64,000 bases of DNA from Aliarcobacter skirrowii CCUG 10374 (GTDB taxonomy: Bacteria; Campylobacterota; Campylobacteria; Campylobacterales; Arcobacteraceae), in contig NZ_CP032099.1 in assembly GCF_003544835.1 (NCBI RefSeq), positions 620,001-684,000 on the forward strand. Direction: 5' to 3'. Below are positions 1 to 64,000 of the stretch, one piece after another (position 1 is the first letter of the stretch; each line of letters opens with the position of its first letter). Made by a program: the position numbers and the translations under genes. The notes below the pieces were generated by a model that made no database searches, was not told where the DNA came from, and worked only from the letters and a program-made list of their open reading frames with translations.

Positions 1-1118
1 TTCAAATTGCAAAATGTTTTAGAGATGAAGATTTAAGAGCAGATAGACAACCTGAATTTACTCAAATAGATGTTGAGATGAGTTTTTGTACTCAAGAGGA
101 TGTTATAGCTGTTGCTGAGAAATTAATCTATGATATATTTACAAAATGTGGTAAAAAAATTCCATCATCTTTTAGAAGAATGAAATATAGTGAAGCAATG
201 GAGAGTTACGGTAGTGATAAACCTGATTTAAGATTTGATATGCCTTTAATTGATGTTATTGATATTTTTGAAAAATCAACAAATGAAATATTTACAGATA
301 TTGCAAAAGATAAAAAGAATAATAGAATTAAAGCATTAAGATGTCCAAATGGGGATAATATCTTCTCAAAAAGACAGATGAAAGGTTTTGAAGATTATGT
401 AAGAAAATTTGGAGCAAAAGGGCTTGGATATTTCCAAATGAAAGAAGATGGACTTAAAGGTCCACTTACAAAATTCTTTAGTGAAGCTGATTTAGAAGAG
501 ATTGTAAAAGTTACAAATCTTGAAGTTGGAGATGTAGTGTTCTTTGGAGCAGGAGATAAAAAAACTGTTTGGGATTATATGGGAAGATTTAGATTATTTT
601 TAGCTAATGAGATGAATATTATTCCAAAAGATTCTTATGAGTTTTTATGGGTTGTTGATTTCCCTATGTTTGAAGTTGAAGATGGAAGAACAAAAGCACT
701 TCACCATCCATTTACAATGCCAAAAGATTTAAACAAAGAGGATTTAGAAGAGATTGAATCAATTGCTTATGATATTGTTTTAAATGGAACAGAACTTGGT
801 GGTGGAAGTATAAGAATTCACAAAGAAGAGATTCAAAGTAAAGTATTTGAACTAATGGGAATTAGTCAAGAGGAAGCAAAAGAGAAGTTTGGATTCTTGC
901 TTGATGCTTTACAATATGGAGCACCAAGCCATGGAGGATTTGCATTAGGTCTTGATAGAATGATAATGTTACTTGCTGGAACTGATTCAATAAGAGATGT
1001 TATAGCATTCCCTAAAACTCAAAAAGCTCAATGTCTATTAACTCAAGCTCCATCAAGCGTTGATGAAGCTCAATTAAAAGAGTTACATATTCGTGTGAGA
1101 AAAAGTGTAGAAAGCTAA
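1..1118 (+). CDS. aspS: aspartyl-tRNA synthetase, C-terminal part (5' end outside window)
   Basis: Charges tRNA-Asp with aspartate in the cytoplasm. The window opens inside the gene: the frame is open from base 3, and the first visible residues include class II motif 2 ([18 protein letters not shown]), so the ATG at 78 is internal and not the start. About 371 residues are visible of a family length near 585. The GAD-type insertion domain follows, and near the end class II motif 3 is clear ([15 protein letters not shown]). The N-terminal anticodon-binding OB fold lies upstream of the window. A hairpin overlapping the stop codon probably ends transcription. Discrimination between AspRS and the non-discriminating AspRS (used with GatCAB) cannot be settled from this part; the gatA gene lies at 43.9 kb. 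Confidence 0.97.
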
Positions 1119-1130
1119 TTTTAGCTTTTT
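1111..1130 (+). terminator. hairpin terminator after aspS
   Basis: An inverted repeat AAAGCTAA / TTAGCTTT overlaps the aspS stop codon and runs into a T stretch, the form of a weak intrinsic terminator. The stem is AT-rich, so efficiency is uncertain. Confidence 0.5.
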
Positions 1131-1202
1131 ACATACAAAATAAATCTCTTAAAACAATCTTCCTAAAAACTACTTTAAAACTTAAAATATAAAAGAAGAA
1201 TT

Positions 1203-2957
1203 ATGAATAAACAAAATAGATTTTTACCAACAACAAAAGAAGAGATGAAACAGCGAGGGTGGGATGAACTTGATGTTGTTTTAATAACAGGTGATGCGTA
1301 TATTGATTCTCCTTTTATGGGAATTGCTGTTGTTGGAAGAATTTTAGAGGATATTGGTTTTAAAGTTGGAATTATTGGACAACCAGATATTAATAGTGAT
1401 GTTGATATAAAACGACTAGGGGAGCCAAAACTGTTTTGGGGAGTTAGTGGTGGAAGTATTGATTCTATGGTTTCAAACTATACAGCTACAAAAAAGTTTA
1501 GAAATGATGATGACTATACTCCAGGTGGGAAAAACAACAAACGACCAGATAGGGCTACTTTAGTTTATACAAATTTAATAAGAAGATATTTTAAAAATAC
1601 AGTTCCTATTGTTTTAGGTGGAATAGAAGCTAGTTTAAGACGACTTACTCACTATGATTATTGGTCAAACACTCTTAGAAAACCAATTTTATTTGATTCT
1701 AAGGCTGATTATATGATTTATGGAATGGGTGAACAAGCAATAATAGATTTAGGACTTTATTTAAAAGAGGGTAAAGATGTAAGAACTATTGCAGGACTTT
1801 GTTATATCTCAAAAGAGCCTGTAAAAGAGTATTTACAAATTCCTTCGCACAAAGAGTGTTTAGAGAATAAAGAGAAATATATTGATCTATTTAGAGCTTT
1901 TTATGATAACAACGACCCAATGTATTCAAAAGGTCTTTGCCAAGAAGTAGATGGCAGATTTCTAATACAAAATCCACCAAGTAGGTATTTAGAAGAAAAT
2001 GAGATGAATAAAATAGCCTCTTATCCATATCAAAGAGATTTGCATCCATATCATGCAAAAGATGGAAAAGTAAAGGCATTGGAAACTATAAAATTCTCAA
2101 TTATGACTCATCATGGATGTTGGGGAGAGTGTAACTATTGTGCGATTGCAGCTCATCAAGGAAGAACCATAAGAACAAGAAGTGAACAAAATATTTTAAG
2201 TGAAGCAAAACATTTTACAACACTTAAAGATTTTAAAGGAATAATCTCTGATGTTGGAGGACCAACAGCCAATATGTATGGTTATGAGTGCAAAAAGAAG
2301 ATGAATCTTGGAACTTGTATAGATAATAAAAGATGTGTAGATGCTCATAGACTCTGTCGTACAATGAAAGTAGATCATAGCAGAAACATCAAACTTCTAA
2401 AAGATATAAGAGCTATTCCAAAGGTTAAAAAAGCATTTATAGCTTCAGGAATTAGATACGATTTTATAGCTGCTGATAAAAATCATGGAAAAGAGTATTT
2501 AAAAGAGATAATTGACCATCATATATCAGGTCAAATGAAAATTGCACCTGAGCATACAAGTGATGAAGTGCTTCATCATATGGGAAAACCTGGTAAACAA
2601 TCACTTATTGAGTTTAAAAAGATGTTTGATGATTTAAATAAAACAAGTGGTAAAAAACAGTTTTTAACATATTATCTAATAGCTGCTCATCCAGGGTGCA
2701 AAGAGAGCCATATGCATGAGCTTAAACAGTTTACAACTCATGAATTAAAGATTAATCCAGAACAAGCACAAGTTTTTACTCCAACACCTGGAACTTATTC
2801 AGCTGTTATGTACTATACAGAGTTGGACCCTTTTACAAAAAAGAAGATATTTGTTGAAAAAGATACATTAAGAAAAGAGAGACAAAAAGAGATAGTAGTT
2901 GCAAAAAAAGAGTTTGCTAAAAATAAAAAAAGCAATAATTTAGGGATGCAAGGTTGA
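1203..2957 (+). CDS. YgiQ family radical SAM protein
   Basis: Radical SAM enzyme of the YgiQ (UPF0313) family; its reaction is not established. The 584 residues have an N-terminal B12-binding-like Rossmann region (around residues 20-190) and then the radical SAM core, whose cluster motif CWGECNYC (CX3CX2C) is near residue 307 and is followed by AAHQGR, a family hallmark. The later motif KIAPEHTSDEVLHHMGKPG is also typical. The length is close to that of shorter family members. It stands alone between aspS and the convergent adk; AGAAG just before the ATG is a plausible ribosome site. Family assignment is firm; function is not. Confidence 0.93.
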   Translation: MNKQNRFLPTTKEEMKQRGWDELDVVLITGDAYIDSPFMGIAVVGRILEDIGFKVGIIGQPDINSDVDIKRLGEPKLFWGVSGGSIDSMVSNYTATKKFRNDDDYTPGGKNNKRPDRATLVYTNLIRRYFKNTVPIVLGGIEASLRRLTHYDYWSNTLRKPILFDSKADYMIYGMGEQAIIDLGLYLKEGKDVRTIAGLCYISKEPVKEYLQIPSHKECLENKEKYIDLFRAFYDNNDPMYSKGLCQEVDGRFLIQNPPSRYLEENEMNKIASYPYQRDLHPYHAKDGKVKALETIKFSIMTHHGCWGECNYCAIAAHQGRTIRTRSEQNILSEAKHFTTLKDFKGIISDVGGPTANMYGYECKKKMNLGTCIDNKRCVDAHRLCRTMKVDHSRNIKLLKDIRAIPKVKKAFIASGIRYDFIAADKNHGKEYLKEIIDHHISGQMKIAPEHTSDEVLHHMGKPGKQSLIEFKKMFDDLNKTSGKKQFLTYYLIAAHPGCKESHMHELKQFTTHELKINPEQAQVFTPTPGTYSAVMYYTELDPFTKKKIFVEKDTLRKERQKEIVVAKKEFAKNKKSNNLGMQG

Positions 2958-2968
2958 AAATTTAATAT

Positions 2969-2992
2969 AAAGCAACCAAAAATGGTTACTTT
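2969..2992. terminator. hairpin between convergent ygiQ-like gene and adk
   Basis: AAAGCAACC, a six-base loop and GGTTACTTT form a 9-bp stem with one imperfect pair (a U-G wobble on the minus strand, a mismatch on the plus strand). It fills the 42-bp gap between two convergent stop codons. T tracts on both sides are poor. Confidence 0.5.
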
Positions 2993-2999
2993 AAAATAT

Positions 3000-3641
3000 T
3001 TAAGCTAAAGCGTTTATCATATCTTTTGTAACTTCTGATACATCTTTTGTACCATCAAGTTCCATAAACAGACCCATTTTTTTATAAAAATCAATTAGTG
3101 GTGCCGTTTGAGAGTGGTATGCTTCAAGTCTGCTTTTTACAGTCTCTGCATTATCATCTTTTCTAATAGTTAATTCTCCACCACAATAGTCACAAACACC
3201 ATCTTTTTTTGAAGGATTAAACTCAACATGGAAAGATGCTCCACAACCAGAACAAACTCTTCTTCCTGTAATTCTTCCTACAATTAAGCTATCAGGAACA
3301 TTTAAAGAGATAACTTTATCAAGTTTAATTTTCATATTTTCCATAAGTTCACTTAAAGCCTCAGCTTGAGCCAAAGTTCTTGGAAAACCATCAAGAATAA
3401 ATCCATTTTTACAATCAGCAACAGCTAGTCTATCTTTGATAATTCCAATAATAGTAGAATCTGGAACTAATTGCCCAGCATCCATAAATTTTTTAGCTTC
3501 CATTCCCATATCTGTTTTGTCTGCAATTGCTGCTCTTAAGATATCTCCTGTTGAGATTTGTGGGATATTGTACTTCTCAATTAGAAATTTAGCTTGAGTT
3601 CCTTTTCCAGCTCCTGGTGCTCCAAATAGCATTAAATTCAT
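3000..3641 (-). CDS. adk: adenylate kinase, long zinc-lid type
   Basis: Phosphotransfer between ATP and AMP. The 213 residues carry the P-loop GAPGAGKGT (7-15), AMP-site DGFPRT (84-89) and a long LID with four cysteines (C130, C133, C150, C153), the structural zinc site seen in Gram-positive and many other bacterial enzymes. AAGGAT lies just before the ATG. It is divergently paired with a second, short adenylate kinase (3771-4343) of the kind usual in Helicobacter and Campylobacter, so one of the two looks surplus. Both keep their catalytic motifs; which one does the housekeeping is unknown. Confidence 0.95.
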   Translation of the reverse strand: MNLMLFGAPGAGKGTQAKFLIEKYNIPQISTGDILRAAIADKTDMGMEAKKFMDAGQLVPDSTIIGIIKDRLAVADCKNGFILDGFPRTLAQAEALSELMENMKIKLDKVISLNVPDSLIVGRITGRRVCSGCGASFHVEFNPSKKDGVCDYCGGELTIRKDDNAETVKSRLEAYHSQTAPLIDFYKKMGLFMELDGTKDVSEVTKDMINALA

Positions 3642-3714
3642 ATTTTATCCTTAAAATTTTTTCGCTTATTGTAGTAAAAAAGGATTTAATAGTAGATAAG
3701 TTATAGATAGTAGA

Positions 3715-3743
3715 TTAGGAATTTAATCGATTTTTGATACAAT
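3715..3743 (+). promoter_or_regulatory. putative sigma70 promoter of the short adenylate kinase
   Basis: A TACAAT -10 element at 3738-3743 with TTAGGA 17 bp upstream (3715-3720). The -35 is weak, as is common in Campylobacterota. AAGGAA precedes the ATG at 3771. Confidence 0.45.
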
Positions 3744-3770
3744 AATTGCTTTAAAAATAAAAGGAAATGA

Positions 3771-4343
3771 ATGAAAAAACTATTTTTAATTATTGGAGCA
3801 CCTGGAAGTGGAAAAACAACAGATGCCGAACTTATAGCAAAAAAACATGAAAATATAACTCACTATAGTACAGGCGATATGCTAAGAGCTGAGATGGCAA
3901 AAAATAGCGAAATAGGAAAAGAGATAGCAAAATATGTAAATGCTGGAAATATAGTACCAATTAAAATAGCTATACAAACTATAATAAATGCTATAAAAAA
4001 TGCTCCAACACCTACAATAATAATAGATGGATATCCTAGAAGTTTAGAGCAGATGAGTGCTTTGGATGAGTATTTGAAAAATGAGAAAGAGTTAGAGCTA
4101 GTTTCTTGTATAGAGGTAGTTGTAAGCGAAGAAGTTGCAAAAGATAGAGTGCTTGGAAGAAATAGGGGAGATGATGATAAGGTTGAAGTATTTAACAACA
4201 GAATGAGTGTATATATAGAGCCTTTAAAAGCTATTCAAGATTTTTATGAATCAAAAAATATTTTGAAAAAAATAGATGGTGAGCGAACTATAGAAGAGAT
4301 TGTAGATGAGATGGATAGTTTCATTTTGTCAAAAATAATTTAA
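3771..4343 (+). CDS. adk: adenylate kinase, short Campylobacterota type
   Basis: A second adenylate kinase of 190 residues. P-loop GAPGSGKTT (9-17), STGDMLRAE (33-41) and DGYPRSLEQM (86-95) match the Helicobacter/Campylobacter Adk line. The LID is the short form (around GRNRGDDD, 129-136) with no cysteines, so there is no zinc site. The ATG follows AAGGAA. It starts 130 bp from the divergent long-form adk and leads a run of closely spaced genes (the next begins 16 bp after its stop). By similarity this is the lineage-typical enzyme; the long form may be the acquired or specialised one. Confidence 0.92.
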   Translation: MKKLFLIIGAPGSGKTTDAELIAKKHENITHYSTGDMLRAEMAKNSEIGKEIAKYVNAGNIVPIKIAIQTIINAIKNAPTPTIIIDGYPRSLEQMSALDEYLKNEKELELVSCIEVVVSEEVAKDRVLGRNRGDDDKVEVFNNRMSVYIEPLKAIQDFYESKNILKKIDGERTIEEIVDEMDSFILSKII

Positions 4344-4358
4344 AAAAGATTTTAAATA

Positions 4359-5117
4359 GTGAAAAAGAGAGTAAATTTTTATAGCGTAATTATTGGAACT
4401 GAACTTTTAAATGGCAGAAGAAAAGATGCTCATTTTGCATTTTTAAATCAGGAGCTTTTAAAGCGTGGTTGGGAACATAAAGCATCTTTTGTGATTGAAG
4501 ATGATAAAGAGCTGATGCTAAAAATATTTAATCTTATAAAATCTGATGAGAATAGTGTGATGTTTTGTTTTGGTGGAATTGGAGCAACTCCAGATGATTT
4601 TACAAGACAAATAGCTGCAGATGCTTTTACGAACTCACAAATGGAGTTTCACGAAGAGGCAAAGAAGAGAATCGAAAATAGATTTAAAGATGAAGCCTAT
4701 CCTCACAGAGTAAATATGGCGTATCTTCCAATAAATGCAAAACTTCTAAAAAATGTTGTAAATGATGTAGCTGGATTTTATTTAGAAGATAGATTCTTTT
4801 TCACACCAGGATTTCCATCTATGAGTCAAAGTATGGTTTTGGAGGCTTTGGATAGACACTATACAAAATCAAATATCAAAAAATATAGAAAAACAGTGAC
4901 AATTGTAAGTAGTGAAAATGACTTAATTGAAGTTATGAAAAAAATCCCAACACACCTTGAGTTTTCATCTTTGCCAAAGATTATTGGTGAAGAAAGAAGA
5001 GTTGTAATATCTGTTGCTGGATATAATCAAGATGAGGTAAATTTTGCTTTTAAACTCTTTTTGGATTTTTGCCTTGAAAATAAAAAAGAGTATGTTTTGG
5101 AAGATATAAATGGATAA
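4359..5117 (+). CDS. CinA N-terminal / MoCF-type domain protein
   Basis: A 252-residue protein made of the molybdopterin-binding-like (MoCF/MogA) domain found at the N terminus of CinA. Visible motifs are IGTELLNGRRKDAH near the start and FGGIGATPDDFTRQ (about 71-84), equivalent to the GGLGPTxDDxT substrate loop. The C-terminal nicotinamide-nucleotide deamidase domain of full CinA is absent, so this is the COG1058-only form. The start is GTG; no ATG is suitably placed. It is 16 bp downstream of the short adk, and its last 8 bases overlap the ATG of the RhuM-like gene. Confidence 0.85.
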   Translation: MKKRVNFYSVIIGTELLNGRRKDAHFAFLNQELLKRGWEHKASFVIEDDKELMLKIFNLIKSDENSVMFCFGGIGATPDDFTRQIAADAFTNSQMEFHEEAKKRIENRFKDEAYPHRVNMAYLPINAKLLKNVVNDVAGFYLEDRFFFTPGFPSMSQSMVLEALDRHYTKSNIKKYRKTVTIVSSENDLIEVMKKIPTHLEFSSLPKIIGEERRVVISVAGYNQDEVNFAFKLFLDFCLENKKEYVLEDING

Positions 5118-5772
5118 ACAAATACGAAATAGTACAGCTGAATTTTTAATTTTTACTTCACAAAATAAAGAAGATAGTATTGAGGTAAAAGTATTTGATG
5201 AAACGGTTTGGCTTACTCAAAATATGATAGCACAGCTTTTTGATAAAGGTAGAACAACTATTACAGAACATTTAAAAAATATATTTGAAAGTGAAGAATT
5301 AGATGAAAAATCAGTATGTCGGGAATTCCGACATACTGCAAATGATGGTAAAACTTACAATACAAAATATTATAACTTAGATGCAATAATTTCTGTTGGA
5401 TATAGAGTAAATTCAAAAAAAACTACACAGTTTAGACAGTGGGCTACAAGTGTATTAAAAGAGTTTGCTATAAAAGGATTTGTTCTTGATAAAAAAAGAC
5501 TAGAAAATGGCTCATTTTTAGGTCAAAACTATTTTGATAGATTACTTGAAGAGATAAGAGAGATAAGAGTTAGTGAAAGAGTGTTTTATCAAAAACTAAC
5601 AGATATTTACTCTACAAGTGTTGATTATAATAAAGATGATGAAACAACTAAAAACTTTTTTGCAAAAGTACAAAATAAACTTCATTTTGCTATTCATGGA
5701 CAAACAGCAGCTGAACTGATTTTTAATAGAGCAAATAGCCAAAAAGAGAAGATGGCCTATGCCCTAATTTAA
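5110..5772 (+). pseudogene. RhuM family protein, C-terminally truncated
   Basis: Matches the virulence RhuM family (Fic/DOC-associated, common on genomic islands; biochemical role unclear). The 220 residues include the family signature WLTQNMIAQLFDKGRTTITE (HTH-like, about 34-53), NLDAIISVGYRVNS (about 96-109) and HGQTAAELIFNRANSQKEKM near the end. Family members usually run to about 310-340 residues; here the frame ends soon after EKM with AYALI, just where the conserved region normally continues. The last 9 bases overlap the end of the convergent hicB. This looks like an island remnant cut at the junction with hicAB. A perfect 11-bp inverted repeat lies inside it at 5312-5338. Confidence 0.75.
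5312..5338. repeat. perfect 11-bp inverted repeat inside the RhuM-like gene
   Basis: CAGTATGTCGG and CCGACATACTG flank a 5-base loop GAATT. The stem is far richer in G and C than its surroundings. It encodes part of the SVCREFRHTA segment, which is itself conserved in the family, so the symmetry may be a coding accident. Confidence 0.8.
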
Positions 5773-6108
5773 AGACAATTTACTATCTTTTTCTATCAAA
5801 TTCTTAATATAGGTATTTAGAGAAACACCTATTTTTGTAGCATTTAAAACTGCAAGTTTGTGAAGTTCACTTCCTGTTCGTACATTAAAAACACCTTTAA
5901 ATGCTTTTTGTGGTTCTCTATTTAGCTCTTTACAAGTCAATATATATTCATCAACTGCATTTTTAAAATTTTCTTCCAATTCAGTTGCATTTTGTGCTTC
6001 AAATGTTACTAAATCATTTATCATATCTATTTTTCCAAAAAAACATTTATCTTCTTGTGAATACTCAATTGTTCCTATATAACCATTATACTCAATAATA
6101 TTTGCCAT
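5764..6108 (-). CDS. hicB: HicB family antitoxin
   Basis: Antitoxin of the HicAB type II toxin-antitoxin system; it binds and neutralises HicA and represses its own operon. The 114 residues have the HicB RNase H-like fold at the N terminus (IGTIEYSQEDKCFFGKI, and EENFKNAVDEYI) and a C-terminal ribbon-helix-helix DNA-binding segment (VFNVRTGSELHKLAVLNATK then VSLNTYIKNLI, about 72-106). It follows hicA with a 1-base stop/start overlap, the usual toxin-first order. Its end overlaps the truncated RhuM gene by 9 bases on the opposite strand. Confidence 0.92.
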   Translation of the reverse strand: MANIIEYNGYIGTIEYSQEDKCFFGKIDMINDLVTFEAQNATELEENFKNAVDEYILTCKELNREPQKAFKGVFNVRTGSELHKLAVLNATKIGVSLNTYIKNLIEKDSKLSLN

Positions 6109-6356
6109 TATAAAAACTCCTTAAGTTTGTTTTGTATCTGTTTTATAAGATAAACTTTTAAAATATCACTTGGATGCGGTTTATGTAGATTTATTAATAA
6201 ATCTTTATCTTTATTGTAAAATTTAACAGCAGAACCAGCACCTTCAATTTTTATAAACCCTAAAGATATCAATAATGTATTTAACTCTTTAAAAGTTAAA
6301 TCTTTTTTTGGTGGATTTTCTAAAAATTTTAATAAAAGCTTATCTTTTTTACTCAT
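6108..6356 (-). CDS. hicA: HicA family toxin (mRNA interferase)
   Basis: Small (82 residues) dsRBD-like toxin of the HicA/YcfA family, which cuts mRNA when free of HicB. The C-terminal LHKPHPSDILKVYL motif is typical. The usual catalytic-His segment (GSHxxF in the E. coli-type group, often GSxSRVxF in this subgroup) reads GAGSAVKFY here, with alanine at the position that is normally His or Arg, so activity is not assured. It is the first gene of the pair; the 44-bp gap to the next gene would have to hold the promoter. Confidence 0.88.
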   Translation of the reverse strand: MSKKDKLLLKFLENPPKKDLTFKELNTLLISLGFIKIEGAGSAVKFYNKDKDLLINLHKPHPSDILKVYLIKQIQNKLKEFL

Positions 6357-6400
6357 AGCAAAATGATACCATAATTTAGTTGCAAATAAATAAAAAAATA

Positions 6401-7561
6401 TTATAAATTTTCAACAGCTTTTTTTATACCCTCTAAAGCCTCTTTTAAAATCTCAAGAGGTGTTGCTATATTTACTCTTATAAAATTATCACCATTTTCT
6501 CCAAAAGTTACTCCTGAGATTACTCTTACATTTCCTAGCTCTTCTAGTTTTTTTGTAAACTCTTTTGAGTTTAAGCCAAGAGAGCTTATATCAATCCATA
6601 GTAGATATGTAGCTTCGGCTTTCACTACTTTTAGGTTTGGGATATTTTTTGTTATAAAATCTTCCAAAAAGTTTTTATTTTTTTCAAGATAAATAAGTAG
6701 TTCAAAAAGCCAATCTTCACACTCTTCATAAGCACTAATCAAAGAGTAAATCCCAAAAACATTAACTCCTTTCATCTCATTTTTGCTTAGAGTTTTATCC
6801 AAAATTGTTCTTAGTTTTTTATTTGCCACAACTATATTTGAGGCTTTTAAAGAAGCAATATTAAATGTCTTACTAGCACTTGTGCAAGTAATAGAGTTTT
6901 GTTCAAACTCTTTATTTATAGATGCAAAAGGTGTGAAGATATAATCTTTGAAGACCAAATCCCTATGAATCTCATCACTTATTACCAAAACATCATATTT
7001 TAAACACAACTCTCCAATTTTTTGCAACTCATCTTTTGAAAAAACCTTCCCAACAGGATTATGAGGATTTGATAATATAAATAGTTTTGGTCTATCATTT
7101 TTTAGTTTCTCTTCAAAATCAACAAAATCTATCTCATATTTTTCATCTTTATATATCAAATTATTTGTTATAACTTTACAATAATTGTTTTGTATAACTA
7201 TATTAAAGTAGTGATAAACAGGCGATTGAATTAAGATTTTGTCATCTTTTTGACAAAAAGTTTGAATTATTGCACTTAAAGATGGAATTACACCAGCTGT
7301 TGGAATAATATGCTCTTTTTTTATCTCATAGTTAAATCTTTTTCTCCACCAACTAATCTCAGCTTCAAAATACTCATTTGGAACCATTGTATAGCCAAAA
7401 ACTGGATGCTTTGCTCTTTTTATAATAGAATCCACAATAGGCTTTGCAACTTCAAAATCCATATCAGCAACCCACATAGGAATCACTCCATCTTTTGTAG
7501 TATCCCATTTATAGCAGTCTGTATTTTTTCTATTTATCACTTTATCAAAATTGTATTTCAT
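6401..7561 (-). CDS. patB: PatB/MalY family C-S lyase (PLP aminotransferase fold)
   Basis: Fold-type I PLP enzyme of the MalY/PatB group, which cleaves cystathionine and related C-S bonds (beta-lyase) and in some bacteria modulates regulators. The 386 residues show the family opening (MWVADMDFEVAKPI, about 29-42), SNPHNPVGKVF (about 167-177), SDEIHRDLVF (about 199-208) and the PLP lysine in SASKTFNIASLK (about 230-241). AAAGGC precedes the ATG. It is not tightly linked to neighbours: 44 bp separate it from hicA on the same strand, and a decayed gene fragment lies upstream. A pure aminotransferase role is less likely. Confidence 0.88.
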   Translation of the reverse strand: MKYNFDKVINRKNTDCYKWDTTKDGVIPMWVADMDFEVAKPIVDSIIKRAKHPVFGYTMVPNEYFEAEISWWRKRFNYEIKKEHIIPTAGVIPSLSAIIQTFCQKDDKILIQSPVYHYFNIVIQNNYCKVITNNLIYKDEKYEIDFVDFEEKLKNDRPKLFILSNPHNPVGKVFSKDELQKIGELCLKYDVLVISDEIHRDLVFKDYIFTPFASINKEFEQNSITCTSASKTFNIASLKASNIVVANKKLRTILDKTLSKNEMKGVNVFGIYSLISAYEECEDWLFELLIYLEKNKNFLEDFITKNIPNLKVVKAEATYLLWIDISSLGLNSKEFTKKLEELGNVRVISGVTFGENGDNFIRVNIATPLEILKEALEGIKKAVENL

Positions 7562-7636
7562 CTATTGCCTTTAAAAAATTATTCAAAATAGCTTTTATTA
7601 TACAAGATTATGATTTATATAGGGTTTTGTTAAGTT

Positions 7637-7786
7637 AGTAGATAAAGAGCAAATAAAAAAGGCTCTACCTGTTTTGACATAATTACTCTTGCTGCAACTG
7701 GAAGCGAGATGAATGGATTTAGAGCAAATTTTAAACAATATGCTATAAAAAATATTTTGAATGAATTTAAAATTCATTCAAAATTA
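7637..7786 (+). pseudogene. remnant of an iron-type alcohol (butanol) dehydrogenase
   Basis: In the gap between patB and the chemoreceptor gene, frame +1 relative to 7658 reads DIITLAATGSEMNG, very like the xLTLPATGSEMN signature of iron-dependent butanol dehydrogenases (BDH/YqhD type). Just upstream in another frame, DKEQIKKALPV matches the segment that normally precedes it, so a frameshift is implied. After the motif the reading goes to RANFKQYAIKNI and then a stop at 7784-7786, with most of the enzyme missing. No start or full domain remains. This is the decayed scrap of a much larger gene; the match is by eye. Confidence 0.55.
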
Positions 7787-10060
7787 TAATAACTTTTTAA
7801 AATCTATACTATCTTTTCCTACAAATTTTTTTTCATCTGTTTTTTTTACTACCATTTTTGCAATCTCATCAGTTTCAACTGCAACATCATGAGTTAAAGA
7901 TGCTATTTGTGCATTTTGTTGAGTCTGTTCATCCAAACTATTTACAGCATCATTAATCTGTTCAATACCCAAAAGTTGCTCTTTTGAAGAGTTTTCAATA
8001 TCATAAATAAGTTTTGAAGAGTTTTTTATATTTTCATTTAACTCTTTATACCCTTCAATCATAGAGTTTGCAATCTCTTTACCTTGATTTGCCTTTAATG
8101 TTGCATTTTCAACAATATTTTTTATCTCTTTTGCAGCTTCTGCACTTCTGTTTGCTAAGTTTCTAACCTCACCAGCAACAACTGCAAATCCTTTTCCAGC
8201 TTCACCAGCTGTTGCTGCTTCAACAGCTGCGTTTAGGCTTAAAATATTTGTTTGAAATGCGATATTATCAATCACACTTATTGCTTCATTTATCTCAGAA
8301 ACTTGACTACTAATATCTTCCATAGAAGCAGTTGTTTGGTTTGCAAGTTTCTCACCCTCAATAGAAGAGTTAAGAAGTTTTTGTGATAGTTGAGTCATTT
8401 TTGATACATTTTGTGAATTGCTTCTAATATTTGATGTAATTTGTTCTAAAGATGCTGATGTTTGTTCAAGAGATGCGGCTGCTTCATTTGAACTTATATT
8501 TAATTTATCTACATTTTTAAGTAATATATTTGAACTCTCATCAAGTTTTAATCCAATTGATTTGTTTTCAATTAACATTTGAGTAATTGAATCACCCAAA
8601 GTATTCACGCCATTTGCAAGTTTTAAAAGATGTTCTTTTAAATTTTTTGTTGATATTTTATTTAGATAGTTATAGTTAGAGTATTGCTCTAATACATTTA
8701 ATACATTTTCAATATTTGATTCAAGATTATTTGCCATTCTGTTTAATACATTTTTCAATTCCATTAATGCAGGATTTGAAACTTCAATATTAATTCTTTG
8801 ACATAAATCTCCATGTTCAAACTCTGATAAAACAGCAACTGTTTCATCGATTAATTTTCTATCCTCATCTGTTGCTTTTTTTGCTTTCTCAATATTTTCA
8901 TTAATCTGTTTAGCCATAATCCCAAACTCATCTTCTGAATCAATAGCAATTTTTTCAATACTATTACTCTCTTTATTTAAATATCTAAAAAATGACAATA
9001 ACCCATCTTTGATTCTTTTAAGAGATTTTAAAGATATTGTTAAAGTTATAAAAATAGAGATAGATATTACAACTAAAGTTATAATAGATAGTGTGATGAT
9101 TAAATACATCAGTTTATTTGCATCTTTAAAAATTTCATTTGAATTAACTCCACCAACTAAAAGCCAATTCCATTCATCAAAGTTTTCAAATACTGTAAAT
9201 TTCTCTTCATCATTCCAAATATATGTAAGATTGCCATTTTTCTTATTTAAAATCTCTTTTACAATATAAACTCCATTTTTATCTGAAATATCTAAACCAG
9301 ATTTTTTGCTTAATGTTGGATGAGAGATAAACTCTCCATATTTTTTATCATTTATATTTGAGTTTAAAATGTAGTAGTAACCACTTTCTCCTATAACTCT
9401 ATTTTTAATAGTTTGCATTAAATCATTTAAATCAGAGCTAATATCAGAACCTATAAAAGCTATTGCAATAACTTCATTATCTTCTATTATAGGAATATAT
9501 TTAGTCATATACTCTTTGCCAAATAACAAGGCTTTTCCTAAATAAGATTTTCCCTCTAAAACACTTTTATATCCAGGATGATTGCTATCTAGTTTAGTTC
9601 CAATAGCTCTATTTCCATTCTCTTTTTTTAAGCTAGTAGATACTCTAATAAAATCATTATCTTTTCTAACAAATATTGTAGCAACAGAGCCATTAGTAAT
9701 TTGTGTAAATTTATCAACCAAATCAAAATTTAAATTTACTAAATCTCCATTTATATATAAAGCAGGAGTTTTTAAATTTTCAATCTCTATGTTTTTTGAA
9801 TTATCTATTTTAATATCATTTAACATACTTAAAAATATGTCACCAGATAGATTTGCACCACTTTTTGCAACTTTATTGAAGGTATTTATATTTTCTATTA
9901 ATAAAGACAACTCTTTTTGAACAGTTTTTTCAGTATTTGTTTTCATCATCTCAAAACTATTATTAACAACTAAAAAAGTTAATATAGCCATTGAAATAGA
10001 TATTGATATTATTGATACAGATACTACTTTTGCAATAACTGAATTTTTTATAAAATTCAT
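7784..10060 (-). CDS. methyl-accepting chemotaxis protein with periplasmic Cache-type sensor
   Basis: Transmembrane chemoreceptor signalling to CheA/CheW. The 758 residues have an N-terminal membrane helix (about 10-32), a large periplasmic sensor with Cache-like features (for example [11 protein letters not shown] and a WNWLLVGGV segment before the membrane), a second helix (about 320-345), a HAMP-like linker and the cytoplasmic hairpin, whose tip reads [20 protein letters not shown] (about residue 610). A GGAGAG ribosome site lies upstream of the ATG. The signalling tail shares long identical stretches with the partial receptor at 63.6-64.0 kb. The ligand cannot be predicted. Confidence 0.95.
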
Positions 10061-10138
10061 TTTAATCTCTCCGCTTATTTTGGTTAAAGTTTTTTGACCG
10101 TAATTATAGGCAGAATTTAATTTAATCTTAATGAAACT

Positions 10139-11170
10139 CTAAATAATCTCTCTTTTTATACTCTCTTTTAAGCTACAAGTTATTTCATAAGTTATTGTGT
10201 TGTGAATTTTTGCTAAATTTGTAACATCTTCAAAAAGACAAACCTCTTCATCATCACTATTTATTGTTAAATTATCCATAGAAACACGACCTAAAACTTG
10301 ATAGCCTTTTGGAGTTGTGTAGCTGTGATTTTCATTTAATCTTAAAAAACCATCTCCATATCCAATATCATAAGTAGAAACAACCATATCTTCACTGGCA
10401 CGGAATGTTCCACCATAACCAAGGCTTTGATCTTTTTTTAAAGTTCTAGTTGCCATTTTTGATGCCCAAAGACTCATTACAGGTTTTAATTTAGCAAAAT
10501 CAAAAACTTCATCACAATCAAAATATCCATAAGTAGCAATTCCAACTCTAGCAAAATCATCACCCAAAGAGTCAAAATTATTCACTCTAAAAAGTGCATT
10601 TGAATTGCAAGAGTGAAAAGATGGGATTGGTAAAAAAAGTTTTTCACATACCTCTTTTACCTTAGATTTTGCTTTAGAAAAATTTGAATTTTGCCAAAAA
10701 AAATCTGTGCTTAAAGTATCAGCATCTCTGTGGTGTGTAAAAACCCCTGTAATAGTCGCTTTTTGTTTCAAAAGCCCTAAAAAAGCCACTTCTATCTCAT
10801 CTATGCTTACACCATTTCTATGCATTCCTGTATCGATTTTTAAATGAACATTTGCATTTTGCGGTACTTTTGCTATATCTTCAAGGCTATTTATTGCTAT
10901 GTGAAAAGTATGTGAATAGTTGTGAAAAGTGCTATCTGCAAGCACTAAAATATAGGAGAAAAATTGTTCTATTTTTATTGCATCTTCTATTGTTTGAACT
11001 ACAGCTTTTTTTATTCCAAACTCACTTGATAGTTTTGCAATCTCAACTAATCCATGACCATATGCATTATCTTTTAAAACAACAGCAACTTTATCTTTGT
11101 TTGTTGCTTTTTTACTAATAACTTCAAGATTGTAAAAAAGATTATCCTTGTTTATTAATATCTTCGCCAC
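10139..11170 (-). CDS. alr: alanine racemase
   Basis: PLP enzyme converting L- to D-alanine for peptidoglycan. I place the start at GTG 11170, because AAAGGAT sits at ideal spacing before it and the protein then begins [16 protein letters not shown] as expected; an ATG 24 bases further upstream has no such site. This gives 343 residues. The PLP lysine is in [11 protein letters not shown], the catalytic tyrosine is in [10 protein letters not shown], and [10 protein letters not shown] is the family's CMDQ-like motif. The gene overlaps the end of uvrC by 29 bp, so the two are co-transcribed and probably coupled. Confidence 0.95.
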
Positions 11171-13004
11171 TTTTATCCTTTTTAAAATAATCAACTATAT
11201 TTTGTGCATCACTTTGATTTAAAACAGTTTTTAACTCATCAAATGTTGCATTTTTTATCTTTTCAAACTCTCCAAAATAAAGAAGTAGTTTTTTGATTTT
11301 TGCTTCACCAATACCCTTTATTTGAAGAAAAGAGATATCTTTGTCCTCTTTTCTTTTCTGTTTTTTATGAAAACTAATAGCAAATCTATGAGCTTCATCT
11401 CTTAATCTTTGAACAAATTGCAATCTTTTATCACTTGGAAGAAGATTTATACTTTTTATCTCTTTATTTTGAATAAAGTGTAGTATATCTTTTGCATTTC
11501 CCTTTGCTCTATAAGCTTTTGCATCTACTTTTTGTTTTGAAATGGCAATAATATCTAAATTTACCCCAATAGAAGAAACTATCTCAAAAGCTAAATTTAG
11601 CAAAGTTGAACCACCATCAATAAGCCATAAATCAGGAGGAGAGTTTTTATCAAAACTCTCAACTCTTCTAAGAAGAAGTTCTCTCATTTGTGAGTATTCA
11701 TCAAGTGATTCAAGATTGTAGTGTCTATATGATTTTTTATCAAAACTCTCTATTTGGCTATTCCAAACAACCATAGCTCCAACTCTTGCTTGTCCCATTA
11801 AATGAGAGTTATCAAAACTCTCTATTATGTTTGGACTATTTTTTAAAGAGAATAGCTCTTTTATTTCACTATAAATAGAGTTTTGCTGTTTAATACTCTC
11901 CAATCTTAAAAGCTCATCACAGTTATTTAAAGCAATTTTTACAATAGTAGCTTTTTTATCTATTTTTGGATTTACTATTTTTATCTTTTTACTAAATTTT
12001 TGATATAAAAAATCCTCTATAGAGTCAAGCTCTTCAATCTCATTTGCTACAAGTATCTCTTTTGGAATTATTGGCAAATCATTTGAGTAGTAGTTTATAA
12101 TAGCTCTTTTATAAGCCTCTTGTATATCAAACTCAACATCATCATTTGATTTCATAAAATCATAGTTTGAAGATGCTAATTTTCCATCTCTTATAAACAT
12201 TCTTACAATTACAGCTTTTTTGTTGCTAGATTTTATTGCAAAAATATCCAAATCATCATTTGATGTTAAATCAATTCCTGTTTTAATTTGCGATTTTTCA
12301 ATAGTTTTTATTCTATCTCTTAATACAAGTGCCTCTTCAAATCTAAAGTTTTGTGAATAAAAAAGCATTTTCTCTTTTAGTTTTGTCAAGATTTTTGATT
12401 TATTGTAGATATAACTTAAAGCCTCATCTAAAATCTTTTTATAATCCTCTTTAGAGATTTTATCTTCACATGGAGCTAAACATTTACCTATTTGAAAAAA
12501 TAGACAAGCTTTTTTACCCTTTACACAAGATTTTTTTTGCACCAGTGGAACTATCTCATAGATACTATCAAGCATATCTTTTGCACCACTTGAATATGGA
12601 CCAAAATATTTTATATTTTTACCTTTTTCTATTTTTCTTGTTATCTCAAGTCGTGGAAAATCCTCATTTAAATTTACAAAAATATATGGATATGTTTTAT
12701 CATCTCTTAAAAGTACATTGTATTTTGGTTTTAGCTGTTTTATTAAGGAGTTTTCTAAAATTAAAGCATCGTGCTCATTTGGTACAACAATCCACTCTAA
12801 AGAGGATGTTTCACTAATCATCTTATAAATTCGTGGACTTAAATCGCTTGAAGCTTGCAAAGTAGGGCTAAATTTAAAGTAGCTTTTTACTCTATTTTTT
12901 AAGCTTTTTGCTTTTCCTATATATAATAGATGCCCTTGATTATCAAAATATTGATAAACTCCAGCTTCATTTGGGAGTTGCTTTAATTTCTCTTCTAAAT
13001 TCAT
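11142..13004 (-). CDS. uvrC: excinuclease ABC subunit C
   Basis: Makes the two incisions in nucleotide excision repair with UvrAB. The 620 residues contain the GIY-YIG nuclease ([20 protein letters not shown], about 15-34), a Cys cluster near 160-180, the UVR/UvrB-binding motif (around [17 protein letters not shown]), the RNase H-like C-terminal nuclease ([11 protein letters not shown] and DLWLIDGG) and a helix-hairpin-helix tail ([15 protein letters not shown]). Length and order are normal. It leads a two-gene unit with alr. Confidence 0.97.
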
Positions 13005-13017
13005 TTTGAAATAGTAG

Positions 13018-13043
13018 CTAAAAACTCTTTTTAGAGCCTTTAG
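13018..13043 (-). terminator. hairpin terminator of the efflux operon
   Basis: On the minus strand CTAAAGGCTCT, an AAAA loop and AGAGTTTTTAG give an 11-bp stem with two G-U pairs and a T run in the 3' arm. It overlaps the last stop codon of the RND operon and lies just before uvrC. Confidence 0.5.
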
Positions 13044-14707
13044 ATGCTATCTTGAGTTATTCTTTTTAGACTATTTTTTATAACTATTGGAACAAAAAAC
13101 ATAGATACTACATAAGAGATTAAAGTTCCACCAATAAGTGCAACTCCAAGTCCACCAAATACAGCATCATTTGCAATTAAACTACTAGCAAAAACAAGAA
13201 CTAAAACAGTTAAAATAATAGGTTTTGATCTTGTGGCTGCTGCTTTTGCTATTGCTTCGTTTACTTCTAAATGGTTTTCTAAAACAAGCTGTTTTGCAAA
13301 ATCTATAATAAGTGTTGAGTTTCTTGAGTTTATTCCAATTAAAGCAATAAATCCAATAAGGCTAGTTGCTGTTAAATAAAAAATATCTTTTGTAAAAATA
13401 TCCATAATAATATGAGCAAAAATCACACCAATAATAGAGATAAAACTAGATAGAACTATTGCAGCACTTAGTACAAAGTTTTTATAATAAACAACCATTA
13501 AAAGGAAAATTAAAACAAGTGCAATAATAAAAGCAGTTCCCAAATCAATAAAAGTATCAATTGTAACTTTTAGCTCTCCATCAAAAACCAAATCAAATCT
13601 CTCATTAGTTTTTTTATCAATAAATGCAAGATTTAGCATATTTGTTTTTATTACATCATAATTTTTACTAAACTCTTCAATCATCTGTTCTCTTGATTTT
13701 AAAAGTGGATATATTTGACTATCATTTGAAGTTTCGGCTATTACATTTATTAAAATATTTAGATTTTTTGATGTAATTTCTGGCTCTTTTAAACTCTCTT
13801 TTATAGTTACAAGTTCAGAAATACTTATCATTTCGCCACGACTATTCATAATTTTTAATGCACTAAGTTTTGAGTTTAGGGCATCTTTTGAGTGATTTGT
13901 TATATTTTTACTATTCGATAATCTTAAAAATATTGGAATTTGACTCTCTTTGTTTCTATCATTTATAACACCAACTTGCATTCCTTCAAAAGCTAGATAT
14001 AAAGTTGCTTTTAGATGTTGTAAATCAACTTGACTCATCAAAGCTTTGTTGTTATTAATCTTCAAAGAGTAAGTTTTAAAATCACGATTTGCTAAAACAT
14101 CAATATCCACTAAAGTATCTTGATTTTTAAAAATTTTTGCAACTTTTAGGGCAAAATCTCTTTGATTATTAAAACTATCTCCTCCATAAATTTCAGCAAC
14201 CAAAGATGCAAGAACAGGAGGACCAGCTGGAAGTTGAATAAATTTTATTATTGCATCATCTTTAGAGCAAGAGTTTAAAACTTCATCTCTTAAAATATTA
14301 ACAAGGTTGTAACTTGTAATATTTCTATCTTTAAATCTTTTAATATTTACCATAAGTTCAGCTTGACTCTCTTTATCTTTTAAAGAGCTTAGTTTTACAA
14401 GACCTGCAAAATCTATTGGTTGACCTTGTGATAAAAATGCTGAAACATTTAAGACATTATCATTTTTTTGTAAAGTGTATGCAATGCAATCAACCATAGA
14501 CTTAGTCTGTTTTAAACTTGAACCATCTTTTAAATCTAAATATACAGAGAAACTATCTGAGTCCTTATCAGGAAGCATTTTTGCTTTTACAATTTTTGTT
14601 GGAAATGTTAAAACTGAAGCTATAAAAAGTATTAAAGTAAAAAGTAATACAAACATACTCTTTTTTTTATTGTTTAAAATATCTAAAATAATATGCTCTA
14701 ATCTCAT
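13040..14707 (-). CDS. RND efflux permease, C-terminal half (split gene)
   Basis: Second half of a resistance-nodulation-division pump of the inner membrane. The 555 residues start with a membrane helix (about 17-36), then the second periplasmic porter/docking region (KMLPDKDSDSFSVYLDLKDG), and end with a membrane bundle (about 385-550, with FIALIGINSRNSTLIIDFA and RSKPIILTVLVLVF). It matches TM7-TM12 of a normal 1,040-1,080-residue pump. The ATG overlaps the TGA of the first half (ATGA), and both lie on an A6 run, so a single-base change would fuse the halves. Either a translationally coupled split pump, a recent frameshift, or a homopolymer sequencing error. Confidence 0.85.
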   Translation of the reverse strand: MRLEHIILDILNNKKKSMFVLLFTLILFIASVLTFPTKIVKAKMLPDKDSDSFSVYLDLKDGSSLKQTKSMVDCIAYTLQKNDNVLNVSAFLSQGQPIDFAGLVKLSSLKDKESQAELMVNIKRFKDRNITSYNLVNILRDEVLNSCSKDDAIIKFIQLPAGPPVLASLVAEIYGGDSFNNQRDFALKVAKIFKNQDTLVDIDVLANRDFKTYSLKINNNKALMSQVDLQHLKATLYLAFEGMQVGVINDRNKESQIPIFLRLSNSKNITNHSKDALNSKLSALKIMNSRGEMISISELVTIKESLKEPEITSKNLNILINVIAETSNDSQIYPLLKSREQMIEEFSKNYDVIKTNMLNLAFIDKKTNERFDLVFDGELKVTIDTFIDLGTAFIIALVLIFLLMVVYYKNFVLSAAIVLSSFISIIGVIFAHIIMDIFTKDIFYLTATSLIGFIALIGINSRNSTLIIDFAKQLVLENHLEVNEAIAKAAATRSKPIILTVLVLVFASSLIANDAVFGGLGVALIGGTLISYVVSMFFVPIVIKNSLKRITQDSI

Positions 14708-16263
14708 TTTTTAGCCTTTAAAACTTTTTTTACTAAATATGGCGTAAACGCATAAGCAACAAATAGTGAAACTGCCAAAGAAATAGGTACAAATACAGGA
14801 AGAGGGTGCATAAACTCTCCCATCATTCCACCAACAAAAAACATTGGAATAAATACTAAAATAATAGCAATAGTTGCAATATTTGTTGGATTTCCTATCT
14901 CATTTGTTGCCTCTATTGCAATTTTTTCAATATCATCATTTGGATTTTGAATTTTGTGTCTATGAATATTTTCAATTACAATAATAGCAGCATCAACCAA
15001 CATTCCAAGAGATACAATTAGAGCAAAAAGAGTTATTCTATTTACAGTTTCACCCAGTAAAAAACCTATAAACAGAGTTAAAGATAGAATCATAGGAACT
15101 GTTAAAGATACTATTAAAGCCTCTTTAAATCCAAGTGTAAAAATAAGTAAAATAAATATAATTACAATTGAGATAAAAAGATCTTTAATCAAAGCATTTA
15201 CAGCATTATTAGCAGTATATCCATCATCTCTTGTGATTGTGTATTTGATATTTTTTTCTAAAAGTGACTCTTTTATACTACTCATATACTCAAATATCTT
15301 CTCATTTATAACAACACTATTTGCACCTTTTAATTTTGATGCCATAAGTGTAATTTGTGGATATTCTTCTATATTTCCACTCTCATTTTTTAGATAAATA
15401 TAGGCATCTTTTTTATTTTGTATCTCATAAGATTTCTCTATTTTTGCAATATCTCTTAGATAAATTGGAGTTTGATAATTGTATGAAATGATTAGATTTT
15501 CCAAATCTTTTACGCTTTTTATAGCTTGATCAATACTCATTACAACAAGTTTGCCATCATCTGTATTTGTAGCTATATTTGGTGTGTTGTAGTTTAAAGC
15601 TTCAATACTTTTCATAACATTTGCAAGTGCTATGTTATAAGAGCTTAATTTGTTAATATCAACTTGAATATTAAATTGCTCTCTTTTTTCACCTTTTAAA
15701 TCAACCATAGCAACATCTTCTATCTTGTTTATATCTTTTGATATACGACTTACTTCATTAAAAAGTTGCTCTTTGGTTAAAATATCTTTTCCATCTTTTT
15801 TTGAAGAGTAGAATGCGATTGTTGCTATTGGAATACCTGTATCAATATCCATTGTTTTAATTATTGGTTGTAGAGCATTTTTTGGCATTAAATCCATATT
15901 TCTCATAACTTGATCATAAAGTTTTAGATTTGAGAACTCTTTATCTTCTCCAATAAAAAATTGAACTTGAACAATTCCAACACTATCTTTTGCATAAGAG
16001 TAGATATGCTCAACCCCTTTTATCTCTTTTATTTTTTTTTCTAAAGGTTCAATAATTACTTTTTGAATCTCACTAGCTTTTGCATCTGGTAAAGCTACAA
16101 TTACAACTCCACCACTAACTTTAATTTGAGGATTCTCCTCTTTTGGCATAAGTAAAAGTGAAAAGTAGCCTAAGATTAAAATAAAAATACCCAAAATTGC
16201 TGTTAATGGATGATTTATAAATGTTTGTGCAATCTTACCTGCAATATTTAAATCTCTACTCAT
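14704..16263 (-). CDS. RND efflux permease, N-terminal half (split gene)
   Basis: First half of the same pump, 519 residues: TM1 (about 17-37), the first periplasmic loop with an RND start motif (LLLMPKEENPQIKVSGGVV), and TM2-TM6 (about 350-515). The TM4 proton-relay region reads VSLGMLVDAAIIVIENIHRH: one aspartate is kept where drug pumps of the AcrB type have two (VDDAI), a state also seen in metal-type pumps. It ends FTPYLVKKVLKAKK, where the linker to TM7 would begin. The two halves together total 1,074 residues. It overlaps the adaptor gene by 8 bp. Substrate unknown. Confidence 0.88.
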   Translation of the reverse strand: MSRDLNIAGKIAQTFINHPLTAILGIFILILGYFSLLLMPKEENPQIKVSGGVVIVALPDAKASEIQKVIIEPLEKKIKEIKGVEHIYSYAKDSVGIVQVQFFIGEDKEFSNLKLYDQVMRNMDLMPKNALQPIIKTMDIDTGIPIATIAFYSSKKDGKDILTKEQLFNEVSRISKDINKIEDVAMVDLKGEKREQFNIQVDINKLSSYNIALANVMKSIEALNYNTPNIATNTDDGKLVVMSIDQAIKSVKDLENLIISYNYQTPIYLRDIAKIEKSYEIQNKKDAYIYLKNESGNIEEYPQITLMASKLKGANSVVINEKIFEYMSSIKESLLEKNIKYTITRDDGYTANNAVNALIKDLFISIVIIFILLIFTLGFKEALIVSLTVPMILSLTLFIGFLLGETVNRITLFALIVSLGMLVDAAIIVIENIHRHKIQNPNDDIEKIAIEATNEIGNPTNIATIAIILVFIPMFFVGGMMGEFMHPLPVFVPISLAVSLFVAYAFTPYLVKKVLKAKK

Positions 16264-16978
16264 TTTGATTATCCAAATATATTTTTACTTTTGCATACAT
16301 AGCTGGATAGATATTGTAATCTTTTTTATCAAAAGCAATTTTTACTACAAATGAGTGAGAACTATTTTGATAGTTTGGAAATATTGCAATAACTTCTCCT
16401 TGTGAAAAGAAGTTTTGTGAAGGAATCTGTATATCTAACTTTTGATTTAAACTTATATTTTTTAAATTCGATTCAGATATATTTGTTTTTATAATTAAAG
16501 AGTTTAAATCTGTCAAAACCATATGAGGCATTCCAGGAATTGCCATTTCTCCCTCTTTGATAGATTTTTTTATAACTAAAGAGTCATTTAAAGCTCTTAT
16601 TTTTAGGTAGTTATAGTTTGCATTTAACTCATCTAATTTTGCTTTAGCAGTTATTAAATTTAACTCCAACTGTTCATAATCAAATTTAGATATTAAATCT
16701 TGATCTAATAGCTCTTTATATCTTTTTAGATTTAATTCAAGATTTTTTACCTGATTTTTAACTATTTGTTCATTATATTTAATATCTGTTGAGTCAATCT
16801 CATATAAAAGCTGAGCTTTTTTTACAATATCACCCTCATTTACATAAACTTTTGTGATATTTCCCATTACTCTACTTGAAATAATCTTCTCATTTTGCGA
16901 CTCAACAACTCCATCAAGCTCTAAATAAGAAGATAGTAGTTGAGTTAAAGATAGAAGTATTAAAAACAGAAATCTCAT
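16256..16978 (-). CDS. periplasmic adaptor (membrane fusion) subunit of efflux system
   Basis: HlyD/AcrA-type adaptor joining the RND pump to the TolC-like channel. The 240 residues start with a signal peptide (MRFLFLILLSLTQLLSS), then the first lipoyl half-motif and linker (VVESQNEKIISSRVMGNITK then GDIVKKAQLL), an alpha-hairpin (about 75-130) and the second half (IKEGEMAIPGMPHM), then a beta-barrel segment. It is short for the family (350-400): the membrane-proximal domain is reduced. It overlaps both neighbours by a few bases (tolC end, pump start), so the four genes form one operon. Confidence 0.88.
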   Translation of the reverse strand: MRFLFLILLSLTQLLSSYLELDGVVESQNEKIISSRVMGNITKVYVNEGDIVKKAQLLYEIDSTDIKYNEQIVKNQVKNLELNLKRYKELLDQDLISKFDYEQLELNLITAKAKLDELNANYNYLKIRALNDSLVIKKSIKEGEMAIPGMPHMVLTDLNSLIIKTNISESNLKNISLNQKLDIQIPSQNFFSQGEVIAIFPNYQNSSHSFVVKIAFDKKDYNIYPAMYAKVKIYLDNQNE

Positions 16979-18324
16979 TTTGTATCCTTTGTTAAGTTAA
17001 GTCCTAAAACCTGTTTTAATTTGGCTTTTGCTAAAGATGTTTCATATCTAGCATTTAAAAGCAAAGTTTGAGTTTTTCTAAAATTTGTCTCTTGAGCTAG
17101 AAGTGTAGTCATTGAGATAAGTCTATTTTTGTATTGAAGTTTTGCTTGTTCTAAAACCTCTTGAGCTAACTCTAAACTTTTACTATTTGTTTCAACTGTT
17201 TTTTGCTTTGAATTAAGATTTAAAATCGCCTCTTGAAGCTCTAGTTTGATACCATCATCAAGCTTTTGCATATCTAATTTTGCTTTTAGAAGCTCTAATT
17301 TACTCTTTTCTAATTGGCTACTTCTAGTTTGATCAAATAGTGTAAGATTTACTCCTAAAAATGCCATATAGTAATCTTTGTCACTTGAAGCTGTAAAGTT
17401 GTTATCATTGTATCCATACTCTAATCTTGAAAAAATAGTTGGATAGTATGAGCCTTGTTTTGCTTTTATATTTTTACTATTTGCCTCAATTTCTATATTT
17501 TGCAAAGCTTTTTCATCTCTATTTAATAAAGCAATCTCATATAGTTTTTCAAATTCGTTTAGAGTAAACTCTAAGCTTTTTAAATCTTCTACATCTTTTA
17601 TCTTCTCATTTGAGCTTAAAAACTTAAGATATGCAATTGATAAATTAAAATTGTTTTGTGCTTGTAGAAGTTGTGATTCAATATTTAGTAAGTATAGTTT
17701 TGCCTCATTTACATCTAGTTTTGTAACAAGTCCGTTTTCATGAAACTTAACTGCACCATTGGCAATAAACTCAACACTCTGTTTTGCTTTTTGTAAAGTT
17801 TTTACAAAATCTTTTGCCAAAACAGAGCTATTGTAGGCTTTTAAAACTTCAAGCTCAAGATTTTTTTCATTAAGATTATATAAAATCTCATTTGCTTTTT
17901 CTTGAAGTTTAGCAATATCTTTGTAATTTTGAATAGAAAACCCCATAAATAAAGGAATATCATATACTATTTTGTTATTTATATTTGTTCTATCATCAGG
18001 ATAGTTTAAATCTTTTGGGGCTATATCCATATCTCCAGTATTTTGAGCAAATCCAAAATCTCTAAATGTTGCTTCTCTACTAGATAGTTTTGAGTTAAAA
18101 ACATATCCAGAGTGATTTGTTCTGCTAACTTCACTTGATAGATATAGCTTACCTGTTTGAACTCCAGTTAAATAATCACTATTTGTTTTTGCAATATCAA
18201 TATCAATTTTTTGTTTTTGTAGATCTTTACTATTTTCTAAAGTTTGAGTTAAAAGTTCATCAAAAGATATTGTTTGAGAAAATAGAGTTGAAAAGAAGCT
18301 TATCAAAAATAAAATTTTCTTCAT
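16975..18324 (-). CDS. TolC family outer membrane efflux protein
   Basis: Outer-membrane channel of the tripartite pump. The 449 residues begin with a signal peptide (MKKILFLISFFSTLFSQ) and hold two outer-membrane-efflux repeats rich in heptad helices (for example FDELLTQTLENSKDLQKQKI and LEQAKLQYKNRLISMTTLLA). It is the first gene of the operon, with AAGGAA before the ATG, a good promoter at 18351-18379 upstream and a 4-base overlap with the adaptor gene. Substrate cannot be told from the sequence. Confidence 0.9.
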   Translation of the reverse strand: MKKILFLISFFSTLFSQTISFDELLTQTLENSKDLQKQKIDIDIAKTNSDYLTGVQTGKLYLSSEVSRTNHSGYVFNSKLSSREATFRDFGFAQNTGDMDIAPKDLNYPDDRTNINNKIVYDIPLFMGFSIQNYKDIAKLQEKANEILYNLNEKNLELEVLKAYNSSVLAKDFVKTLQKAKQSVEFIANGAVKFHENGLVTKLDVNEAKLYLLNIESQLLQAQNNFNLSIAYLKFLSSNEKIKDVEDLKSLEFTLNEFEKLYEIALLNRDEKALQNIEIEANSKNIKAKQGSYYPTIFSRLEYGYNDNNFTASSDKDYYMAFLGVNLTLFDQTRSSQLEKSKLELLKAKLDMQKLDDGIKLELQEAILNLNSKQKTVETNSKSLELAQEVLEQAKLQYKNRLISMTTLLAQETNFRKTQTLLLNARYETSLAKAKLKQVLGLNLTKDTK

Positions 18325-18350
18325 AAAAATTCCTTAAAATTAAAGTGGAA

Positions 18351-18379
18351 ATTATAACAGAAAATTCTATTTTTTTCAA
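18351..18379 (-). promoter_or_regulatory. sigma70 promoter of the efflux operon
   Basis: On the minus strand TTGAAA (18374-18379) and TATAAT (18351-18356) are 17 bp apart, close to consensus. Just upstream of the -35 an AT-rich inverted repeat AATTATAA / TTATAATT (18383-18405) could be a repressor site, but in DNA this AT-rich it may be chance. Confidence 0.65.
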
Positions 18380-18441
18380 AAGAATTATAATTTAAATTTA
18401 TAATTATAAATAAACATTCATTTACTTATAAGATATTTTTA

Positions 18442-20388
18442 TTAAATATCTGAATACTCCTCTTTTATTTTAAGTATATCATCTAAATTTTCAAAGAATA
18501 TATCTACAAGTTTAGGGTCAAAGTGTTTTCCTCTTTGCTCTTTAATAAACTCTAAAACCTTTTCCATCTCCCAAGCTTTTTTGTAGCATCTATCACTTCC
18601 TATAGCATCAAATACATCTGCTAAAGCTGTTATTCGACCAAATATTGGTATATCTTCACCTTTTAAACTATTTGGATATCCCGTTCCATCATACTTTTCG
18701 TGATGAGTTAAAGCAATTTGTGAAGCTACTTTAAATAGAGGTCTATTTGAAATATGTAGCATATCATAACCTTTTTGTGCATGAGTTTTAATAATCTCAA
18801 ACTCTTCATTAGTTAGTTTTGCTGGTTTATTTAAAATAGCATCAGGAATTGCAATTTTACCAATATCATGCATAGGACTTGCAAGTTCTAGCATATCAAC
18901 TTCATCTTCACAAAGACCATAAGCAGTTGCTAAAACTTTTGAATATTTTGCAACTCTTTTAATATGTTCACCTGTCTCTTGAGATCTAAACTCAGCAATA
19001 GATCCCATAGTAAAAATAATCTCTTTTTGAAGCTCCTCTATCTCTTTATTTGCTGTAATATCTTCTCTAACAGCAAAATATCCTATATGATTTCCTAAAT
19101 CATCATATTCAGGCTCCAAATCAGCAATAACCCAATAATATGAGCCATCTTTTCTTAAGTTTTTTATCTCAATAGTTATCTTTTTTTCAGCTTTTAAACT
19201 ATCCCAAATCTTTTTAAATGTAGATTTTGACATATCTGGATGTCTAACAATACTGTGTGGTTGCCCCAAAAGTTCCTCTTTTGTATATCCACTAATTTTA
19301 CAAAAAGCACTACTTGCATGAGTGATTATTCCTTTTAAATCAGTTCTTGAGAAGATTACATTTTTATCATAAATATCAAGTAGTTTTTCAAGTCTGTTTT
19401 GTTGTTCTTGAATCATTTTTGTTTTGATTTTTACATCATTATCAAGCTCTTTTGCATACATAGTTTTTAGAAGATATAAAAATCCTATAAGATATAAAGC
19501 AGAAAAAATTATAACAATTGATAAATATTGATTTTTAAAGTTTATTAGTGGTGAATAATCCAAATTCTTTTTCTTAAAAAAGAGTAAAAATAGTCCCATA
19601 TCTTGACCATTTGTATCTTTTATCTCTATATTTGTAAGGATATATTTATCTATTAATAAATAGTTTTCAATATTTAAAAAACTATCAACACCTCTTTTTT
19701 CAACTAATTTTAAAAGTGATTTATTTGCATCAATATTTACAACATAATTATCACCTATAAAAGTGTTGCTAAAAGGTTCGATTATTTTTCTACTCTTTTC
19801 TCTACTTAATATAAAAATAGGTTCTACATTTTCAAAATTCAAGTTTCTTGATATTGAGTTAAATTTAGATATAAACTCTACAAAACCTAAAACTTCTCCA
19901 TTTGTATCATAAACTGGATTTATAGCTTTTAAAGTTAAATCAAATAGACCAGAACTTATATTTGTAGTTGGTTTTGGATTTTTTAAAAGCTCATTTAAAT
20001 CAGTTCGAACAGTTGATAAGTCATCTCCTGACATCTCTTTCCAAGATCTATAAAAACTTCTTCCATTTTTATCAACAATATGCAACCAAAGATTTTCATA
20101 ATCACTATTTTCGTGTAAAAAATTTAGAGTTTTTTCATAATTTAATAAACTTCTATCTTTTGTTTTTAAAGCTTGTATTAATTTTTCATCTTGACTTAAG
20201 ATAAATGCCATGTTCAAAGTGTTGTCTTGTTTCTTTTTTATCTCATCTGTAAAAAATTTTCGCATTTGAATACTTTTTTCTAAATATATATTGTTATATA
20301 TTTCAGTTTTATTTGGAGAGTAGTAAAAATAGTGTGAAAAGGAGATTAGGCTTAAAAAGCCAATAGCAAAATATAAAATTTTTTTCAT
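18442..20388 (-). CDS. membrane PAS / HD-GYP cyclic di-GMP phosphodiesterase
   Basis: Likely degrades cyclic di-GMP in response to a periplasmic signal. The 648 residues run: membrane helix (about 3-20), periplasmic sensor (about 25-285, Cache-like, with DYENLWLHIVDKNGRSFYRS), second helix (about 288-310), coiled linker, PAS domain (about 340-455; TRTDLKGIITHASSAF is nearly read as SRTDLKGIITHASSAF) and HD-GYP domain (about 465-640) with MHDIGKIAIPD and HHEKYDGTGYP. All HD-GYP metal-site residues I can recognise are present. It lies 20 bp downstream of the fliP stop region on the same strand as neighbours but has its own ribosome site. Confidence 0.92.
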   Translation of the reverse strand: MKKILYFAIGFLSLISFSHYFYYSPNKTEIYNNIYLEKSIQMRKFFTDEIKKKQDNTLNMAFILSQDEKLIQALKTKDRSLLNYEKTLNFLHENSDYENLWLHIVDKNGRSFYRSWKEMSGDDLSTVRTDLNELLKNPKPTTNISSGLFDLTLKAINPVYDTNGEVLGFVEFISKFNSISRNLNFENVEPIFILSREKSRKIIEPFSNTFIGDNYVVNIDANKSLLKLVEKRGVDSFLNIENYLLIDKYILTNIEIKDTNGQDMGLFLLFFKKKNLDYSPLINFKNQYLSIVIIFSALYLIGFLYLLKTMYAKELDNDVKIKTKMIQEQQNRLEKLLDIYDKNVIFSRTDLKGIITHASSAFCKISGYTKEELLGQPHSIVRHPDMSKSTFKKIWDSLKAEKKITIEIKNLRKDGSYYWVIADLEPEYDDLGNHIGYFAVREDITANKEIEELQKEIIFTMGSIAEFRSQETGEHIKRVAKYSKVLATAYGLCEDEVDMLELASPMHDIGKIAIPDAILNKPAKLTNEEFEIIKTHAQKGYDMLHISNRPLFKVASQIALTHHEKYDGTGYPNSLKGEDIPIFGRITALADVFDAIGSDRCYKKAWEMEKVLEFIKEQRGKHFDPKLVDIFFENLDDILKIKEEYSDI

Positions 20389-20408
20389 AAATATAAAACC
20401 TTAAATAG

Positions 20409-21137
20409 TTATTTAAAGGATTGTGCTAGGTTACCAATAATTAGTGGCCACCCATCAACAACAATAAAGAATATAATTTTTATAGGCAAAGATATCATTA
20501 CAGGAGGTAACATCATCATACCTAAACTCATTAAAATAGAAGCTACTATTATATCAATAATTAAAAACGGTAAAAAGATAAGAAATCCTATTTCAAAAGC
20601 TGTTCTAAGCTCACTTACTATAAATGCTGGCATTAATAGTGTTAATGGAACATCATCGATATTTTTTGGATTTGGCTCTTTTTTTATTCTGTAAAATAGA
20701 GCTAAATCTGATTCTCTTGTGTTTTTTATCATAAAATCTTTAAAAGGGGCTACACCTTTTTCAAAAGCTTCTTGATAAGATATTTTTTCATCCATATATG
20801 GAACAATACTCTCATCCCAAGCTTTTTTCCCATAAGGTTCCATTATAAATATTGTCATAATAAGAGCTAAAGATATTACAATTTGTGTGGGAGGTGTTTG
20901 TTGAAGTCCCATAGCTTGTCTTAAAAGTGATAAAACAATTACAATTCTTGTAAATGAAGTTACCATTAATAGCAAAGTAGGAGCAAGAACTAAAAGAGCT
21001 AAAATAATAGCTATATTTATTGTTTTTACAAATTGTACTGGCTCTTCAAGAGCTGCAACAGATAGATTTATCATAGGAACAGGATCAGCAGCGAAGCTAA
21101 AAGTAGTTAAAAAAAGTACTCCTAAAAAAAGTCTCAA
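20409..21137 (-). CDS. fliP: flagellar type III export protein FliP
   Basis: Core component of the flagellar export gate in the inner membrane. The 242 residues begin with a cleavable signal peptide (MRLFLGVLFLTTFSFAADP), then membrane helices with the family blocks SFTRIVIVLSLLRQAMGLQQ and FLIFLPFLIIDIIVASILMS. Length is normal. No other flagellar gene is nearby; an isolated fliP is common in Campylobacterota. Confidence 0.96.
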   Translation of the reverse strand: MRLFLGVLFLTTFSFAADPVPMINLSVAALEEPVQFVKTINIAIILALLVLAPTLLLMVTSFTRIVIVLSLLRQAMGLQQTPPTQIVISLALIMTIFIMEPYGKKAWDESIVPYMDEKISYQEAFEKGVAPFKDFMIKNTRESDLALFYRIKKEPNPKNIDDVPLTLLMPAFIVSELRTAFEIGFLIFLPFLIIDIIVASILMSLGMMMLPPVMISLPIKIIFFIVVDGWPLIIGNLAQSFK

Positions 21138-21191
21138 TAAAAATTCCTAATAAATAAAATAGTTATGATTGTATCTAAGTTTAAATTAAAA

Positions 21192-22970
21192 CTACTCAAG
21201 TTCAGTTATGTAACCTAAATCATAAAGCTTATTGTAAATATTACTTAAAATCCCACCAGTTGCTCTACCACCACTCTCTCCGTGCTCAACTATAATTGTA
21301 ACAACATATTTAGGATTTTTATATGGACCAAATGCTGTAACCCATGCATGAGATCTTTGATAATATTCAAGTTCACTCTCTTTCATTCTTACTTTTTCAT
21401 CTTGAGGAATAGTATAAACTTGAGCAGTTCCTGTTTTTGCAGCTATTTTAACTTTTGAAGATATATGTCTATTGGCTGTTCCTTTTGGTGAGTGTACAAC
21501 ATCAAACATAGACTCTCTCATTAAATTTAAGTGCTCTTTTTTAAAATCAAGCTCTTTTGGCTCTTCATAAGCATCTTTTGTAAGATGTGGTTTTGGAAGT
21601 TTACCATTTGCAAAGTATGCTGTAAATCTTGCAATTTGAAGTGGAGTTGTAAGCATATTTCCTTGACCAATAGATGTAATTACAGTCTCTCCAATGTACC
21701 AAGGTTCATTAAACCTTCTAGCTTTCCACTCTTTATTTGGATTTATTCCAATAAATTCATTATCCAAATCAATTCCTGTTTTTTGACCAAATCCAAATTT
21801 ATCTAAAGTTTCAGAAATTTTGTCAATTCCAATTTTTAGACTTCCTTTGTAGTAAAAATCATCACAACTTTGAATAATAGAGTCTTTAAAATCAACATTT
21901 CCATGACCTGTTAGTTTCCAACATCTAAAATTTCTATTTCCAATCTCTAAGCTTCCTGTACAATTTACACTGTAATTTTCAGGAATTCCATGCTCTAAAA
22001 ATGATAAAGCAACACCCATTTTAATTACAGAACCAGGTGGATAAAGACCATTTGTAATCTTATTTGTAAAAGGGTGATTAAAGTCATTTCTTAAAACATC
22101 CCACTCTGCTTGAGATATACCTTTTACAAAGATGTTGCTGTTATATTCAGGAAAAGATGAAGCTGCTAAAATCTCTCCATTTTCTGAATTCATAATTACA
22201 ACAGCACCACTTTTACCTTCAAACTCTTTTTGTAGAAATTTTTGAAGTTCAATATCAATTGTTAATTGAACATTATTATCTATAGATGGATCTCTTTGAG
22301 ATATAATTTCAAGCTCTTTGTTATAGGCATTTACTTTAACCTCTTTGTATCCAATTTGACCTTGAAGTTTTTCATTATAATATTTTTCAATTCCACTTTT
22401 ACCAATCATTGTTCCAAGTCTTGCTACTTCATTATCTTGTGCTTCTTCTTTTGTAGCTTTTCCAACATATCCAATAATATGTGTGGCTAATTCATTAAAA
22501 GGGTAGTGTCTTTTTGAAGAGAGTTCAACTTTAATATTTTGATTACTCTCAAGATATGTAAATTTTGCCAACATATCATCATAATCAACAAAATCTATAA
22601 TTTTTATGAAATCATGATTATATGGTGAGTCGTTTCTTATGTATGTTTTATAAAGCTCTTCTTTGTTGTAGTTTGGTAGATGTTTTATAATATTTTCTAA
22701 TGTTTCATCAAGTTCAGCTTTGTATCTATTAGCACTCATATGAGGTTTTATATTTATTGAAAATCCTATTAGATTTAGAGCTATTAAAGTATTGTTTCTA
22801 TCTTCAATAATTCCACGAACTGGTAATTGATAACTCTTTTTAATATAGTTGTTTTTTGATAACTCTTCATAATAAGTATTTGACTTAATAGATAAAAAAT
22901 ATACTCTAGCTAGAATCATTAATGAAAGTGTTGTGATAATAATAAATACAATATTTAGCCTAATTTTCAT
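21192..22970 (-). CDS. mrdA: penicillin-binding protein 2 (elongation transpeptidase)
   Basis: Cross-links peptidoglycan during rod elongation, partner of RodA. The 592 residues have an N-terminal anchor (about 5-24), a dimerisation domain with RGIIEDRNN, and a transpeptidase domain: nucleophile in PPGSVIKMG (SxxK), SCD as the SxN-equivalent, and AAKTGTAQ (KTG). Overlaps by 4 bases the preceding small membrane-protein gene. rodA is 6.5 kb away on the other strand. Confidence 0.95.
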   Translation of the reverse strand: MKIRLNIVFIIITTLSLMILARVYFLSIKSNTYYEELSKNNYIKKSYQLPVRGIIEDRNNTLIALNLIGFSINIKPHMSANRYKAELDETLENIIKHLPNYNKEELYKTYIRNDSPYNHDFIKIIDFVDYDDMLAKFTYLESNQNIKVELSSKRHYPFNELATHIIGYVGKATKEEAQDNEVARLGTMIGKSGIEKYYNEKLQGQIGYKEVKVNAYNKELEIISQRDPSIDNNVQLTIDIELQKFLQKEFEGKSGAVVIMNSENGEILAASSFPEYNSNIFVKGISQAEWDVLRNDFNHPFTNKITNGLYPPGSVIKMGVALSFLEHGIPENYSVNCTGSLEIGNRNFRCWKLTGHGNVDFKDSIIQSCDDFYYKGSLKIGIDKISETLDKFGFGQKTGIDLDNEFIGINPNKEWKARRFNEPWYIGETVITSIGQGNMLTTPLQIARFTAYFANGKLPKPHLTKDAYEEPKELDFKKEHLNLMRESMFDVVHSPKGTANRHISSKVKIAAKTGTAQVYTIPQDEKVRMKESELEYYQRSHAWVTAFGPYKNPKYVVTIIVEHGESGGRATGGILSNIYNKLYDLGYITELE

Positions 22971-23395
22971 AAAAATATTCCAAATAGTATAATGTCAAGA
23001 ATTAGTGCAAAAAGAAGCACGAAAAAAATATATATTGAAATATCATAAAAAATTGTAAAAACAATTAGCATTCCAAGGTAAAAAAACATAATATAAATAT
23101 AGTTATTTGCTTTTTCTTGCTCATATTTTGGAATTACAAACAAATATATAAAATATGCAATTAGTGATAGTGAAAAAGGCTTTAATCCCATATTTAACTC
23201 AATTAAAAGAAGAGCAAATACCACAAAAGAAAAAGAGTAGTAGTGCTTTTGTTTTAAAGTTCTATAAAATGCTATTGAAATAATTCCAGCAAAAGGAATA
23301 GTAATAAAAAAAGATGATGCTATAACAGATATAAATACTAAAATATAGATAAAAATTATTAAAAAAATTGGGTTATCTAAACTATTTATTGACAT
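22967..23395 (-). CDS. small membrane protein, possible MreD-like
   Basis: A 142-residue, almost wholly hydrophobic protein with four or five predicted membrane helices (about 10-33, 55-75, 76-90, 95-118, 120-142). I recognise no diagnostic motif. Its size, topology and 4-base overlap with mrdA fit an MreD-like member of the elongation complex, which normally diverges strongly in sequence. The link rests on context. Confidence 0.5.
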   Translation of the reverse strand: MSINSLDNPIFLIIFIYILVFISVIASSFFITIPFAGIISIAFYRTLKQKHYYSFSFVVFALLLIELNMGLKPFSLSLIAYFIYLFVIPKYEQEKANNYIYIMFFYLGMLIVFTIFYDISIYIFFVLLFALILDIILFGIFL

Positions 23396-23401
23396 AATAT
23401 C

Positions 23402-24640
23402 CTAACTTTTAAATAGCTCTTTTGGGTCTATATAAGCACTATCTTTTGTAACTTGAAAGGTAAGATTACTACTAACTCTTCCAACAACACTACCTTTTTG
23501 TATCCACTTACCAACAACAATATTAGGAGCTATATCATCCAAATGAGAATATACAGTATGAAGTCCATTTGAGTGTTGAACAATTACAACATTATCAAGC
23601 ATTCCAGCATTTTTTTTTGCAAAAACAACTTTTCCATTTAAAACAGAGACAACTTTTGCATTTTTCTCTTTAGAGTTTAAAACAATAGATTCATTAAATA
23701 GTTTTATTTTATAAACAGGGTCATAATATGTTCCAAAAGGTTTTTCAATACTAAAAGATTTTAATGGTGCTATGGTTTTAGCCCCTTTATATTTTACAAT
23801 TTTAACACCATTTGTAGATGAGCCTATTTTTCTAACATCCAAGTCCAAACTTTTTGCAAACTCTTGATTTCTTTGATTCTCTGTTTTTGCTAATTGTTCA
23901 GCTTTTTGTGCCTCCTCTTTTCTTTTTATCTCCTCTTGTTTTAAAATTTTTAAATCTGCTAATATTGAGTTAAGGCTCTCTTGTTGTGATATAACTTTTT
24001 TTAACTCAGCTTGATAAAGTTTATGCTCTTTTTCTAAATTTGCTAAAGATTTTGTATGGCTCTTTTTTAACTCTAAAAACTCCTCTTTTTTCTTCTCTCT
24101 TGCATTTATATAGCTACTAAGTTTTATAATAGCCTCTTCATTCTCTTTTGTATTTTTAGATAGTTGATTATAATTTTGATTAATTTGATTTATTCTATCT
24201 TTTGAGTGTTCAGATAGAAGTGAAAAAACTTCACTATCAATTAACTCTTCAATTGACTCTTTTGAAGCTAGTTTTATAGCCATTGATACTGAAAACTCTT
24301 CAATTATAATATCTACAATCTCCTCTTCACTCTTTCTTTTTTCAATAATTAAATTTTTTGTATCACTTTGAAGTTGATTTAGTTTTTTTTCAGAACTTTC
24401 AAGCAAATTTTGATGTTTTAAGATATCTAGATTAATACTCTCTATGTTTTTTTCTAAATTTAAAATATTTCTATTTTGTTCTTCAATACTTTTTGCAATC
24501 TCTTTTGTTTTATCATTTGCATCTTTTCGTTTTTGTTGAGCTTGAGATAAAACCTTTTCATTTTGTTCAATTTTTTGATCAATATTTGCTTCTAAATTTG
24601 ATAAAAAAATAGCAAAAATAAGAAAAATATTTTTAATCAT
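23402..24640 (-). CDS. EnvC-like murein hydrolase activator (degenerate LytM/M23)
   Basis: Probable periplasmic activator of cell-wall amidases, controlled by FtsEX. I start at ATG 24640 because the protein then opens with a signal peptide (MIKNIFLIFAIFLSNLEA); a longer frame would put ten unrelated residues before it. That gives 412 residues: long coiled coil (about 20-265) and a C-terminal LytM fold. HSNGLHTVYSHLD is present, but the upstream metal-binding HxxxD motif is replaced by YKIKLFNESIVL, so the domain is probably catalytically dead, as in E. coli EnvC. It overlaps ftsX by 8 bp. Confidence 0.88.
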   Translation of the reverse strand: MIKNIFLIFAIFLSNLEANIDQKIEQNEKVLSQAQQKRKDANDKTKEIAKSIEEQNRNILNLEKNIESINLDILKHQNLLESSEKKLNQLQSDTKNLIIEKRKSEEEIVDIIIEEFSVSMAIKLASKESIEELIDSEVFSLLSEHSKDRINQINQNYNQLSKNTKENEEAIIKLSSYINAREKKKEEFLELKKSHTKSLANLEKEHKLYQAELKKVISQQESLNSILADLKILKQEEIKRKEEAQKAEQLAKTENQRNQEFAKSLDLDVRKIGSSTNGVKIVKYKGAKTIAPLKSFSIEKPFGTYYDPVYKIKLFNESIVLNSKEKNAKVVSVLNGKVVFAKKNAGMLDNVVIVQHSNGLHTVYSHLDDIAPNIVVGKWIQKGSVVGRVSSNLTFQVTKDSAYIDPKELFKS

Positions 24641-25469
24641 TGTCAATCTTATATTTAAATAGTGTTCCAAAGATTGTGAATAAAGATATTACAAAAGCAA
24701 GAGCAAATATTTTTAAAATCTCCTCCTCAAGATGAATTTGAATATTTACAATATCTTGCAACTCAAATGGAAAAATTGACTCTATATTATTTGAAACATA
24801 GATTAAAAATATTGAAGAAACTATAAAAGCTAAAAATGAACTAAAAAAAGCATACTTTATAACACTTGAAGCACTATAAATAATTGATGCTCCATGTAGT
24901 CTTAAAATAGATATTTTAACTCTATGTTCATGAAACCATAGTTTTATCTGTTTTGCTAAAATAATAACTGCAAAAATTGTAATAATTACAAATAGAGTAA
25001 AAGAGATAGTATTTAAAATAAGCAATAAAATATATACTTGACTATGATTTTTATAAAAAACTTCTACAGTTTTTATGCTCTCTTTACTTTGTAAAGTTTT
25101 TCTTATCTTTTCAAGTTCAGTGCTTGTTGGAAAATCCTCTAAATATAGTTGATAAAAATATGGAAGTTTAGTTCTTAAAAGTGTAATAGAACTTGAAGAT
25201 AGATTTGACTTTATATTTTCTATAATTTTTTCATTTGAGATTAGTTTTAACTCACTTACATTTATTCCAGCAAGATTTCCTAAATCCTCTTTTTGTAAAG
25301 ATTTTTTTGAAACTACTATGATTGAATAATCCTTTGATATTTTACTTTTGTAGTTGTTTACAATATTATCAATTAGTAAAAATATACAAAATGCAATAAG
25401 CATAGATAAAAGAGGTATGAAAAATCCAAAAATTGAGTTAAGAGACCTCACAAATAACCCCTTCAACAA
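24633..25469 (-). CDS. ftsX: cell division protein FtsX
   Basis: Membrane subunit of the FtsEX complex, which transmits ATP hydrolysis to periplasmic hydrolase activators. The 278 residues have a first helix (about 11-32), a periplasmic loop (about 40-155) and three further helices (about 160-185, 210-235, 255-272). FtsX sequences are poorly conserved; the call rests on topology and on lying between ftsE (32-bp overlap) and an EnvC-like gene (8-bp overlap). Confidence 0.88.
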   Translation of the reverse strand: MLKGLFVRSLNSIFGFFIPLLSMLIAFCIFLLIDNIVNNYKSKISKDYSIIVVSKKSLQKEDLGNLAGINVSELKLISNEKIIENIKSNLSSSSITLLRTKLPYFYQLYLEDFPTSTELEKIRKTLQSKESIKTVEVFYKNHSQVYILLLILNTISFTLFVIITIFAVIILAKQIKLWFHEHRVKISILRLHGASIIYSASSVIKYAFFSSFLAFIVSSIFLIYVSNNIESIFPFELQDIVNIQIHLEEEILKIFALAFVISLFTIFGTLFKYKIDND

Positions 25470-26100
25470 TTGAAAGTTGTCTAAATTTTATTCCTAAATG
25501 CCTAGGAACTCTATGTGTTACAACTACAATTGTAATACCAAGTCTCTCATTTGCACTTTTTAACAAATTCCAAACAACATCAGCCGAACTATCATCTAAA
25601 TTTCCAGTTGGTTCATCTGCAATTATAATTTTAGGATTATGTGCTAAAGCTCTTGCAACAGCTATTCTTTGTTGCTCTCCACCACTTAATTGATTTGGGT
25701 AATAACCTTTTTTATGAAATAGTTTTACATGTCTTAACAAATCATCAGCTTGTTTTCTTGAAGTCTCTTCAACATAGTTATTTACTCTAAGAGGAACCAT
25801 AATATTTTCTTCAATAGTAAACTCATTTATAAGTTTATAATCTTGAAAAATAATTCCAATATCTTTTCTTAAAACTCTTAATTTATTTCCTTTTATCCCA
25901 ACAACACTCTGTTTTGCAATATTTAACTCACCATGTCTTATTGGTAGCTCTCCATAAAATGATTTTAGCAAAGTTGATTTTCCACTTCCAGAGTTTCCAC
26001 CAATAAATACAAACTCTCCCTCTTTAATAGAAAAATTTCCCTGTTTTATAATATACTTATTATTATCATAAGTAAGATATAAATTTCTAGCTTGAATCAT
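25438..26100 (-). CDS. ftsE: cell division ATP-binding protein FtsE
   Basis: ABC ATPase partner of FtsX. The 220 residues show Walker A GGNSGSGKST (34-43), Q-loop IIFQDYKLI, signature LSGGEQQR, Walker B KIIIADEPTGNLD and switch His in VVVTHR. The pattern Ala-Asp-Glu-Pro-Thr-Gly-Asn-Leu is typical of FtsE/LolD-type ATPases; the neighbour decides for FtsE. Overlaps trmB by 4 bases. Confidence 0.95.
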   Translation of the reverse strand: MIQARNLYLTYDNNKYIIKQGNFSIKEGEFVFIGGNSGSGKSTLLKSFYGELPIRHGELNIAKQSVVGIKGNKLRVLRKDIGIIFQDYKLINEFTIEENIMVPLRVNNYVEETSRKQADDLLRHVKLFHKKGYYPNQLSGGEQQRIAVARALAHNPKIIIADEPTGNLDDSSADVVWNLLKSANERLGITIVVVTHRVPRHLGIKFRQLSIVEGVICEVS

Positions 26101-27287
26101 TTTTGTAAAACTTCTTTTAACTTTTTATGTGAAATTATATTTGAGCTTGTTGGAAGAGGTTCACCTTGATAGTAAGATACTTTTCCATTTAAAACCAAAA
26201 TATACTTTGTAATTGGGCGGTCAAAATTACCCATAGTAACTTTTATTAATCCAGAGTTTTCTTTATCTAAAATTTTATAAAGCTCTTCAATATGTACAAA
26301 ATAGTTGCCCATAATCAAAGCTTTTAGAGAACTTTGTTCAAAAAATCTATTTAAATCTAAATCAAAATCAAAAGAGAAATCAAAATTTAAATCTCTTTTT
26401 TTATCTTCTGATTTTGAAACTAAAACTACATCATAGATGTTTTTACCTTGTCTTCTCCATCTATCTTCATATTTACTAACAACTTTTAACTCTTTGTTTA
26501 CATCAATTAAAATTGAAGCTTGATTTAAATTTGTAAGTAAATCTACACAAAAATCAAAATAGTTTCTGCTATCAGTTCTAAGTTCAAGTGTTCCATCTAT
26601 TTTTAAGACTCTTAAAGCCTCATTTACAAACTCTTTTGAAAAAATTCTTCTATGTGGTTTTTTATCCCAAGGAACAGGAAAGTGTACAAAAATTTTCTCA
26701 ACTTGGTTTGACTCTATAAACTCCATAAAAAGTCTTGCATCATAATTTACAACTAAAACATTTGTAATATTTTGAAGCTCTAACTGTTTTAATAACTGCT
26801 CAATTGATGGATAGTGAATTTCAAGACCAATAAACTGAACATTGGGATTATTTTTTGCTTGATATAAAAGGTGTCTTCCACTTCCAAAACCAATCTCTAT
26901 TTGAATCTTTTTATCTGTTTTAAAATCATCTACAAAATACTCAATATCTTTTAAATATTTATGAGGAATCTCTTTTTTCTCTTTTAAATTTGATGTATTT
27001 GTAAATAATATATCAGTTCCATTCTCTTTTGCATAAGAGTTTATAGCATCTTTTATTATAGCAACAGGAGATATTCTTGTTGTTTTATCTGATTTAATTA
27101 AAAAATTATCATCTTTCTCTTTAATAGCTAGCATAAAATCTCTATTTTGATATTTTACAGCAACTTTATACTCAGTTTTTCTGTCGCTCTCTTTACTAAA
27201 ACTTTGAGCAACAAATAAAAACTCCATATTATTTGATTTAAATGGAGTCTTTACTATTGGGTTAGATTTAAAAACAATATGTGGCAT
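26097..27287 (-). CDS. trmB: tRNA (guanine-N7-)-methyltransferase, long form
   Basis: Makes m7G46 in tRNA using SAM. At 396 residues it is much longer than the usual 210-240: the catalytic core sits in the middle (about 125-300) with IQIEIGFGSGRHLLYQAKNN as SAM motif I and VHFPVPWDKKPHRR as the substrate motif. The N-terminal extension (about 1-120) and C-terminal part (about 300-396) are of the kind seen in Campylobacterota TrmB. It is translationally linked to ftsE (ATGA-type overlap). Confidence 0.93.
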   Translation of the reverse strand: MPHIVFKSNPIVKTPFKSNNMEFLFVAQSFSKESDRKTEYKVAVKYQNRDFMLAIKEKDDNFLIKSDKTTRISPVAIIKDAINSYAKENGTDILFTNTSNLKEKKEIPHKYLKDIEYFVDDFKTDKKIQIEIGFGSGRHLLYQAKNNPNVQFIGLEIHYPSIEQLLKQLELQNITNVLVVNYDARLFMEFIESNQVEKIFVHFPVPWDKKPHRRIFSKEFVNEALRVLKIDGTLELRTDSRNYFDFCVDLLTNLNQASILIDVNKELKVVSKYEDRWRRQGKNIYDVVLVSKSEDKKRDLNFDFSFDFDLDLNRFFEQSSLKALIMGNYFVHIEELYKILDKENSGLIKVTMGNFDRPITKYILVLNGKVSYYQGEPLPTSSNIISHKKLKEVLQK

Positions 27288-27295
27288 TATACTCT

Positions 27296-28570
27296 TTATT
27301 CCGCTGTTGGAAGTATTACTTTAGTTTCATTACTAGCTTCTGAAACTAAACCAAACTCATCTATAGCTTGAACACTATATTGATACTCTAAACCAGCTAC
27401 AACATCAAAATCTTCATATCTTAAATCTTTTACACCTTTTATAATTAGTGTATCAGTTTGTAAAAAACCTTTTTTTGTTTTTTTGATAATATTATATGCA
27501 ACAGCTCTACTATCACCTTCTTTCCAATTCAAAATAGCTTTTTTATCTTGAATTTGAGCCAAAGTTAATATTGGTTTTGCAGGGCTTATTAAAGTTGAAC
27601 CTAAAATAGCAGTTATATCTTGAGTGCTTTCTAATTTATCTTTATCAACACTTACAACTTTATAAAAATATTTTTCATTATCACCTTTTAGCTCATCTGT
27701 ATAATCTAAAGTTTTAGAATCAACAGTTGCAATTTTGCTAAAGCCATATTTCTCACTACTACTTCTATAAATATCATAAGATACTACATCTAAAGTTGAA
27801 CTAGCTTCCCAAATTAAATATATCTTTTTTGGAATATCAGTAGAAGCTTTTAAATTTGAAGGAGGCAAAGGAAGAGGTTTTGTATTTGCCTCTAAAATTA
27901 AACTTGGATTTGACTCTATATTTTCAAATGTATATGCTTTTATTCTATATTTATAAATTGTATTATCAAGTAGGTTCATATCAATAAACTCAGCTGATAG
28001 TCTATTGTTTATTTTACCACTTACAGAACTCCATTTTTTAGATTTAGAGTCAAATCTCTCAACAATGTAGTATCCAACTCTTTTGTCAGGATGTGGTTGC
28101 CAAACAACTTTTACTTTTCTTGGAAGATTTGAAATAGCTTGTCCCATTTGAACACCTTCAAGTCTTGGAAGAGTTTGAGCTAAATATGCTTTAGTTGTTT
28201 TTGACTCTTTGTTATCTTTCAATTTTACAGAAATTTGATAAAGATATTTTGTATTTGGTTCAAGGTTTTTATCTACATAGTGAGTCTCAAACCTATTTTT
28301 ACTTGAATAAATTAGTTTTAATTTAGTCTCATTTTTATCAGCATTTGCTCTATAAAAGTTGTAACCAACAACTCTCTCATCATCAACTCTTTTCCACTCA
28401 AAACCAATTGATGTCATATCTGAAATAGTTATTATTGAATCATAATCAACAGTTTCAAAACTCTCATCAATTTCAACTTTTGAATTACCAAAATTTTGAA
28501 AGGTATTTGCGCATGAACTAAGAAACAAAACTAAAAGAGTCAGTAAGCTTAGCTGGATTAATTTTTTCAT
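27296..28570 (-). CDS. fibronectin type III repeat lipoprotein
   Basis: Predicted lipoprotein of 424 residues: signal peptide and lipobox LVLFLSSC with the acylated cysteine at 20. The rest is made of four fibronectin type III-like repeats (about 40-130, 133-230, 233-322, 328-418), each with a YxYxVxAxD/E-type strand (LEYQYSVQAID in the last). This suggests a surface or periplasmic binding scaffold. A strong AGGAGA site precedes the ATG, which lies 53 bp inside the end of the pseudouridine synthase gene. The family is common in Campylobacter relatives; function is unknown. Confidence 0.85.
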   Translation of the reverse strand: MKKLIQLSLLTLLVLFLSSCANTFQNFGNSKVEIDESFETVDYDSIITISDMTSIGFEWKRVDDERVVGYNFYRANADKNETKLKLIYSSKNRFETHYVDKNLEPNTKYLYQISVKLKDNKESKTTKAYLAQTLPRLEGVQMGQAISNLPRKVKVVWQPHPDKRVGYYIVERFDSKSKKWSSVSGKINNRLSAEFIDMNLLDNTIYKYRIKAYTFENIESNPSLILEANTKPLPLPPSNLKASTDIPKKIYLIWEASSTLDVVSYDIYRSSSEKYGFSKIATVDSKTLDYTDELKGDNEKYFYKVVSVDKDKLESTQDITAILGSTLISPAKPILTLAQIQDKKAILNWKEGDSRAVAYNIIKKTKKGFLQTDTLIIKGVKDLRYEDFDVVAGLEYQYSVQAIDEFGLVSEASNETKVILPTAE

Positions 28571-29504
28571 CTATTATCTCCTTGGAAAAGTTAATATCTA
28601 TAAAATTTTCTATATCTTTTGGAATATCTGCTTTAAAGCATAAATTTGTTTTTTTTATCGGATGCATAAACTCTAGATAATATGCATGCAAAAAAATTCT
28701 GTTGATTTTACTTAATTCGCTCTTAAAACCATATAAAGTATCTCCTAGTATATGTCTTGAGATTGAGTTTAGATGTACTCTAATTTGATGAGTTCTTCCT
28801 GTAAAAAGTTTACAAGCAATTAGTTCATATTTTTGATTATTTGAACTCTCTATTTTACAAAAAGCAGTTCTTGCATCTTTTCCATTTTCAACAATTCCCA
28901 TTTTTAATCTATTGTTTGGATTTCTTGCTATTGGTCTATTTATAACAACATTATCTTTTAGTGCTAAGTCAATAATTGCTAAATAGTATCTTCCAATATT
29001 TCTATTTTCAAACTCTTTACTTAAATTTTGATGAGCTTCATTTGTTTTTGCAACTACTAAAATTCCACTTGTTCCTTTATCAAGTCTGTGAACAATTCCA
29101 TGTCTTAACTCTCCACTAATAGTTGAAAGTGAGAAATTTTTTAATTTTAACCAATCAACTAAAGTTGGCTCTTTTACACTAGATGCTTCATGAACAGTTA
29201 AATTTGCTGGTTTATTTAAAACTAAAATATCCTCATCTTCATATATTATTTTAATCTCAAAATCTTTGAAAAAATCCAAAAGATACTCAGGGCTTTTTAT
29301 CTTAATTTCTTCAGGCTTTGGAATCTCTACTTCTACAGTTTGATTCTCTTTTAATTTGTAAGCGTTTTTATCTATAGTTTTATTATCAACTTTAACTAGA
29401 TTTTTTTTAATAAGCTGTAAAATTTGATTTCTTGAATCTTCTAAGTTTTTACTTAAAAACTTATCTAATCTATCTTCACTATCTACAATAAATTTTTTAT
29501 ACAT
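28518..29504 (-). CDS. RluA family pseudouridine synthase
   Basis: Isomerises uridine in rRNA or tRNA. The 328 residues have an N-terminal S4 RNA-binding domain (about 10-60) and the RluA catalytic domain, with ELRHGIVHRLDKGTSG holding the catalytic aspartate (about 138). KLFTGRTHQIRVHL is the later family motif. The exact target (RluC, RluD or RluA site) cannot be told. Its 3' end overlaps the lipoprotein gene by 53 bp in another frame. It is divergent from rodA with only 3 bp between start codons. Confidence 0.92.
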   Translation of the reverse strand: MYKKFIVDSEDRLDKFLSKNLEDSRNQILQLIKKNLVKVDNKTIDKNAYKLKENQTVEVEIPKPEEIKIKSPEYLLDFFKDFEIKIIYEDEDILVLNKPANLTVHEASSVKEPTLVDWLKLKNFSLSTISGELRHGIVHRLDKGTSGILVVAKTNEAHQNLSKEFENRNIGRYYLAIIDLALKDNVVINRPIARNPNNRLKMGIVENGKDARTAFCKIESSNNQKYELIACKLFTGRTHQIRVHLNSISRHILGDTLYGFKSELSKINRIFLHAYYLEFMHPIKKTNLCFKADIPKDIENFIDINFSKEIIDEKINPAKLTDSFSFVS

Positions 29505-29507
29505 TTT

Positions 29508-30638
29508 ATGATACTCTTTCGCATGCGATTATTTGATAAAAGAACTATTTCTCACTTTGACTCTGTTTCGATGATATTAGTTATACCATTGATACTATTA
29601 TCATATTATTTAATTCAAGAGACAAATGATGCTCTTGCAAATAAACAGCTTTTTTATTATACAGTTTCATTGTTTATATTCTTTTTAGTCTTTATTTTAC
29701 CAATACGAAAAACACTCTTTTTGGTTCCAACTTTATACTGGTTTGCAGTTATTTTATTAATTTTAGTTGAGTTTATTGGTGTTACAAAATTGGGTGCTAA
29801 AAGATGGATTGCTATTCCATTTACAGATTCAACGATTCAGCCATCTGAGATTATAAAACCTATATATATATTAATGCTTGGATATCTAATACAACATAGA
29901 CCTCCTCCAATTGGTGGTTATAATATAAAAGATTTTTCTTATTTTTCTATATTTATTTTAATACCATTTTTTTTAATTGCTATTGAACCTGATTTAGGTT
30001 CAGCTTTGGTTATGCTTTTAGTTGGATATGGAATACTTTTTGTTGTGGGAGTTAATTGGAAAATTTGGCTAACTATTTTTATTTTCCTAGCAGCTCTTTT
30101 TCCACCCTTTTATACTTATGGTTTAAAAGATTATCAAAAAAAGAGAGTTCATGACTTTATTGTGGCTGAAAAACCAAGTTATCATGTCCAACAATCTATT
30201 ATTGCCATTGGTTCAGGAGGATTAACTGGAAAAGATAGTGATGAGGCAACTCAAACTCAACTTAGATTTTTACCAATTGCAACAAGTGATTTTATTTTTG
30301 CTTATTTAGTAGAGAGATTTGGATTTTTAGGCGCCCTAACTGTCGTAGCTCTTTACTTTTTTTTAATAGTTCATCTTTTGACATATAATTTAAGTATAGC
30401 TTTCAAAAAAGATTATGTCACAAAAGTTTTTGCAACGGGTCTTGCTTTGCTTATATTTTTTAATATGAGTGTAAATATTTTAATGGTTATTGGTTTTGCA
30501 CCAGTTGTTGGAATACCACTGCCATTTTTCTCTTATGGTGGAAGTTCTTTTACTAACTTTATAATTATGTTAGCAATTTTGCAAAACTTGGTTTCATACA
30601 GATATTTAGATAGTTATAGTTATGAAAGAAACTTATAG
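29508..30638 (+). CDS. rodA: rod shape-determining protein RodA (SEDS glycosyltransferase)
   Basis: Polymerises lipid II during elongation with PBP2. The 376 residues (from ATG 29508) have about ten membrane helices and SEDS motifs: KRWIAIPFTDSTIQPSEIIK, FFLIAIEPDLGSALVML and GIPLPFFSYGGSS. A second ATG at 29523 gives MRLFDKRTISHFD, which resembles the Campylobacter start better; neither has a clear ribosome site. The stop codon touches the stop of the convergent tonB-like gene with no gap. Confidence 0.94.
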   Translation: MILFRMRLFDKRTISHFDSVSMILVIPLILLSYYLIQETNDALANKQLFYYTVSLFIFFLVFILPIRKTLFLVPTLYWFAVILLILVEFIGVTKLGAKRWIAIPFTDSTIQPSEIIKPIYILMLGYLIQHRPPPIGGYNIKDFSYFSIFILIPFFLIAIEPDLGSALVMLLVGYGILFVVGVNWKIWLTIFIFLAALFPPFYTYGLKDYQKKRVHDFIVAEKPSYHVQQSIIAIGSGGLTGKDSDEATQTQLRFLPIATSDFIFAYLVERFGFLGALTVVALYFFLIVHLLTYNLSIAFKKDYVTKVFATGLALLIFFNMSVNILMVIGFAPVVGIPLPFFSYGGSSFTNFIIMLAILQNLVSYRYLDSYSYERNL

Positions 30639-31364
30639 CTAATATAGTCGATAAAATACCTTAAATCTTAAAAGTGTTGGAGTCTGTGGCTTTGGATACT
30701 CTTTATAGGCAATTTGAATTAACTCTAAAGTTCTATTATCCAAAATTGAGTAACCAGAGCTTTGAATTATTCTTAAATCACTAATATCTCCATTTGGATG
30801 AAAAATAAATTCAACTATATTTATTCCAGTAATTTTAAGTCTAACTGCTTCGTGTGGATAACCAAGTCTATTTAAAACTCTTTGAGTAATAATTTGAAAA
30901 TTGTTTATATTTTTTTCTAAATAGGCTTTTTGAACAGTTGTAAAATCATCATACTCTTTTCCATATAGCTCTTTTAACTCATTAAAAACCTCACTATTAT
31001 AAATAGTGTCCTTTTGGCTTAAAAAATTTTCTAAAGTTTGCTCTTGAAGTTTGCTACTCTCTTTTAATATTTTTTCTTGAAAAGATTTTGCCTCTTTAAG
31101 CTCTTTTGTTTCAGCTTTCTCTTTTGTTATCTCTTTTTTAGGTTTTGGTTCCTCTTTTTTTAAAGGTTTAGCCTCTTTTTGTGAAGCTATAGGCTCACTT
31201 GGAGTTAATTTTACAAACTTCACTTCACTTGTATTGTGAGGTTTTTGAATATTTTCATGAGTTTTAGATTTTATTTTTATACCTATATCAGAAATAATTA
31301 GTGCATGAACTAGCAAAGATACAATAAAAGATATGGCAAGAGTAATAAATAATATTTTTTTCAT
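30639..31364 (-). CDS. TonB-like energy transducer
   Basis: A 241-residue protein with an N-terminal signal anchor (about 4-27), a Lys/Glu/Pro-rich linker (about 45-100; SQKEAKPLKKEEPKPKKE) and a C-terminal TonB-type domain (about 155-241; IVEFIFHPNGDISDLRIIQS then SGYSILDNRTLELI). It would couple ExbBD proton motive force to outer-membrane receptors, but no exbB, exbD or receptor gene is in the window. TolA is a less likely alternative. Confidence 0.85.
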   Translation of the reverse strand: MKKILFITLAISFIVSLLVHALIISDIGIKIKSKTHENIQKPHNTSEVKFVKLTPSEPIASQKEAKPLKKEEPKPKKEITKEKAETKELKEAKSFQEKILKESSKLQEQTLENFLSQKDTIYNSEVFNELKELYGKEYDDFTTVQKAYLEKNINNFQIITQRVLNRLGYPHEAVRLKITGINIVEFIFHPNGDISDLRIIQSSGYSILDNRTLELIQIAYKEYPKPQTPTLLRFKVFYRLY

Positions 31365-31468
31365 TGTGCAAATTATAGTAGATTTTTTGTTAATTAAGTT
31401 TATGAGCTTATCTTTTGCTTATTTAAATTATTGTAGAATATTTGCTTACTACAAATTTAGGATAGAAA

Positions 31469-32752
31469 ATGTTTAAGAAATCAATAAAAGCTTATGAAAA
31501 AGCTTGTCAAGTAATCCCAGGTGGTGTTGATTCACCAGTTCGTGCTTTTAAAAGTGTTGGTGGAACACCTCCATTTATTAAAAAAGGGAAGGGCGCTTAT
31601 TTATATGATGTTGATGGAAATAAATATGTAGATTTTGTACAAAGCTGGGGACCACTAATATTTGGTCATTGTGATAAAGATATTGAAAAAGTCGTAATAA
31701 AGACTGCAAAATTAGGTTTAAGCTTTGGTGCTCCAACTAATCTTGAGACAAAATTAGCTCAAGAGATTGTTGATATGTACGACAATATAGATAAAGTGAG
31801 ATTTGTAAGCTCTGGAACAGAAGCTACAATGAGTGCAATTAGATTAGCAAGAGGTGTTACAAATAAGAATGATATTATTAAGTTTGAGGGTTGTTATCAT
31901 GGGCACTCTGATTCTTTGCTAGTACAAGCAGGTTCAGGTATGGCAACATTTGGAAGTCCAAGTAGTCCAGGAGTTCCAGCTGACTTAACAAAACATACAC
32001 TTTTATGTGAATATAACAATATAGAACAGCTAGAGAAGTGTTTTGAAGAGAGTAGTGATATTGCTTGTATTATTATTGAACCAATTGCTGGAAATATGGG
32101 ATTAGTTCCTGCAACAAATGAGTTTTTAGCTACTTGTAGAGAGCTTTGCGATAAGCATGGTGCTTTATTAATTTTTGATGAAGTTATGAGTGGTTTTAGA
32201 GCTTCTTTAAAAGGTGCTAGTGGAATTTTAGATGTAAAAGCAGATATTTTAACATTTGGAAAAGTTATTGGTGCTGGTATGCCTGTTGGTGCTTTTGCAG
32301 CATCAAAAGAGATTATGAGTCATCTTTCACCTGAAGGAAAAATTTATCAAGCTGGAACTTTAAGTGGAAATCCAGTTGCTATGGCAGCAGGGCTTACTAG
32401 TCTTAGAAAATTAAAATCAAATCCAAAAATTTATGAAGATTTAGAGAGAAAAGCAAAAAGATTAGTAAATGGATTTAAAAAAGTAGCTGATAGATATAGT
32501 ATTCCACTTCAAGTAAATACAAGAGGGAGTATGTTTGGATTCTTCTTTTGTGAAAAAGAGCCAACAAATTTCAAAGAGGTAGGACTTTGCAATTTTGAAA
32601 GATTTGCAAAATTTCATCAAGAGATGTTAAAAAGAGGTTTCTATTTTGCTTGTAGTCAATATGAAGCTGGATTTATTTGTACGAAAATTACAAATAAAGA
32701 GATTGATTTGTGCATTCAAGCAGCAGATGAGATCATGAAAGAGTTTGTTTAA
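31469..32752 (+). CDS. hemL: glutamate-1-semialdehyde 2,1-aminomutase
   Basis: PLP enzyme of the C5 heme pathway, making 5-aminolevulinate. The 427 residues show [19 protein letters not shown], the VFDEVMSG-type motif ([10 protein letters not shown]) and the PLP lysine in [16 protein letters not shown] (about 265). Length is standard. It begins a tight run hemL-ppnP-atpZ-membrane gene: its stop overlaps the next ATG by one base. Confidence 0.97.
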
Positions 32753-33075
32753 TGGAAAATTTAAATAGCTTTAAAGGTGTAGAGTTAATAAAAAAAGCAA
32801 ATATTTACTTTGATGGAAATGTTACAAGTAGAACTTTTATAGATGTTGATGGAAGTAAAAAATCTCTTGGAATTATGATGGTTGGAGAGTATGTTTTTGG
32901 AACAGTTGAGGCTGAAAAAATGGAGATTATTGAAGGTGAAGTTGAGGTAAGATTAAAAGGCGAAGATGGTTTTAAAACATATAAATCTGGTAGCTCTTTT
33001 GATGTTGTTGCAAACTCAAGCTTTGAGATAAAAGTAAAAAAAATAACAGATTACTGTTGTTCATATATAAATTAG
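32752..33075 (+). CDS. ppnP: pyrimidine/purine nucleoside phosphorylase PpnP (DUF1255)
   Basis: Small cupin-like nucleoside phosphorylase, 107 residues. Typical segments: KKANIYFDGNVTSRTF, SLGIMMVGEYVFGT and the closing FEIKVKKITDYCCSYIN. It cleaves nucleosides with phosphate in the family's studied members. One-base overlap with hemL shows co-transcription; a metabolic link is not obvious. Confidence 0.93.
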   Translation: MENLNSFKGVELIKKANIYFDGNVTSRTFIDVDGSKKSLGIMMVGEYVFGTVEAEKMEIIEGEVEVRLKGEDGFKTYKSGSSFDVVANSSFEIKVKKITDYCCSYIN

Positions 33076-33082
33076 GAGTTTT

Positions 33083-33394
33083 ATGAAAGATAATAATATA
33101 GAAGAGAAACCAAAACATAGAGATAAAATAGAGGCTTTAGATAATCTATCTTTAGGAATATCTATGGTTGTTGCTATTGTTTTTGGAGTTCTTATAGGTA
33201 TTGGATTAAAACATCTTACAGGTTATACTTGGACTTTATGGCTTGGAGTTTTTTGGGGAGTTGCGGCAGCTGGATTAAATATATACAAAGCGTATAAAAG
33301 AGCTCAAAAAGTTTATGAGGGTATGGAAAACGATCCTAGATATGCTCATAGAGCAAAACATGGTGACAACTCACCTGATGATGAAGATAAATAG
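33083..33394 (+). CDS. AtpZ/AtpI family ATP synthase accessory membrane protein
   Basis: A 103-residue protein with two membrane helices (about 27-45 and 50-68) and the AtpZ/AtpI look (LSLGISMVVAIVFGVLIGIG, then WLGVFWGVAAAGLNIYKAYK). Members assist assembly of F-type ATP synthase or carry Mg/Ca. Here it is outside any atp operon, 7 bp after ppnP, with AGGAG before the ATG. The C-terminal tail is charged and hydrophilic. Confidence 0.8.
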   Translation: MKDNNIEEKPKHRDKIEALDNLSLGISMVVAIVFGVLIGIGLKHLTGYTWTLWLGVFWGVAAAGLNIYKAYKRAQKVYEGMENDPRYAHRAKHGDNSPDDEDK

Positions 33395-33986
33395 TAATAT
33401 CTTAAACTTTGCAAAGGTTTTTATTTTTTTAAACCTTTGTTTAAGTGTTTATGCAATTTTATTTCAAAACACAATTTGGCTTTTAAATCTTCAAGTTGCA
33501 TTTTTCTCTTCACTTTTTGTAACGATTGCTTCATTTTTGTCTTATAGAAAAAATATAAAAAATAGATTATCAAATATTGATGATACAAATAGATTTTCAG
33601 CAGATGATAGAGATAAAATTGATGAGATTGATGACCCTTATGATTTATATAGTGAATATGAAGAGCTTCCTGAATCTGAACTTACATCTGATAAAATAAA
33701 AGAGATAATTGAAGAAGAGAAGAGAAAAGTAAAACAAAATAGTATAAAAAATACAGTTTTTAGTGCAGGTGGTTTTGTATCTATTTATAGAGTTTTGGGA
33801 TATGTATTTTTAATATTTGGATTTTTTGCTTTAAATAATAATAATTTGTTTATTCCTTTGGCGTTTATTATAGGATTAGGAATTGTTCCAATTGGAGTTT
33901 TATTTACAAAGATAAAAGCTTGGGATATACCAACTCAAAAAACAAGCAATAATCAGCAAAATCAAATAGAAATACCTAAAAAATAA
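33381..33986 (+). CDS. conserved four-helix membrane protein, function unknown
   Basis: I place the start at ATG 33381 (or 33378), 14-17 bp inside the end of the AtpZ-like gene, because the protein then opens MKINSNILNFAKVFIFLNL and leads into helix 1; a longer frame would overlap the AtpZ gene by 80 bp and add out-of-character residues. The 201 residues have two helices (about 10-52), an acidic cytoplasmic segment (about 65-115), and two more helices (about 135-180). I do not recognise a functional family. It closes the hemL operon. Confidence 0.7.
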   Translation: MKINSNILNFAKVFIFLNLCLSVYAILFQNTIWLLNLQVAFFSSLFVTIASFLSYRKNIKNRLSNIDDTNRFSADDRDKIDEIDDPYDLYSEYEELPESELTSDKIKEIIEEEKRKVKQNSIKNTVFSAGGFVSIYRVLGYVFLIFGFFALNNNNLFIPLAFIIGLGIVPIGVLFTKIKAWDIPTQKTSNNQQNQIEIPKK

Positions 33987-33994
33987 AACATATA

Positions 33995-34036
33995 CATAAA
34001 TAGTGTGTTATTACTTGATATTAGACACTATTTATG
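33995..34036. promoter_or_regulatory. 12-bp perfect inverted repeat, candidate operator
   Basis: CATAAATAGTGT (33995-34006) and ACACTATTTATG (34025-34036) are exact reverse complements separated by 18 bp. The -35 hexamer lies between the arms and the right arm fills most of the spacer before the -10, so a protein bound here would block the promoter. As RNA it could also form a weak hairpin behind the upstream gene, but there is no T tract. Confidence 0.65.
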
Positions 34037-34043
34037 ATATAAT
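34015..34043 (+). promoter_or_regulatory. sigma70 promoter of the small OB-fold gene
   Basis: TTGATA (34015-34020) and TATAAT (34038-34043) with exactly 17 bp between, one of the best promoters in the window. AGGAG at 34055-34059 serves the ATG at 34065. Confidence 0.75.
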
Positions 34044-34064
34044 AAATAAAAAATAGGAGATAAA

Positions 34065-34415
34065 ATGTTTGGAAAAATTATTGCTTTCAATAAAAAAGAT
34101 AAAAATGGTTTTATAATTGATGAAAATGGAAAATCTCACTATTTCGATGAAAAATATTTAACAAAAGATACAGATGTATCAGTTATAAAAGAAGGTGTTG
34201 AAGTACAATTTGACTTAAACGAAATTGGCTCAAATTATTTTCAAATAAGCAATTTAGAACTAAAAAAAGAAATTATACAAAAAAAAGAAGATGATTTAGA
34301 GTATTGGAATAATTTAATGAAGAAAAATACTACAAAAGAAGAAGATTTTGAGGAATGGTTTAGTAATGATATAGCAAATGATCCAAATGGTTTACAATAC
34401 TATATAGGAAGATAG
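34065..34415 (+). CDS. cold-shock-like OB-fold protein with acidic tail
   Basis: A 116-residue protein. Residues 1-68 look like a degenerate cold-shock-type OB fold (MFGKIIAFNKKDKNGFIID ... HYFDEKYL ... NYFQISN). They align without gaps to residues 1-68 of the facing gene (34705-35238): shared positions include Gly3, Ile5, the Lys-x-Gly-x-Ile at 13-17, YF at 26-27, IKE at 41-43, NY and Q near 57-60. The tail (69-116) is acidic and has no recognised motif (EEDFEEWFSNDIANDPNG). It has its own strong promoter with an overlapping inverted repeat. Nucleic-acid binding is an inference from the fold. Confidence 0.7.
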   Translation: MFGKIIAFNKKDKNGFIIDENGKSHYFDEKYLTKDTDVSVIKEGVEVQFDLNEIGSNYFQISNLELKKEIIQKKEDDLEYWNNLMKKNTTKEEDFEEWFSNDIANDPNGLQYYIGR

Positions 34416-34449
34416 ATAATTTCTTATTTTCTTCTTAATATAGATTTAA

Positions 34450-35238
34450 TCATTTTAATAAATACACTATCACATCAAGTATCTTTTTTATAGGGTAAGA
34501 TATTTTTGGACTCATTTTTAAATACTCTGCTACTCTTGGCGAATATCTATAATAATATTTAACAAAGCTAGTACCTATTTTGTTAGTTAATAAGTGTTTA
34601 TCTCTAAACTCTCTTAATATTTTAACTTTTGGGTGTTCATAATTGTTGTTATAAATTGCTGTTGCAATGAAACAACCACTACTTCTAAACTCTTTTACTA
34701 TGCTTCAACAAAAAGGGCAAATAGAGTGAGAAGGTGCACCATTTAATACAATAATTCTTGGAACAATAAATTTGCCACAAATACACTCAATTCTATTATC
34801 TTTATGATAATTATCTTTTTTTCTATTTGAATTGTTAATTACTGTAATATTTTTAGCACTCACTTGTTCATTTTTATTAACATATATATCAAATTCTACA
34901 TTCTGATTATAAGGCATACTAGAGTCTTTCCAGTCACTTATAAAGAAATATATATCTTTCGTATGTTCATTTGTAAAAATAAAACCATATCCCTTGTCTT
35001 TATTGTAGAATTTAACATTTCCAGTTTGCTTACTTTGTTTAAATTGAATATTTTTAACCTGACTATAATTATTGCTAATATTTTCTAATTCAAAAGATAC
35101 GGTAGTGTTTTCTTTTATTAAATTAACTTCATTCTTATTTAATAAGCAAGTATCATTAAAATAATAAGTAGTTCCACTATCTGCTAAAATTTTGCCTTCT
35201 TTACTTGATTGAGAGTAGCTTTTAATGATTCCTTGCAT
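34450..35238 (-). pseudogene. two OB folds + zinc ribbon + CFI-box protein, interrupted by in-frame TGA
   Basis: The frame from ATG 35238 (AAGGAA upstream) runs 177 residues to TGA at 34705-34707. It comprises an OB fold like the neighbour's (1-68), a canonical cold-shock domain (about 71-134, with KGYGFIF as RNP1) and a zinc ribbon (CICGK ... CPFC, about 150-177). Directly past the TGA the same frame continues for 84 codons to TGA 34450-34452: SIVKEFRSSGCFIATAIY then ILREFRDKHLLTNKIG and YYYRYSPRVAEYL, a clear CFI-box C-terminal domain. The stop sits exactly where the knuckle CPxCG should have glycine, so GGA to TGA is the simplest change. The first 177 residues may still be made as a protein; readthrough is the alternative. 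Confidence 0.8.
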
Positions 35239-35266
35239 AATATTTCCTTTTTGTAAAATAATGTTT

Positions 35267-35295
35267 ATTGTATCATAATATTATATAATTGTCAA
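35267..35295 (-). promoter_or_regulatory. sigma70 promoter of the OB-fold/CFI-box gene
   Basis: On the minus strand TTGACA (35290-35295) and TACAAT (35267-35272) are 17 bp apart: a consensus -35 with a near-consensus -10. The start codon is 29 bp beyond the -10. A fully formed promoter argues the gene is, or recently was, expressed. Confidence 0.75.
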
Positions 35296-35356
35296 ACCAA
35301 ATACACATTATATATTTATAATATATACATATAATACATTTTTAAGTTGTTTATGT

Positions 35357-35362
35357 TATAAT
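35357..35362 (+). promoter_or_regulatory. -10 element of the small HTH gene
   Basis: TATAAT, 30 bp before the TTG start at 35392. The region 17 bp upstream (ATACAT) is a poor -35, but the surroundings are T- and A-rich as usual in this group. Confidence 0.45.
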
Positions 35363-35391
35363 TCATAAAATTCAATACAAAGGATAAATAT

Positions 35392-35607
35392 TTGGAAGTA
35401 GATATATTTGAACAATTATTAAAAAAAGCCAATTTAACAAAAAAAGAGTTTTCTATTTTAGTTAAAATGAATTATACAAGTGTAACTAATTGGAATGGCT
35501 CAAAAAATGTTCCTGATTGGGTAGAAAGTTGGCTAGAAAATTATATTAAAGCAAAAGTTGCTGATGATATAATAAAAGCAATAGAGCCTTTAATAAGGGA
35601 GAAATGA
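35392..35607 (+). CDS. small helix-turn-helix protein with TTG start
   Basis: A 71-residue protein. The start is TTG at 35392, backed by AAAGGA eight bases upstream; no ATG or GTG lies in frame nearby. Residues 5-50 read as an XRE-like HTH (FEQLLKKANLTKKEFSILVK then YTSVTNWNGSKNVPDWVESW), a form common in phage- or island-borne regulators. It lies in the accessory insert next to the OB-fold genes and divergent from the larger one, so it could control that promoter; this is an inference from position. Confidence 0.72.
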   Translation: MEVDIFEQLLKKANLTKKEFSILVKMNYTSVTNWNGSKNVPDWVESWLENYIKAKVADDIIKAIEPLIREK

Positions 35608-35759
35608 AAAATTACAGTTAAATCGATTTCATATTCATTTAATAAAGTTAATTATAGAATTTCAAAAAGAAAAGGATAGAAGGGAGCTTTTTGTACTATT
35701 AGTTGTGTTTCGCATGGTAAATGCAATTCACCAATTTTTGAATTGTTTTTGTAGATAAA
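35608..35759. other. non-coding gap between HTH gene and rpoD terminator
   Basis: I see no gene here. One frame stays open for some 50 codons (ending about 35757) but has no start with a ribosome site and no recognisable protein. AAAAGGATAG near 35675 is not followed by a usable start codon. Confidence 0.5.
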
Positions 35760-35788
35760 ATTATGTAGAGATTAACTCTCTACATAAT
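35760..35788. terminator. bidirectional hairpin terminator at the rpoD 3' end
   Basis: ATTATGTAGAGA and TCTCTACATAAT form a perfect 12-bp stem with a 5-base loop. It is flanked by TTTTT on the plus-strand side and by AAAA on the other, so it can stop transcription from both directions. It spans the rpoD stop codon. Confidence 0.8.
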
Positions 35789-37646
35789 TTTTAAGATTTT
35801 TACCAACTTTTGGGTGTTTTAGTTTTTTAATAGCACTTGATTCAATTTGTCTAACTCTCTCTCTAGTTACATTTAACTCTTTTCCAATCTCTTCAAGAGT
35901 TCTATCACTAGCATCATCCATTAAACCAAATCTCATTCTAATAACTGCCTGTTCTCTTTCGTTTAATTGACCAAGTATTTGATCAATTTGCCCTTGTAAA
36001 TCCTCTTTCATGATATTATCAATTGGAGTTGGAGCTTTTTCATCTGGCACAAAATCTCCAAATTTACCATCATCATCACTTCCAATAGGAGCTTCAAGTG
36101 AAACTGGCTCTTTTGTAATTTTAATTACCTGTTTTACTTTATCAACAGGTAATCCAACCTCTTTTGCAATCTCTTCAACATCTGGCTCTTTACCATTTTC
36201 TTGAATAGCTTTTCTTATAATTTTATTAATTCTATTTATAGTTTCAATCATATGAATAGGAATTCTAATAGTTCTTGCTTGATCTGCAATTGCTCTAGAG
36301 ATTGCTTGTCTAATCCACCATGTTGCATAAGTAGAGAATTTATAACCTTTTTTATACTCAAACTTATCAACAGCTTTCATAAGACCAATATTTCCTTCTT
36401 GAATTAAATCCAAGAAAGCCAAACCTCTATTTGTATATCTTTTTGCAATTGAAACAACAAGTCTTAAATTGGATTTTGCCATTCTATCTTTTGAAGTATC
36501 TGTTATTTGTTTACCTCTTTTTATCTGCTCTAAAACTGCTTTTAACTCTTCAGGAGATAAATCAAATCCATCTTTACTAGCTTCAACTGTTTGGAAAAGT
36601 TTTTTAATCTCCATATAAGTAGAAACCATAGTAGCTTCAGGAACCATTGCAGTTATTTGTGCTTTTGATAAATTTACAATATTTTCTAGAATCTTTTGGT
36701 GATTTTTTTGTAAATTTTCGTTAAATAGTGGAAGTTTATACTCCAATCTTTTTAACTCATTTTCAAAACCATCTTCACTTTTTAGAGTTGTCTCCATAGC
36801 TTTTACTATTTCAGTAATTAATTTTGAAGTTGGTCCTAAATCAAGCAAAGCCTCTTTTAGCAATTTTTTTCTAAATGCAACATTTAGATTAAAAGTCATC
36901 ATATCAACTTCATCATCAGATTTTGCTGTCTCTTTTGCTTGAAATTTCAACCACTCTTTTTTCTGTTTTTCAAGATTTTTAAAAGCCTCTATAATTGTTT
37001 GAGCTCTTTTATCAAGTTTTTTCTGTTTTGCACCTGAGAGTCTCTTTTCATCATCTTCAAACTCTTCATCTTCAAACTCTTCATCCTCGATCTCTTCAAT
37101 CTCTTCTTCCTCTTCTTCATTATCATCGTCGAAGTTTTTAAATAGCTCTTTTACTTTTCTCTCTCTATTTACTAAAGGCTCTTTGTACTCTAAAATAAAA
37201 TCTATTAAGTATGGAACATAACAAATAGCATCAAGGATAATATCCTCTCCCATCTCAATTTTTTTAGATATTTCAACCTCTTCATCTTTTGTTAAAAGTG
37301 GAATTTGTCCCATCTCTCGCAAGTACATTCTTACAGGTGAATCTGATCTTGACCACTCAAGTAAATCTTTGTTTTTTAATAAGTCAAACTCATCATCTTC
37401 TGCTTCGATTAGTTTTTCTCTTTGCTCTCTTCTTTTTTTTGCCTCTTCATCATTTAAAAGTTTTGCTTGTTCTTGAGAACTTAAAACTTTTACATTATAT
37501 AGTTGAAGTAGTGCCAGAATTTTTTTAATTGTGGCTGCATTTGGTGTTTTAGGAAAGATTTTTATTAACTTTTCATAAGTTAATGTAGAGTCTTTATACT
37601 CTTTAATTAACTGCTCAATAGCTTTGTTTATGTCTTTTACGCTCAT
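35772..37646 (-). CDS. rpoD: RNA polymerase primary sigma factor (sigma70)
   Basis: Housekeeping sigma factor, 624 residues. Region 1.1 is N-terminal (about 1-75), region 1.2 has [18 protein letters not shown], and regions 2-4 are complete: [40 protein letters not shown] (2.4), and the region 4.2 [23 protein letters not shown]. The non-conserved region holds a very acidic low-complexity stretch (about 172-200: [20 protein letters not shown]). It stands alone, divergent from leuD. Confidence 0.98.
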
Positions 37647-37801
37647 TTTTTGGGAAATCCTTCTTTTTAAATAGAATTTGTATTATACCCAAACTTTTTG
37701 AGCTTTTGGTTAAATAGGGTTTTATTTAAACAGATATTTTTATTTTCTTAGATAAAATAACCGTTTAACTAAAATTAGTGTTTAATATTTAAGGATAAAT
37801 A

Positions 37802-38299
37802 ATGAGTAAAATCACAGGTAAAGTATGGAATTTTGGTGCAAACATTGATACAGATGTTATTATTGCAGCACGATATTTAAATAGTTCAGATCCTGAGCAT
37901 TTAGCAAAATATGTTATGGAGGATGCAGATCCTGATTTTCCAAAGAAACTAAAAAAAGGTGATATTATAGTTGCTGGTGAAAATTTTGGCTGTGGTTCAA
38001 GTAGAGAGCATGCACCAATTGCTCTAAAAGCAGCTGGTGTAGCTGCTGTTGTAGCTCCTTCTTTTGCTAGAATTTTTTATAGAAATGCTTTTAATATGGG
38101 ATTACCAATATTTGAACTTCCAGAATCTTTAGAGATAAAAGAGGGTGAAGAGATTAGTATTGATTTAGATAATGGAGAGATTACAAATAATACAACTAAA
38201 AAAACTTATAAATTTATACCAATCCCTCCATTTATGCAAGAGTTAATTGCAAGTGGTGGATTAATTAATTATGCAATAGATGAAATGAAGGCTAAATAA
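37802..38299 (+). CDS. leuD: 3-isopropylmalate dehydratase small subunit
   Basis: Small subunit of isopropylmalate isomerase (leucine synthesis), working with LeuC. The 165 residues show [11 protein letters not shown] and the hallmark [17 protein letters not shown] (about 61-77). AAGGAT precedes the ATG. Its stop overlaps the leuB ATG by one base. leuA and leuC are not in the window. Confidence 0.96.
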
Positions 38300-39366
38300 T
38301 GAAAAATTACAATATTTCAATAATAAAAGGTGATGGAATAGGTCCTGAAATAGTTGATGAGGCTATAAAAGTTTTAAATGCTGTTGCAAAAAAATGTGAT
38401 TTTACACTTTCATATAAAGAGTATTTAATGGGTGGAATTGCAATTGATACAACAGGTGTTCCTCTTCCAGAAGAGACAGTTCAAGGTGTATTAAACTCTG
38501 ATGCATGTTTGTTTGGTGCAATTGGTGGAGAGAAATGGGATACTTTACCAAGAGAGCTAAGACCAGAAACTGGACTTTTAAACTTTAGAGAAAAAATGGG
38601 TGTTTATGCAAATTTAAGACCAGCTATTGTTTATGATGAGCTTGTAAACGCTTCTACACTAAAAGCAGATGTTATAAAAGGTTGTGACATTATGGTAGTA
38701 CGAGAGCTTATTGGTGGTATCTATTTTGGAAAACCAAGAGCTAATGATGGTTTTAAAGCATTTAATACAATGGTATATACAAAACCAGAGATAATTAGAA
38801 TTGGAAAAACTGCTTTTGAACTTGCGATGAAAAGAGATAAGAGAGTTTGTTCTGTTGATAAAGCAAATGTTTTAGAGGTTTCTCAACTTTGGAGAGATAC
38901 TATGAATGAATTAAGTAAAGAGTATCCAGAGGTTGAATTAACTCATATGTATGTTGATAATGCAGCAATGCAGTTAGTACGAAATCCAAAACAGTTTGAT
39001 GTTATTGTTACTGGAAATATTTTTGGAGATATCTTAAGCGATACAGCTTCTATGGTAGTTGGTTCTATTGGACTTTTACCATCAGCTTCAACTGGAGATA
39101 AAACAGCTATTTATGAACCAATTCATGGATCAGCTCCAGATATTGCAGGTCTTGGAATTGCAAATCCAATAGCTACAATATTAAGTGCTGCTATGATGTT
39201 AAAATATACATTAAATGAGCAAAAAGCTAGTGATATGATAGAAAAAGCAATTAAAGATGCTTTAAAAGATGGATATAGAACAAAAGATTTAGCCTCTTTT
39301 GATGCAAAAGAGGTTTTAAATTGTGTTGCTATGGGTAATAAAATAGTTGAGTATATCAATAAATAA
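38299..39366 (+). CDS. leuB: 3-isopropylmalate dehydrogenase
   Basis: NAD-dependent oxidative decarboxylation of 3-isopropylmalate. The 355 residues include [17 protein letters not shown] (start), [12 protein letters not shown], the substrate motif [13 protein letters not shown] and the nucleotide-site [18 protein letters not shown]. Length is standard. Translationally linked to leuD and followed after 9 bp by a DHH phosphoesterase gene. Confidence 0.97.
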
Positions 39367-39375
39367 AGGTTATTA

Positions 39376-40305
39376 ATGAGTGAAAAAAAGTATAGACTTG
39401 TAACACGAAGTGATATGGATGGTCTTGTTTGTGGAACACTTTTAAAATATCTTGATATTATAGATGAGATTACATTTGTTCATCCAAAAGATATGCAAGA
39501 TGGTTTAATAAAAATTACAAATAGAGATATTACTACAAACCTACCATATGTTGAAGGAGTACATTTAGCTTTTGATCACCACTACTCTGAAACTTTAAGA
39601 AATGAAAAAAGAGCTAACCATATAATAGATCCAGATGCACCAAGTGCTGCACAAGTTGTTTATGACTATTATGATGGAGATAATGTTTTCCCTGGATATT
39701 TTACAGGAATGATGATGGGTGCAAATAAAGCTGATAGTGCTGATTTTATGTATGAAGATATTGTAAGACCAAGAGCTTGGACACTATTAAGCTTTTTAAT
39801 GGATTCAAGAACTGGACTTGGAAGATTTAGAAACTTTAGAATTTCAAACTATCAGTTAATGATGGATTTAATTGATTACTGTTCAAGACACAATATTGAC
39901 CAAATATTAGAGTTACCTGATGTAAAAGAGAGAGTTGATATATACTTTAAATATGAAGAGCAGTTTAAAGAGCAGTTAAAAAGATGTTCAACTGTACATG
40001 GCAATTTAGTTGTTATTCACTTAAAAGATGAAGAGATTATATATCCAGGAAATAGATTTATGATATATACACTATTTCCTGAACAAAATATATCAATTCA
40101 CTCATTCTATGCAAAAGATAGATCAAAATTAGTTTATAGTACAGGAAAATCTATCACAAATAGAACTTCAAAAACAAATATAGGTGAGCTAATGCTTAAA
40201 TATGGTGGTGGTGGACACGCAAATGCTGGTGCTTGTCAAATACCAGTTGAAGAGTCTGAACAAGTTTTAAAAGAGTTAATAGAAAAAATTAATCAAGATG
40301 GCTAA
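39376..40305 (+). CDS. DHH family phosphoesterase
   Basis: A 309-residue DHH/DHHA1 protein. The DHH motif is in HLAFDHHYSETL (about 63-74), an aspartate-rich N-terminal motif is TRSDMDGLVCGTL (10-22), and the DHHA1 glycine-rich motif is KYGGGGHANAGACQI near 275. Relatives degrade short oligonucleotides (nanoRNase), cyclic dinucleotides or polyphosphate; which applies here cannot be told. It follows leuB closely (9 bp) and may share its transcript without a metabolic link. Confidence 0.88.
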   Translation: MSEKKYRLVTRSDMDGLVCGTLLKYLDIIDEITFVHPKDMQDGLIKITNRDITTNLPYVEGVHLAFDHHYSETLRNEKRANHIIDPDAPSAAQVVYDYYDGDNVFPGYFTGMMMGANKADSADFMYEDIVRPRAWTLLSFLMDSRTGLGRFRNFRISNYQLMMDLIDYCSRHNIDQILELPDVKERVDIYFKYEEQFKEQLKRCSTVHGNLVVIHLKDEEIIYPGNRFMIYTLFPEQNISIHSFYAKDRSKLVYSTGKSITNRTSKTNIGELMLKYGGGGHANAGACQIPVEESEQVLKELIEKINQDG

Positions 40306-40661
40306 AAACTCTTTTTTAGCTCATCTATAAAGTTCTCAAAAGAGGGGAGAAGTAGTTTTGCCTCTCTTTGTTTAACTCCCCACATAGGCTCGGGGAAAAA
40401 GCTATCATCTTTAAATCGTGCCATGATATGAAAGTGAACATGCGGAACATAGTTTCCAAATGAGGCTATATTTATCTTATCAGGTTTGTAATAATTTATC
40501 ATAGCTTTTTCAATAATATCTAAGTATTTCCAAATCTCCTGTTTTGTTTCAATACTACATTGTGAAAACTCTTTTATATTATCATTTGTAAATATTTTAA
40601 GCCAAGGTATTTCGCTTTTTTCTATTTGAATATTAATTAGACTATTTTTAAAAATTTCCAT
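40302..40661 (-). CDS. HIT family protein
   Basis: Histidine-triad nucleotide hydrolase or transferase, 119 residues from ATG 40661. I choose this start because AAGGTT lies at good spacing and the protein begins MEIFKNSLINIQIEKSEIPW; a longer reading to 40751 adds 30 residues without a ribosome site. The triad motif is PHVHFHIMARF (HxHxHxx type). The 3' end overlaps the end of the DHH gene by 4 bp on the opposite strand. Confidence 0.88.
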   Translation of the reverse strand: MEIFKNSLINIQIEKSEIPWLKIFTNDNIKEFSQCSIETKQEIWKYLDIIEKAMINYYKPDKINIASFGNYVPHVHFHIMARFKDDSFFPEPMWGVKQREAKLLLPSFENFIDELKKSF

Positions 40662-40780
40662 TATTAACCTTTTTATATAATTGAAGCGAAGTATATCATA
40701 TTCAACAAATTTTAAGTAAGATTTAAATAAAATGCAATTTCGTTTTTTCAACCATAAAAGAAGTTTTTATAAAATTTGTT

Positions 40781-40875
40781 AAAACATAGCTGTTTTATAG
40801 AGAGTTGGAGATGCTTCTTTTAGCAGCACTCCTGTTGGAAAAATAGAAAACACAAATTAAAGAAGGATAAGACTT
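40781..40875 (+). ncRNA. possible structured leader of the alpha ribosomal operon
   Basis: The 95 bases before rpmJ can form AAAACA / TGTTTT (40781-40796) and a second stem around GGAG..CTCC with TGCT / AGCA inside (about 40807-40834). They also contain a mini-frame ATG 40811 to TAG 40846 reading MLLLAALLLEK, six of eleven residues leucine. GGAG abuts that ATG, too close to be a normal ribosome site. Autogenous control by a ribosomal protein is the likeliest use; a leucine-type attenuator is speculative. Confidence 0.35.
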
Positions 40876-40989
40876 ATGAAAGTAAGAGCTTCAGTAAAAA
40901 AAATGTGTGATAAATGTAAAGTTATCAAAAGAGATGGTATCGTAAGAGTAATCTGCGAAAACAAAAAACATAAACAAAGACAAGGATAA
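40876..40989 (+). CDS. rpmJ: 50S ribosomal protein L36
   Basis: A 37-residue ribosomal protein beginning [20 protein letters not shown] and ending NKKHKQRQG, with the zinc-ribbon ligands CDKC, a later Cys and a His. GAAGGATAAG precedes the ATG. It is the first gene of the alpha operon here, 5 bp before rpsM. infA, which often precedes it, is absent; a HIT-family gene lies upstream on the other strand. Confidence 0.97.
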
Positions 40990-40994
40990 GACAC

Positions 40995-41363
40995 ATGGCA
41001 AGAATCGCGGGTGTTGATTTACCAAACAAAAAAAGAATGGAGTATGCTTTAACATACATCTTTGGAATTGGATTACATAATTCAAGATTAATTTTAGATG
41101 CAACTGGAATTGACTACAATAAAAGAGCTCATGAATTAACAGAAGATGAAGCAGCTTTAATTAGAAAAGAGATCCAAGAAAACTACATGGTAGAAGGGGA
41201 TTTAAGAAAAAAAGTTGCAATGGATATTAAAGCTTTAATGGATTTAGGTTCATACAGAGGATTAAGACATAGAAAAGGTTTACCTTGTAGAGGGCAAAAG
41301 ACTAAAACTAATGCTAGAACAAGAAAAGGTAAAAAGAAAACTATTAGTGCGGCAAGTAAATAA
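40995..41363 (+). CDS. rpsM: 30S ribosomal protein S13
   Basis: Head protein of the small subunit, 122 residues, with [20 protein letters not shown] at the start, [20 protein letters not shown] and a basic [12 protein letters not shown] tail. Normal length and place in the alpha operon. Confidence 0.98.
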
Positions 41364-41372
41364 GGATAGATG

Positions 41373-41765
41373 ATGGCAAAAAGAAAAGTTACTAGAAAAA
41401 AAGTTGTAAGAAAAAATATTGCTGACGGTATCATACATATTGCTGCAAGTTTTAACAACACTATGGTTACAGTTACAGACAAAGCTGGAAACGCTATTGC
41501 ATGGTCAAGTGCTGGAAATCTAGGGTTTAAAGGTTCTAAAAAATCAACTCCATTTGCTGCTCAGGCTGCAGTTGAGGATGCTTTAACAAAAGCTATGGAA
41601 CATGGAATTAAAAATGTAGGAATAAAAATTCAAGGACCTGGTTCAGGAAGAGATACAGCTGTTAAATCAGTTGGTTCAATGAATGGAATCAAAGTTGTTT
41701 GGTTTAAAGATGTTACACCATTACCACACAATGGTTGTAGACCTCCTAAAAGAAGAAGAGTGTAA
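41373..41765 (+). CDS. rpsK: 30S ribosomal protein S11
   Basis: Platform protein of the small subunit, 130 residues. Two ATGs are adjacent (41370 and 41373); the second is better spaced from AAGGAT and gives the usual [10 protein letters not shown] start. Typical segments are [20 protein letters not shown] and the C-terminal [13 protein letters not shown]. Confidence 0.97.
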
Positions 41766-41775
41766 GGAGTAAATA

Positions 41776-42402
41776 ATGGCAAGATATAGAGGACCAGTAG
41801 AAAAAATCGAAAGAAGACTTGAAGCGGATCTTGGACTTAAAGGTGAGAGAAGACTTTCAGGTAAAAGTGCTTTAGAAAAAAGACCATTTGCTCCAGGACA
41901 ACATGGACAAAGAAGATCTAAAATTTCTGAGTATGGATTACAATTAAGAGAAAAACAAAAAGTTAAATTTATTTATGGTATTTCTGAAAAACAATTCAGC
42001 AACTACTTCAAAGAAGCAGTTAGAAGAGAAGGAAATACAGGAACAATTTTAATTACTCTAATTGAACAAAGATTAGATAATGTTGTTTATAGAATGGGAT
42101 TTGCTACAACTAGAGCATTTGCTAGACAAATTACAACTCATGGACATGTTTTAGTTGATGGTAAAAAAGTTGATATTCCATCATATTTAGTAAAACCTGG
42201 ACAAAAAATTGAGATTAAAGAGAAAACTAAAAATAATCCACAAGTACAAAGAGCTATCGAGCTTACAAATCAAACAGGAATGGTTGATTGGGTAAATGTA
42301 GATAAAGATAAAGTTTTTGGAATTTTCACAAGAATACCTGAGAGAGAAGAAGTAGTTATTCCTGTTGAAGAGAGATTAATAGTAGAGTTATATTCTAAAT
42401 AA
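41776..42402 (+). CDS. rpsD: 30S ribosomal protein S4
   Basis: Primary 16S rRNA-binding protein and common translational regulator of the alpha operon, 208 residues. It opens [20 protein letters not shown], and an S4 domain (about 95-155) has [20 protein letters not shown]. Standard length; 10 bp after rpsK. Confidence 0.98.
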
Positions 42403-42420
42403 AAAATAAAAAGGTAGCCA

Positions 42421-43419
42421 ATGAAAAAGTTTGCAGAAACTCCGTTTTTACCAACTGAAGTTGAGATTGAGGCTATTAGTGCAAATGAAGCAAAGATAAC
42501 AGCATATCCATTTGAAGATGGATTTGCTATTACTTTAGCTCATCCGTTAAGAAGATTACTTTTAAGTTCATCTGTTGGTTATGCACCAATTGCTGTTAAA
42601 ATTGAGGGTGTTACTCATGAGTTTGACTCATTAAGAGGAATGCTTGAAGATGTTGCTATGTTTGTTATAAATTTAAAAAACATTAGATTTAAGATAAATA
42701 GCGATAAAGATCAAGTAACTGTTGAATACTCTTTTAGTGGACCAAGAGATATTAAAGGTGAAGATTTAATCAATTCTGAAATTGATGTAGTATCAAACAA
42801 CGAGCATTTAGCGACTATAAATAGTGATTGTAACTTAAACTTTACAGTTATTATTCAAAAAGGTATTGGATATATGCCATCTGAAGATATCAGAGATATC
42901 GTTGGACCAGATTTTATACCAATTGATGCATTTTTTACACCAGTAAAAAAAGTAGTTTATAATATTGAAAAAATGTTAGTTGAAGATAATCCTAACTTTG
43001 AAAAAGCAGTATTTAATGTAATTACAAATGGACAAATTAGTCCTGTAAATGCATTTAAAGAAGCAGTTAGCGTTATGTACTCACAAATGTCAGTATTTAA
43101 TAAAGTTTTTGATTTATCTGAAGTTTCTATTGCTGAAACATCTGAAGATAGCTCAGAAATTAAAGATTTAGTAGTTAAAATTGAAGACTTAAATTTAAGT
43201 GCAAGAAGTTTTAACTCTCTTGATAGATCAGGAATTAAATACTTAGGTGAGTTAGTTCTTATGAGTGAAGTGGAAGTAAAAAGTATAAAAAATCTTGGAA
43301 CAAAATCTTATGAAGAGATAGCTATGAAGCTTGAATCTTTAGGTTATCCAGTTGAAAATACACTTCCAGAAAATATTGCTTCTTCTTTAAGAAGAAAATT
43401 AGAGCAATTAAAAGCATAA
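42421..43419 (+). CDS. rpoA: DNA-directed RNA polymerase alpha subunit
   Basis: Assembly platform of RNA polymerase, 332 residues: N-terminal domain with LAHPLRRLLLSSSVGYAPIA, and C-terminal domain (about 250-332) with LSARSFNSLDRSGIKYLGEL and NLGTKSYEEIAMKLE for UP-element and activator contacts. Standard length; between rpsD and rplQ. Confidence 0.98.
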   Translation: MKKFAETPFLPTEVEIEAISANEAKITAYPFEDGFAITLAHPLRRLLLSSSVGYAPIAVKIEGVTHEFDSLRGMLEDVAMFVINLKNIRFKINSDKDQVTVEYSFSGPRDIKGEDLINSEIDVVSNNEHLATINSDCNLNFTVIIQKGIGYMPSEDIRDIVGPDFIPIDAFFTPVKKVVYNIEKMLVEDNPNFEKAVFNVITNGQISPVNAFKEAVSVMYSQMSVFNKVFDLSEVSIAETSEDSSEIKDLVVKIEDLNLSARSFNSLDRSGIKYLGELVLMSEVEVKSIKNLGTKSYEEIAMKLESLGYPVENTLPENIASSLRRKLEQLKA

Positions 43420-43431
43420 TAAAGGTTTAAT

Positions 43432-43782
43432 ATGAGACATAAGCACGGATATAGAAAGTTAAATAGAACTTCTGCTCATAGAAAAGCATTGCTAAAAAAT
43501 TTAGCAATTGCTATTATTGAGAGAGAAAAAATCGAAACAACTGTTCCAAAAGCAAAAGAGCTAAAAAGATATATTGAGAAATTAGTAACAACTGCAAGAA
43601 ATGCTGATTTAAATACACATAGAACTGTATTTGCTGCATTACAAAGCAAAGAAGCTACTAAGAAATTAATTAATGAGATAGCTCCTAAATATGAGGGAAG
43701 AAACGGTGGATATACATCTATTGTTAAAACAAGAATTAGAAAAGGTGATGCTACACCAATGGCATTTATCTCTTTCATCTAA
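43432..43782 (+). CDS. rplQ: 50S ribosomal protein L17
   Basis: Large-subunit protein, 116 residues, starting [20 protein letters not shown]. Last gene of the alpha operon, 12 bp after rpoA and directly before a strong hairpin. Confidence 0.98.
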
Positions 43783-43787
43783 ATTTT

Positions 43788-43817
43788 AAATAAAAAGAGA
43801 TTTTTCTCTTTTTATTT
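43788..43817 (+). terminator. terminator of the alpha ribosomal operon
   Basis: AAATAAAAAGAGA, a TTTT loop and TCTCTTTTTATTT make a perfect 13-bp stem whose 3' arm is itself T-rich. Confidence 0.8.
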
Positions 43818-43845
43818 CTCAAAAATTACTACAAAACCTACCTAC

Positions 43846-43874
43846 ACTTTTTTTAAACTTTTTTTTGATATAAT
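43846..43874 (+). promoter_or_regulatory. promoter of gatA
   Basis: Extended -10 TGATATAAT (TATAAT at 43869-43874) behind T-rich tracts with no clear -35 hexamer, the classic Campylobacterota sigma70 look. TTAGGAG lies before the ATG at 43919. Confidence 0.6.
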
Positions 43875-43918
43875 CAGCCTTTTATAAAAGAACCTACAAA
43901 TATTAGGAGAATTGATAT

Positions 43919-45277
43919 ATGACTCTAAAAGAAGCACTAAGTTTAAATAGTGAAGAGATTAAAAAACTTAAAGATGATTTAAAACATAAGATAAAAAATA
44001 GCAAAATTGGTGCTTATATTGAGCAATTAGAGAATATTGAACTAAACGAGAGTGGTTGTGGAGTTCCAATTGCAATTAAAAATAATATAAATGTTAAAAA
44101 TTGGGAATTAACTTGTTCTAGCAAAATTTTAAAAAATTATATAGCTCCTTTTAATGCAACAGTAATAGAAAATTTAGAAAAAGCAGGATTTAGTCCATTT
44201 GGTTTAACAAATATGGATGAGTTTGCTATGGGAAGTTCAACTGAATCTTCTTGTCATGGTAAAACATTAAATCCAATAGATAATAGTAGAATTCCAGGTG
44301 GAAGTAGTGGAGGAAGTGCTGCTGCTGTTGCTGATGGAAGTGCTATTGCAGCACTTGGAACTGATACAGGTGGAAGTATTAGACAACCAGCTGCTTATTG
44401 TGGTGTTGTTGGAATGAAACCAACTTATGGAAGAGTAAGTAGATATGGAATAGCTGCATACTCATCTTCGCTTGATCAATGTGGAGTTATCACTCAAAAT
44501 GTTGAAGATGCTGCAATATTATATGATGCAATAGCTGGATATGATGAAAAAGACTCTACGAGTGCGAATATTGAATATGAAAAAATTACTCCAAATTTAA
44601 ATTCAAACAAAAAATTTACAATTGCTGTTATTGATAACTATATTGAAAGTGCTAGTAGTGAGATTAAAGAAGCATTTAATAAAACTGTAAAACTTTTAGA
44701 AGAGCAAGGTCATAAAATAGTTCATACAAATATGCTTGACTCAGATAAAATAATTTCAACTTACTATATTATCTCTGCTGCAGAAGCTAGTGCAAACCTA
44801 GCAAGATTTGATGGTGTTAGATATGGATTTAGAGCAAATAGTTCAAGCTTAAAAGATATGTATGTTAATACAAAAACTGAAGGTTTTGGATATGAGGTTA
44901 AAAAAAGAGTTATGGTTGGATCTTTTGTTTTAAGCTCTGGATATTATGATGCATATTATACAAAAGCACAAAAAGTTAGAAGTGTTATTAAAAAAGAGTT
45001 TGATAATATTTTTGCAAGTGCTGATTTAATATTAAGTCCAGTTGCTCCAACAACTGCTCCAAAATTTGGTTCATATAAAAGAGCTTTAGATATGTATTTA
45101 GCAGATTTATATACTATTAGTGTGAATTTAGCAGGACTTCCAGCTATTAGTTTACCTGTAGGAAAAGATAGTGAAAATTTACCAATTGGACTTCAACTAA
45201 TTGCAAATAGTTTTCAAGAACAAACTTTGTTTGATGGTGCTTTATCTATGGAAAAAGCTGTAAATTTTAAAAAATAA
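43919..45277 (+). CDS. gatA: Asp-tRNA(Asn)/Glu-tRNA(Gln) amidotransferase subunit A
   Basis: Amidase subunit that frees ammonia from glutamine for tRNA-dependent amidation. The 452 residues carry the Ser-cisSer-Lys triad: Lys in [13 protein letters not shown] (about 53) and the serines in [20 protein letters not shown] and [14 protein letters not shown]. Length is slightly short of 480 but complete. gatB and gatC are not in the window. An amidase-signature enzyme of other function is unlikely given the motif spacing. Confidence 0.95.
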
Positions 45278-45285
45278 TTGAATAG

Positions 45286-46740
<1,455 letters not shown>

Positions 46741-46745
46741 TTTTT

Positions 46746-46773
46746 AAATGTAATAGAGAAATCTATTACATTT
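46746..46773. terminator. hairpin between convergent guaB and rmuC
   Basis: AAATGTAATAGA, a GAAA tetraloop and TCTATTACATTT give a perfect 12-bp stem. Neither side has a good T tract, so it may act as an RNA 3'-end stabiliser as much as a terminator. Confidence 0.5.
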
Positions 46774-48130
46774 ACTCTTCAAGCATCAAAACTTCAATCC
46801 TATTTTCATCAAAATCCTCAAACTCTATTTTTGAATCTTTTAAAGTTTTTGTAGTTTTTGCACCAAGTTTTTTTAAGTTTTCAACTCTAGTTAAAATATT
46901 ACCACTACCTTCACTTAACTGTTTTGAAGCAGTTTCGTAACTATTATTTAAAGCTTTTATTTGGTTTCCTATTTTGTTGAAGCTATCTGTATAATTAACC
47001 ATTTTATCATATAACTTTCCAGCCTCATCAAATAGTTTACTAGCCAAAGTTGAAGATTGTTCGCTTTGCCAATATAAATATATAGTTCGTAAAGATACTG
47101 TTAAAGTAGATGGATTTACTATTGCTATATGTTTTTTTAAAGCATATTCATACAAAGTTGGATCTTTTTGAACAGCAAGTGAAAATGCACCTTCTATTGG
47201 TACAAACATAAATACATATTGAAGCGTTCCAATTTTGTAGTGTGCATAATCTTTTGAATCAAGATTATCTATATGGTTTTTAAAAGAGCTTACAATATTA
47301 TTTAAGCTAATTGCTCTTTGCTCATCACTTTGTGCTCTTATATACTCTTCATAATCATTTAATGAAACTTTTGAGTCAATTATCATAGATCTATTTTGTG
47401 GAAGTTTTATAATAACATCAGGTCTTTTTGTATCACCATGCTCATCTTTATAACTTTGTTGAGTAAAATAGTGAATATTTTTTAAAAGTCCTGAATACTC
47501 TAAAACACTCTCTAAAATCATCTCACCCCAGCTTCCTTGAGTCTGTTTTTTACCCTTTAATGCTTTTGTTAAGTTTTCTGCCTCTTGAGAAATATTAAGT
47601 CCAGCTTTTGTAAGCATCTCAATCTCTTTTGATAGCTCGGCAAATTTCTTTGTACTATTTTCTTGAGACTCTTCAACTCTTTTTTGAAAAGAGTCAATAT
47701 TCTCTTTAAATGGTTTTAAAATATTATCAAGACCTTTTAGTGAAGTTTCATCAAATTTTTTTAGCTTATTATCCAAATTATTTTGCATAATCTCATTTAG
47801 TTTAAGCTCTAATTTTTTGCCTTGCTCTTCTAAATCATCTTTTAATTTTTGATTATTCTCTTTTTGAAAATCTATATTTGCATTTAAAGATGAGTTTTCA
47901 ATTTTAAGCTTAATATTTTGCTCTTCTAAATTTGCAATATTTTTTAATAACTCTTGCTCATTTTTTAAAAAATCATCAACTTTTTTTGATAAAAACTCAA
48001 GGTTTTGGCTCAGTTTTGCAAGTTCTATATCTTTTTGAGATATTTTTGATTTTAGAGTAAATAAAAATATAAGAGATATTAAAAAAAGAGAAAAAAATAG
48101 TATTGCCAAAATATCAATGTTTTCTATCAT
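46772..48130 (-). CDS. rmuC: RmuC family DNA recombination protein
   Basis: RmuC limits recombination between inverted repeats; it has a restriction-endonuclease-like core. The 452 residues have a membrane helix (about 7-27), a long coiled coil (about 30-190), then the RmuC domain with KGKKQTQGSWGEMILESVLE, KRPDVIIKLPQNRSMIIDSK and IVNPSTLTVSLRTIYLYWQS. It overlaps by 4 bases the gene before it (48127-48618), a likely functional partner. Confidence 0.93.
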   Translation of the reverse strand: MIENIDILAILFFSLFLISLIFLFTLKSKISQKDIELAKLSQNLEFLSKKVDDFLKNEQELLKNIANLEEQNIKLKIENSSLNANIDFQKENNQKLKDDLEEQGKKLELKLNEIMQNNLDNKLKKFDETSLKGLDNILKPFKENIDSFQKRVEESQENSTKKFAELSKEIEMLTKAGLNISQEAENLTKALKGKKQTQGSWGEMILESVLEYSGLLKNIHYFTQQSYKDEHGDTKRPDVIIKLPQNRSMIIDSKVSLNDYEEYIRAQSDEQRAISLNNIVSSFKNHIDNLDSKDYAHYKIGTLQYVFMFVPIEGAFSLAVQKDPTLYEYALKKHIAIVNPSTLTVSLRTIYLYWQSEQSSTLASKLFDEAGKLYDKMVNYTDSFNKIGNQIKALNNSYETASKQLSEGSGNILTRVENLKKLGAKTTKTLKDSKIEFEDFDENRIEVLMLEE

Positions 48131-48618
48131 AAAATTAAATCTCCAAGTTCCACACTTCTTACTTTATCAATAGAAAAAGATTCATTTGCAAGATTTCTTA
48201 CAGTTGTATCTTTATATAAGCTTACAACTTTATGAATAGTTTTAAACTCATCTTTTGAAAATAACTCTTCACTGAAATCCTCTTCAAATTTTGAGAAGTT
48301 AAGCTCTTTGTAACCATTTTTTTCAACAATATCAATCTCTAAAAAATCTAAAAGTTCTTGAATAAAATAGACTCTTTCATCATCTTCATCAAGATCAACT
48401 TCATCTATAATTAACTCAAAAATCTCACTAAGATTTTTTGCTTTAACACCCCTTTTATCTTTTATAAACTCTTCATTTACAATTTTTTGATTAAAAAAAT
48501 CAAGATGATTTTTTTCCATAAAAAATAGCATCAACTCTACTTTTTTGTTGTTTAAACCTTTTACTTGCTTATGTAACATATATAAAATTATATTTGCCAC
48601 TTTTGTCATATCTACCAT
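48127..48618 (-). CDS. Panacea/SocA-like domain protein (tentative)
   Basis: A 163-residue soluble protein. The N-terminal part VANIILYMLHKQVKGLNNKK then VELMLFFMEKNHLDFFNQKI and VNEEFIKDKRGVKAKNLSEIF resembles the Panacea (DUF4065/SocA) domain pattern, where LxKLLYF and a YGP region follow the same spacing; the YGP motif is not evident, so the match is loose. Panacea proteins are antitoxin-like neutralisers or proteolytic adaptors. It is the first gene of a unit with rmuC (4-base overlap), 8 bp from a DnaJ-domain gene. Confidence 0.45.
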   Translation of the reverse strand: MVDMTKVANIILYMLHKQVKGLNNKKVELMLFFMEKNHLDFFNQKIVNEEFIKDKRGVKAKNLSEIFELIIDEVDLDEDDERVYFIQELLDFLEIDIVEKNGYKELNFSKFEEDFSEELFSKDEFKTIHKVVSLYKDTTVRNLANESFSIDKVRSVELGDLIL

Positions 48619-48626
48619 ATTAATCC

Positions 48627-49085
48627 TTAGTTCCCATAGTTTTGCATTAAAATATCTCTATACTCATTTAACTTTTTCATCTTCTCATCATCTTGCCCAT
48701 TTAAATCAGGGTGATAAATTTTTGCTAACTCTTTGTATCTTTTTTTTATATCCTCTTTAGAAGGAGTAGATGAAAAACCAAAAAACTCTTTTGCCTCTTG
48801 TAATTTTGAACTTTGAGTATAAAAGTTTCCTTGAAAATTTTGATTGTTGAAGTTTTTAAAGTTTCTAAAGTCAAAATTTTCATAATCTTTATTTGTAAAA
48901 CTCTCAAATTTAAACTCAAATTGCTGTGCTCTTTTTCTAAGCTCTCTTTTTAAAAAATAGATGATTAAAACAAAAGATAGAACAATTCCACCAATAACTG
49001 CTAAAAATACTCCAAAATTTGTGAAAATAAGATATAAAATCCCAAAAATTATTGCATATTTAATTAGTGTTGCTAAAAAATTCAT
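48627..49085 (-). CDS. membrane-anchored DnaJ-domain protein
   Basis: A 152-residue protein with an N-terminal membrane region (about 5-50, two helices), a linker rich in Asn and Phe (about 65-95), and a C-terminal J domain (about 100-150, with FGFSSTPSKEDIKKRYKELA and the HPD motif in KIYHPDLNG). It has no Gly/Phe or zinc-finger domains, so it is a type III J protein that would recruit DnaK to the membrane. Divergent from a second J-domain gene 95 bp away. Confidence 0.85.
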   Translation of the reverse strand: MNFLATLIKYAIIFGILYLIFTNFGVFLAVIGGIVLSFVLIIYFLKRELRKRAQQFEFKFESFTNKDYENFDFRNFKNFNNQNFQGNFYTQSSKLQEAKEFFGFSSTPSKEDIKKRYKELAKIYHPDLNGQDDEKMKKLNEYRDILMQNYGN

Positions 49086-49179
49086 ATAAAATATTACCTT
49101 TTTTAAAAAATTTTGACATTATACAATAAGTAGATTAATCATAATATTTGTGTACAATATAGACTTTTAAAGGATTTTT

Positions 49180-49446
49180 ATGAGTTATGAAGATTTTATA
49201 AAAGCAGTTGAGATATTTGGAATAATCTCAACAATGAGTAAAAAAGATATAAAAAAAAGATATTTAAAGCTTTCAAAAAAATATCATCCAGATGTTGAGG
49301 GTGGAAGCAATGAGAAGTTTATGGAGCTAAAAAAAGCTTATGATACTTTGCAAGAGTATATGGAAAACTATAGTTACTCTTTTGAAATTGATGATTTTAA
49401 AAGGCAGTTTCCATCGTTTACAAACTATAAAAACTGGGTTAAGTAG
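49180..49446 (+). CDS. small DnaJ-domain protein
   Basis: An 88-residue protein that is almost only a J domain (about 5-65): FGIISTMSKKDIKKRYLKLS and the HPD motif in KKYHPDVEGG. The segment IKKRY...K.YHPD matches the divergent membrane J protein closely. The C-terminal tail (FKRQFPSFTNYKNWVK) is unassigned. AAAGGA precedes the ATG. The GH3 gene starts 8 bp downstream, so they are probably co-transcribed. Confidence 0.85.
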   Translation: MSYEDFIKAVEIFGIISTMSKKDIKKRYLKLSKKYHPDVEGGSNEKFMELKKAYDTLQEYMENYSYSFEIDDFKRQFPSFTNYKNWVK

Positions 49447-49454
49447 GAGATTTT

Positions 49455-50540
49455 ATGAAAAAAATATTATTGGTTTTAGCACTTGTAATTTCAAGTTTTG
49501 CACAAGATAAATATAGTGAAATGCAAATAAAACAGATGATTGCAAAAATGGTTATTCTTGGATTTACAGATACAAAAATAACTAAAAATAGTCAAATTTA
49601 TAAAGATGTAGAGTTTGGTTTGGGTGGAGTTATATTGTTTGATAAAGATCCAAACGATAAGACAAAAGCAAAAAATATAGAAAATTTAGAGCAGTTAAGA
49701 GTTTTAAATCAGACTTTGCAAAAAATTAGTGATAGAAAATTACTTATCTCAATTGATCAAGAGGGTGGAAGAGTTCAAAGATTAAAAGCTGATATTGGAT
49801 TTATTGAAACTTTAAATGCAAGTGAAATTTCAAAAAAAGGTGAAAGTTTCGCAAAAGATAGTTATAAAGCTATGGCAAAAGGTTTAAGTGATGTTGGTAT
49901 TAATTTAAACTTTGCGCCTGTTGTTGATTTGGCTATAAATAAAAACAATAGTGTTATATATAAACTTGGAAGAAGTTACTCAAAAGATGCAAATGAAGTT
50001 ACAAAATATGCATCTATTTTTGTTGATGAGTTAAAAAAAGAGGGTGTTCTTGCAACTTTAAAACATTTTCCAGGGCATGGTTCATCTTTGGCTGATTCGC
50101 ATTTAGGATTTGTTGATATATCAAATACTTGGAGTGAAGTTGAGCTAGAACCTTATAAATATTTTATAGAAAACAACAAGGTTGATTTAATAATGACAGC
50201 TCATGTTTATAATGAAAATTTAGATAAAAACTATCCAGCAACACTTTCACATAATATAAACACAAAACTTTTAAGAGATAAGCTAAATTATCAAGGGGTT
50301 TTAATAACTGATGATTTACAAATGAGTGCTATTAGTAAACATTATGATTTAAAACAGACTTTAACACTAGCTATTAATAGTGGAGTAAATCTGCTTCTTT
50401 TTGCAAATCAATTAGCAAAACCAATAAGTTTAAAAGAGATTGTAGATACAACTTATGGTGAAGTTTTAAATAAAAATATAAAATTAGAAAATATTATTGA
50501 GTCAAATAAAAAAATTGATGATTTATTGAAGAAATTGTGA
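49455..50540 (+). CDS. nagZ: exported glycoside hydrolase family 3 (beta-N-acetylhexosaminidase, NagZ-like)
   Basis: Probably removes terminal GlcNAc from peptidoglycan fragments. The 361 residues open with a signal peptide (MKKILLVLALVISSFA), then the GH3 barrel with LLISIDQEGGRVQRLK, NLNFAPVVDLA, the KHFPGHGSSLADSHLG loop carrying the His-Asp dyad of NagZ, and the nucleophile aspartate in GVLITDDLQMSAI (about 280). The classical NagZ is cytoplasmic; the signal peptide puts this one in the periplasm or envelope. 8 bp after the small J-protein gene. Confidence 0.9.
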   Translation: MKKILLVLALVISSFAQDKYSEMQIKQMIAKMVILGFTDTKITKNSQIYKDVEFGLGGVILFDKDPNDKTKAKNIENLEQLRVLNQTLQKISDRKLLISIDQEGGRVQRLKADIGFIETLNASEISKKGESFAKDSYKAMAKGLSDVGINLNFAPVVDLAINKNNSVIYKLGRSYSKDANEVTKYASIFVDELKKEGVLATLKHFPGHGSSLADSHLGFVDISNTWSEVELEPYKYFIENNKVDLIMTAHVYNENLDKNYPATLSHNINTKLLRDKLNYQGVLITDDLQMSAISKHYDLKQTLTLAINSGVNLLLFANQLAKPISLKEIVDTTYGEVLNKNIKLENIIESNKKIDDLLKKL

Positions 50541-50684
50541 TATAATCTCACAATTTCGGCATACTTCGGTCTATGCCTGACTTCGTTTATGTAGATTTTC
50601 TACAACTCATTTAAATTCAAATTATTCAACCTAGATCGTAACTTAAGCTAATCACTTTTGTAGGTTCATAAAACAAAGGTAATT
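50531..50684 (+). promoter_or_regulatory. structured region upstream of the DEAD-box helicase
   Basis: Three hairpins follow in series. GAAATTGTGA / TCACAATTTC (50531-50557) is a perfect 10-bp repeat flanking TATAATC; GGCATA / TATGCC (50558-50577) has loop CTTCGGTC; TGTAGA / TCTACA (50590-50604) has a 3-base loop. The first repeat overlaps the nagZ stop and could be its terminator, or an operator around a TATAAT -10. The rest would be the 5' untranslated leader of the helicase gene, whose relatives are often cold-induced through such leaders. No tRNA or known riboswitch is recognised. Confidence 0.5.
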
Positions 50685-51983
50685 ATGTCATTTTTAAATT
50701 TAGGATTATGTCCACAAATTCTTCGTGCAGTAGAAGAAGAGGGCTATACAATAGCAACTCCTATTCAAGCAAAGGCTATTCCAGTTATATTGTCAAAAAA
50801 AGATGTTTTAGCAGCTGCTCAAACAGGAACTGGAAAAACAGCTGGTTTTACACTTCCACTTTTGGAATTATTAAATAAAAACTATTCAAAAGATAGAAAA
50901 AGTTCTGTAAAAGCACTTATTTTAACTCCAACAAGAGAGTTAGCAACACAAGTAGCTCAAAGTGTTGAAGTTTATGGAAAATATCTTCCATTTAAATCAG
51001 CTGTTATTTTTGGAGGAGTTGGAATAAATCCTCAAAAAGCAATCTTAAAAATGGGTGTTGATATTGTAACAGCAACTCCTGGAAGATTACTTGATTTGGT
51101 TTTTCAAGACTGTTTAGATTTATCAAAAGTAGAGTTTTTGGTTTTAGATGAAGCTGATAGAATGCTTGATATGGGGTTTATTCATGATATTAAAAAGATA
51201 TTATCAATTTTGCCAAAACATAGACAAAATCTACTTTTTTCAGCTACTTTTTCACCAGAGATTAAAAAATTAGCAGATAGTTTGCTAAAAACTCCTGTTT
51301 TAATAGAGGTTTCAAAAGCAAACAGCACTTCACACAAAGTTGAACAAACTGTTCATCATGTTGATAAAGAGAGAAAAAAAGAGCTTTTAATTCATCTTTT
51401 AAATAAAAATAGCTGGAAACAAGTTTTAGTTTTTACAAGAACAAAACATGGTGCAAATAAACTAAGTGAAGCTTTAATAAAAGATAAAATAACTTCAGCC
51501 GCAATTCATGGAAATAAATCTCAAGGTGCAAGAACAAAAGCTTTGGATGATTTTAAAGCTGGAACTGTAAGAGTTTTAGTTGCAACTGATATTGCTGCAA
51601 GGGGAATTGATATAGACCAACTTCCTCATGTAATAAATTTTGAGTTACCAAATGTTCCTGAAGATTATGTTCATAGAATTGGAAGAACAGGAAGGGCTGG
51701 AAATAGTGGAGATGCTATATCTTTAGTTTGTATTGATGAGCATGATTATTTGTTAGCAATTGAGAAATTAATTAAACAAAAGATAAATAAAATAGCAATA
51801 GAAGGATTTAAAGTAAATCCAAATATAAAAGCAGAACCTATTTCAAATGGTAGAAATAGAGCAAAAAGTGGTGCAAATAGAGCAACACAAAGTAGAGCTT
51901 CTAAAACAGAAGATAAAACTTCTAGTTCAAAAAGAACTTTTGGTAGAAGTAGAAGAGTAAGCTCTAGTTTAAAAAGTAAATAG
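50685..51983 (+). CDS. DEAD-box RNA helicase (RhlE-like)
   Basis: ATP-dependent RNA unwinding in ribosome assembly or RNA decay. The 432 residues show the Q motif (TPIQAKAIP), motif [10 protein letters not shown], Ia PTRELA, GG, II DEAD ([13 protein letters not shown]), III SAT, and the C-terminal [10 protein letters not shown]. The tail (about 390-432) is Ser/Arg/Lys-rich ([20 protein letters not shown]), an RNA-binding type extension as in RhlE. AAAGGT precedes the ATG; the leader upstream is structured. Confidence 0.93.
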
Positions 51984-51995
51984 ACTCAAATTTTA

Positions 51996-52026
51996 AGCAA
52001 GATATTGCAAAATATCTTGCTCTTTT
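51996..52026 (+). terminator. terminator after the DEAD-box helicase
   Basis: AGCAAGATATT, a GCAA loop and AATATCTTGCT form a perfect 11-bp stem followed by CTTTT. Confidence 0.85.
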
Positions 52027-52106
52027 AACAAAATTAATATTCAATTCATAGCCATATAGATATACTTTTTTTTTAAAAATATAGTAAAAATAGAAAGAAT
52101 TTATAG

Positions 52107-54191
52107 ATGAAAAAACTAAAACTACAAAATCTTGATTGCGCAAACTGTGCATTGAAAATAGAGAAAACTTTAAATAATATGCCAGAGTTATCAAATGTAA
52201 GGCTTAATTTCTCTACTTCAACTTTAACATTTGAGCAAAATATAGACAAAGATTTAAGTGATTTAATAGAAAAAGAGATTCAAAAGATAGAAAAAGAGGT
52301 AATCATTGTAAAAGAAGAGAGTAAAAATCAAAAAAGATTTTGGCAAAATTTAGACAAAAAGCTTTTGTTTATTACTTTTTTATCACTCTTTTTAACTTAT
52401 ATCTCATATAACTATATAGAAAATAGACAAATCCAAATAACAGTTTTTTTAATAGCATATATAATTGTTGCTTGGGATGTTTTATATAAGGCATTTAAAA
52501 ATATTATTGTTGGAAAAGTTTTTGATGAGTATTTTTTAATGTCAATTGCAACAATTGGAGCAATTGCTCTTTTGGATTTTATTGAAGCTATTGCTGTTAT
52601 GGTTTTTTATCAAGTTGGTGAGATGTTTCAAAGAGTTGCTGTAAATAATTCAAGAGATAGTATAAATGCACTTATAGATATAAAACCAGAATTTGCATTT
52701 GTAAAAGAGGGTGAAACTATAGTTCAAAAAACTCCTCAAGAGTTAAAGCTAGATGATGTTATTTTAGTAAAAGTTGGAGAAAAAGTTCCAGTTGATGCTA
52801 TTTTGCTTGAAAACTCTTGCTCTTTTGATACAAGTGCAATAACGGGTGAGTTTAAACCAAAAACTTTAAAACAAAATGAAGAGGTTTTAAGTGGATATAT
52901 AAATGTTTCAAATGCTGTTTATCTAAAAGTAAAATCACTTTACAAAGACTCAACAATCGCAAAGGTAATTGAGCTAATTGAAAATGCAAGTTTAAAAAAA
53001 GCAAATGCTGAAAAATTTATTACAAAATTTGCTTCTGTTTATACTCCAATAGTTGTTGTTTTGGCTCTTTTTTTAGCATTTTTACCACCACTTTTTATAC
53101 AAGATGCTTTATATTCTGATTGGATTGAGAGAGCCTTGGTATTTTTAGTAATCTCTTGTCCTTGTGCTTTGGTTATATCTGTTCCTCTATCATATTTTAG
53201 TGCTATTGGAGCTGTTTCAAAAAAAGGTGTACTAGTAAAGGGTGCAAACTATATAGAAAAACTAACTGAAATCAAAAATTTTGTTTTTGATAAAACGGGA
53301 ACTTTGACAAAAGGGGTTTTTGAAGTTACAAAAGTAGAAGCTTTTGATATGAGTAAAGATGAGCTTCTAAGAGTTGTTGCGACAGTTGAGAGCTTTTCAA
53401 CTCATCCAATAGCAAAAGCAGTTGTAAAAGAGTGCAAAGAGGAGTTAAACCTAAAAGAGCTTAGTTTTAGCGAAGAGTTTAGTGGTTTGGGTATAAAAGC
53501 TATTGTAAATGAAAAAGAGATTTTAGTAGGAAACAGAAAACTTCTTGAAAAATTTGATATAAAAATTTCACAAAATCTAAATGAGAGTTTAAATATTGTT
53601 TATGTATCAATAAACTCAAAATTTGTTGGATATATTGTTGTAAGTGATGTTATAAAAAGTGAAGCAAAAGAGTTTTTAAAAGAGTTAAAAAAACTAAATA
53701 TATTAAAAACTTATATGCTAACAGGAGATAAAAAAGAGCAAGCCTTAGAAGTTGCAAAAAATATAGGAATTGATGAGGTAAGATATGAGCTACTACCACA
53801 AGATAAACTAAAAATTTATGAAAATATAAAAAAAGATACAAACCAAACAACTGCATTTGTAGGAGATGGAATAAACGATGCACCAACTTTAGCAAATGCT
53901 GATATTGGTTTTGCTATGGGTGGGATTGGAAGTGATTTGGCTATAAAATCTGCTGATGTTATAGTTTTAAATGATAATTTAAATTCAATAAGCGATGCAA
54001 TAAAAATAGCTAAAAAAACAAAAGTTATTGTATATCAAAATATCATTTTCATAATGGCTGTAAAAATTGGCTTTTTATTTTTAGGAGCAGGGGCAGTTAT
54101 AGGAATGCAAGAAGCAATTTTTGCAGATGTTGGAGTAGCTTTAATAGCTATATTTAACTCTATGAGAATTTTAAAAGAGATTAAAAAATAA
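52107..54191 (+). CDS. heavy-metal P1B-type ATPase (Zn/Cd/Pb export type)
   Basis: Pumps divalent metal out of the cytoplasm. The 694 residues have an N-terminal metal-binding domain with DCANCA (10-15), the form found in ZntA/CadA; eight membrane helices; TGEFKP (A domain); SCPCAL in TM6 (about 348-353) as metal gate; DKTGTLTKG (phosphorylation, about 393-401); a His-Pro pair (STHPIAKAV); and GDGINDAPTLANADIGFA. ZntA/CadA-type P1B-2 is preferred over copper type for the N-terminal motif and the TM8 region. The beta-lactamase gene starts 9 bp downstream. Confidence 0.92.
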   Translation: MKKLKLQNLDCANCALKIEKTLNNMPELSNVRLNFSTSTLTFEQNIDKDLSDLIEKEIQKIEKEVIIVKEESKNQKRFWQNLDKKLLFITFLSLFLTYISYNYIENRQIQITVFLIAYIIVAWDVLYKAFKNIIVGKVFDEYFLMSIATIGAIALLDFIEAIAVMVFYQVGEMFQRVAVNNSRDSINALIDIKPEFAFVKEGETIVQKTPQELKLDDVILVKVGEKVPVDAILLENSCSFDTSAITGEFKPKTLKQNEEVLSGYINVSNAVYLKVKSLYKDSTIAKVIELIENASLKKANAEKFITKFASVYTPIVVVLALFLAFLPPLFIQDALYSDWIERALVFLVISCPCALVISVPLSYFSAIGAVSKKGVLVKGANYIEKLTEIKNFVFDKTGTLTKGVFEVTKVEAFDMSKDELLRVVATVESFSTHPIAKAVVKECKEELNLKELSFSEEFSGLGIKAIVNEKEILVGNRKLLEKFDIKISQNLNESLNIVYVSINSKFVGYIVVSDVIKSEAKEFLKELKKLNILKTYMLTGDKKEQALEVAKNIGIDEVRYELLPQDKLKIYENIKKDTNQTTAFVGDGINDAPTLANADIGFAMGGIGSDLAIKSADVIVLNDNLNSISDAIKIAKKTKVIVYQNIIFIMAVKIGFLFLGAGAVIGMQEAIFADVGVALIAIFNSMRILKEIKK

Positions 54192-54200
54192 AGGTGAAAT

Positions 54201-54956
54201 GTGAAGTTTAAATTTAAAATATTTTTTCTAATACTACTTTCTATAAATCTATTTGCTTGGGATAAGGAAGTTGAAGAGGTTTTCAAAAAATATAAAGTTG
54301 AAGGAACTATTGTAATAGAATCTTTAAATAAAAAAAAGATAAATATCTATAATGATAAAAGAGCTAGTGAACTCTTTTCTTCAGCTTCAACTTTTAAAAT
54401 ACCACATAGTTTGATAGCTTTAAATGAAGGTATTGTAAAAAAAGATTCAAAAATTATTTGGAATAAAAAAGTTACAAAATATAAATCTTGTAATAAAAAT
54501 CAAACTATAAAATCTGCTTTTAGAAACTCGTGTCTTTGGGTTTATGAAAAATTTGCTTCAAATATAGATACTAAAAGATATAAAGAGTATTTGAAAAAAA
54601 TGGATTATGGAGATAAAAATATAAAAAACAACTCTATTTTTTGGCTTGATGGTACTTTAAAAATAACTACTTTTGGGCAAATTAAATTTTTAAAAAAATT
54701 ACATTTAAATGAGTTATCTTTTAATCAAAATGATATAGATTTTATAAAAAATATTATGATAGAAGATAAGAATGAAAGCTACATATTAAGAGCTAAAACT
54801 GGTTGGCAAGGTGAATATGGTTGGTATATTGGTTATGTACAGACCAAAGATGATGTTTGGTTTTTTGCTATGAATATTGATACAAAATCAAAATCTGATT
54901 TGCCAAAAAGAAAAGCTATGACTTTGGAGATTTTAAAGTTAAAAGGGATTATTTAA
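54201..54956 (+). CDS. class D (OXA-type) beta-lactamase
   Basis: Serine beta-lactamase, periplasmic, 251 residues from GTG 54201 (AAGGTGAA upstream). Signal peptide 1-19, then the active-site STFK (63-66), FWLDGTLKI (147-155) and the KTGW box (199-202). Two class D motifs are unusual: the S-x-V motif reads S110-C-L, and Y-G-N reads Y136-G-D. The fold signature W-V-Y at 113-115 is kept. Such OXA genes are intrinsic in Arcobacter and Campylobacter relatives. It follows the metal ATPase by 9 bp and may be co-transcribed with it; spectrum cannot be predicted. Confidence 0.88.
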   Translation: MKFKFKIFFLILLSINLFAWDKEVEEVFKKYKVEGTIVIESLNKKKINIYNDKRASELFSSASTFKIPHSLIALNEGIVKKDSKIIWNKKVTKYKSCNKNQTIKSAFRNSCLWVYEKFASNIDTKRYKEYLKKMDYGDKNIKNNSIFWLDGTLKITTFGQIKFLKKLHLNELSFNQNDIDFIKNIMIEDKNESYILRAKTGWQGEYGWYIGYVQTKDDVWFFAMNIDTKSKSDLPKRKAMTLEILKLKGII

Positions 54957-54992
54957 AAAATTAATAAGTTTAAAATATTATAAAACTAAACC

Positions 54993-55018
54993 ATAAAGAG
55001 AAATTATTTTCTCTTTAT
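54993..55018. terminator. hairpin between convergent bla and lpd
   Basis: ATAAAGAGAAA, a TTAT loop and TTTCTCTTTAT form a perfect 11-bp stem covering the lpd stop codon. Likely serves both genes; T tracts are moderate. Confidence 0.65.
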
Positions 55019-56437
55019 AGCTTTTGCGTTTGGTAAATCTGTGATAGTTCCTTCATAAATCTCAGCAACCATACCAATAGATTCATGTAGTGTTGGGTGA
55101 GCATGAATTGTAAGTGCAATATCCTCTGCGTCACAATCCATCTCAAGAGCAAGAGAGATTTCACCCAAAAGCTCTCCAGCATTCTCTCCAACAATCGCTC
55201 CACCAATAAGCTGGTTTGTATCTTTATTAAAAATTAGTTTTGTAAGCCCAGTATTTGAAACATCACTTGCTAGTGCTCTTCCACTTGCACTCCAAGGAAA
55301 TGAGCTAACTTCATAGTTAATACCAGCTTTTTTAGCCTCAATTTCAGTCATACCAGCCCATGCAATTTCTGGGAAAGTATAAGCAATAGAAGGTATCTGT
55401 TTTGGTTCAAAATATACTTTATGACCAGCAATAACTTCAGCAGCTACATGCCCTTCATGTACAGCTTTGTGTGCAAGCATAGGTTGACCTATAATATCTC
55501 CAATAGCAAATATATGTGGCACTTTTGTTCGCAGTTGACTATCAACTTTGATTAATCCTTGCTCATTTACCTCTATAGAAGTATTTTCAAGACCAAGTTT
55601 ATTTCCATTTGCACTTCTTCCAAGAGCAACTAAAACTGCATCATATAAAATACCCTCTTTAGGTGCATTTTCACCTTTAAACTCTACATAAATTCCATCT
55701 TGTTTTGGAATAATACTTTGAGTTTGAGTTTTACTCATGATATTAAATCTATCTTTGTTTGCTTTTGTATAAAGTTTTATTAAATCAGCATCAGTTCCAG
55801 TCATAAGTTGCTCTCCTCGAATTGCAACATCAACTTGACTTCCCAAAGTTGAATAAACTGTACCCATCTCAAGACCGATAATTCCACCACCAAGAATTAG
55901 AAGTTTTTTAGGTACTTCTTTTACCTCTAAAGCATCTGTTGAATCCCAAATTCTAGGGTCTTCATGAGGAATAAATGACATTTTAGAGCTTTGACTTCCA
56001 GCTGCAATAATACAGTAATCAAAACTTACTTTTGTTTTTTCATCACTGTTTGTAAGAGCAACTTCAACACTATGTTCATCTAAAAATGTTGCATAACCTT
56101 GAATATGGTTTACTTTTCTCATTTTAGCCATTGCATCTAAACCACCAGTTAGTTTTTTTACAACACCACTTTTATACTCTGCAACTTTTTTTATATCAAT
56201 TTTTGGCTCTTCATAAAATATTCCAGCATTTTTTATATGTTTTGCCTCTTCAATAACCTTTGCAACATGAAGTAAAGCTTTAGAAGGAATACAACCTACA
56301 TTTAAACAAACTCCACCTAAAGTTGAGTATCTCTCAACTATAGTTGTTTCAAATCCTAAATCCGCACATCTAAAAGCAGCAGAATAACCACCAGGTCCTG
56401 CTCCTATTACTAAAACTTGAGTTTTAACTTCAGTCAT
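55004..56437 (-). CDS. lpd: dihydrolipoyl dehydrogenase (E3)
   Basis: FAD enzyme that reoxidises the lipoyl groups of AceF with NAD. The 477 residues show the FAD-binding GAGPGGYSAAFRC (12-24), redox pair in GGVCLNVGCIPSK (C44, C49), the NAD motif ILGGGIIGLEMG (about 188-199), and the C-terminal His-Glu pair HAHPTLHES (about 452-460). Third gene of the PDH operon, 9 bp after aceF. Confidence 0.96.
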   Translation of the reverse strand: MTEVKTQVLVIGAGPGGYSAAFRCADLGFETTIVERYSTLGGVCLNVGCIPSKALLHVAKVIEEAKHIKNAGIFYEEPKIDIKKVAEYKSGVVKKLTGGLDAMAKMRKVNHIQGYATFLDEHSVEVALTNSDEKTKVSFDYCIIAAGSQSSKMSFIPHEDPRIWDSTDALEVKEVPKKLLILGGGIIGLEMGTVYSTLGSQVDVAIRGEQLMTGTDADLIKLYTKANKDRFNIMSKTQTQSIIPKQDGIYVEFKGENAPKEGILYDAVLVALGRSANGNKLGLENTSIEVNEQGLIKVDSQLRTKVPHIFAIGDIIGQPMLAHKAVHEGHVAAEVIAGHKVYFEPKQIPSIAYTFPEIAWAGMTEIEAKKAGINYEVSSFPWSASGRALASDVSNTGLTKLIFNKDTNQLIGGAIVGENAGELLGEISLALEMDCDAEDIALTIHAHPTLHESIGMVAEIYEGTITDLPNAKAIKRK

Positions 56438-56446
56438 TTTAGCTCC

Positions 56447-58099
56447 TTATAGACTTAAAAGTCTTAAATCACTTAGGATTTGACTTAAAGTTGTTGTAAA
56501 TCTAGCACCATCAGCACCATCTATTACTTTATGATCATAAGATAGACTTAATGGAAGCATAAGTCTAGGTTTAAATTTTTTACCATTAAAAATTGGTTTT
56601 ATAGAAGATTTTGATACACCTAAAATTGCAACTTCTGGAGAGTTGATAATTGGTGTAAAGTATGTTCCACCAATTCCACCAAGACTTGAAATTGTAAAGC
56701 ATCCACCACTCATATCATTTGAAGTTAGTTTTCCTTCTCTTGCTTTTTGAGATAGTTGTGCTAACTCAATTGCAATCTCTTTGAAACCTTTTTTATCTAC
56801 ATCTTTAATAACAGGAACTAAAAGTCCATTTGGTGTATCAACAGCAACTCCAATATTATAATACTCTTTCATAATTAGCTCTTGTCCATCACTACTTAAG
56901 CTTGAGTTAAATTTTGGATGAAGTTTTAGAGCTTTTTCAACTGCTTTTATTATAAATACAAGAGGTGAAAGTTTGAAATCTTTTGCTTTCTCATTTTGCT
57001 CTTTTCTAAACTCTTCAAGTTCTGTAATATCAGCTTCATCAAATTGTGTAACATGAGGAGCTGAAAGATAGTTTTTGTGTAAAAATGGACCTGATACTTT
57101 TTGAACACGACTAAGCTCAACTCTTTGTACTTTTCCAAATTGTGAAAAATCAATCTCTTTTGATTCAGGAAGGTTAAATCCAAATCCAACACCTGTTGTA
57201 CTTGCTGGTTTATTTAATTGCTCTTTTACATAAGCTTTAATATCTTCAACTACAATTCTTCCTTTTGCAGCACTCCCTTTTACAAAACCTAAATCAACTC
57301 CAAACTCTCTTGCAATTTTTCTAACACTTGGACTTGCATATACCTTTGTAGCTTTTTTAGATAATACTTTACTCTCTTCTTCAATATCTGCACTTCTTGC
57401 AGCTACTTCTTGCAGCGTTGGAGTAGTAGGTGTAACTTTTTCTATTTTTGTAGGAGTAGTTGGTGCTTGAAATGCTGGAGTTGGAACTTTGTTTTCTACA
57501 ACAACAGTTTTTATTATTTTTGCGATTAAATCACCACTATTTATTTTTTGTCCAACTTCAACAAATAGTTCAATAATCTCACCACCAAATGGTGCTGGAA
57601 CATCCATAGAAGCTTTTTCTGTTTCAAGTGTTATTAAACCATGATCAGCTTCAACTATATCTCCAACTTTTACCATGATATCAATTAAATCAACATCTTT
57701 ATCAGCACCTAAATCAGGAACTCTAACCTCTTCAACAACAGATTGAATAGATTGCTCTTTTACAAATTGTGTTGGAGTTTGAGTTACAACTTCCTCTTTA
57801 ATCTCCTCTTTTTTAGAAATATTTGCTTCAGATTTAACTTCTTCATTAGAGTTCTCTTCTAAAGCTTCAACTCTAGCAATTAAATCTCCACTATTAGCTT
57901 TATCTCCAACTTTTACTAAAATCTCTTTGATAATTCCAGCATGAGTTGTAGGTACATCCATAGAAGCTTTTTCTGTCTCTAAAGTTATAAGTCCATCTTC
58001 AACTTCAACTTTATCTCCAACTTTAACCATGATATCAATTAAATCAACATCTTTATCAGCACCTAAATCAGGAATAAAAATATCATAAATTTTTGCCAT
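56447..58099 (-). CDS. aceF: pyruvate dehydrogenase E2 (dihydrolipoyl acetyltransferase)
   Basis: Core of the PDH complex. The 550 residues contain two N-terminal lipoyl domains, each with ETEKASMDVP (lipoyl-lysines K44 and K162), Pro/Thr-rich linkers, a peripheral-subunit binding domain (SPSVRKIAREFGVDLGFVKG, about 256-275) and the catalytic domain with SYDHKVIDGADGARF near the end (active-site histidine). The two lipoyl domains are almost identical over 60 bp of DNA. 10 bp after aceE, 9 bp before lpd. Confidence 0.97.
   Translation of the reverse strand: MAKIYDIFIPDLGADKDVDLIDIMVKVGDKVEVEDGLITLETEKASMDVPTTHAGIIKEILVKVGDKANSGDLIARVEALEENSNEEVKSEANISKKEEIKEEVVTQTPTQFVKEQSIQSVVEEVRVPDLGADKDVDLIDIMVKVGDIVEADHGLITLETEKASMDVPAPFGGEIIELFVEVGQKINSGDLIAKIIKTVVVENKVPTPAFQAPTTPTKIEKVTPTTPTLQEVAARSADIEEESKVLSKKATKVYASPSVRKIAREFGVDLGFVKGSAAKGRIVVEDIKAYVKEQLNKPASTTGVGFGFNLPESKEIDFSQFGKVQRVELSRVQKVSGPFLHKNYLSAPHVTQFDEADITELEEFRKEQNEKAKDFKLSPLVFIIKAVEKALKLHPKFNSSLSSDGQELIMKEYYNIGVAVDTPNGLLVPVIKDVDKKGFKEIAIELAQLSQKAREGKLTSNDMSGGCFTISSLGGIGGTYFTPIINSPEVAILGVSKSSIKPIFNGKKFKPRLMLPLSLSYDHKVIDGADGARFTTTLSQILSDLRLLSL
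57661..57720. repeat. direct repeat, copy in lipoyl domain 2 of aceF
   Basis: These 60 bases match 58015-58074 with one mismatch, 354 bp away. They encode the start of a lipoyl domain (VPDLGADKDVDLIDIMVKVG). The identity at silent sites points to gene conversion or recent duplication. Confidence 0.9.
58015..58074. repeat. direct repeat, copy in lipoyl domain 1 of aceF
   Basis: Partner of the repeat at 57661-57720; encodes IPDLGADKDVDLIDIMVKVG of the first lipoyl domain. One base differs. Confidence 0.9.
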
Positions 58100-58109
58100 T
58101 TTTTACTCC

Positions 58110-60782
58110 TTAAGCTTTTAGTGGATTGATTTTATTTGCATCAATCTCATATCTGTTTTTAGCTTCAAGAGCAACTTTTTTATCAATTTTTCCATTTCTT
58201 GCAAGTTGTGCAAGTGTTGTATAAACAATAAAATTAGTATCAACTTCAAAGAATTTTCTTAAATTTGCTCTACTATCACTTCTACCAAATCCATCTGTTC
58301 CTAGAGCTTTAAAGCTTCCTTTTACAAAAGGAGCTATTTGCTCTGAATAAGTTTTTACATAATCTGTTGCAGAGATAATAATATTATCCTCATCATCACC
58401 TAAAACAGTGTTTGCATAAGATGATTTTGGCTCTTTTTCAATATTTAAAAGATTTTCTCTCTCAACATCTTGTGCTTCTCTTGCTAATTCGTTGTAAGAA
58501 GTTACAGAGAATAGTTCACTTGAAATTCCATACTCTTTTTCTAAAATTTCTGCTGCTTTTAGAACCTCTTGGAATATTGAACCAGAACCTAAAAGTTTAA
58601 CTTTATAGTTATTTTTAGCTTCAAAAGTTTTAACTTTATAAATTCCTTTTATAATTCCCTCTTCAACACCTTTTGGCATTGCAGGTTGTGTATAGTTTTC
58701 ATTTAAAGTTGTTATATAGTAGAAGACATCCTCTTGTTTCTCTCCATACATTCTTTGCATTCCATTATGAACAATAACAGCAACTTCATACGCATAAGTT
58801 GGATCATAAGTTATACAATTTGGAACAGTATTTGCTAAAATATGAGAGTGTCCATCTTCGTGTTGTAGTCCCTCTCCATTTAGTGTAGTTCTTCCACTTG
58901 TTCCTCCAACTAAGAATCCTCTTGCTTTTTGATCTCCAGCAGCGTAACATAAATCTCCAGTTCGCTGAAATCCAAACATTGAGTAGAAGATATAAAATGG
59001 AATCATTGGACAATCATTAACTGAATATGATGTTGCAGCTGCTATCCATGAACTCATAGCTCCAAGTTCATTAATCCCCTCTTGTAGAACTTGACCTTTA
59101 ATATCCTCTTTGTAAAATGCAACTTGATCTTTATCTTGTGGAATATATTTTTGACCAACACTTGAGTAAATCCCAACTTGTCTAAACATACCTTCCATTC
59201 CAAAAGTTCTAGCTTCATCTGGAACTATTGGAACAATATTTTTTCCAATATTTTTATCTTTTAATAAAACATTTAAAACTCTTACAAATGCCATTGTTGT
59301 AGATATTTCTCTATCTGCAGTACCTTCAAGCATTGCATCAAATGCATTTAGAGCTGGAAGTTCAAGTTTATTTGAGAATTTCTCTCTTCTTTGAGGAACA
59401 TATCCACCAAGAGCAGCTCTTCTTTCTTGTAAATATTTAAACTCAGCAGAATCAGGTTCAGGTCTGTAGTATGAAAATGATTCAACTTGCTCATCTGTAA
59501 GAGGTAAATTAAATCTATCTCTAAATTGAATTAAGTTCGCAGTATCTACTTTTTTAACTTGGTGAGCAATATTCATACCCTCAGCAGCAGCTCCCATTCC
59601 ATAACCTTTTACAGTTTTTGCTAAAATTACAGTTGGTCTTCCAACAGTTTCAGTTGCTCTTTTAAATGCTGCATAAACTTTTACAGGGTCATGTCCACCA
59701 CGATTTAGTTTCCAAATATCATAATCACTCATATTTTCAACTAATTTTGCAGTCTCTGGATATTTGTTAAAGAAGTTTTCTCTTGTGTATGCTCCACCTT
59801 TTTGTTTAAAGTTTTGATACTCTCCATCAACTGTTTTTTCCATTAGTTCAAGAAGCTTTCCAGATTTATCTTTTTCTAATAAAGAGTCCCATAATCCTCC
59901 CCAAATAACTTTAAGAACTTCCCATCCAGCACCTCTAAATTGTCCTTCAAGTTCTTGAATGATTTTTCCATTTCCTCTAACTGGACCATCTAGTCTTTGT
60001 AAGTTACAGTTAATTACAAATATTAAATTATCTAATCCTTCTCTTCCAGCAAGTCCAATAGCTCCCAATGATTCAGGCTCATCAGTTTCCCCATCACCTA
60101 AAAAGCAGTAAACTTTTTGTCCACTACAATCTTTTATTCCTCTATTTGTAAGATATTTTAAAAATCTTGCTTGATAAATAGCTTGTAAAGGTCCAAGTCC
60201 CATAGAAACTGTTGGAAATTGCCAATAAGAAGGCATTAATTTTGGGTGTGGATAAGATGATAATCCATCAGCAAAAGCCTCTTGTCTAAAGTTATCCATT
60301 TGCTCTTCACTAATTCTTCCTTCAACAAAACTTCTAGCATAAATACCAGGACTTATGTGACCTTGGAAAAATATTAAATCTCCACCATCTTTATCATTTG
60401 GTGCTTTAAAAAAGTGATTAAAAGCAACATCATAAATAGTTGCAGAAGATTGAAATGATGCAATGTGACCACCAAGTTCTAAACCTTTTTTAGAAGCTCT
60501 TTGAACCATAATTTGAGCATTCCATCTAATAATAGATCTTATTTTTCTCTCAATATCCATATCTGCTGGCATTTTTGGCTCTTCATCTGTACCAATAGTA
60601 TTTATATACGCAGTTGTAGCACTATATGGAAGATGCGCACCACTTCTTCTTGATTTATCAATTAACTTCTCAAGTAAAAAATGAGCTCTCTCAACTCCTT
60701 CTTCTTCTATTATTGCCTCTAAAGCCTCCATCCATTCTTGTGTCTCTAATGGATTAATATCTTCTAAATTTAACTTTGGCAT
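58110..60782 (-). CDS. aceE: pyruvate dehydrogenase E1, homodimeric type
   Basis: Thiamine-diphosphate enzyme decarboxylating pyruvate and loading AceF. The 890 residues show HISPGIYARSFVEGR, the ThDP motif GDGETDEPES ... NLIFVINCNLQRLDGPVRGN, KTVKGYGMG and the C-terminal transketolase-like domain. This single-chain (E. coli-like) form differs from the two-chain E1. AAGGGG precedes the ATG. It heads aceE-aceF-lpd and is divergent from the lipoylation genes. Confidence 0.97.
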   Translation of the reverse strand: MPKLNLEDINPLETQEWMEALEAIIEEEGVERAHFLLEKLIDKSRRSGAHLPYSATTAYINTIGTDEEPKMPADMDIERKIRSIIRWNAQIMVQRASKKGLELGGHIASFQSSATIYDVAFNHFFKAPNDKDGGDLIFFQGHISPGIYARSFVEGRISEEQMDNFRQEAFADGLSSYPHPKLMPSYWQFPTVSMGLGPLQAIYQARFLKYLTNRGIKDCSGQKVYCFLGDGETDEPESLGAIGLAGREGLDNLIFVINCNLQRLDGPVRGNGKIIQELEGQFRGAGWEVLKVIWGGLWDSLLEKDKSGKLLELMEKTVDGEYQNFKQKGGAYTRENFFNKYPETAKLVENMSDYDIWKLNRGGHDPVKVYAAFKRATETVGRPTVILAKTVKGYGMGAAAEGMNIAHQVKKVDTANLIQFRDRFNLPLTDEQVESFSYYRPEPDSAEFKYLQERRAALGGYVPQRREKFSNKLELPALNAFDAMLEGTADREISTTMAFVRVLNVLLKDKNIGKNIVPIVPDEARTFGMEGMFRQVGIYSSVGQKYIPQDKDQVAFYKEDIKGQVLQEGINELGAMSSWIAAATSYSVNDCPMIPFYIFYSMFGFQRTGDLCYAAGDQKARGFLVGGTSGRTTLNGEGLQHEDGHSHILANTVPNCITYDPTYAYEVAVIVHNGMQRMYGEKQEDVFYYITTLNENYTQPAMPKGVEEGIIKGIYKVKTFEAKNNYKVKLLGSGSIFQEVLKAAEILEKEYGISSELFSVTSYNELAREAQDVERENLLNIEKEPKSSYANTVLGDDEDNIIISATDYVKTYSEQIAPFVKGSFKALGTDGFGRSDSRANLRKFFEVDTNFIVYTTLAQLARNGKIDKKVALEAKNRYEIDANKINPLKA

Positions 60783-60825
60783 GAAACCCCTTTTATAAAA
60801 GTTATCTTAATTTTTTAAATTAATT

Positions 60826-60854
60826 TTGAATTTTAATATAAATTAAATTATAAT
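60826..60854 (+). promoter_or_regulatory. sigma70 promoter of the lipoylation genes
   Basis: TTGAAT (60826-60831) and TATAAT (60849-60854) with a 17-bp spacer, in the 106-bp gap between divergent aceE and the LipM-like gene. TAGGAT precedes the ATG at 60889. Confidence 0.7.
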
Positions 60855-60888
60855 TCACTTATATCATATTTATTTAGGATAAAAACGA

Positions 60889-61605
60889 ATGAAATTTAAC
60901 AACAAATTTAGATTGATTATAACACAAAATCTTAATTCAAACAGCAATTCAAATATTGATAAAGCACTATTTAAATCATTTAAAAATGATTCAATACCAG
61001 TATTAAGGCTCTATACTTGGGAAGATTGTGTTACTTTAGGAGCTGGACAAAAATTAGATGATTACGAAAAGTTACAAAATAGCTACAAAAATAATATTTC
61101 TAAAAGATTAACAGGTGGTGGAGTTTTATTTCATGGTCATGATATTTCATATACAATATTAGTAAATCCAAATATGATAGAGAATAAAGATGTAAAAGAG
61201 ACATACTTCTTAATATGTCAATTTTTATTAAAGTTTTATGAAGATTTGGGTTTAAAAGCAGATTTTGCAAAAGATAATAAAGATATAGTTTTAAGTAAAA
61301 GTCCTTTTTGTCAAGTTGGATTTGAAGCTTATGATATTATAATAAACAATAGAAAAATTGGTGGAAATGCTCAAAAAAGAGCTAAAAACTGCATACTTCA
61401 GCACGGTTCTATTCCTCTTTATACAAAACAAAAAGATGAGCTTTTTGGGAATTCATTAGAGGATTTTGGTATAAGTTTGAGTTTTGAAGAGGCAAAAGAT
61501 AGATTAATAAAAGCATTTAAAACTACATTTAATGTAGAGTTTTTTGAAGATAAGTTAAATAAAGAAGAGTTAGAAATTTTAGATAGTTTAAATAAGGATA
61601 ATTAA
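60889..61605 (+). CDS. lipoate/octanoate protein ligase family, LipM-like octanoyltransferase
   Basis: Biotin/lipoate A/B ligase fold, 238 residues. RLTGGGVLFHGHDISYTI (73-90) and the lysine in RKIGGNAQKRAKNCILQHGS (155-174) mark the LplA/LipM group. It lacks LplA's C-terminal accessory domain. Cys141 in SPFCQVGFEAYD sits at the spacing of the nucleophilic cysteine of Bacillus LipM (Cys, then eight residues to the WYE/AYD turn), pointing to octanoyl transfer from octanoyl-ACP, not ATP-dependent lipoate salvage. lipA follows 2 bp later and the PDH operon is next door. No lipB is visible. Confidence 0.75.
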   Translation: MKFNNKFRLIITQNLNSNSNSNIDKALFKSFKNDSIPVLRLYTWEDCVTLGAGQKLDDYEKLQNSYKNNISKRLTGGGVLFHGHDISYTILVNPNMIENKDVKETYFLICQFLLKFYEDLGLKADFAKDNKDIVLSKSPFCQVGFEAYDIIINNRKIGGNAQKRAKNCILQHGSIPLYTKQKDELFGNSLEDFGISLSFEEAKDRLIKAFKTTFNVEFFEDKLNKEELEILDSLNKDN

Positions 61606-61607
61606 AA

Positions 61608-62489
61608 ATGACACAACAAATAGATTTTAAAGAGAGAGCAAATTTTAAAAAACCTGAGTGGTTAAGAAAAAAACTAACTCCTCATGCACAAATTGAGATG
61701 GAGAATTTACTTAAAGATGTAGGTGGACTTCATACAATTTGTCAAGAGGCAAAATGTCCAAATATTAGTGAATGTTTTGCAAATAAAAATGCTACATTTT
61801 TAATTTTGGGAAATATTTGTACAAGAAGATGTACATATTGTAATGTAACAACTGGAAAACCTCATGGTGTTGATCTAAGCGAAATTCAAAAAGTTACAAC
61901 TTCAGTATTAAGACTAGGACTTAAATTTGTAGTTATTACAAGTCCAGCAAGAGATGATTTAGCTGATGGTGGAGCAGAGCAATTTTATAGAGTAACTAAA
62001 GATATTTTAGAAAAATCTCCTCAAACAAAAGTTGAGATTTTAATTCCTGATTTTAAAGCAAATGAAGAGAGCTTAAAAAGAGTAATAGATTCAGGAGCTA
62101 CAATTATTGGACACAATGTAGAAACTGTTCCTAGCCTTTATAGAATTAGAAGAAATGGAACTTATGAGAGAAGTTTAGAGGTTTTAAGAAAGTTAAAAGA
62201 GCTTGGTGGAGATAAAATTAAAACAAAAAGTGCTTTAATGGTTGGACTTGGTGAAACAGAAGATGAGATGATTGCTGTATTTAAAGATTTGTTGAGTGTT
62301 GGTTGTAAGTTTTTAAGTATTGGTCAATATTTAGCACCTAGTGGAGATTTTGAAAAAGTTATAGAGTATGTTAAACCTGAACAGTTTAAACGATATGAAC
62401 AACTAGCCTATGATTTGGGATTTGAGTTTGTAAAAGCAAGTCCATACGCAAGAAGTTCATATATGGCTCACCAATATCTACAAGAGTAG
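61608..62489 (+). CDS. lipA: lipoyl synthase
   Basis: Radical SAM enzyme that inserts two sulfurs into protein-bound octanoate. The 293 residues have the auxiliary cluster CQEAKCPNISEC (CX4CX5C, about 44-55), the SAM cluster CTRRCTYC (CX3CX2C, about 70-77) and the C-terminal serine in ASPYARSSYMAHQY. Standard length. Separated from the LipM-like gene by 2 bp, so one transcript makes both steps. Confidence 0.97.
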   Translation: MTQQIDFKERANFKKPEWLRKKLTPHAQIEMENLLKDVGGLHTICQEAKCPNISECFANKNATFLILGNICTRRCTYCNVTTGKPHGVDLSEIQKVTTSVLRLGLKFVVITSPARDDLADGGAEQFYRVTKDILEKSPQTKVEILIPDFKANEESLKRVIDSGATIIGHNVETVPSLYRIRRNGTYERSLEVLRKLKELGGDKIKTKSALMVGLGETEDEMIAVFKDLLSVGCKFLSIGQYLAPSGDFEKVIEYVKPEQFKRYEQLAYDLGFEFVKASPYARSSYMAHQYLQE

Positions 62490-62506
62490 TTAAAATTTAA
62501 ACTCTA

Positions 62507-62531
62507 TTTATGGAGTAAATTACTCCATAAA
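62507..62531. terminator. hairpin between convergent lipA and aldolase genes
   Basis: TTTATGGAGT, a 5-base loop and ACTCCATAAA make a perfect 10-bp stem covering the aldolase stop codon, between two convergent genes. Confidence 0.6.
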
Positions 62532-63491
62532 AGATATATTTTTGAAAAACTCTCTATATTTTGTATCGCCTTCATCTCTAGCTTTCATAGCTGCTCTTGG
62601 GTGTTCATTTAGCTGACCAGTTATCATATAAGGAATACTATATCCCCAGTCAAGTTTTTTCTCTAAATCAACTATATAGTTTTCAATAAACTCTAAAACA
62701 GGCATCTGTTTATATTTTGGATTTTTCAAAAATCCTAATAGAAGTTCAAGTGGACAGTTTCCAGCACCACGTCCTAGACCTGAAACTGTAACATCAAGAA
62801 AACTTGCTCCATAAATCATAGCTTCTAAAGTATTTGCATATGCAAGCTGAAGATTGTTATGTGCATGAATTCCAACTTTTTTACCTGATTTTTCTGCAAA
62901 ACTTAGATATTTTTCTGTTAAATCTCTTATTTGTTCTGGATAAAATGATCCAAAACTATCAGCTATATAAATTACATCAACATTTGTTTTACTTAAAGCT
63001 TCTAAAACTTCGTCTAGCTCTTTTTCTGATACTTTTGAAATAGCCATAATATTTACAGTTGTTTCATATCCTTTTGCGTGAGCATCTTCTATTAATTCAA
63101 TTGCTGCTGGAATTTGGTGAATATATGTTGCAATTCTAATCATATCAACAACACTCTCATTTTTTGGTCTAAGCTCTTCTTTTAAACTTCTTCCAATATC
63201 ACTCATTACAGCAATTTTTAGATTCGTTTTGTTCTCCCCAACAACTCTTCTAATATCTTCTTCTTTACAGAAATTCCAAGCTCCATACTCTTTTTCACTC
63301 ATTAAAGTTGGAGATACATTTTTACCAATCTCCATATAATCAACACCAGCTTTTACACACATCTCATAGTGAGCTTTTACAAATTCATCACTAAAGTAAA
63401 AATTATTTACAAGTCCACCATCTCTAATAGTGCAATCAAAAACTTTTAAATCTTCTCTAACTGAAAGGATAGTTCCCTTTTTTTCCAACAT
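62520..63491 (-). CDS. HMGL-like aldolase-domain protein
   Basis: TIM-barrel protein of the HMG-CoA lyase / 4-hydroxy-2-oxovalerate aldolase superfamily, 323 residues. The opening VFDCTIRDGGLVNNFYF carries the metal Asp and catalytic Arg, IYIADSFGSFYP follows (about 176-187) and KVGIHAHNNLQLA gives the metal-binding HxH (about 211). The end (GQLNEHPRAAMKARDEGDTK) is of the kind in a conserved group found near sugar-modification or surface-polysaccharide genes. It has no pathway neighbours here, so the substrate is unknown; an orphan aldolase rather than citramalate synthase. Confidence 0.75.
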   Translation of the reverse strand: MLEKKGTILSVREDLKVFDCTIRDGGLVNNFYFSDEFVKAHYEMCVKAGVDYMEIGKNVSPTLMSEKEYGAWNFCKEEDIRRVVGENKTNLKIAVMSDIGRSLKEELRPKNESVVDMIRIATYIHQIPAAIELIEDAHAKGYETTVNIMAISKVSEKELDEVLEALSKTNVDVIYIADSFGSFYPEQIRDLTEKYLSFAEKSGKKVGIHAHNNLQLAYANTLEAMIYGASFLDVTVSGLGRGAGNCPLELLLGFLKNPKYKQMPVLEFIENYIVDLEKKLDWGYSIPYMITGQLNEHPRAAMKARDEGDTKYREFFKNISFME

Positions 63492-63556
63492 ATTATTCCT
63501 TCAAAATTTTAGTCAATTATCTTAGCAAAAGATAATAAAAAGATAAATTAATAAAA

Positions 63557-64000
63557 TTAATTTTCTAGTTTATTTTTATCAATCTCCTCATTTATCTCAT
63601 CATCTTCTTTACTAGAACTCTTTTTAGACTCTTCTGAAACATTTTTTTCTAAAAACTCTTTTTCATTAACATTTTCTAATATTTTCTTTGCCATTAAAGA
63701 TGCTTTTTCTGCAATACTATTAGTGTCTCCAGCAATTTGAGCATTCTCTTGAGTCTTTTTATCAAGCAAACTTATTGCATCATTTATTTGAATAACTGCA
63801 TTTTGTTGCTCTTTTGATGAACTTGCTATATCTTGAATTAAAGAAGTTGTCTGATTTATAGACTCATTTAATCCTTTATACCCTTCAATCATATTTGTAG
63901 CAATACTTTTACCTTCATTTGCTTTTACAGTTGCTCTTTCTACTATCTCTTTTATCTCTTTTGCAGCTTCTGCACTTCTAGTTGCTAGATTTCGCACCTC
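63557..64000 (-). CDS. methyl-accepting chemotaxis protein, C-terminal end only
   Basis: The gene runs off the window: the frame is open to base 64000 (GAG), and the GTG at 63997 is internal ([20 protein letters not shown]). About 147 residues of the signalling helix are visible, with the methylation-helix pattern NEGKSIATNMIEGYKGLNES and a charged, Glu/Ser/Lys-rich tail. The stretch [26 protein letters not shown] matches the receptor at 7784-10060. The sensor domain is outside. Confidence 0.93.
   Translation of the reverse strand, partial: EVRNLATRSAEAAKEIKEIVERATVKANEGKSIATNMIEGYKGLNESINQTTSLIQDIASSSKEQQNAVIQINDAISLLDKKTQENAQIAGDTNSIAEKASLMAKKILENVNEKEFLEKNVSEESKKSSSKEDDEINEEIDKNKLEN

Follow-up and report, generated by a model that had tools for sequence, protein, structure and literature searches.

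An in-frame TGA separates a CFI box from its cold-shock and zinc-ribbon-like parts in an accessory gene of Aliarcobacter skirrowii

Introduction

A group of proteins encoded on Burkholderia plasmids (for example WP_208001353.1, WP_084910848.1 and WP_062911827.1) combine a cold-shock domain (CSD) and a zinc ribbon with a C-terminal CFI box, and are annotated as 'cold shock domain-containing protein'. Most of the plasmid copies lie close to a gene for an integrase-domain protein. The CFI box is a widespread domain for which we found no solved relative, and a literature search under its name returned no paper.

The stop codon UGA is read differently in different bacteria. Its suppression was about 12% in one Escherichia coli reporter, versus 0.04-0.08% in two Pseudomonas species (PMC9481147), and the rate at which it leaks is therefore species-dependent. 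Genes for tRNA-Trp with a four-pair anticodon stem favor UGA readthrough and are reported to be more prominent in Campylobacterota; such a stem, or the change A9C or G24A in tRNA-Trp, marks a suppressor-type tRNA (PMC13092985). Insertion of selenocysteine at UGA calls for a SECIS hairpin, which in bacteria has G in the first two loop positions, a spacing of 16-37 nt and a minimum free energy (MFE) of -7.5 or lower (PMC13188914).

Here we describe a gene of the RNA-binding type from Aliarcobacter skirrowii CCUG 10374 with the domain order of the Burkholderia proteins, and with 37-39% identity to them over residues 60-262, in which a TGA stands ahead of the CFI box. The gene lies in a stretch of 64,000 nucleotides (positions 620,001 to 684,000 of NZ_CP032099.1), which we call the window and whose numbering is used below. 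The host, a member of the Campylobacterota, has a genome of one complete contig of 1,969,846 bases, with 100% completeness.

The interrupted gene

The upstream open frame starts with the ATG at 35238 and encodes 177 amino acids before ending in a TGA (35238..34705, minus strand). This TGA (34707..34705, minus strand) directly follows the codons for CPFC, and beyond it the frame stays open over another 84 codons (34704..34453, minus strand) up to a closing TAA (34452..34450, minus strand). A preliminary description had reported both the 177-residue frame ending at CPFC and an intact CFI-box domain in 84 codons free of other stops, and the coordinates and profile search bear it out on each count. 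The post-stop piece matches the NCBIfam family NF041770 (CFI_box_CTERM) with 86.1 bits (E = 1.1e-24, cut-off 40 bits) and covers positions 1-68 of the 69 in the profile. After the stops of 57 other long ORFs in the window, the median distance to the next in-frame stop is 5 codons; other extensions of at least 100 codons run into a neighboring ORF or have an early ATG, and the remainder reach at most 55 codons. The strength of the CFI-box match, together with this comparison, shows that the extension is real coding sequence and not a chance open frame. Modeled with AlphaFold2, the CFI box gives a confident, all-helical structure (pLDDT 86), with which Foldseek retrieved no relative from the PDB (best E = 7.8).

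Three parts precede the stop. Residues 72-133 (34840..35025, minus strand) are a cold-shock domain of family PF00313 with a KGYGFI motif (Pfam 49.6 bits, cut-off 27 bits), and they match CspA/CspE-type sequences in the PDB with a best E of 3.1e-6. Residues 148-177 (34708..34797, minus strand) form, in alignments, a zinc-ribbon-like segment with cysteines at 152, 154, 174 and 177. Residues 1-70 (35029..35238, minus strand) are a degenerate cold-shock-like segment, which is missing from all homologues examined and is known, by alignment, only here and in the neighboring ORF at 34065-34415. The two cold-shock-like folds proposed earlier are thus secure for residues 72-133, but weak for residues 1-70, where the likeness comes through the neighbor alone. 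Searches of PHROGs and PADLOC gave only generic cold-shock matches, and the 177-residue part, when modeled by AlphaFold2 without an alignment, reached a pLDDT of 35.

An AAGGA sequence of the ribosome-binding type stands ahead of the ATG at 35238. Further upstream is a promoter-like TTGACA-17-TACAAT (35267..35295, minus strand), which agrees with the consensus at 11 of 12 positions and has a TG ahead of the second hexamer. To that extent the consensus promoter of the preliminary description is present; however, the region as a whole holds 13 promoter-like matches against 15.8 expected from shuffled sequence, so that the TTGACA-17-TACAAT sequence is a plausible promoter which the scan does not distinguish from chance. 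Between the TGA and the CFI box there is no in-frame ATG, GTG or TTG, the earliest being at codon 242. Barring a non-standard start, the CFI box would therefore be made only by passage through the stop, and internal re-initiation to give a separate CFI box is ruled out for standard starts.

Homologues and the position of the stop

Five intact, full-length homologues, from Burkholderia and Comamonadaceae plasmids and one Campylobacterota genome, continue through the position of the stop, as does a sixth, in the genome G359, whose CFI box is degenerate and shortened. The tblastn search of plasmids recovered uninterrupted proteins of matching domain order from four Burkholderia plasmids and one Comamonadaceae plasmid, and the genome searches yielded two orthologues elsewhere in the Campylobacterota, in G246 and G359. 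A scan of genome contigs for other strains yielded a CFI box only, in Spirochaetes, a DNA pattern spanning the stop had no match in viral contigs, and a second strain of the species was not among the genomes recovered from the genus or the order. A plasmid of Shewanella xiamenensis carries an unannotated CSD/zinc-ribbon homologue (L035, about 3049-3480) with a TAA inside its cold-shock domain. Several homologues adjoin integrase or recombinase genes, and the family accordingly looks mobile.

The column at which the TGA falls is occupied by Ala or Gly in the homologues and by Cys in none. The earlier placing of the stop at the glycine of a CPxCG motif is therefore half right: the TGA does follow CPFC, but Ala is as frequent as Gly in that column. 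A GGA ancestor is an insecure assumption, given the Ala of the closest homologue, G246. Past CPxC every homologue examined goes on through a short conserved segment, whose last residue is the conserved Phe of column 184. This includes homologues from Klebsiella, Methylobacter and G394 that lack a CFI box, which have other, short C-termini and keep the conserved segment after CPxC. An end exactly at CPFC is thus an abnormal terminus for this family.

Age of the stop

The codons beyond the stop had been described as undecayed, and the comparison with intact relatives agrees. Where post-stop columns are invariant among the proteobacterial homologues, the interrupted gene keeps 25 of 38, against 26 of 38 in the intact G246 orthologue and 15 of 34 in the degenerate G359 orthologue. 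The relative rate against G246 differs by -1.2% (95% bootstrap interval -8.6 to 6.2), with no difference on either side of the stop. Since the post-stop part has diverged no faster than its counterpart in an intact homologue, the stop is either recent or tolerated. In a neutral simulation, which ignores indels, the probability of acquiring no further stop fell from 0.56 at a divergence of 0.05 substitutions per site to 0.12 at a divergence of 0.2, which bounds neutral ageing loosely at about 0.2 substitutions per site. These data fit a recent stop, within a loose bound on its age.

Some positions do depart from the family. The first zinc knuckle is CIC, a CxC that has lost one residue, compared with CxxC in every homologue, and the pair of CxxC knuckles that characterizes the ribbon of the homologues is accordingly absent. 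The second knuckle is CPFC, and all four cysteines lie before the stop. Within the CFI box, the conserved AYG has become IYN and there is one extra residue. As read from the alignments, the CxC knuckle and the YN change may be lesions or may be lineage-specific changes.

The locus and its distribution

Thirty other species of the genus lack the interrupted gene, and across the order it is found in 4 of 399 genomes, one of the four lacking the CFI box. Its convergent neighbor encodes 116 amino acids (34065..34415, plus strand) and is related to residues 1-70, with 30% identity over 82 amino acids (E = 4e-13 in a two-sequence comparison; E = 3e-9 in a search of its own genome). This ORF matches the cold-shock domain below the Pfam cut-off. 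Searches of the rest of the family turned up neither gene, and the segment shared by two convergent neighbors suggests, at the level of sequence similarity, that they may have arisen by local duplication or have arrived together.

Both genes occupy a variable spot (window 33987-35771) that is flanked by a conserved gene on one side and rpoD on the other. The corresponding site in relatives holds about 20 bp in one genome (G002), pieces of an IS-type transposase in another (G009), and a chemoreceptor-type gene in a third (G023). This is a variable site, and the interrupted gene, which was probably acquired horizontally, is an accessory one. Close by, at window 35392-35607 on the plus strand, is a TTG-start ORF of 71 amino acids. 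Relatives of its DNA, 68-73% identical, occur at other places in this genome and also in further species of the genus, and the ORF is a repeated small gene.

Explanations for the interrupted frame

The preliminary description offered a very young nonsense mutation, phase-like variation and stop readthrough as explanations, and the first of these has the best support, with homologues uninterrupted at the site and no excess divergence downstream. We consider it probable that this is an orphan, dispensable and horizontally acquired CSD/zinc-ribbon/CFI-box gene, recently cut by a single in-frame nonsense mutation. Ribosomes would then terminate at the TGA, and the product would be at most 177 amino acids long, retaining the cold-shock domains and all four cysteines of the ribbon but lacking the CFI box. 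The stop would be tolerated on account of the gene being dispensable, as its absence from every other species of the genus examined suggests, and the gene would count as a pseudogene at an early stage, or else as a gene truncated at its C-terminus that is turning into a pseudogene. Against this stands the fact that the stop is seen in one strain, and so could be private or a base-call error. A sequencing, assembly or single-isolate artefact in a species that normally has an intact gene would need just one base-level change, and would agree with the occurrence of the stop in only one genome and with the wholly unrelaxed appearance of the downstream part. Base-substitution errors are, however, rare in finished genomes such as this single complete contig. 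The chief competitors of a young nonsense mutation are this explanation and functional readthrough, each of which we regard as unlikely, to about the same degree. The 177-residue product might itself be functional, and under a selected truncation it would be the form that works, with the CFI box as leftover sequence. The short, differing C-termini of the Klebsiella, Methylobacter and G394 proteins, which indicate that the C-terminus is exchangeable, and the retention of all four cysteines lend this idea some weight; but those short homologues keep the conserved post-CPxC segment that is lost here through the stop, the first knuckle of the interrupted gene has become CxC, and downstream decay is not seen, all of which make it a rather poor prospect. 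Phase-variable switching has nothing beyond its on/off look in its favor. A switch of that kind has a slippage-prone repeat or an invertible segment, whereas the sequence and a repeat scan reveal neither a homopolymer nor a short tandem repeat at the stop, the longest tract being a run of five T, and nearby direct repeats that are short, imperfect A/T-rich pairs. Moreover, the change is of an in-frame, substitution type, which repeat slippage does not create, and switching can practically be dismissed.

If readthrough still yields the CFI box, one would expect the downstream frame to be intact just as much as after a recent stop. In functional readthrough a near-cognate tRNA would read UGA in some passes of the ribosome, to give both a short form and a long, CFI-box form. 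The full preservation of the downstream domain speaks for such an outcome, as does the A that follows the TGA. An A after UGA is a permissive readthrough context in E. coli. UGA is the leakiest stop of that species (PMC9481147). On the other side, there is no conserved recoding structure, and Rfam gave no matches over the region up to E = 1. The one tRNA-Trp gene examined has a full five-pair anticodon stem (T:A, C:G, G:C, G:C, A:T) together with A9 and G24, and carries none of the known readthrough-promoting features; the altered-tRNA route is thereby unsupported, and we reject it. Ordinary leakage at UGA, at a low level, may nevertheless occur, and its extent differs widely from species to species (PMC9481147). 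Programmed readthrough is recognized by a stop conserved in relatives along with a conserved downstream frame, but here the stop occurs in a single sequence, and the homologues produce the long form stop-free, which leaves a regulated length without precedent. The short and long forms foreseen in the preliminary description consequently find no positive evidence. The narrower version, in which a leaky and perhaps regulated UGA would give a short protein with the cold-shock and zinc-ribbon parts and, in lesser amount, a long form with the CFI box, is a shade less credible still. Selenocysteine at the UGA (CPFCU) deserved consideration because the genome encodes SelB (309 bits, G000:C1:908151-909956), a tRNA-Sec with anticodon TCA (G000:C1:911362-911455, an ARAGORN call that scores slightly under the Rfam gathering cut-off) and an FdhA with an in-frame TGA in HQARI-U-HSSTVAG (G000:C1:927786-928631). 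The best hairpin after the TGA of the CFI gene that satisfies the SECIS rules reaches only -4.6 kcal/mol, compared with -10.3 for FdhA as a positive control, and is equaled at 27% of random in-gene sites, against 2% for FdhA. The lack of a SECIS-like hairpin and of a Cys in the stop column of any homologue makes selenocysteine very improbable, and we reject it in spite of the SelB and tRNA-Sec genes.

Taken as a young nonsense mutation of an accessory gene, this is a modest case. It carries the caution that a stop can hide a CFI-box domain, so that annotation misses it. The case would matter more if several strains keep the TGA and a conserved downstream frame. To our knowledge, there are few documented cases in which a chromosomal bacterial gene gains a functional extension by readthrough other than selenocysteine insertion, and for this reason readthrough here would be of greater consequence.

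Comparison with known systems

FdhA of the same genome resembles the interrupted gene in having an in-frame TGA inside a conserved protein, but differs in the strong SECIS hairpin that the CFI gene does not share. The Burkholderia plasmid proteins differ in that their CPYC has no stop after it, their first knuckle is CxxC, and they are without the extra N-terminal cold-shock-like segment. The G246 orthologue (L071:4430-5023, 197 amino acids) is the closest, with 48% identity, an intact CSD, ribbon and CFI box, and an integrase-like neighbor gene; unlike the interrupted gene, it reads without a break through an Ala at the stop column, and it too is without the N-terminal segment. The G359 orthologue (L072:4125-4676, 183 amino acids) likewise has a CSD, a CxxC ribbon and a partial CFI box, with an integrase alongside. 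Its degenerate CFI box, however, is cut shorter by a later stop, which makes it another, independent case of CFI-box loss.
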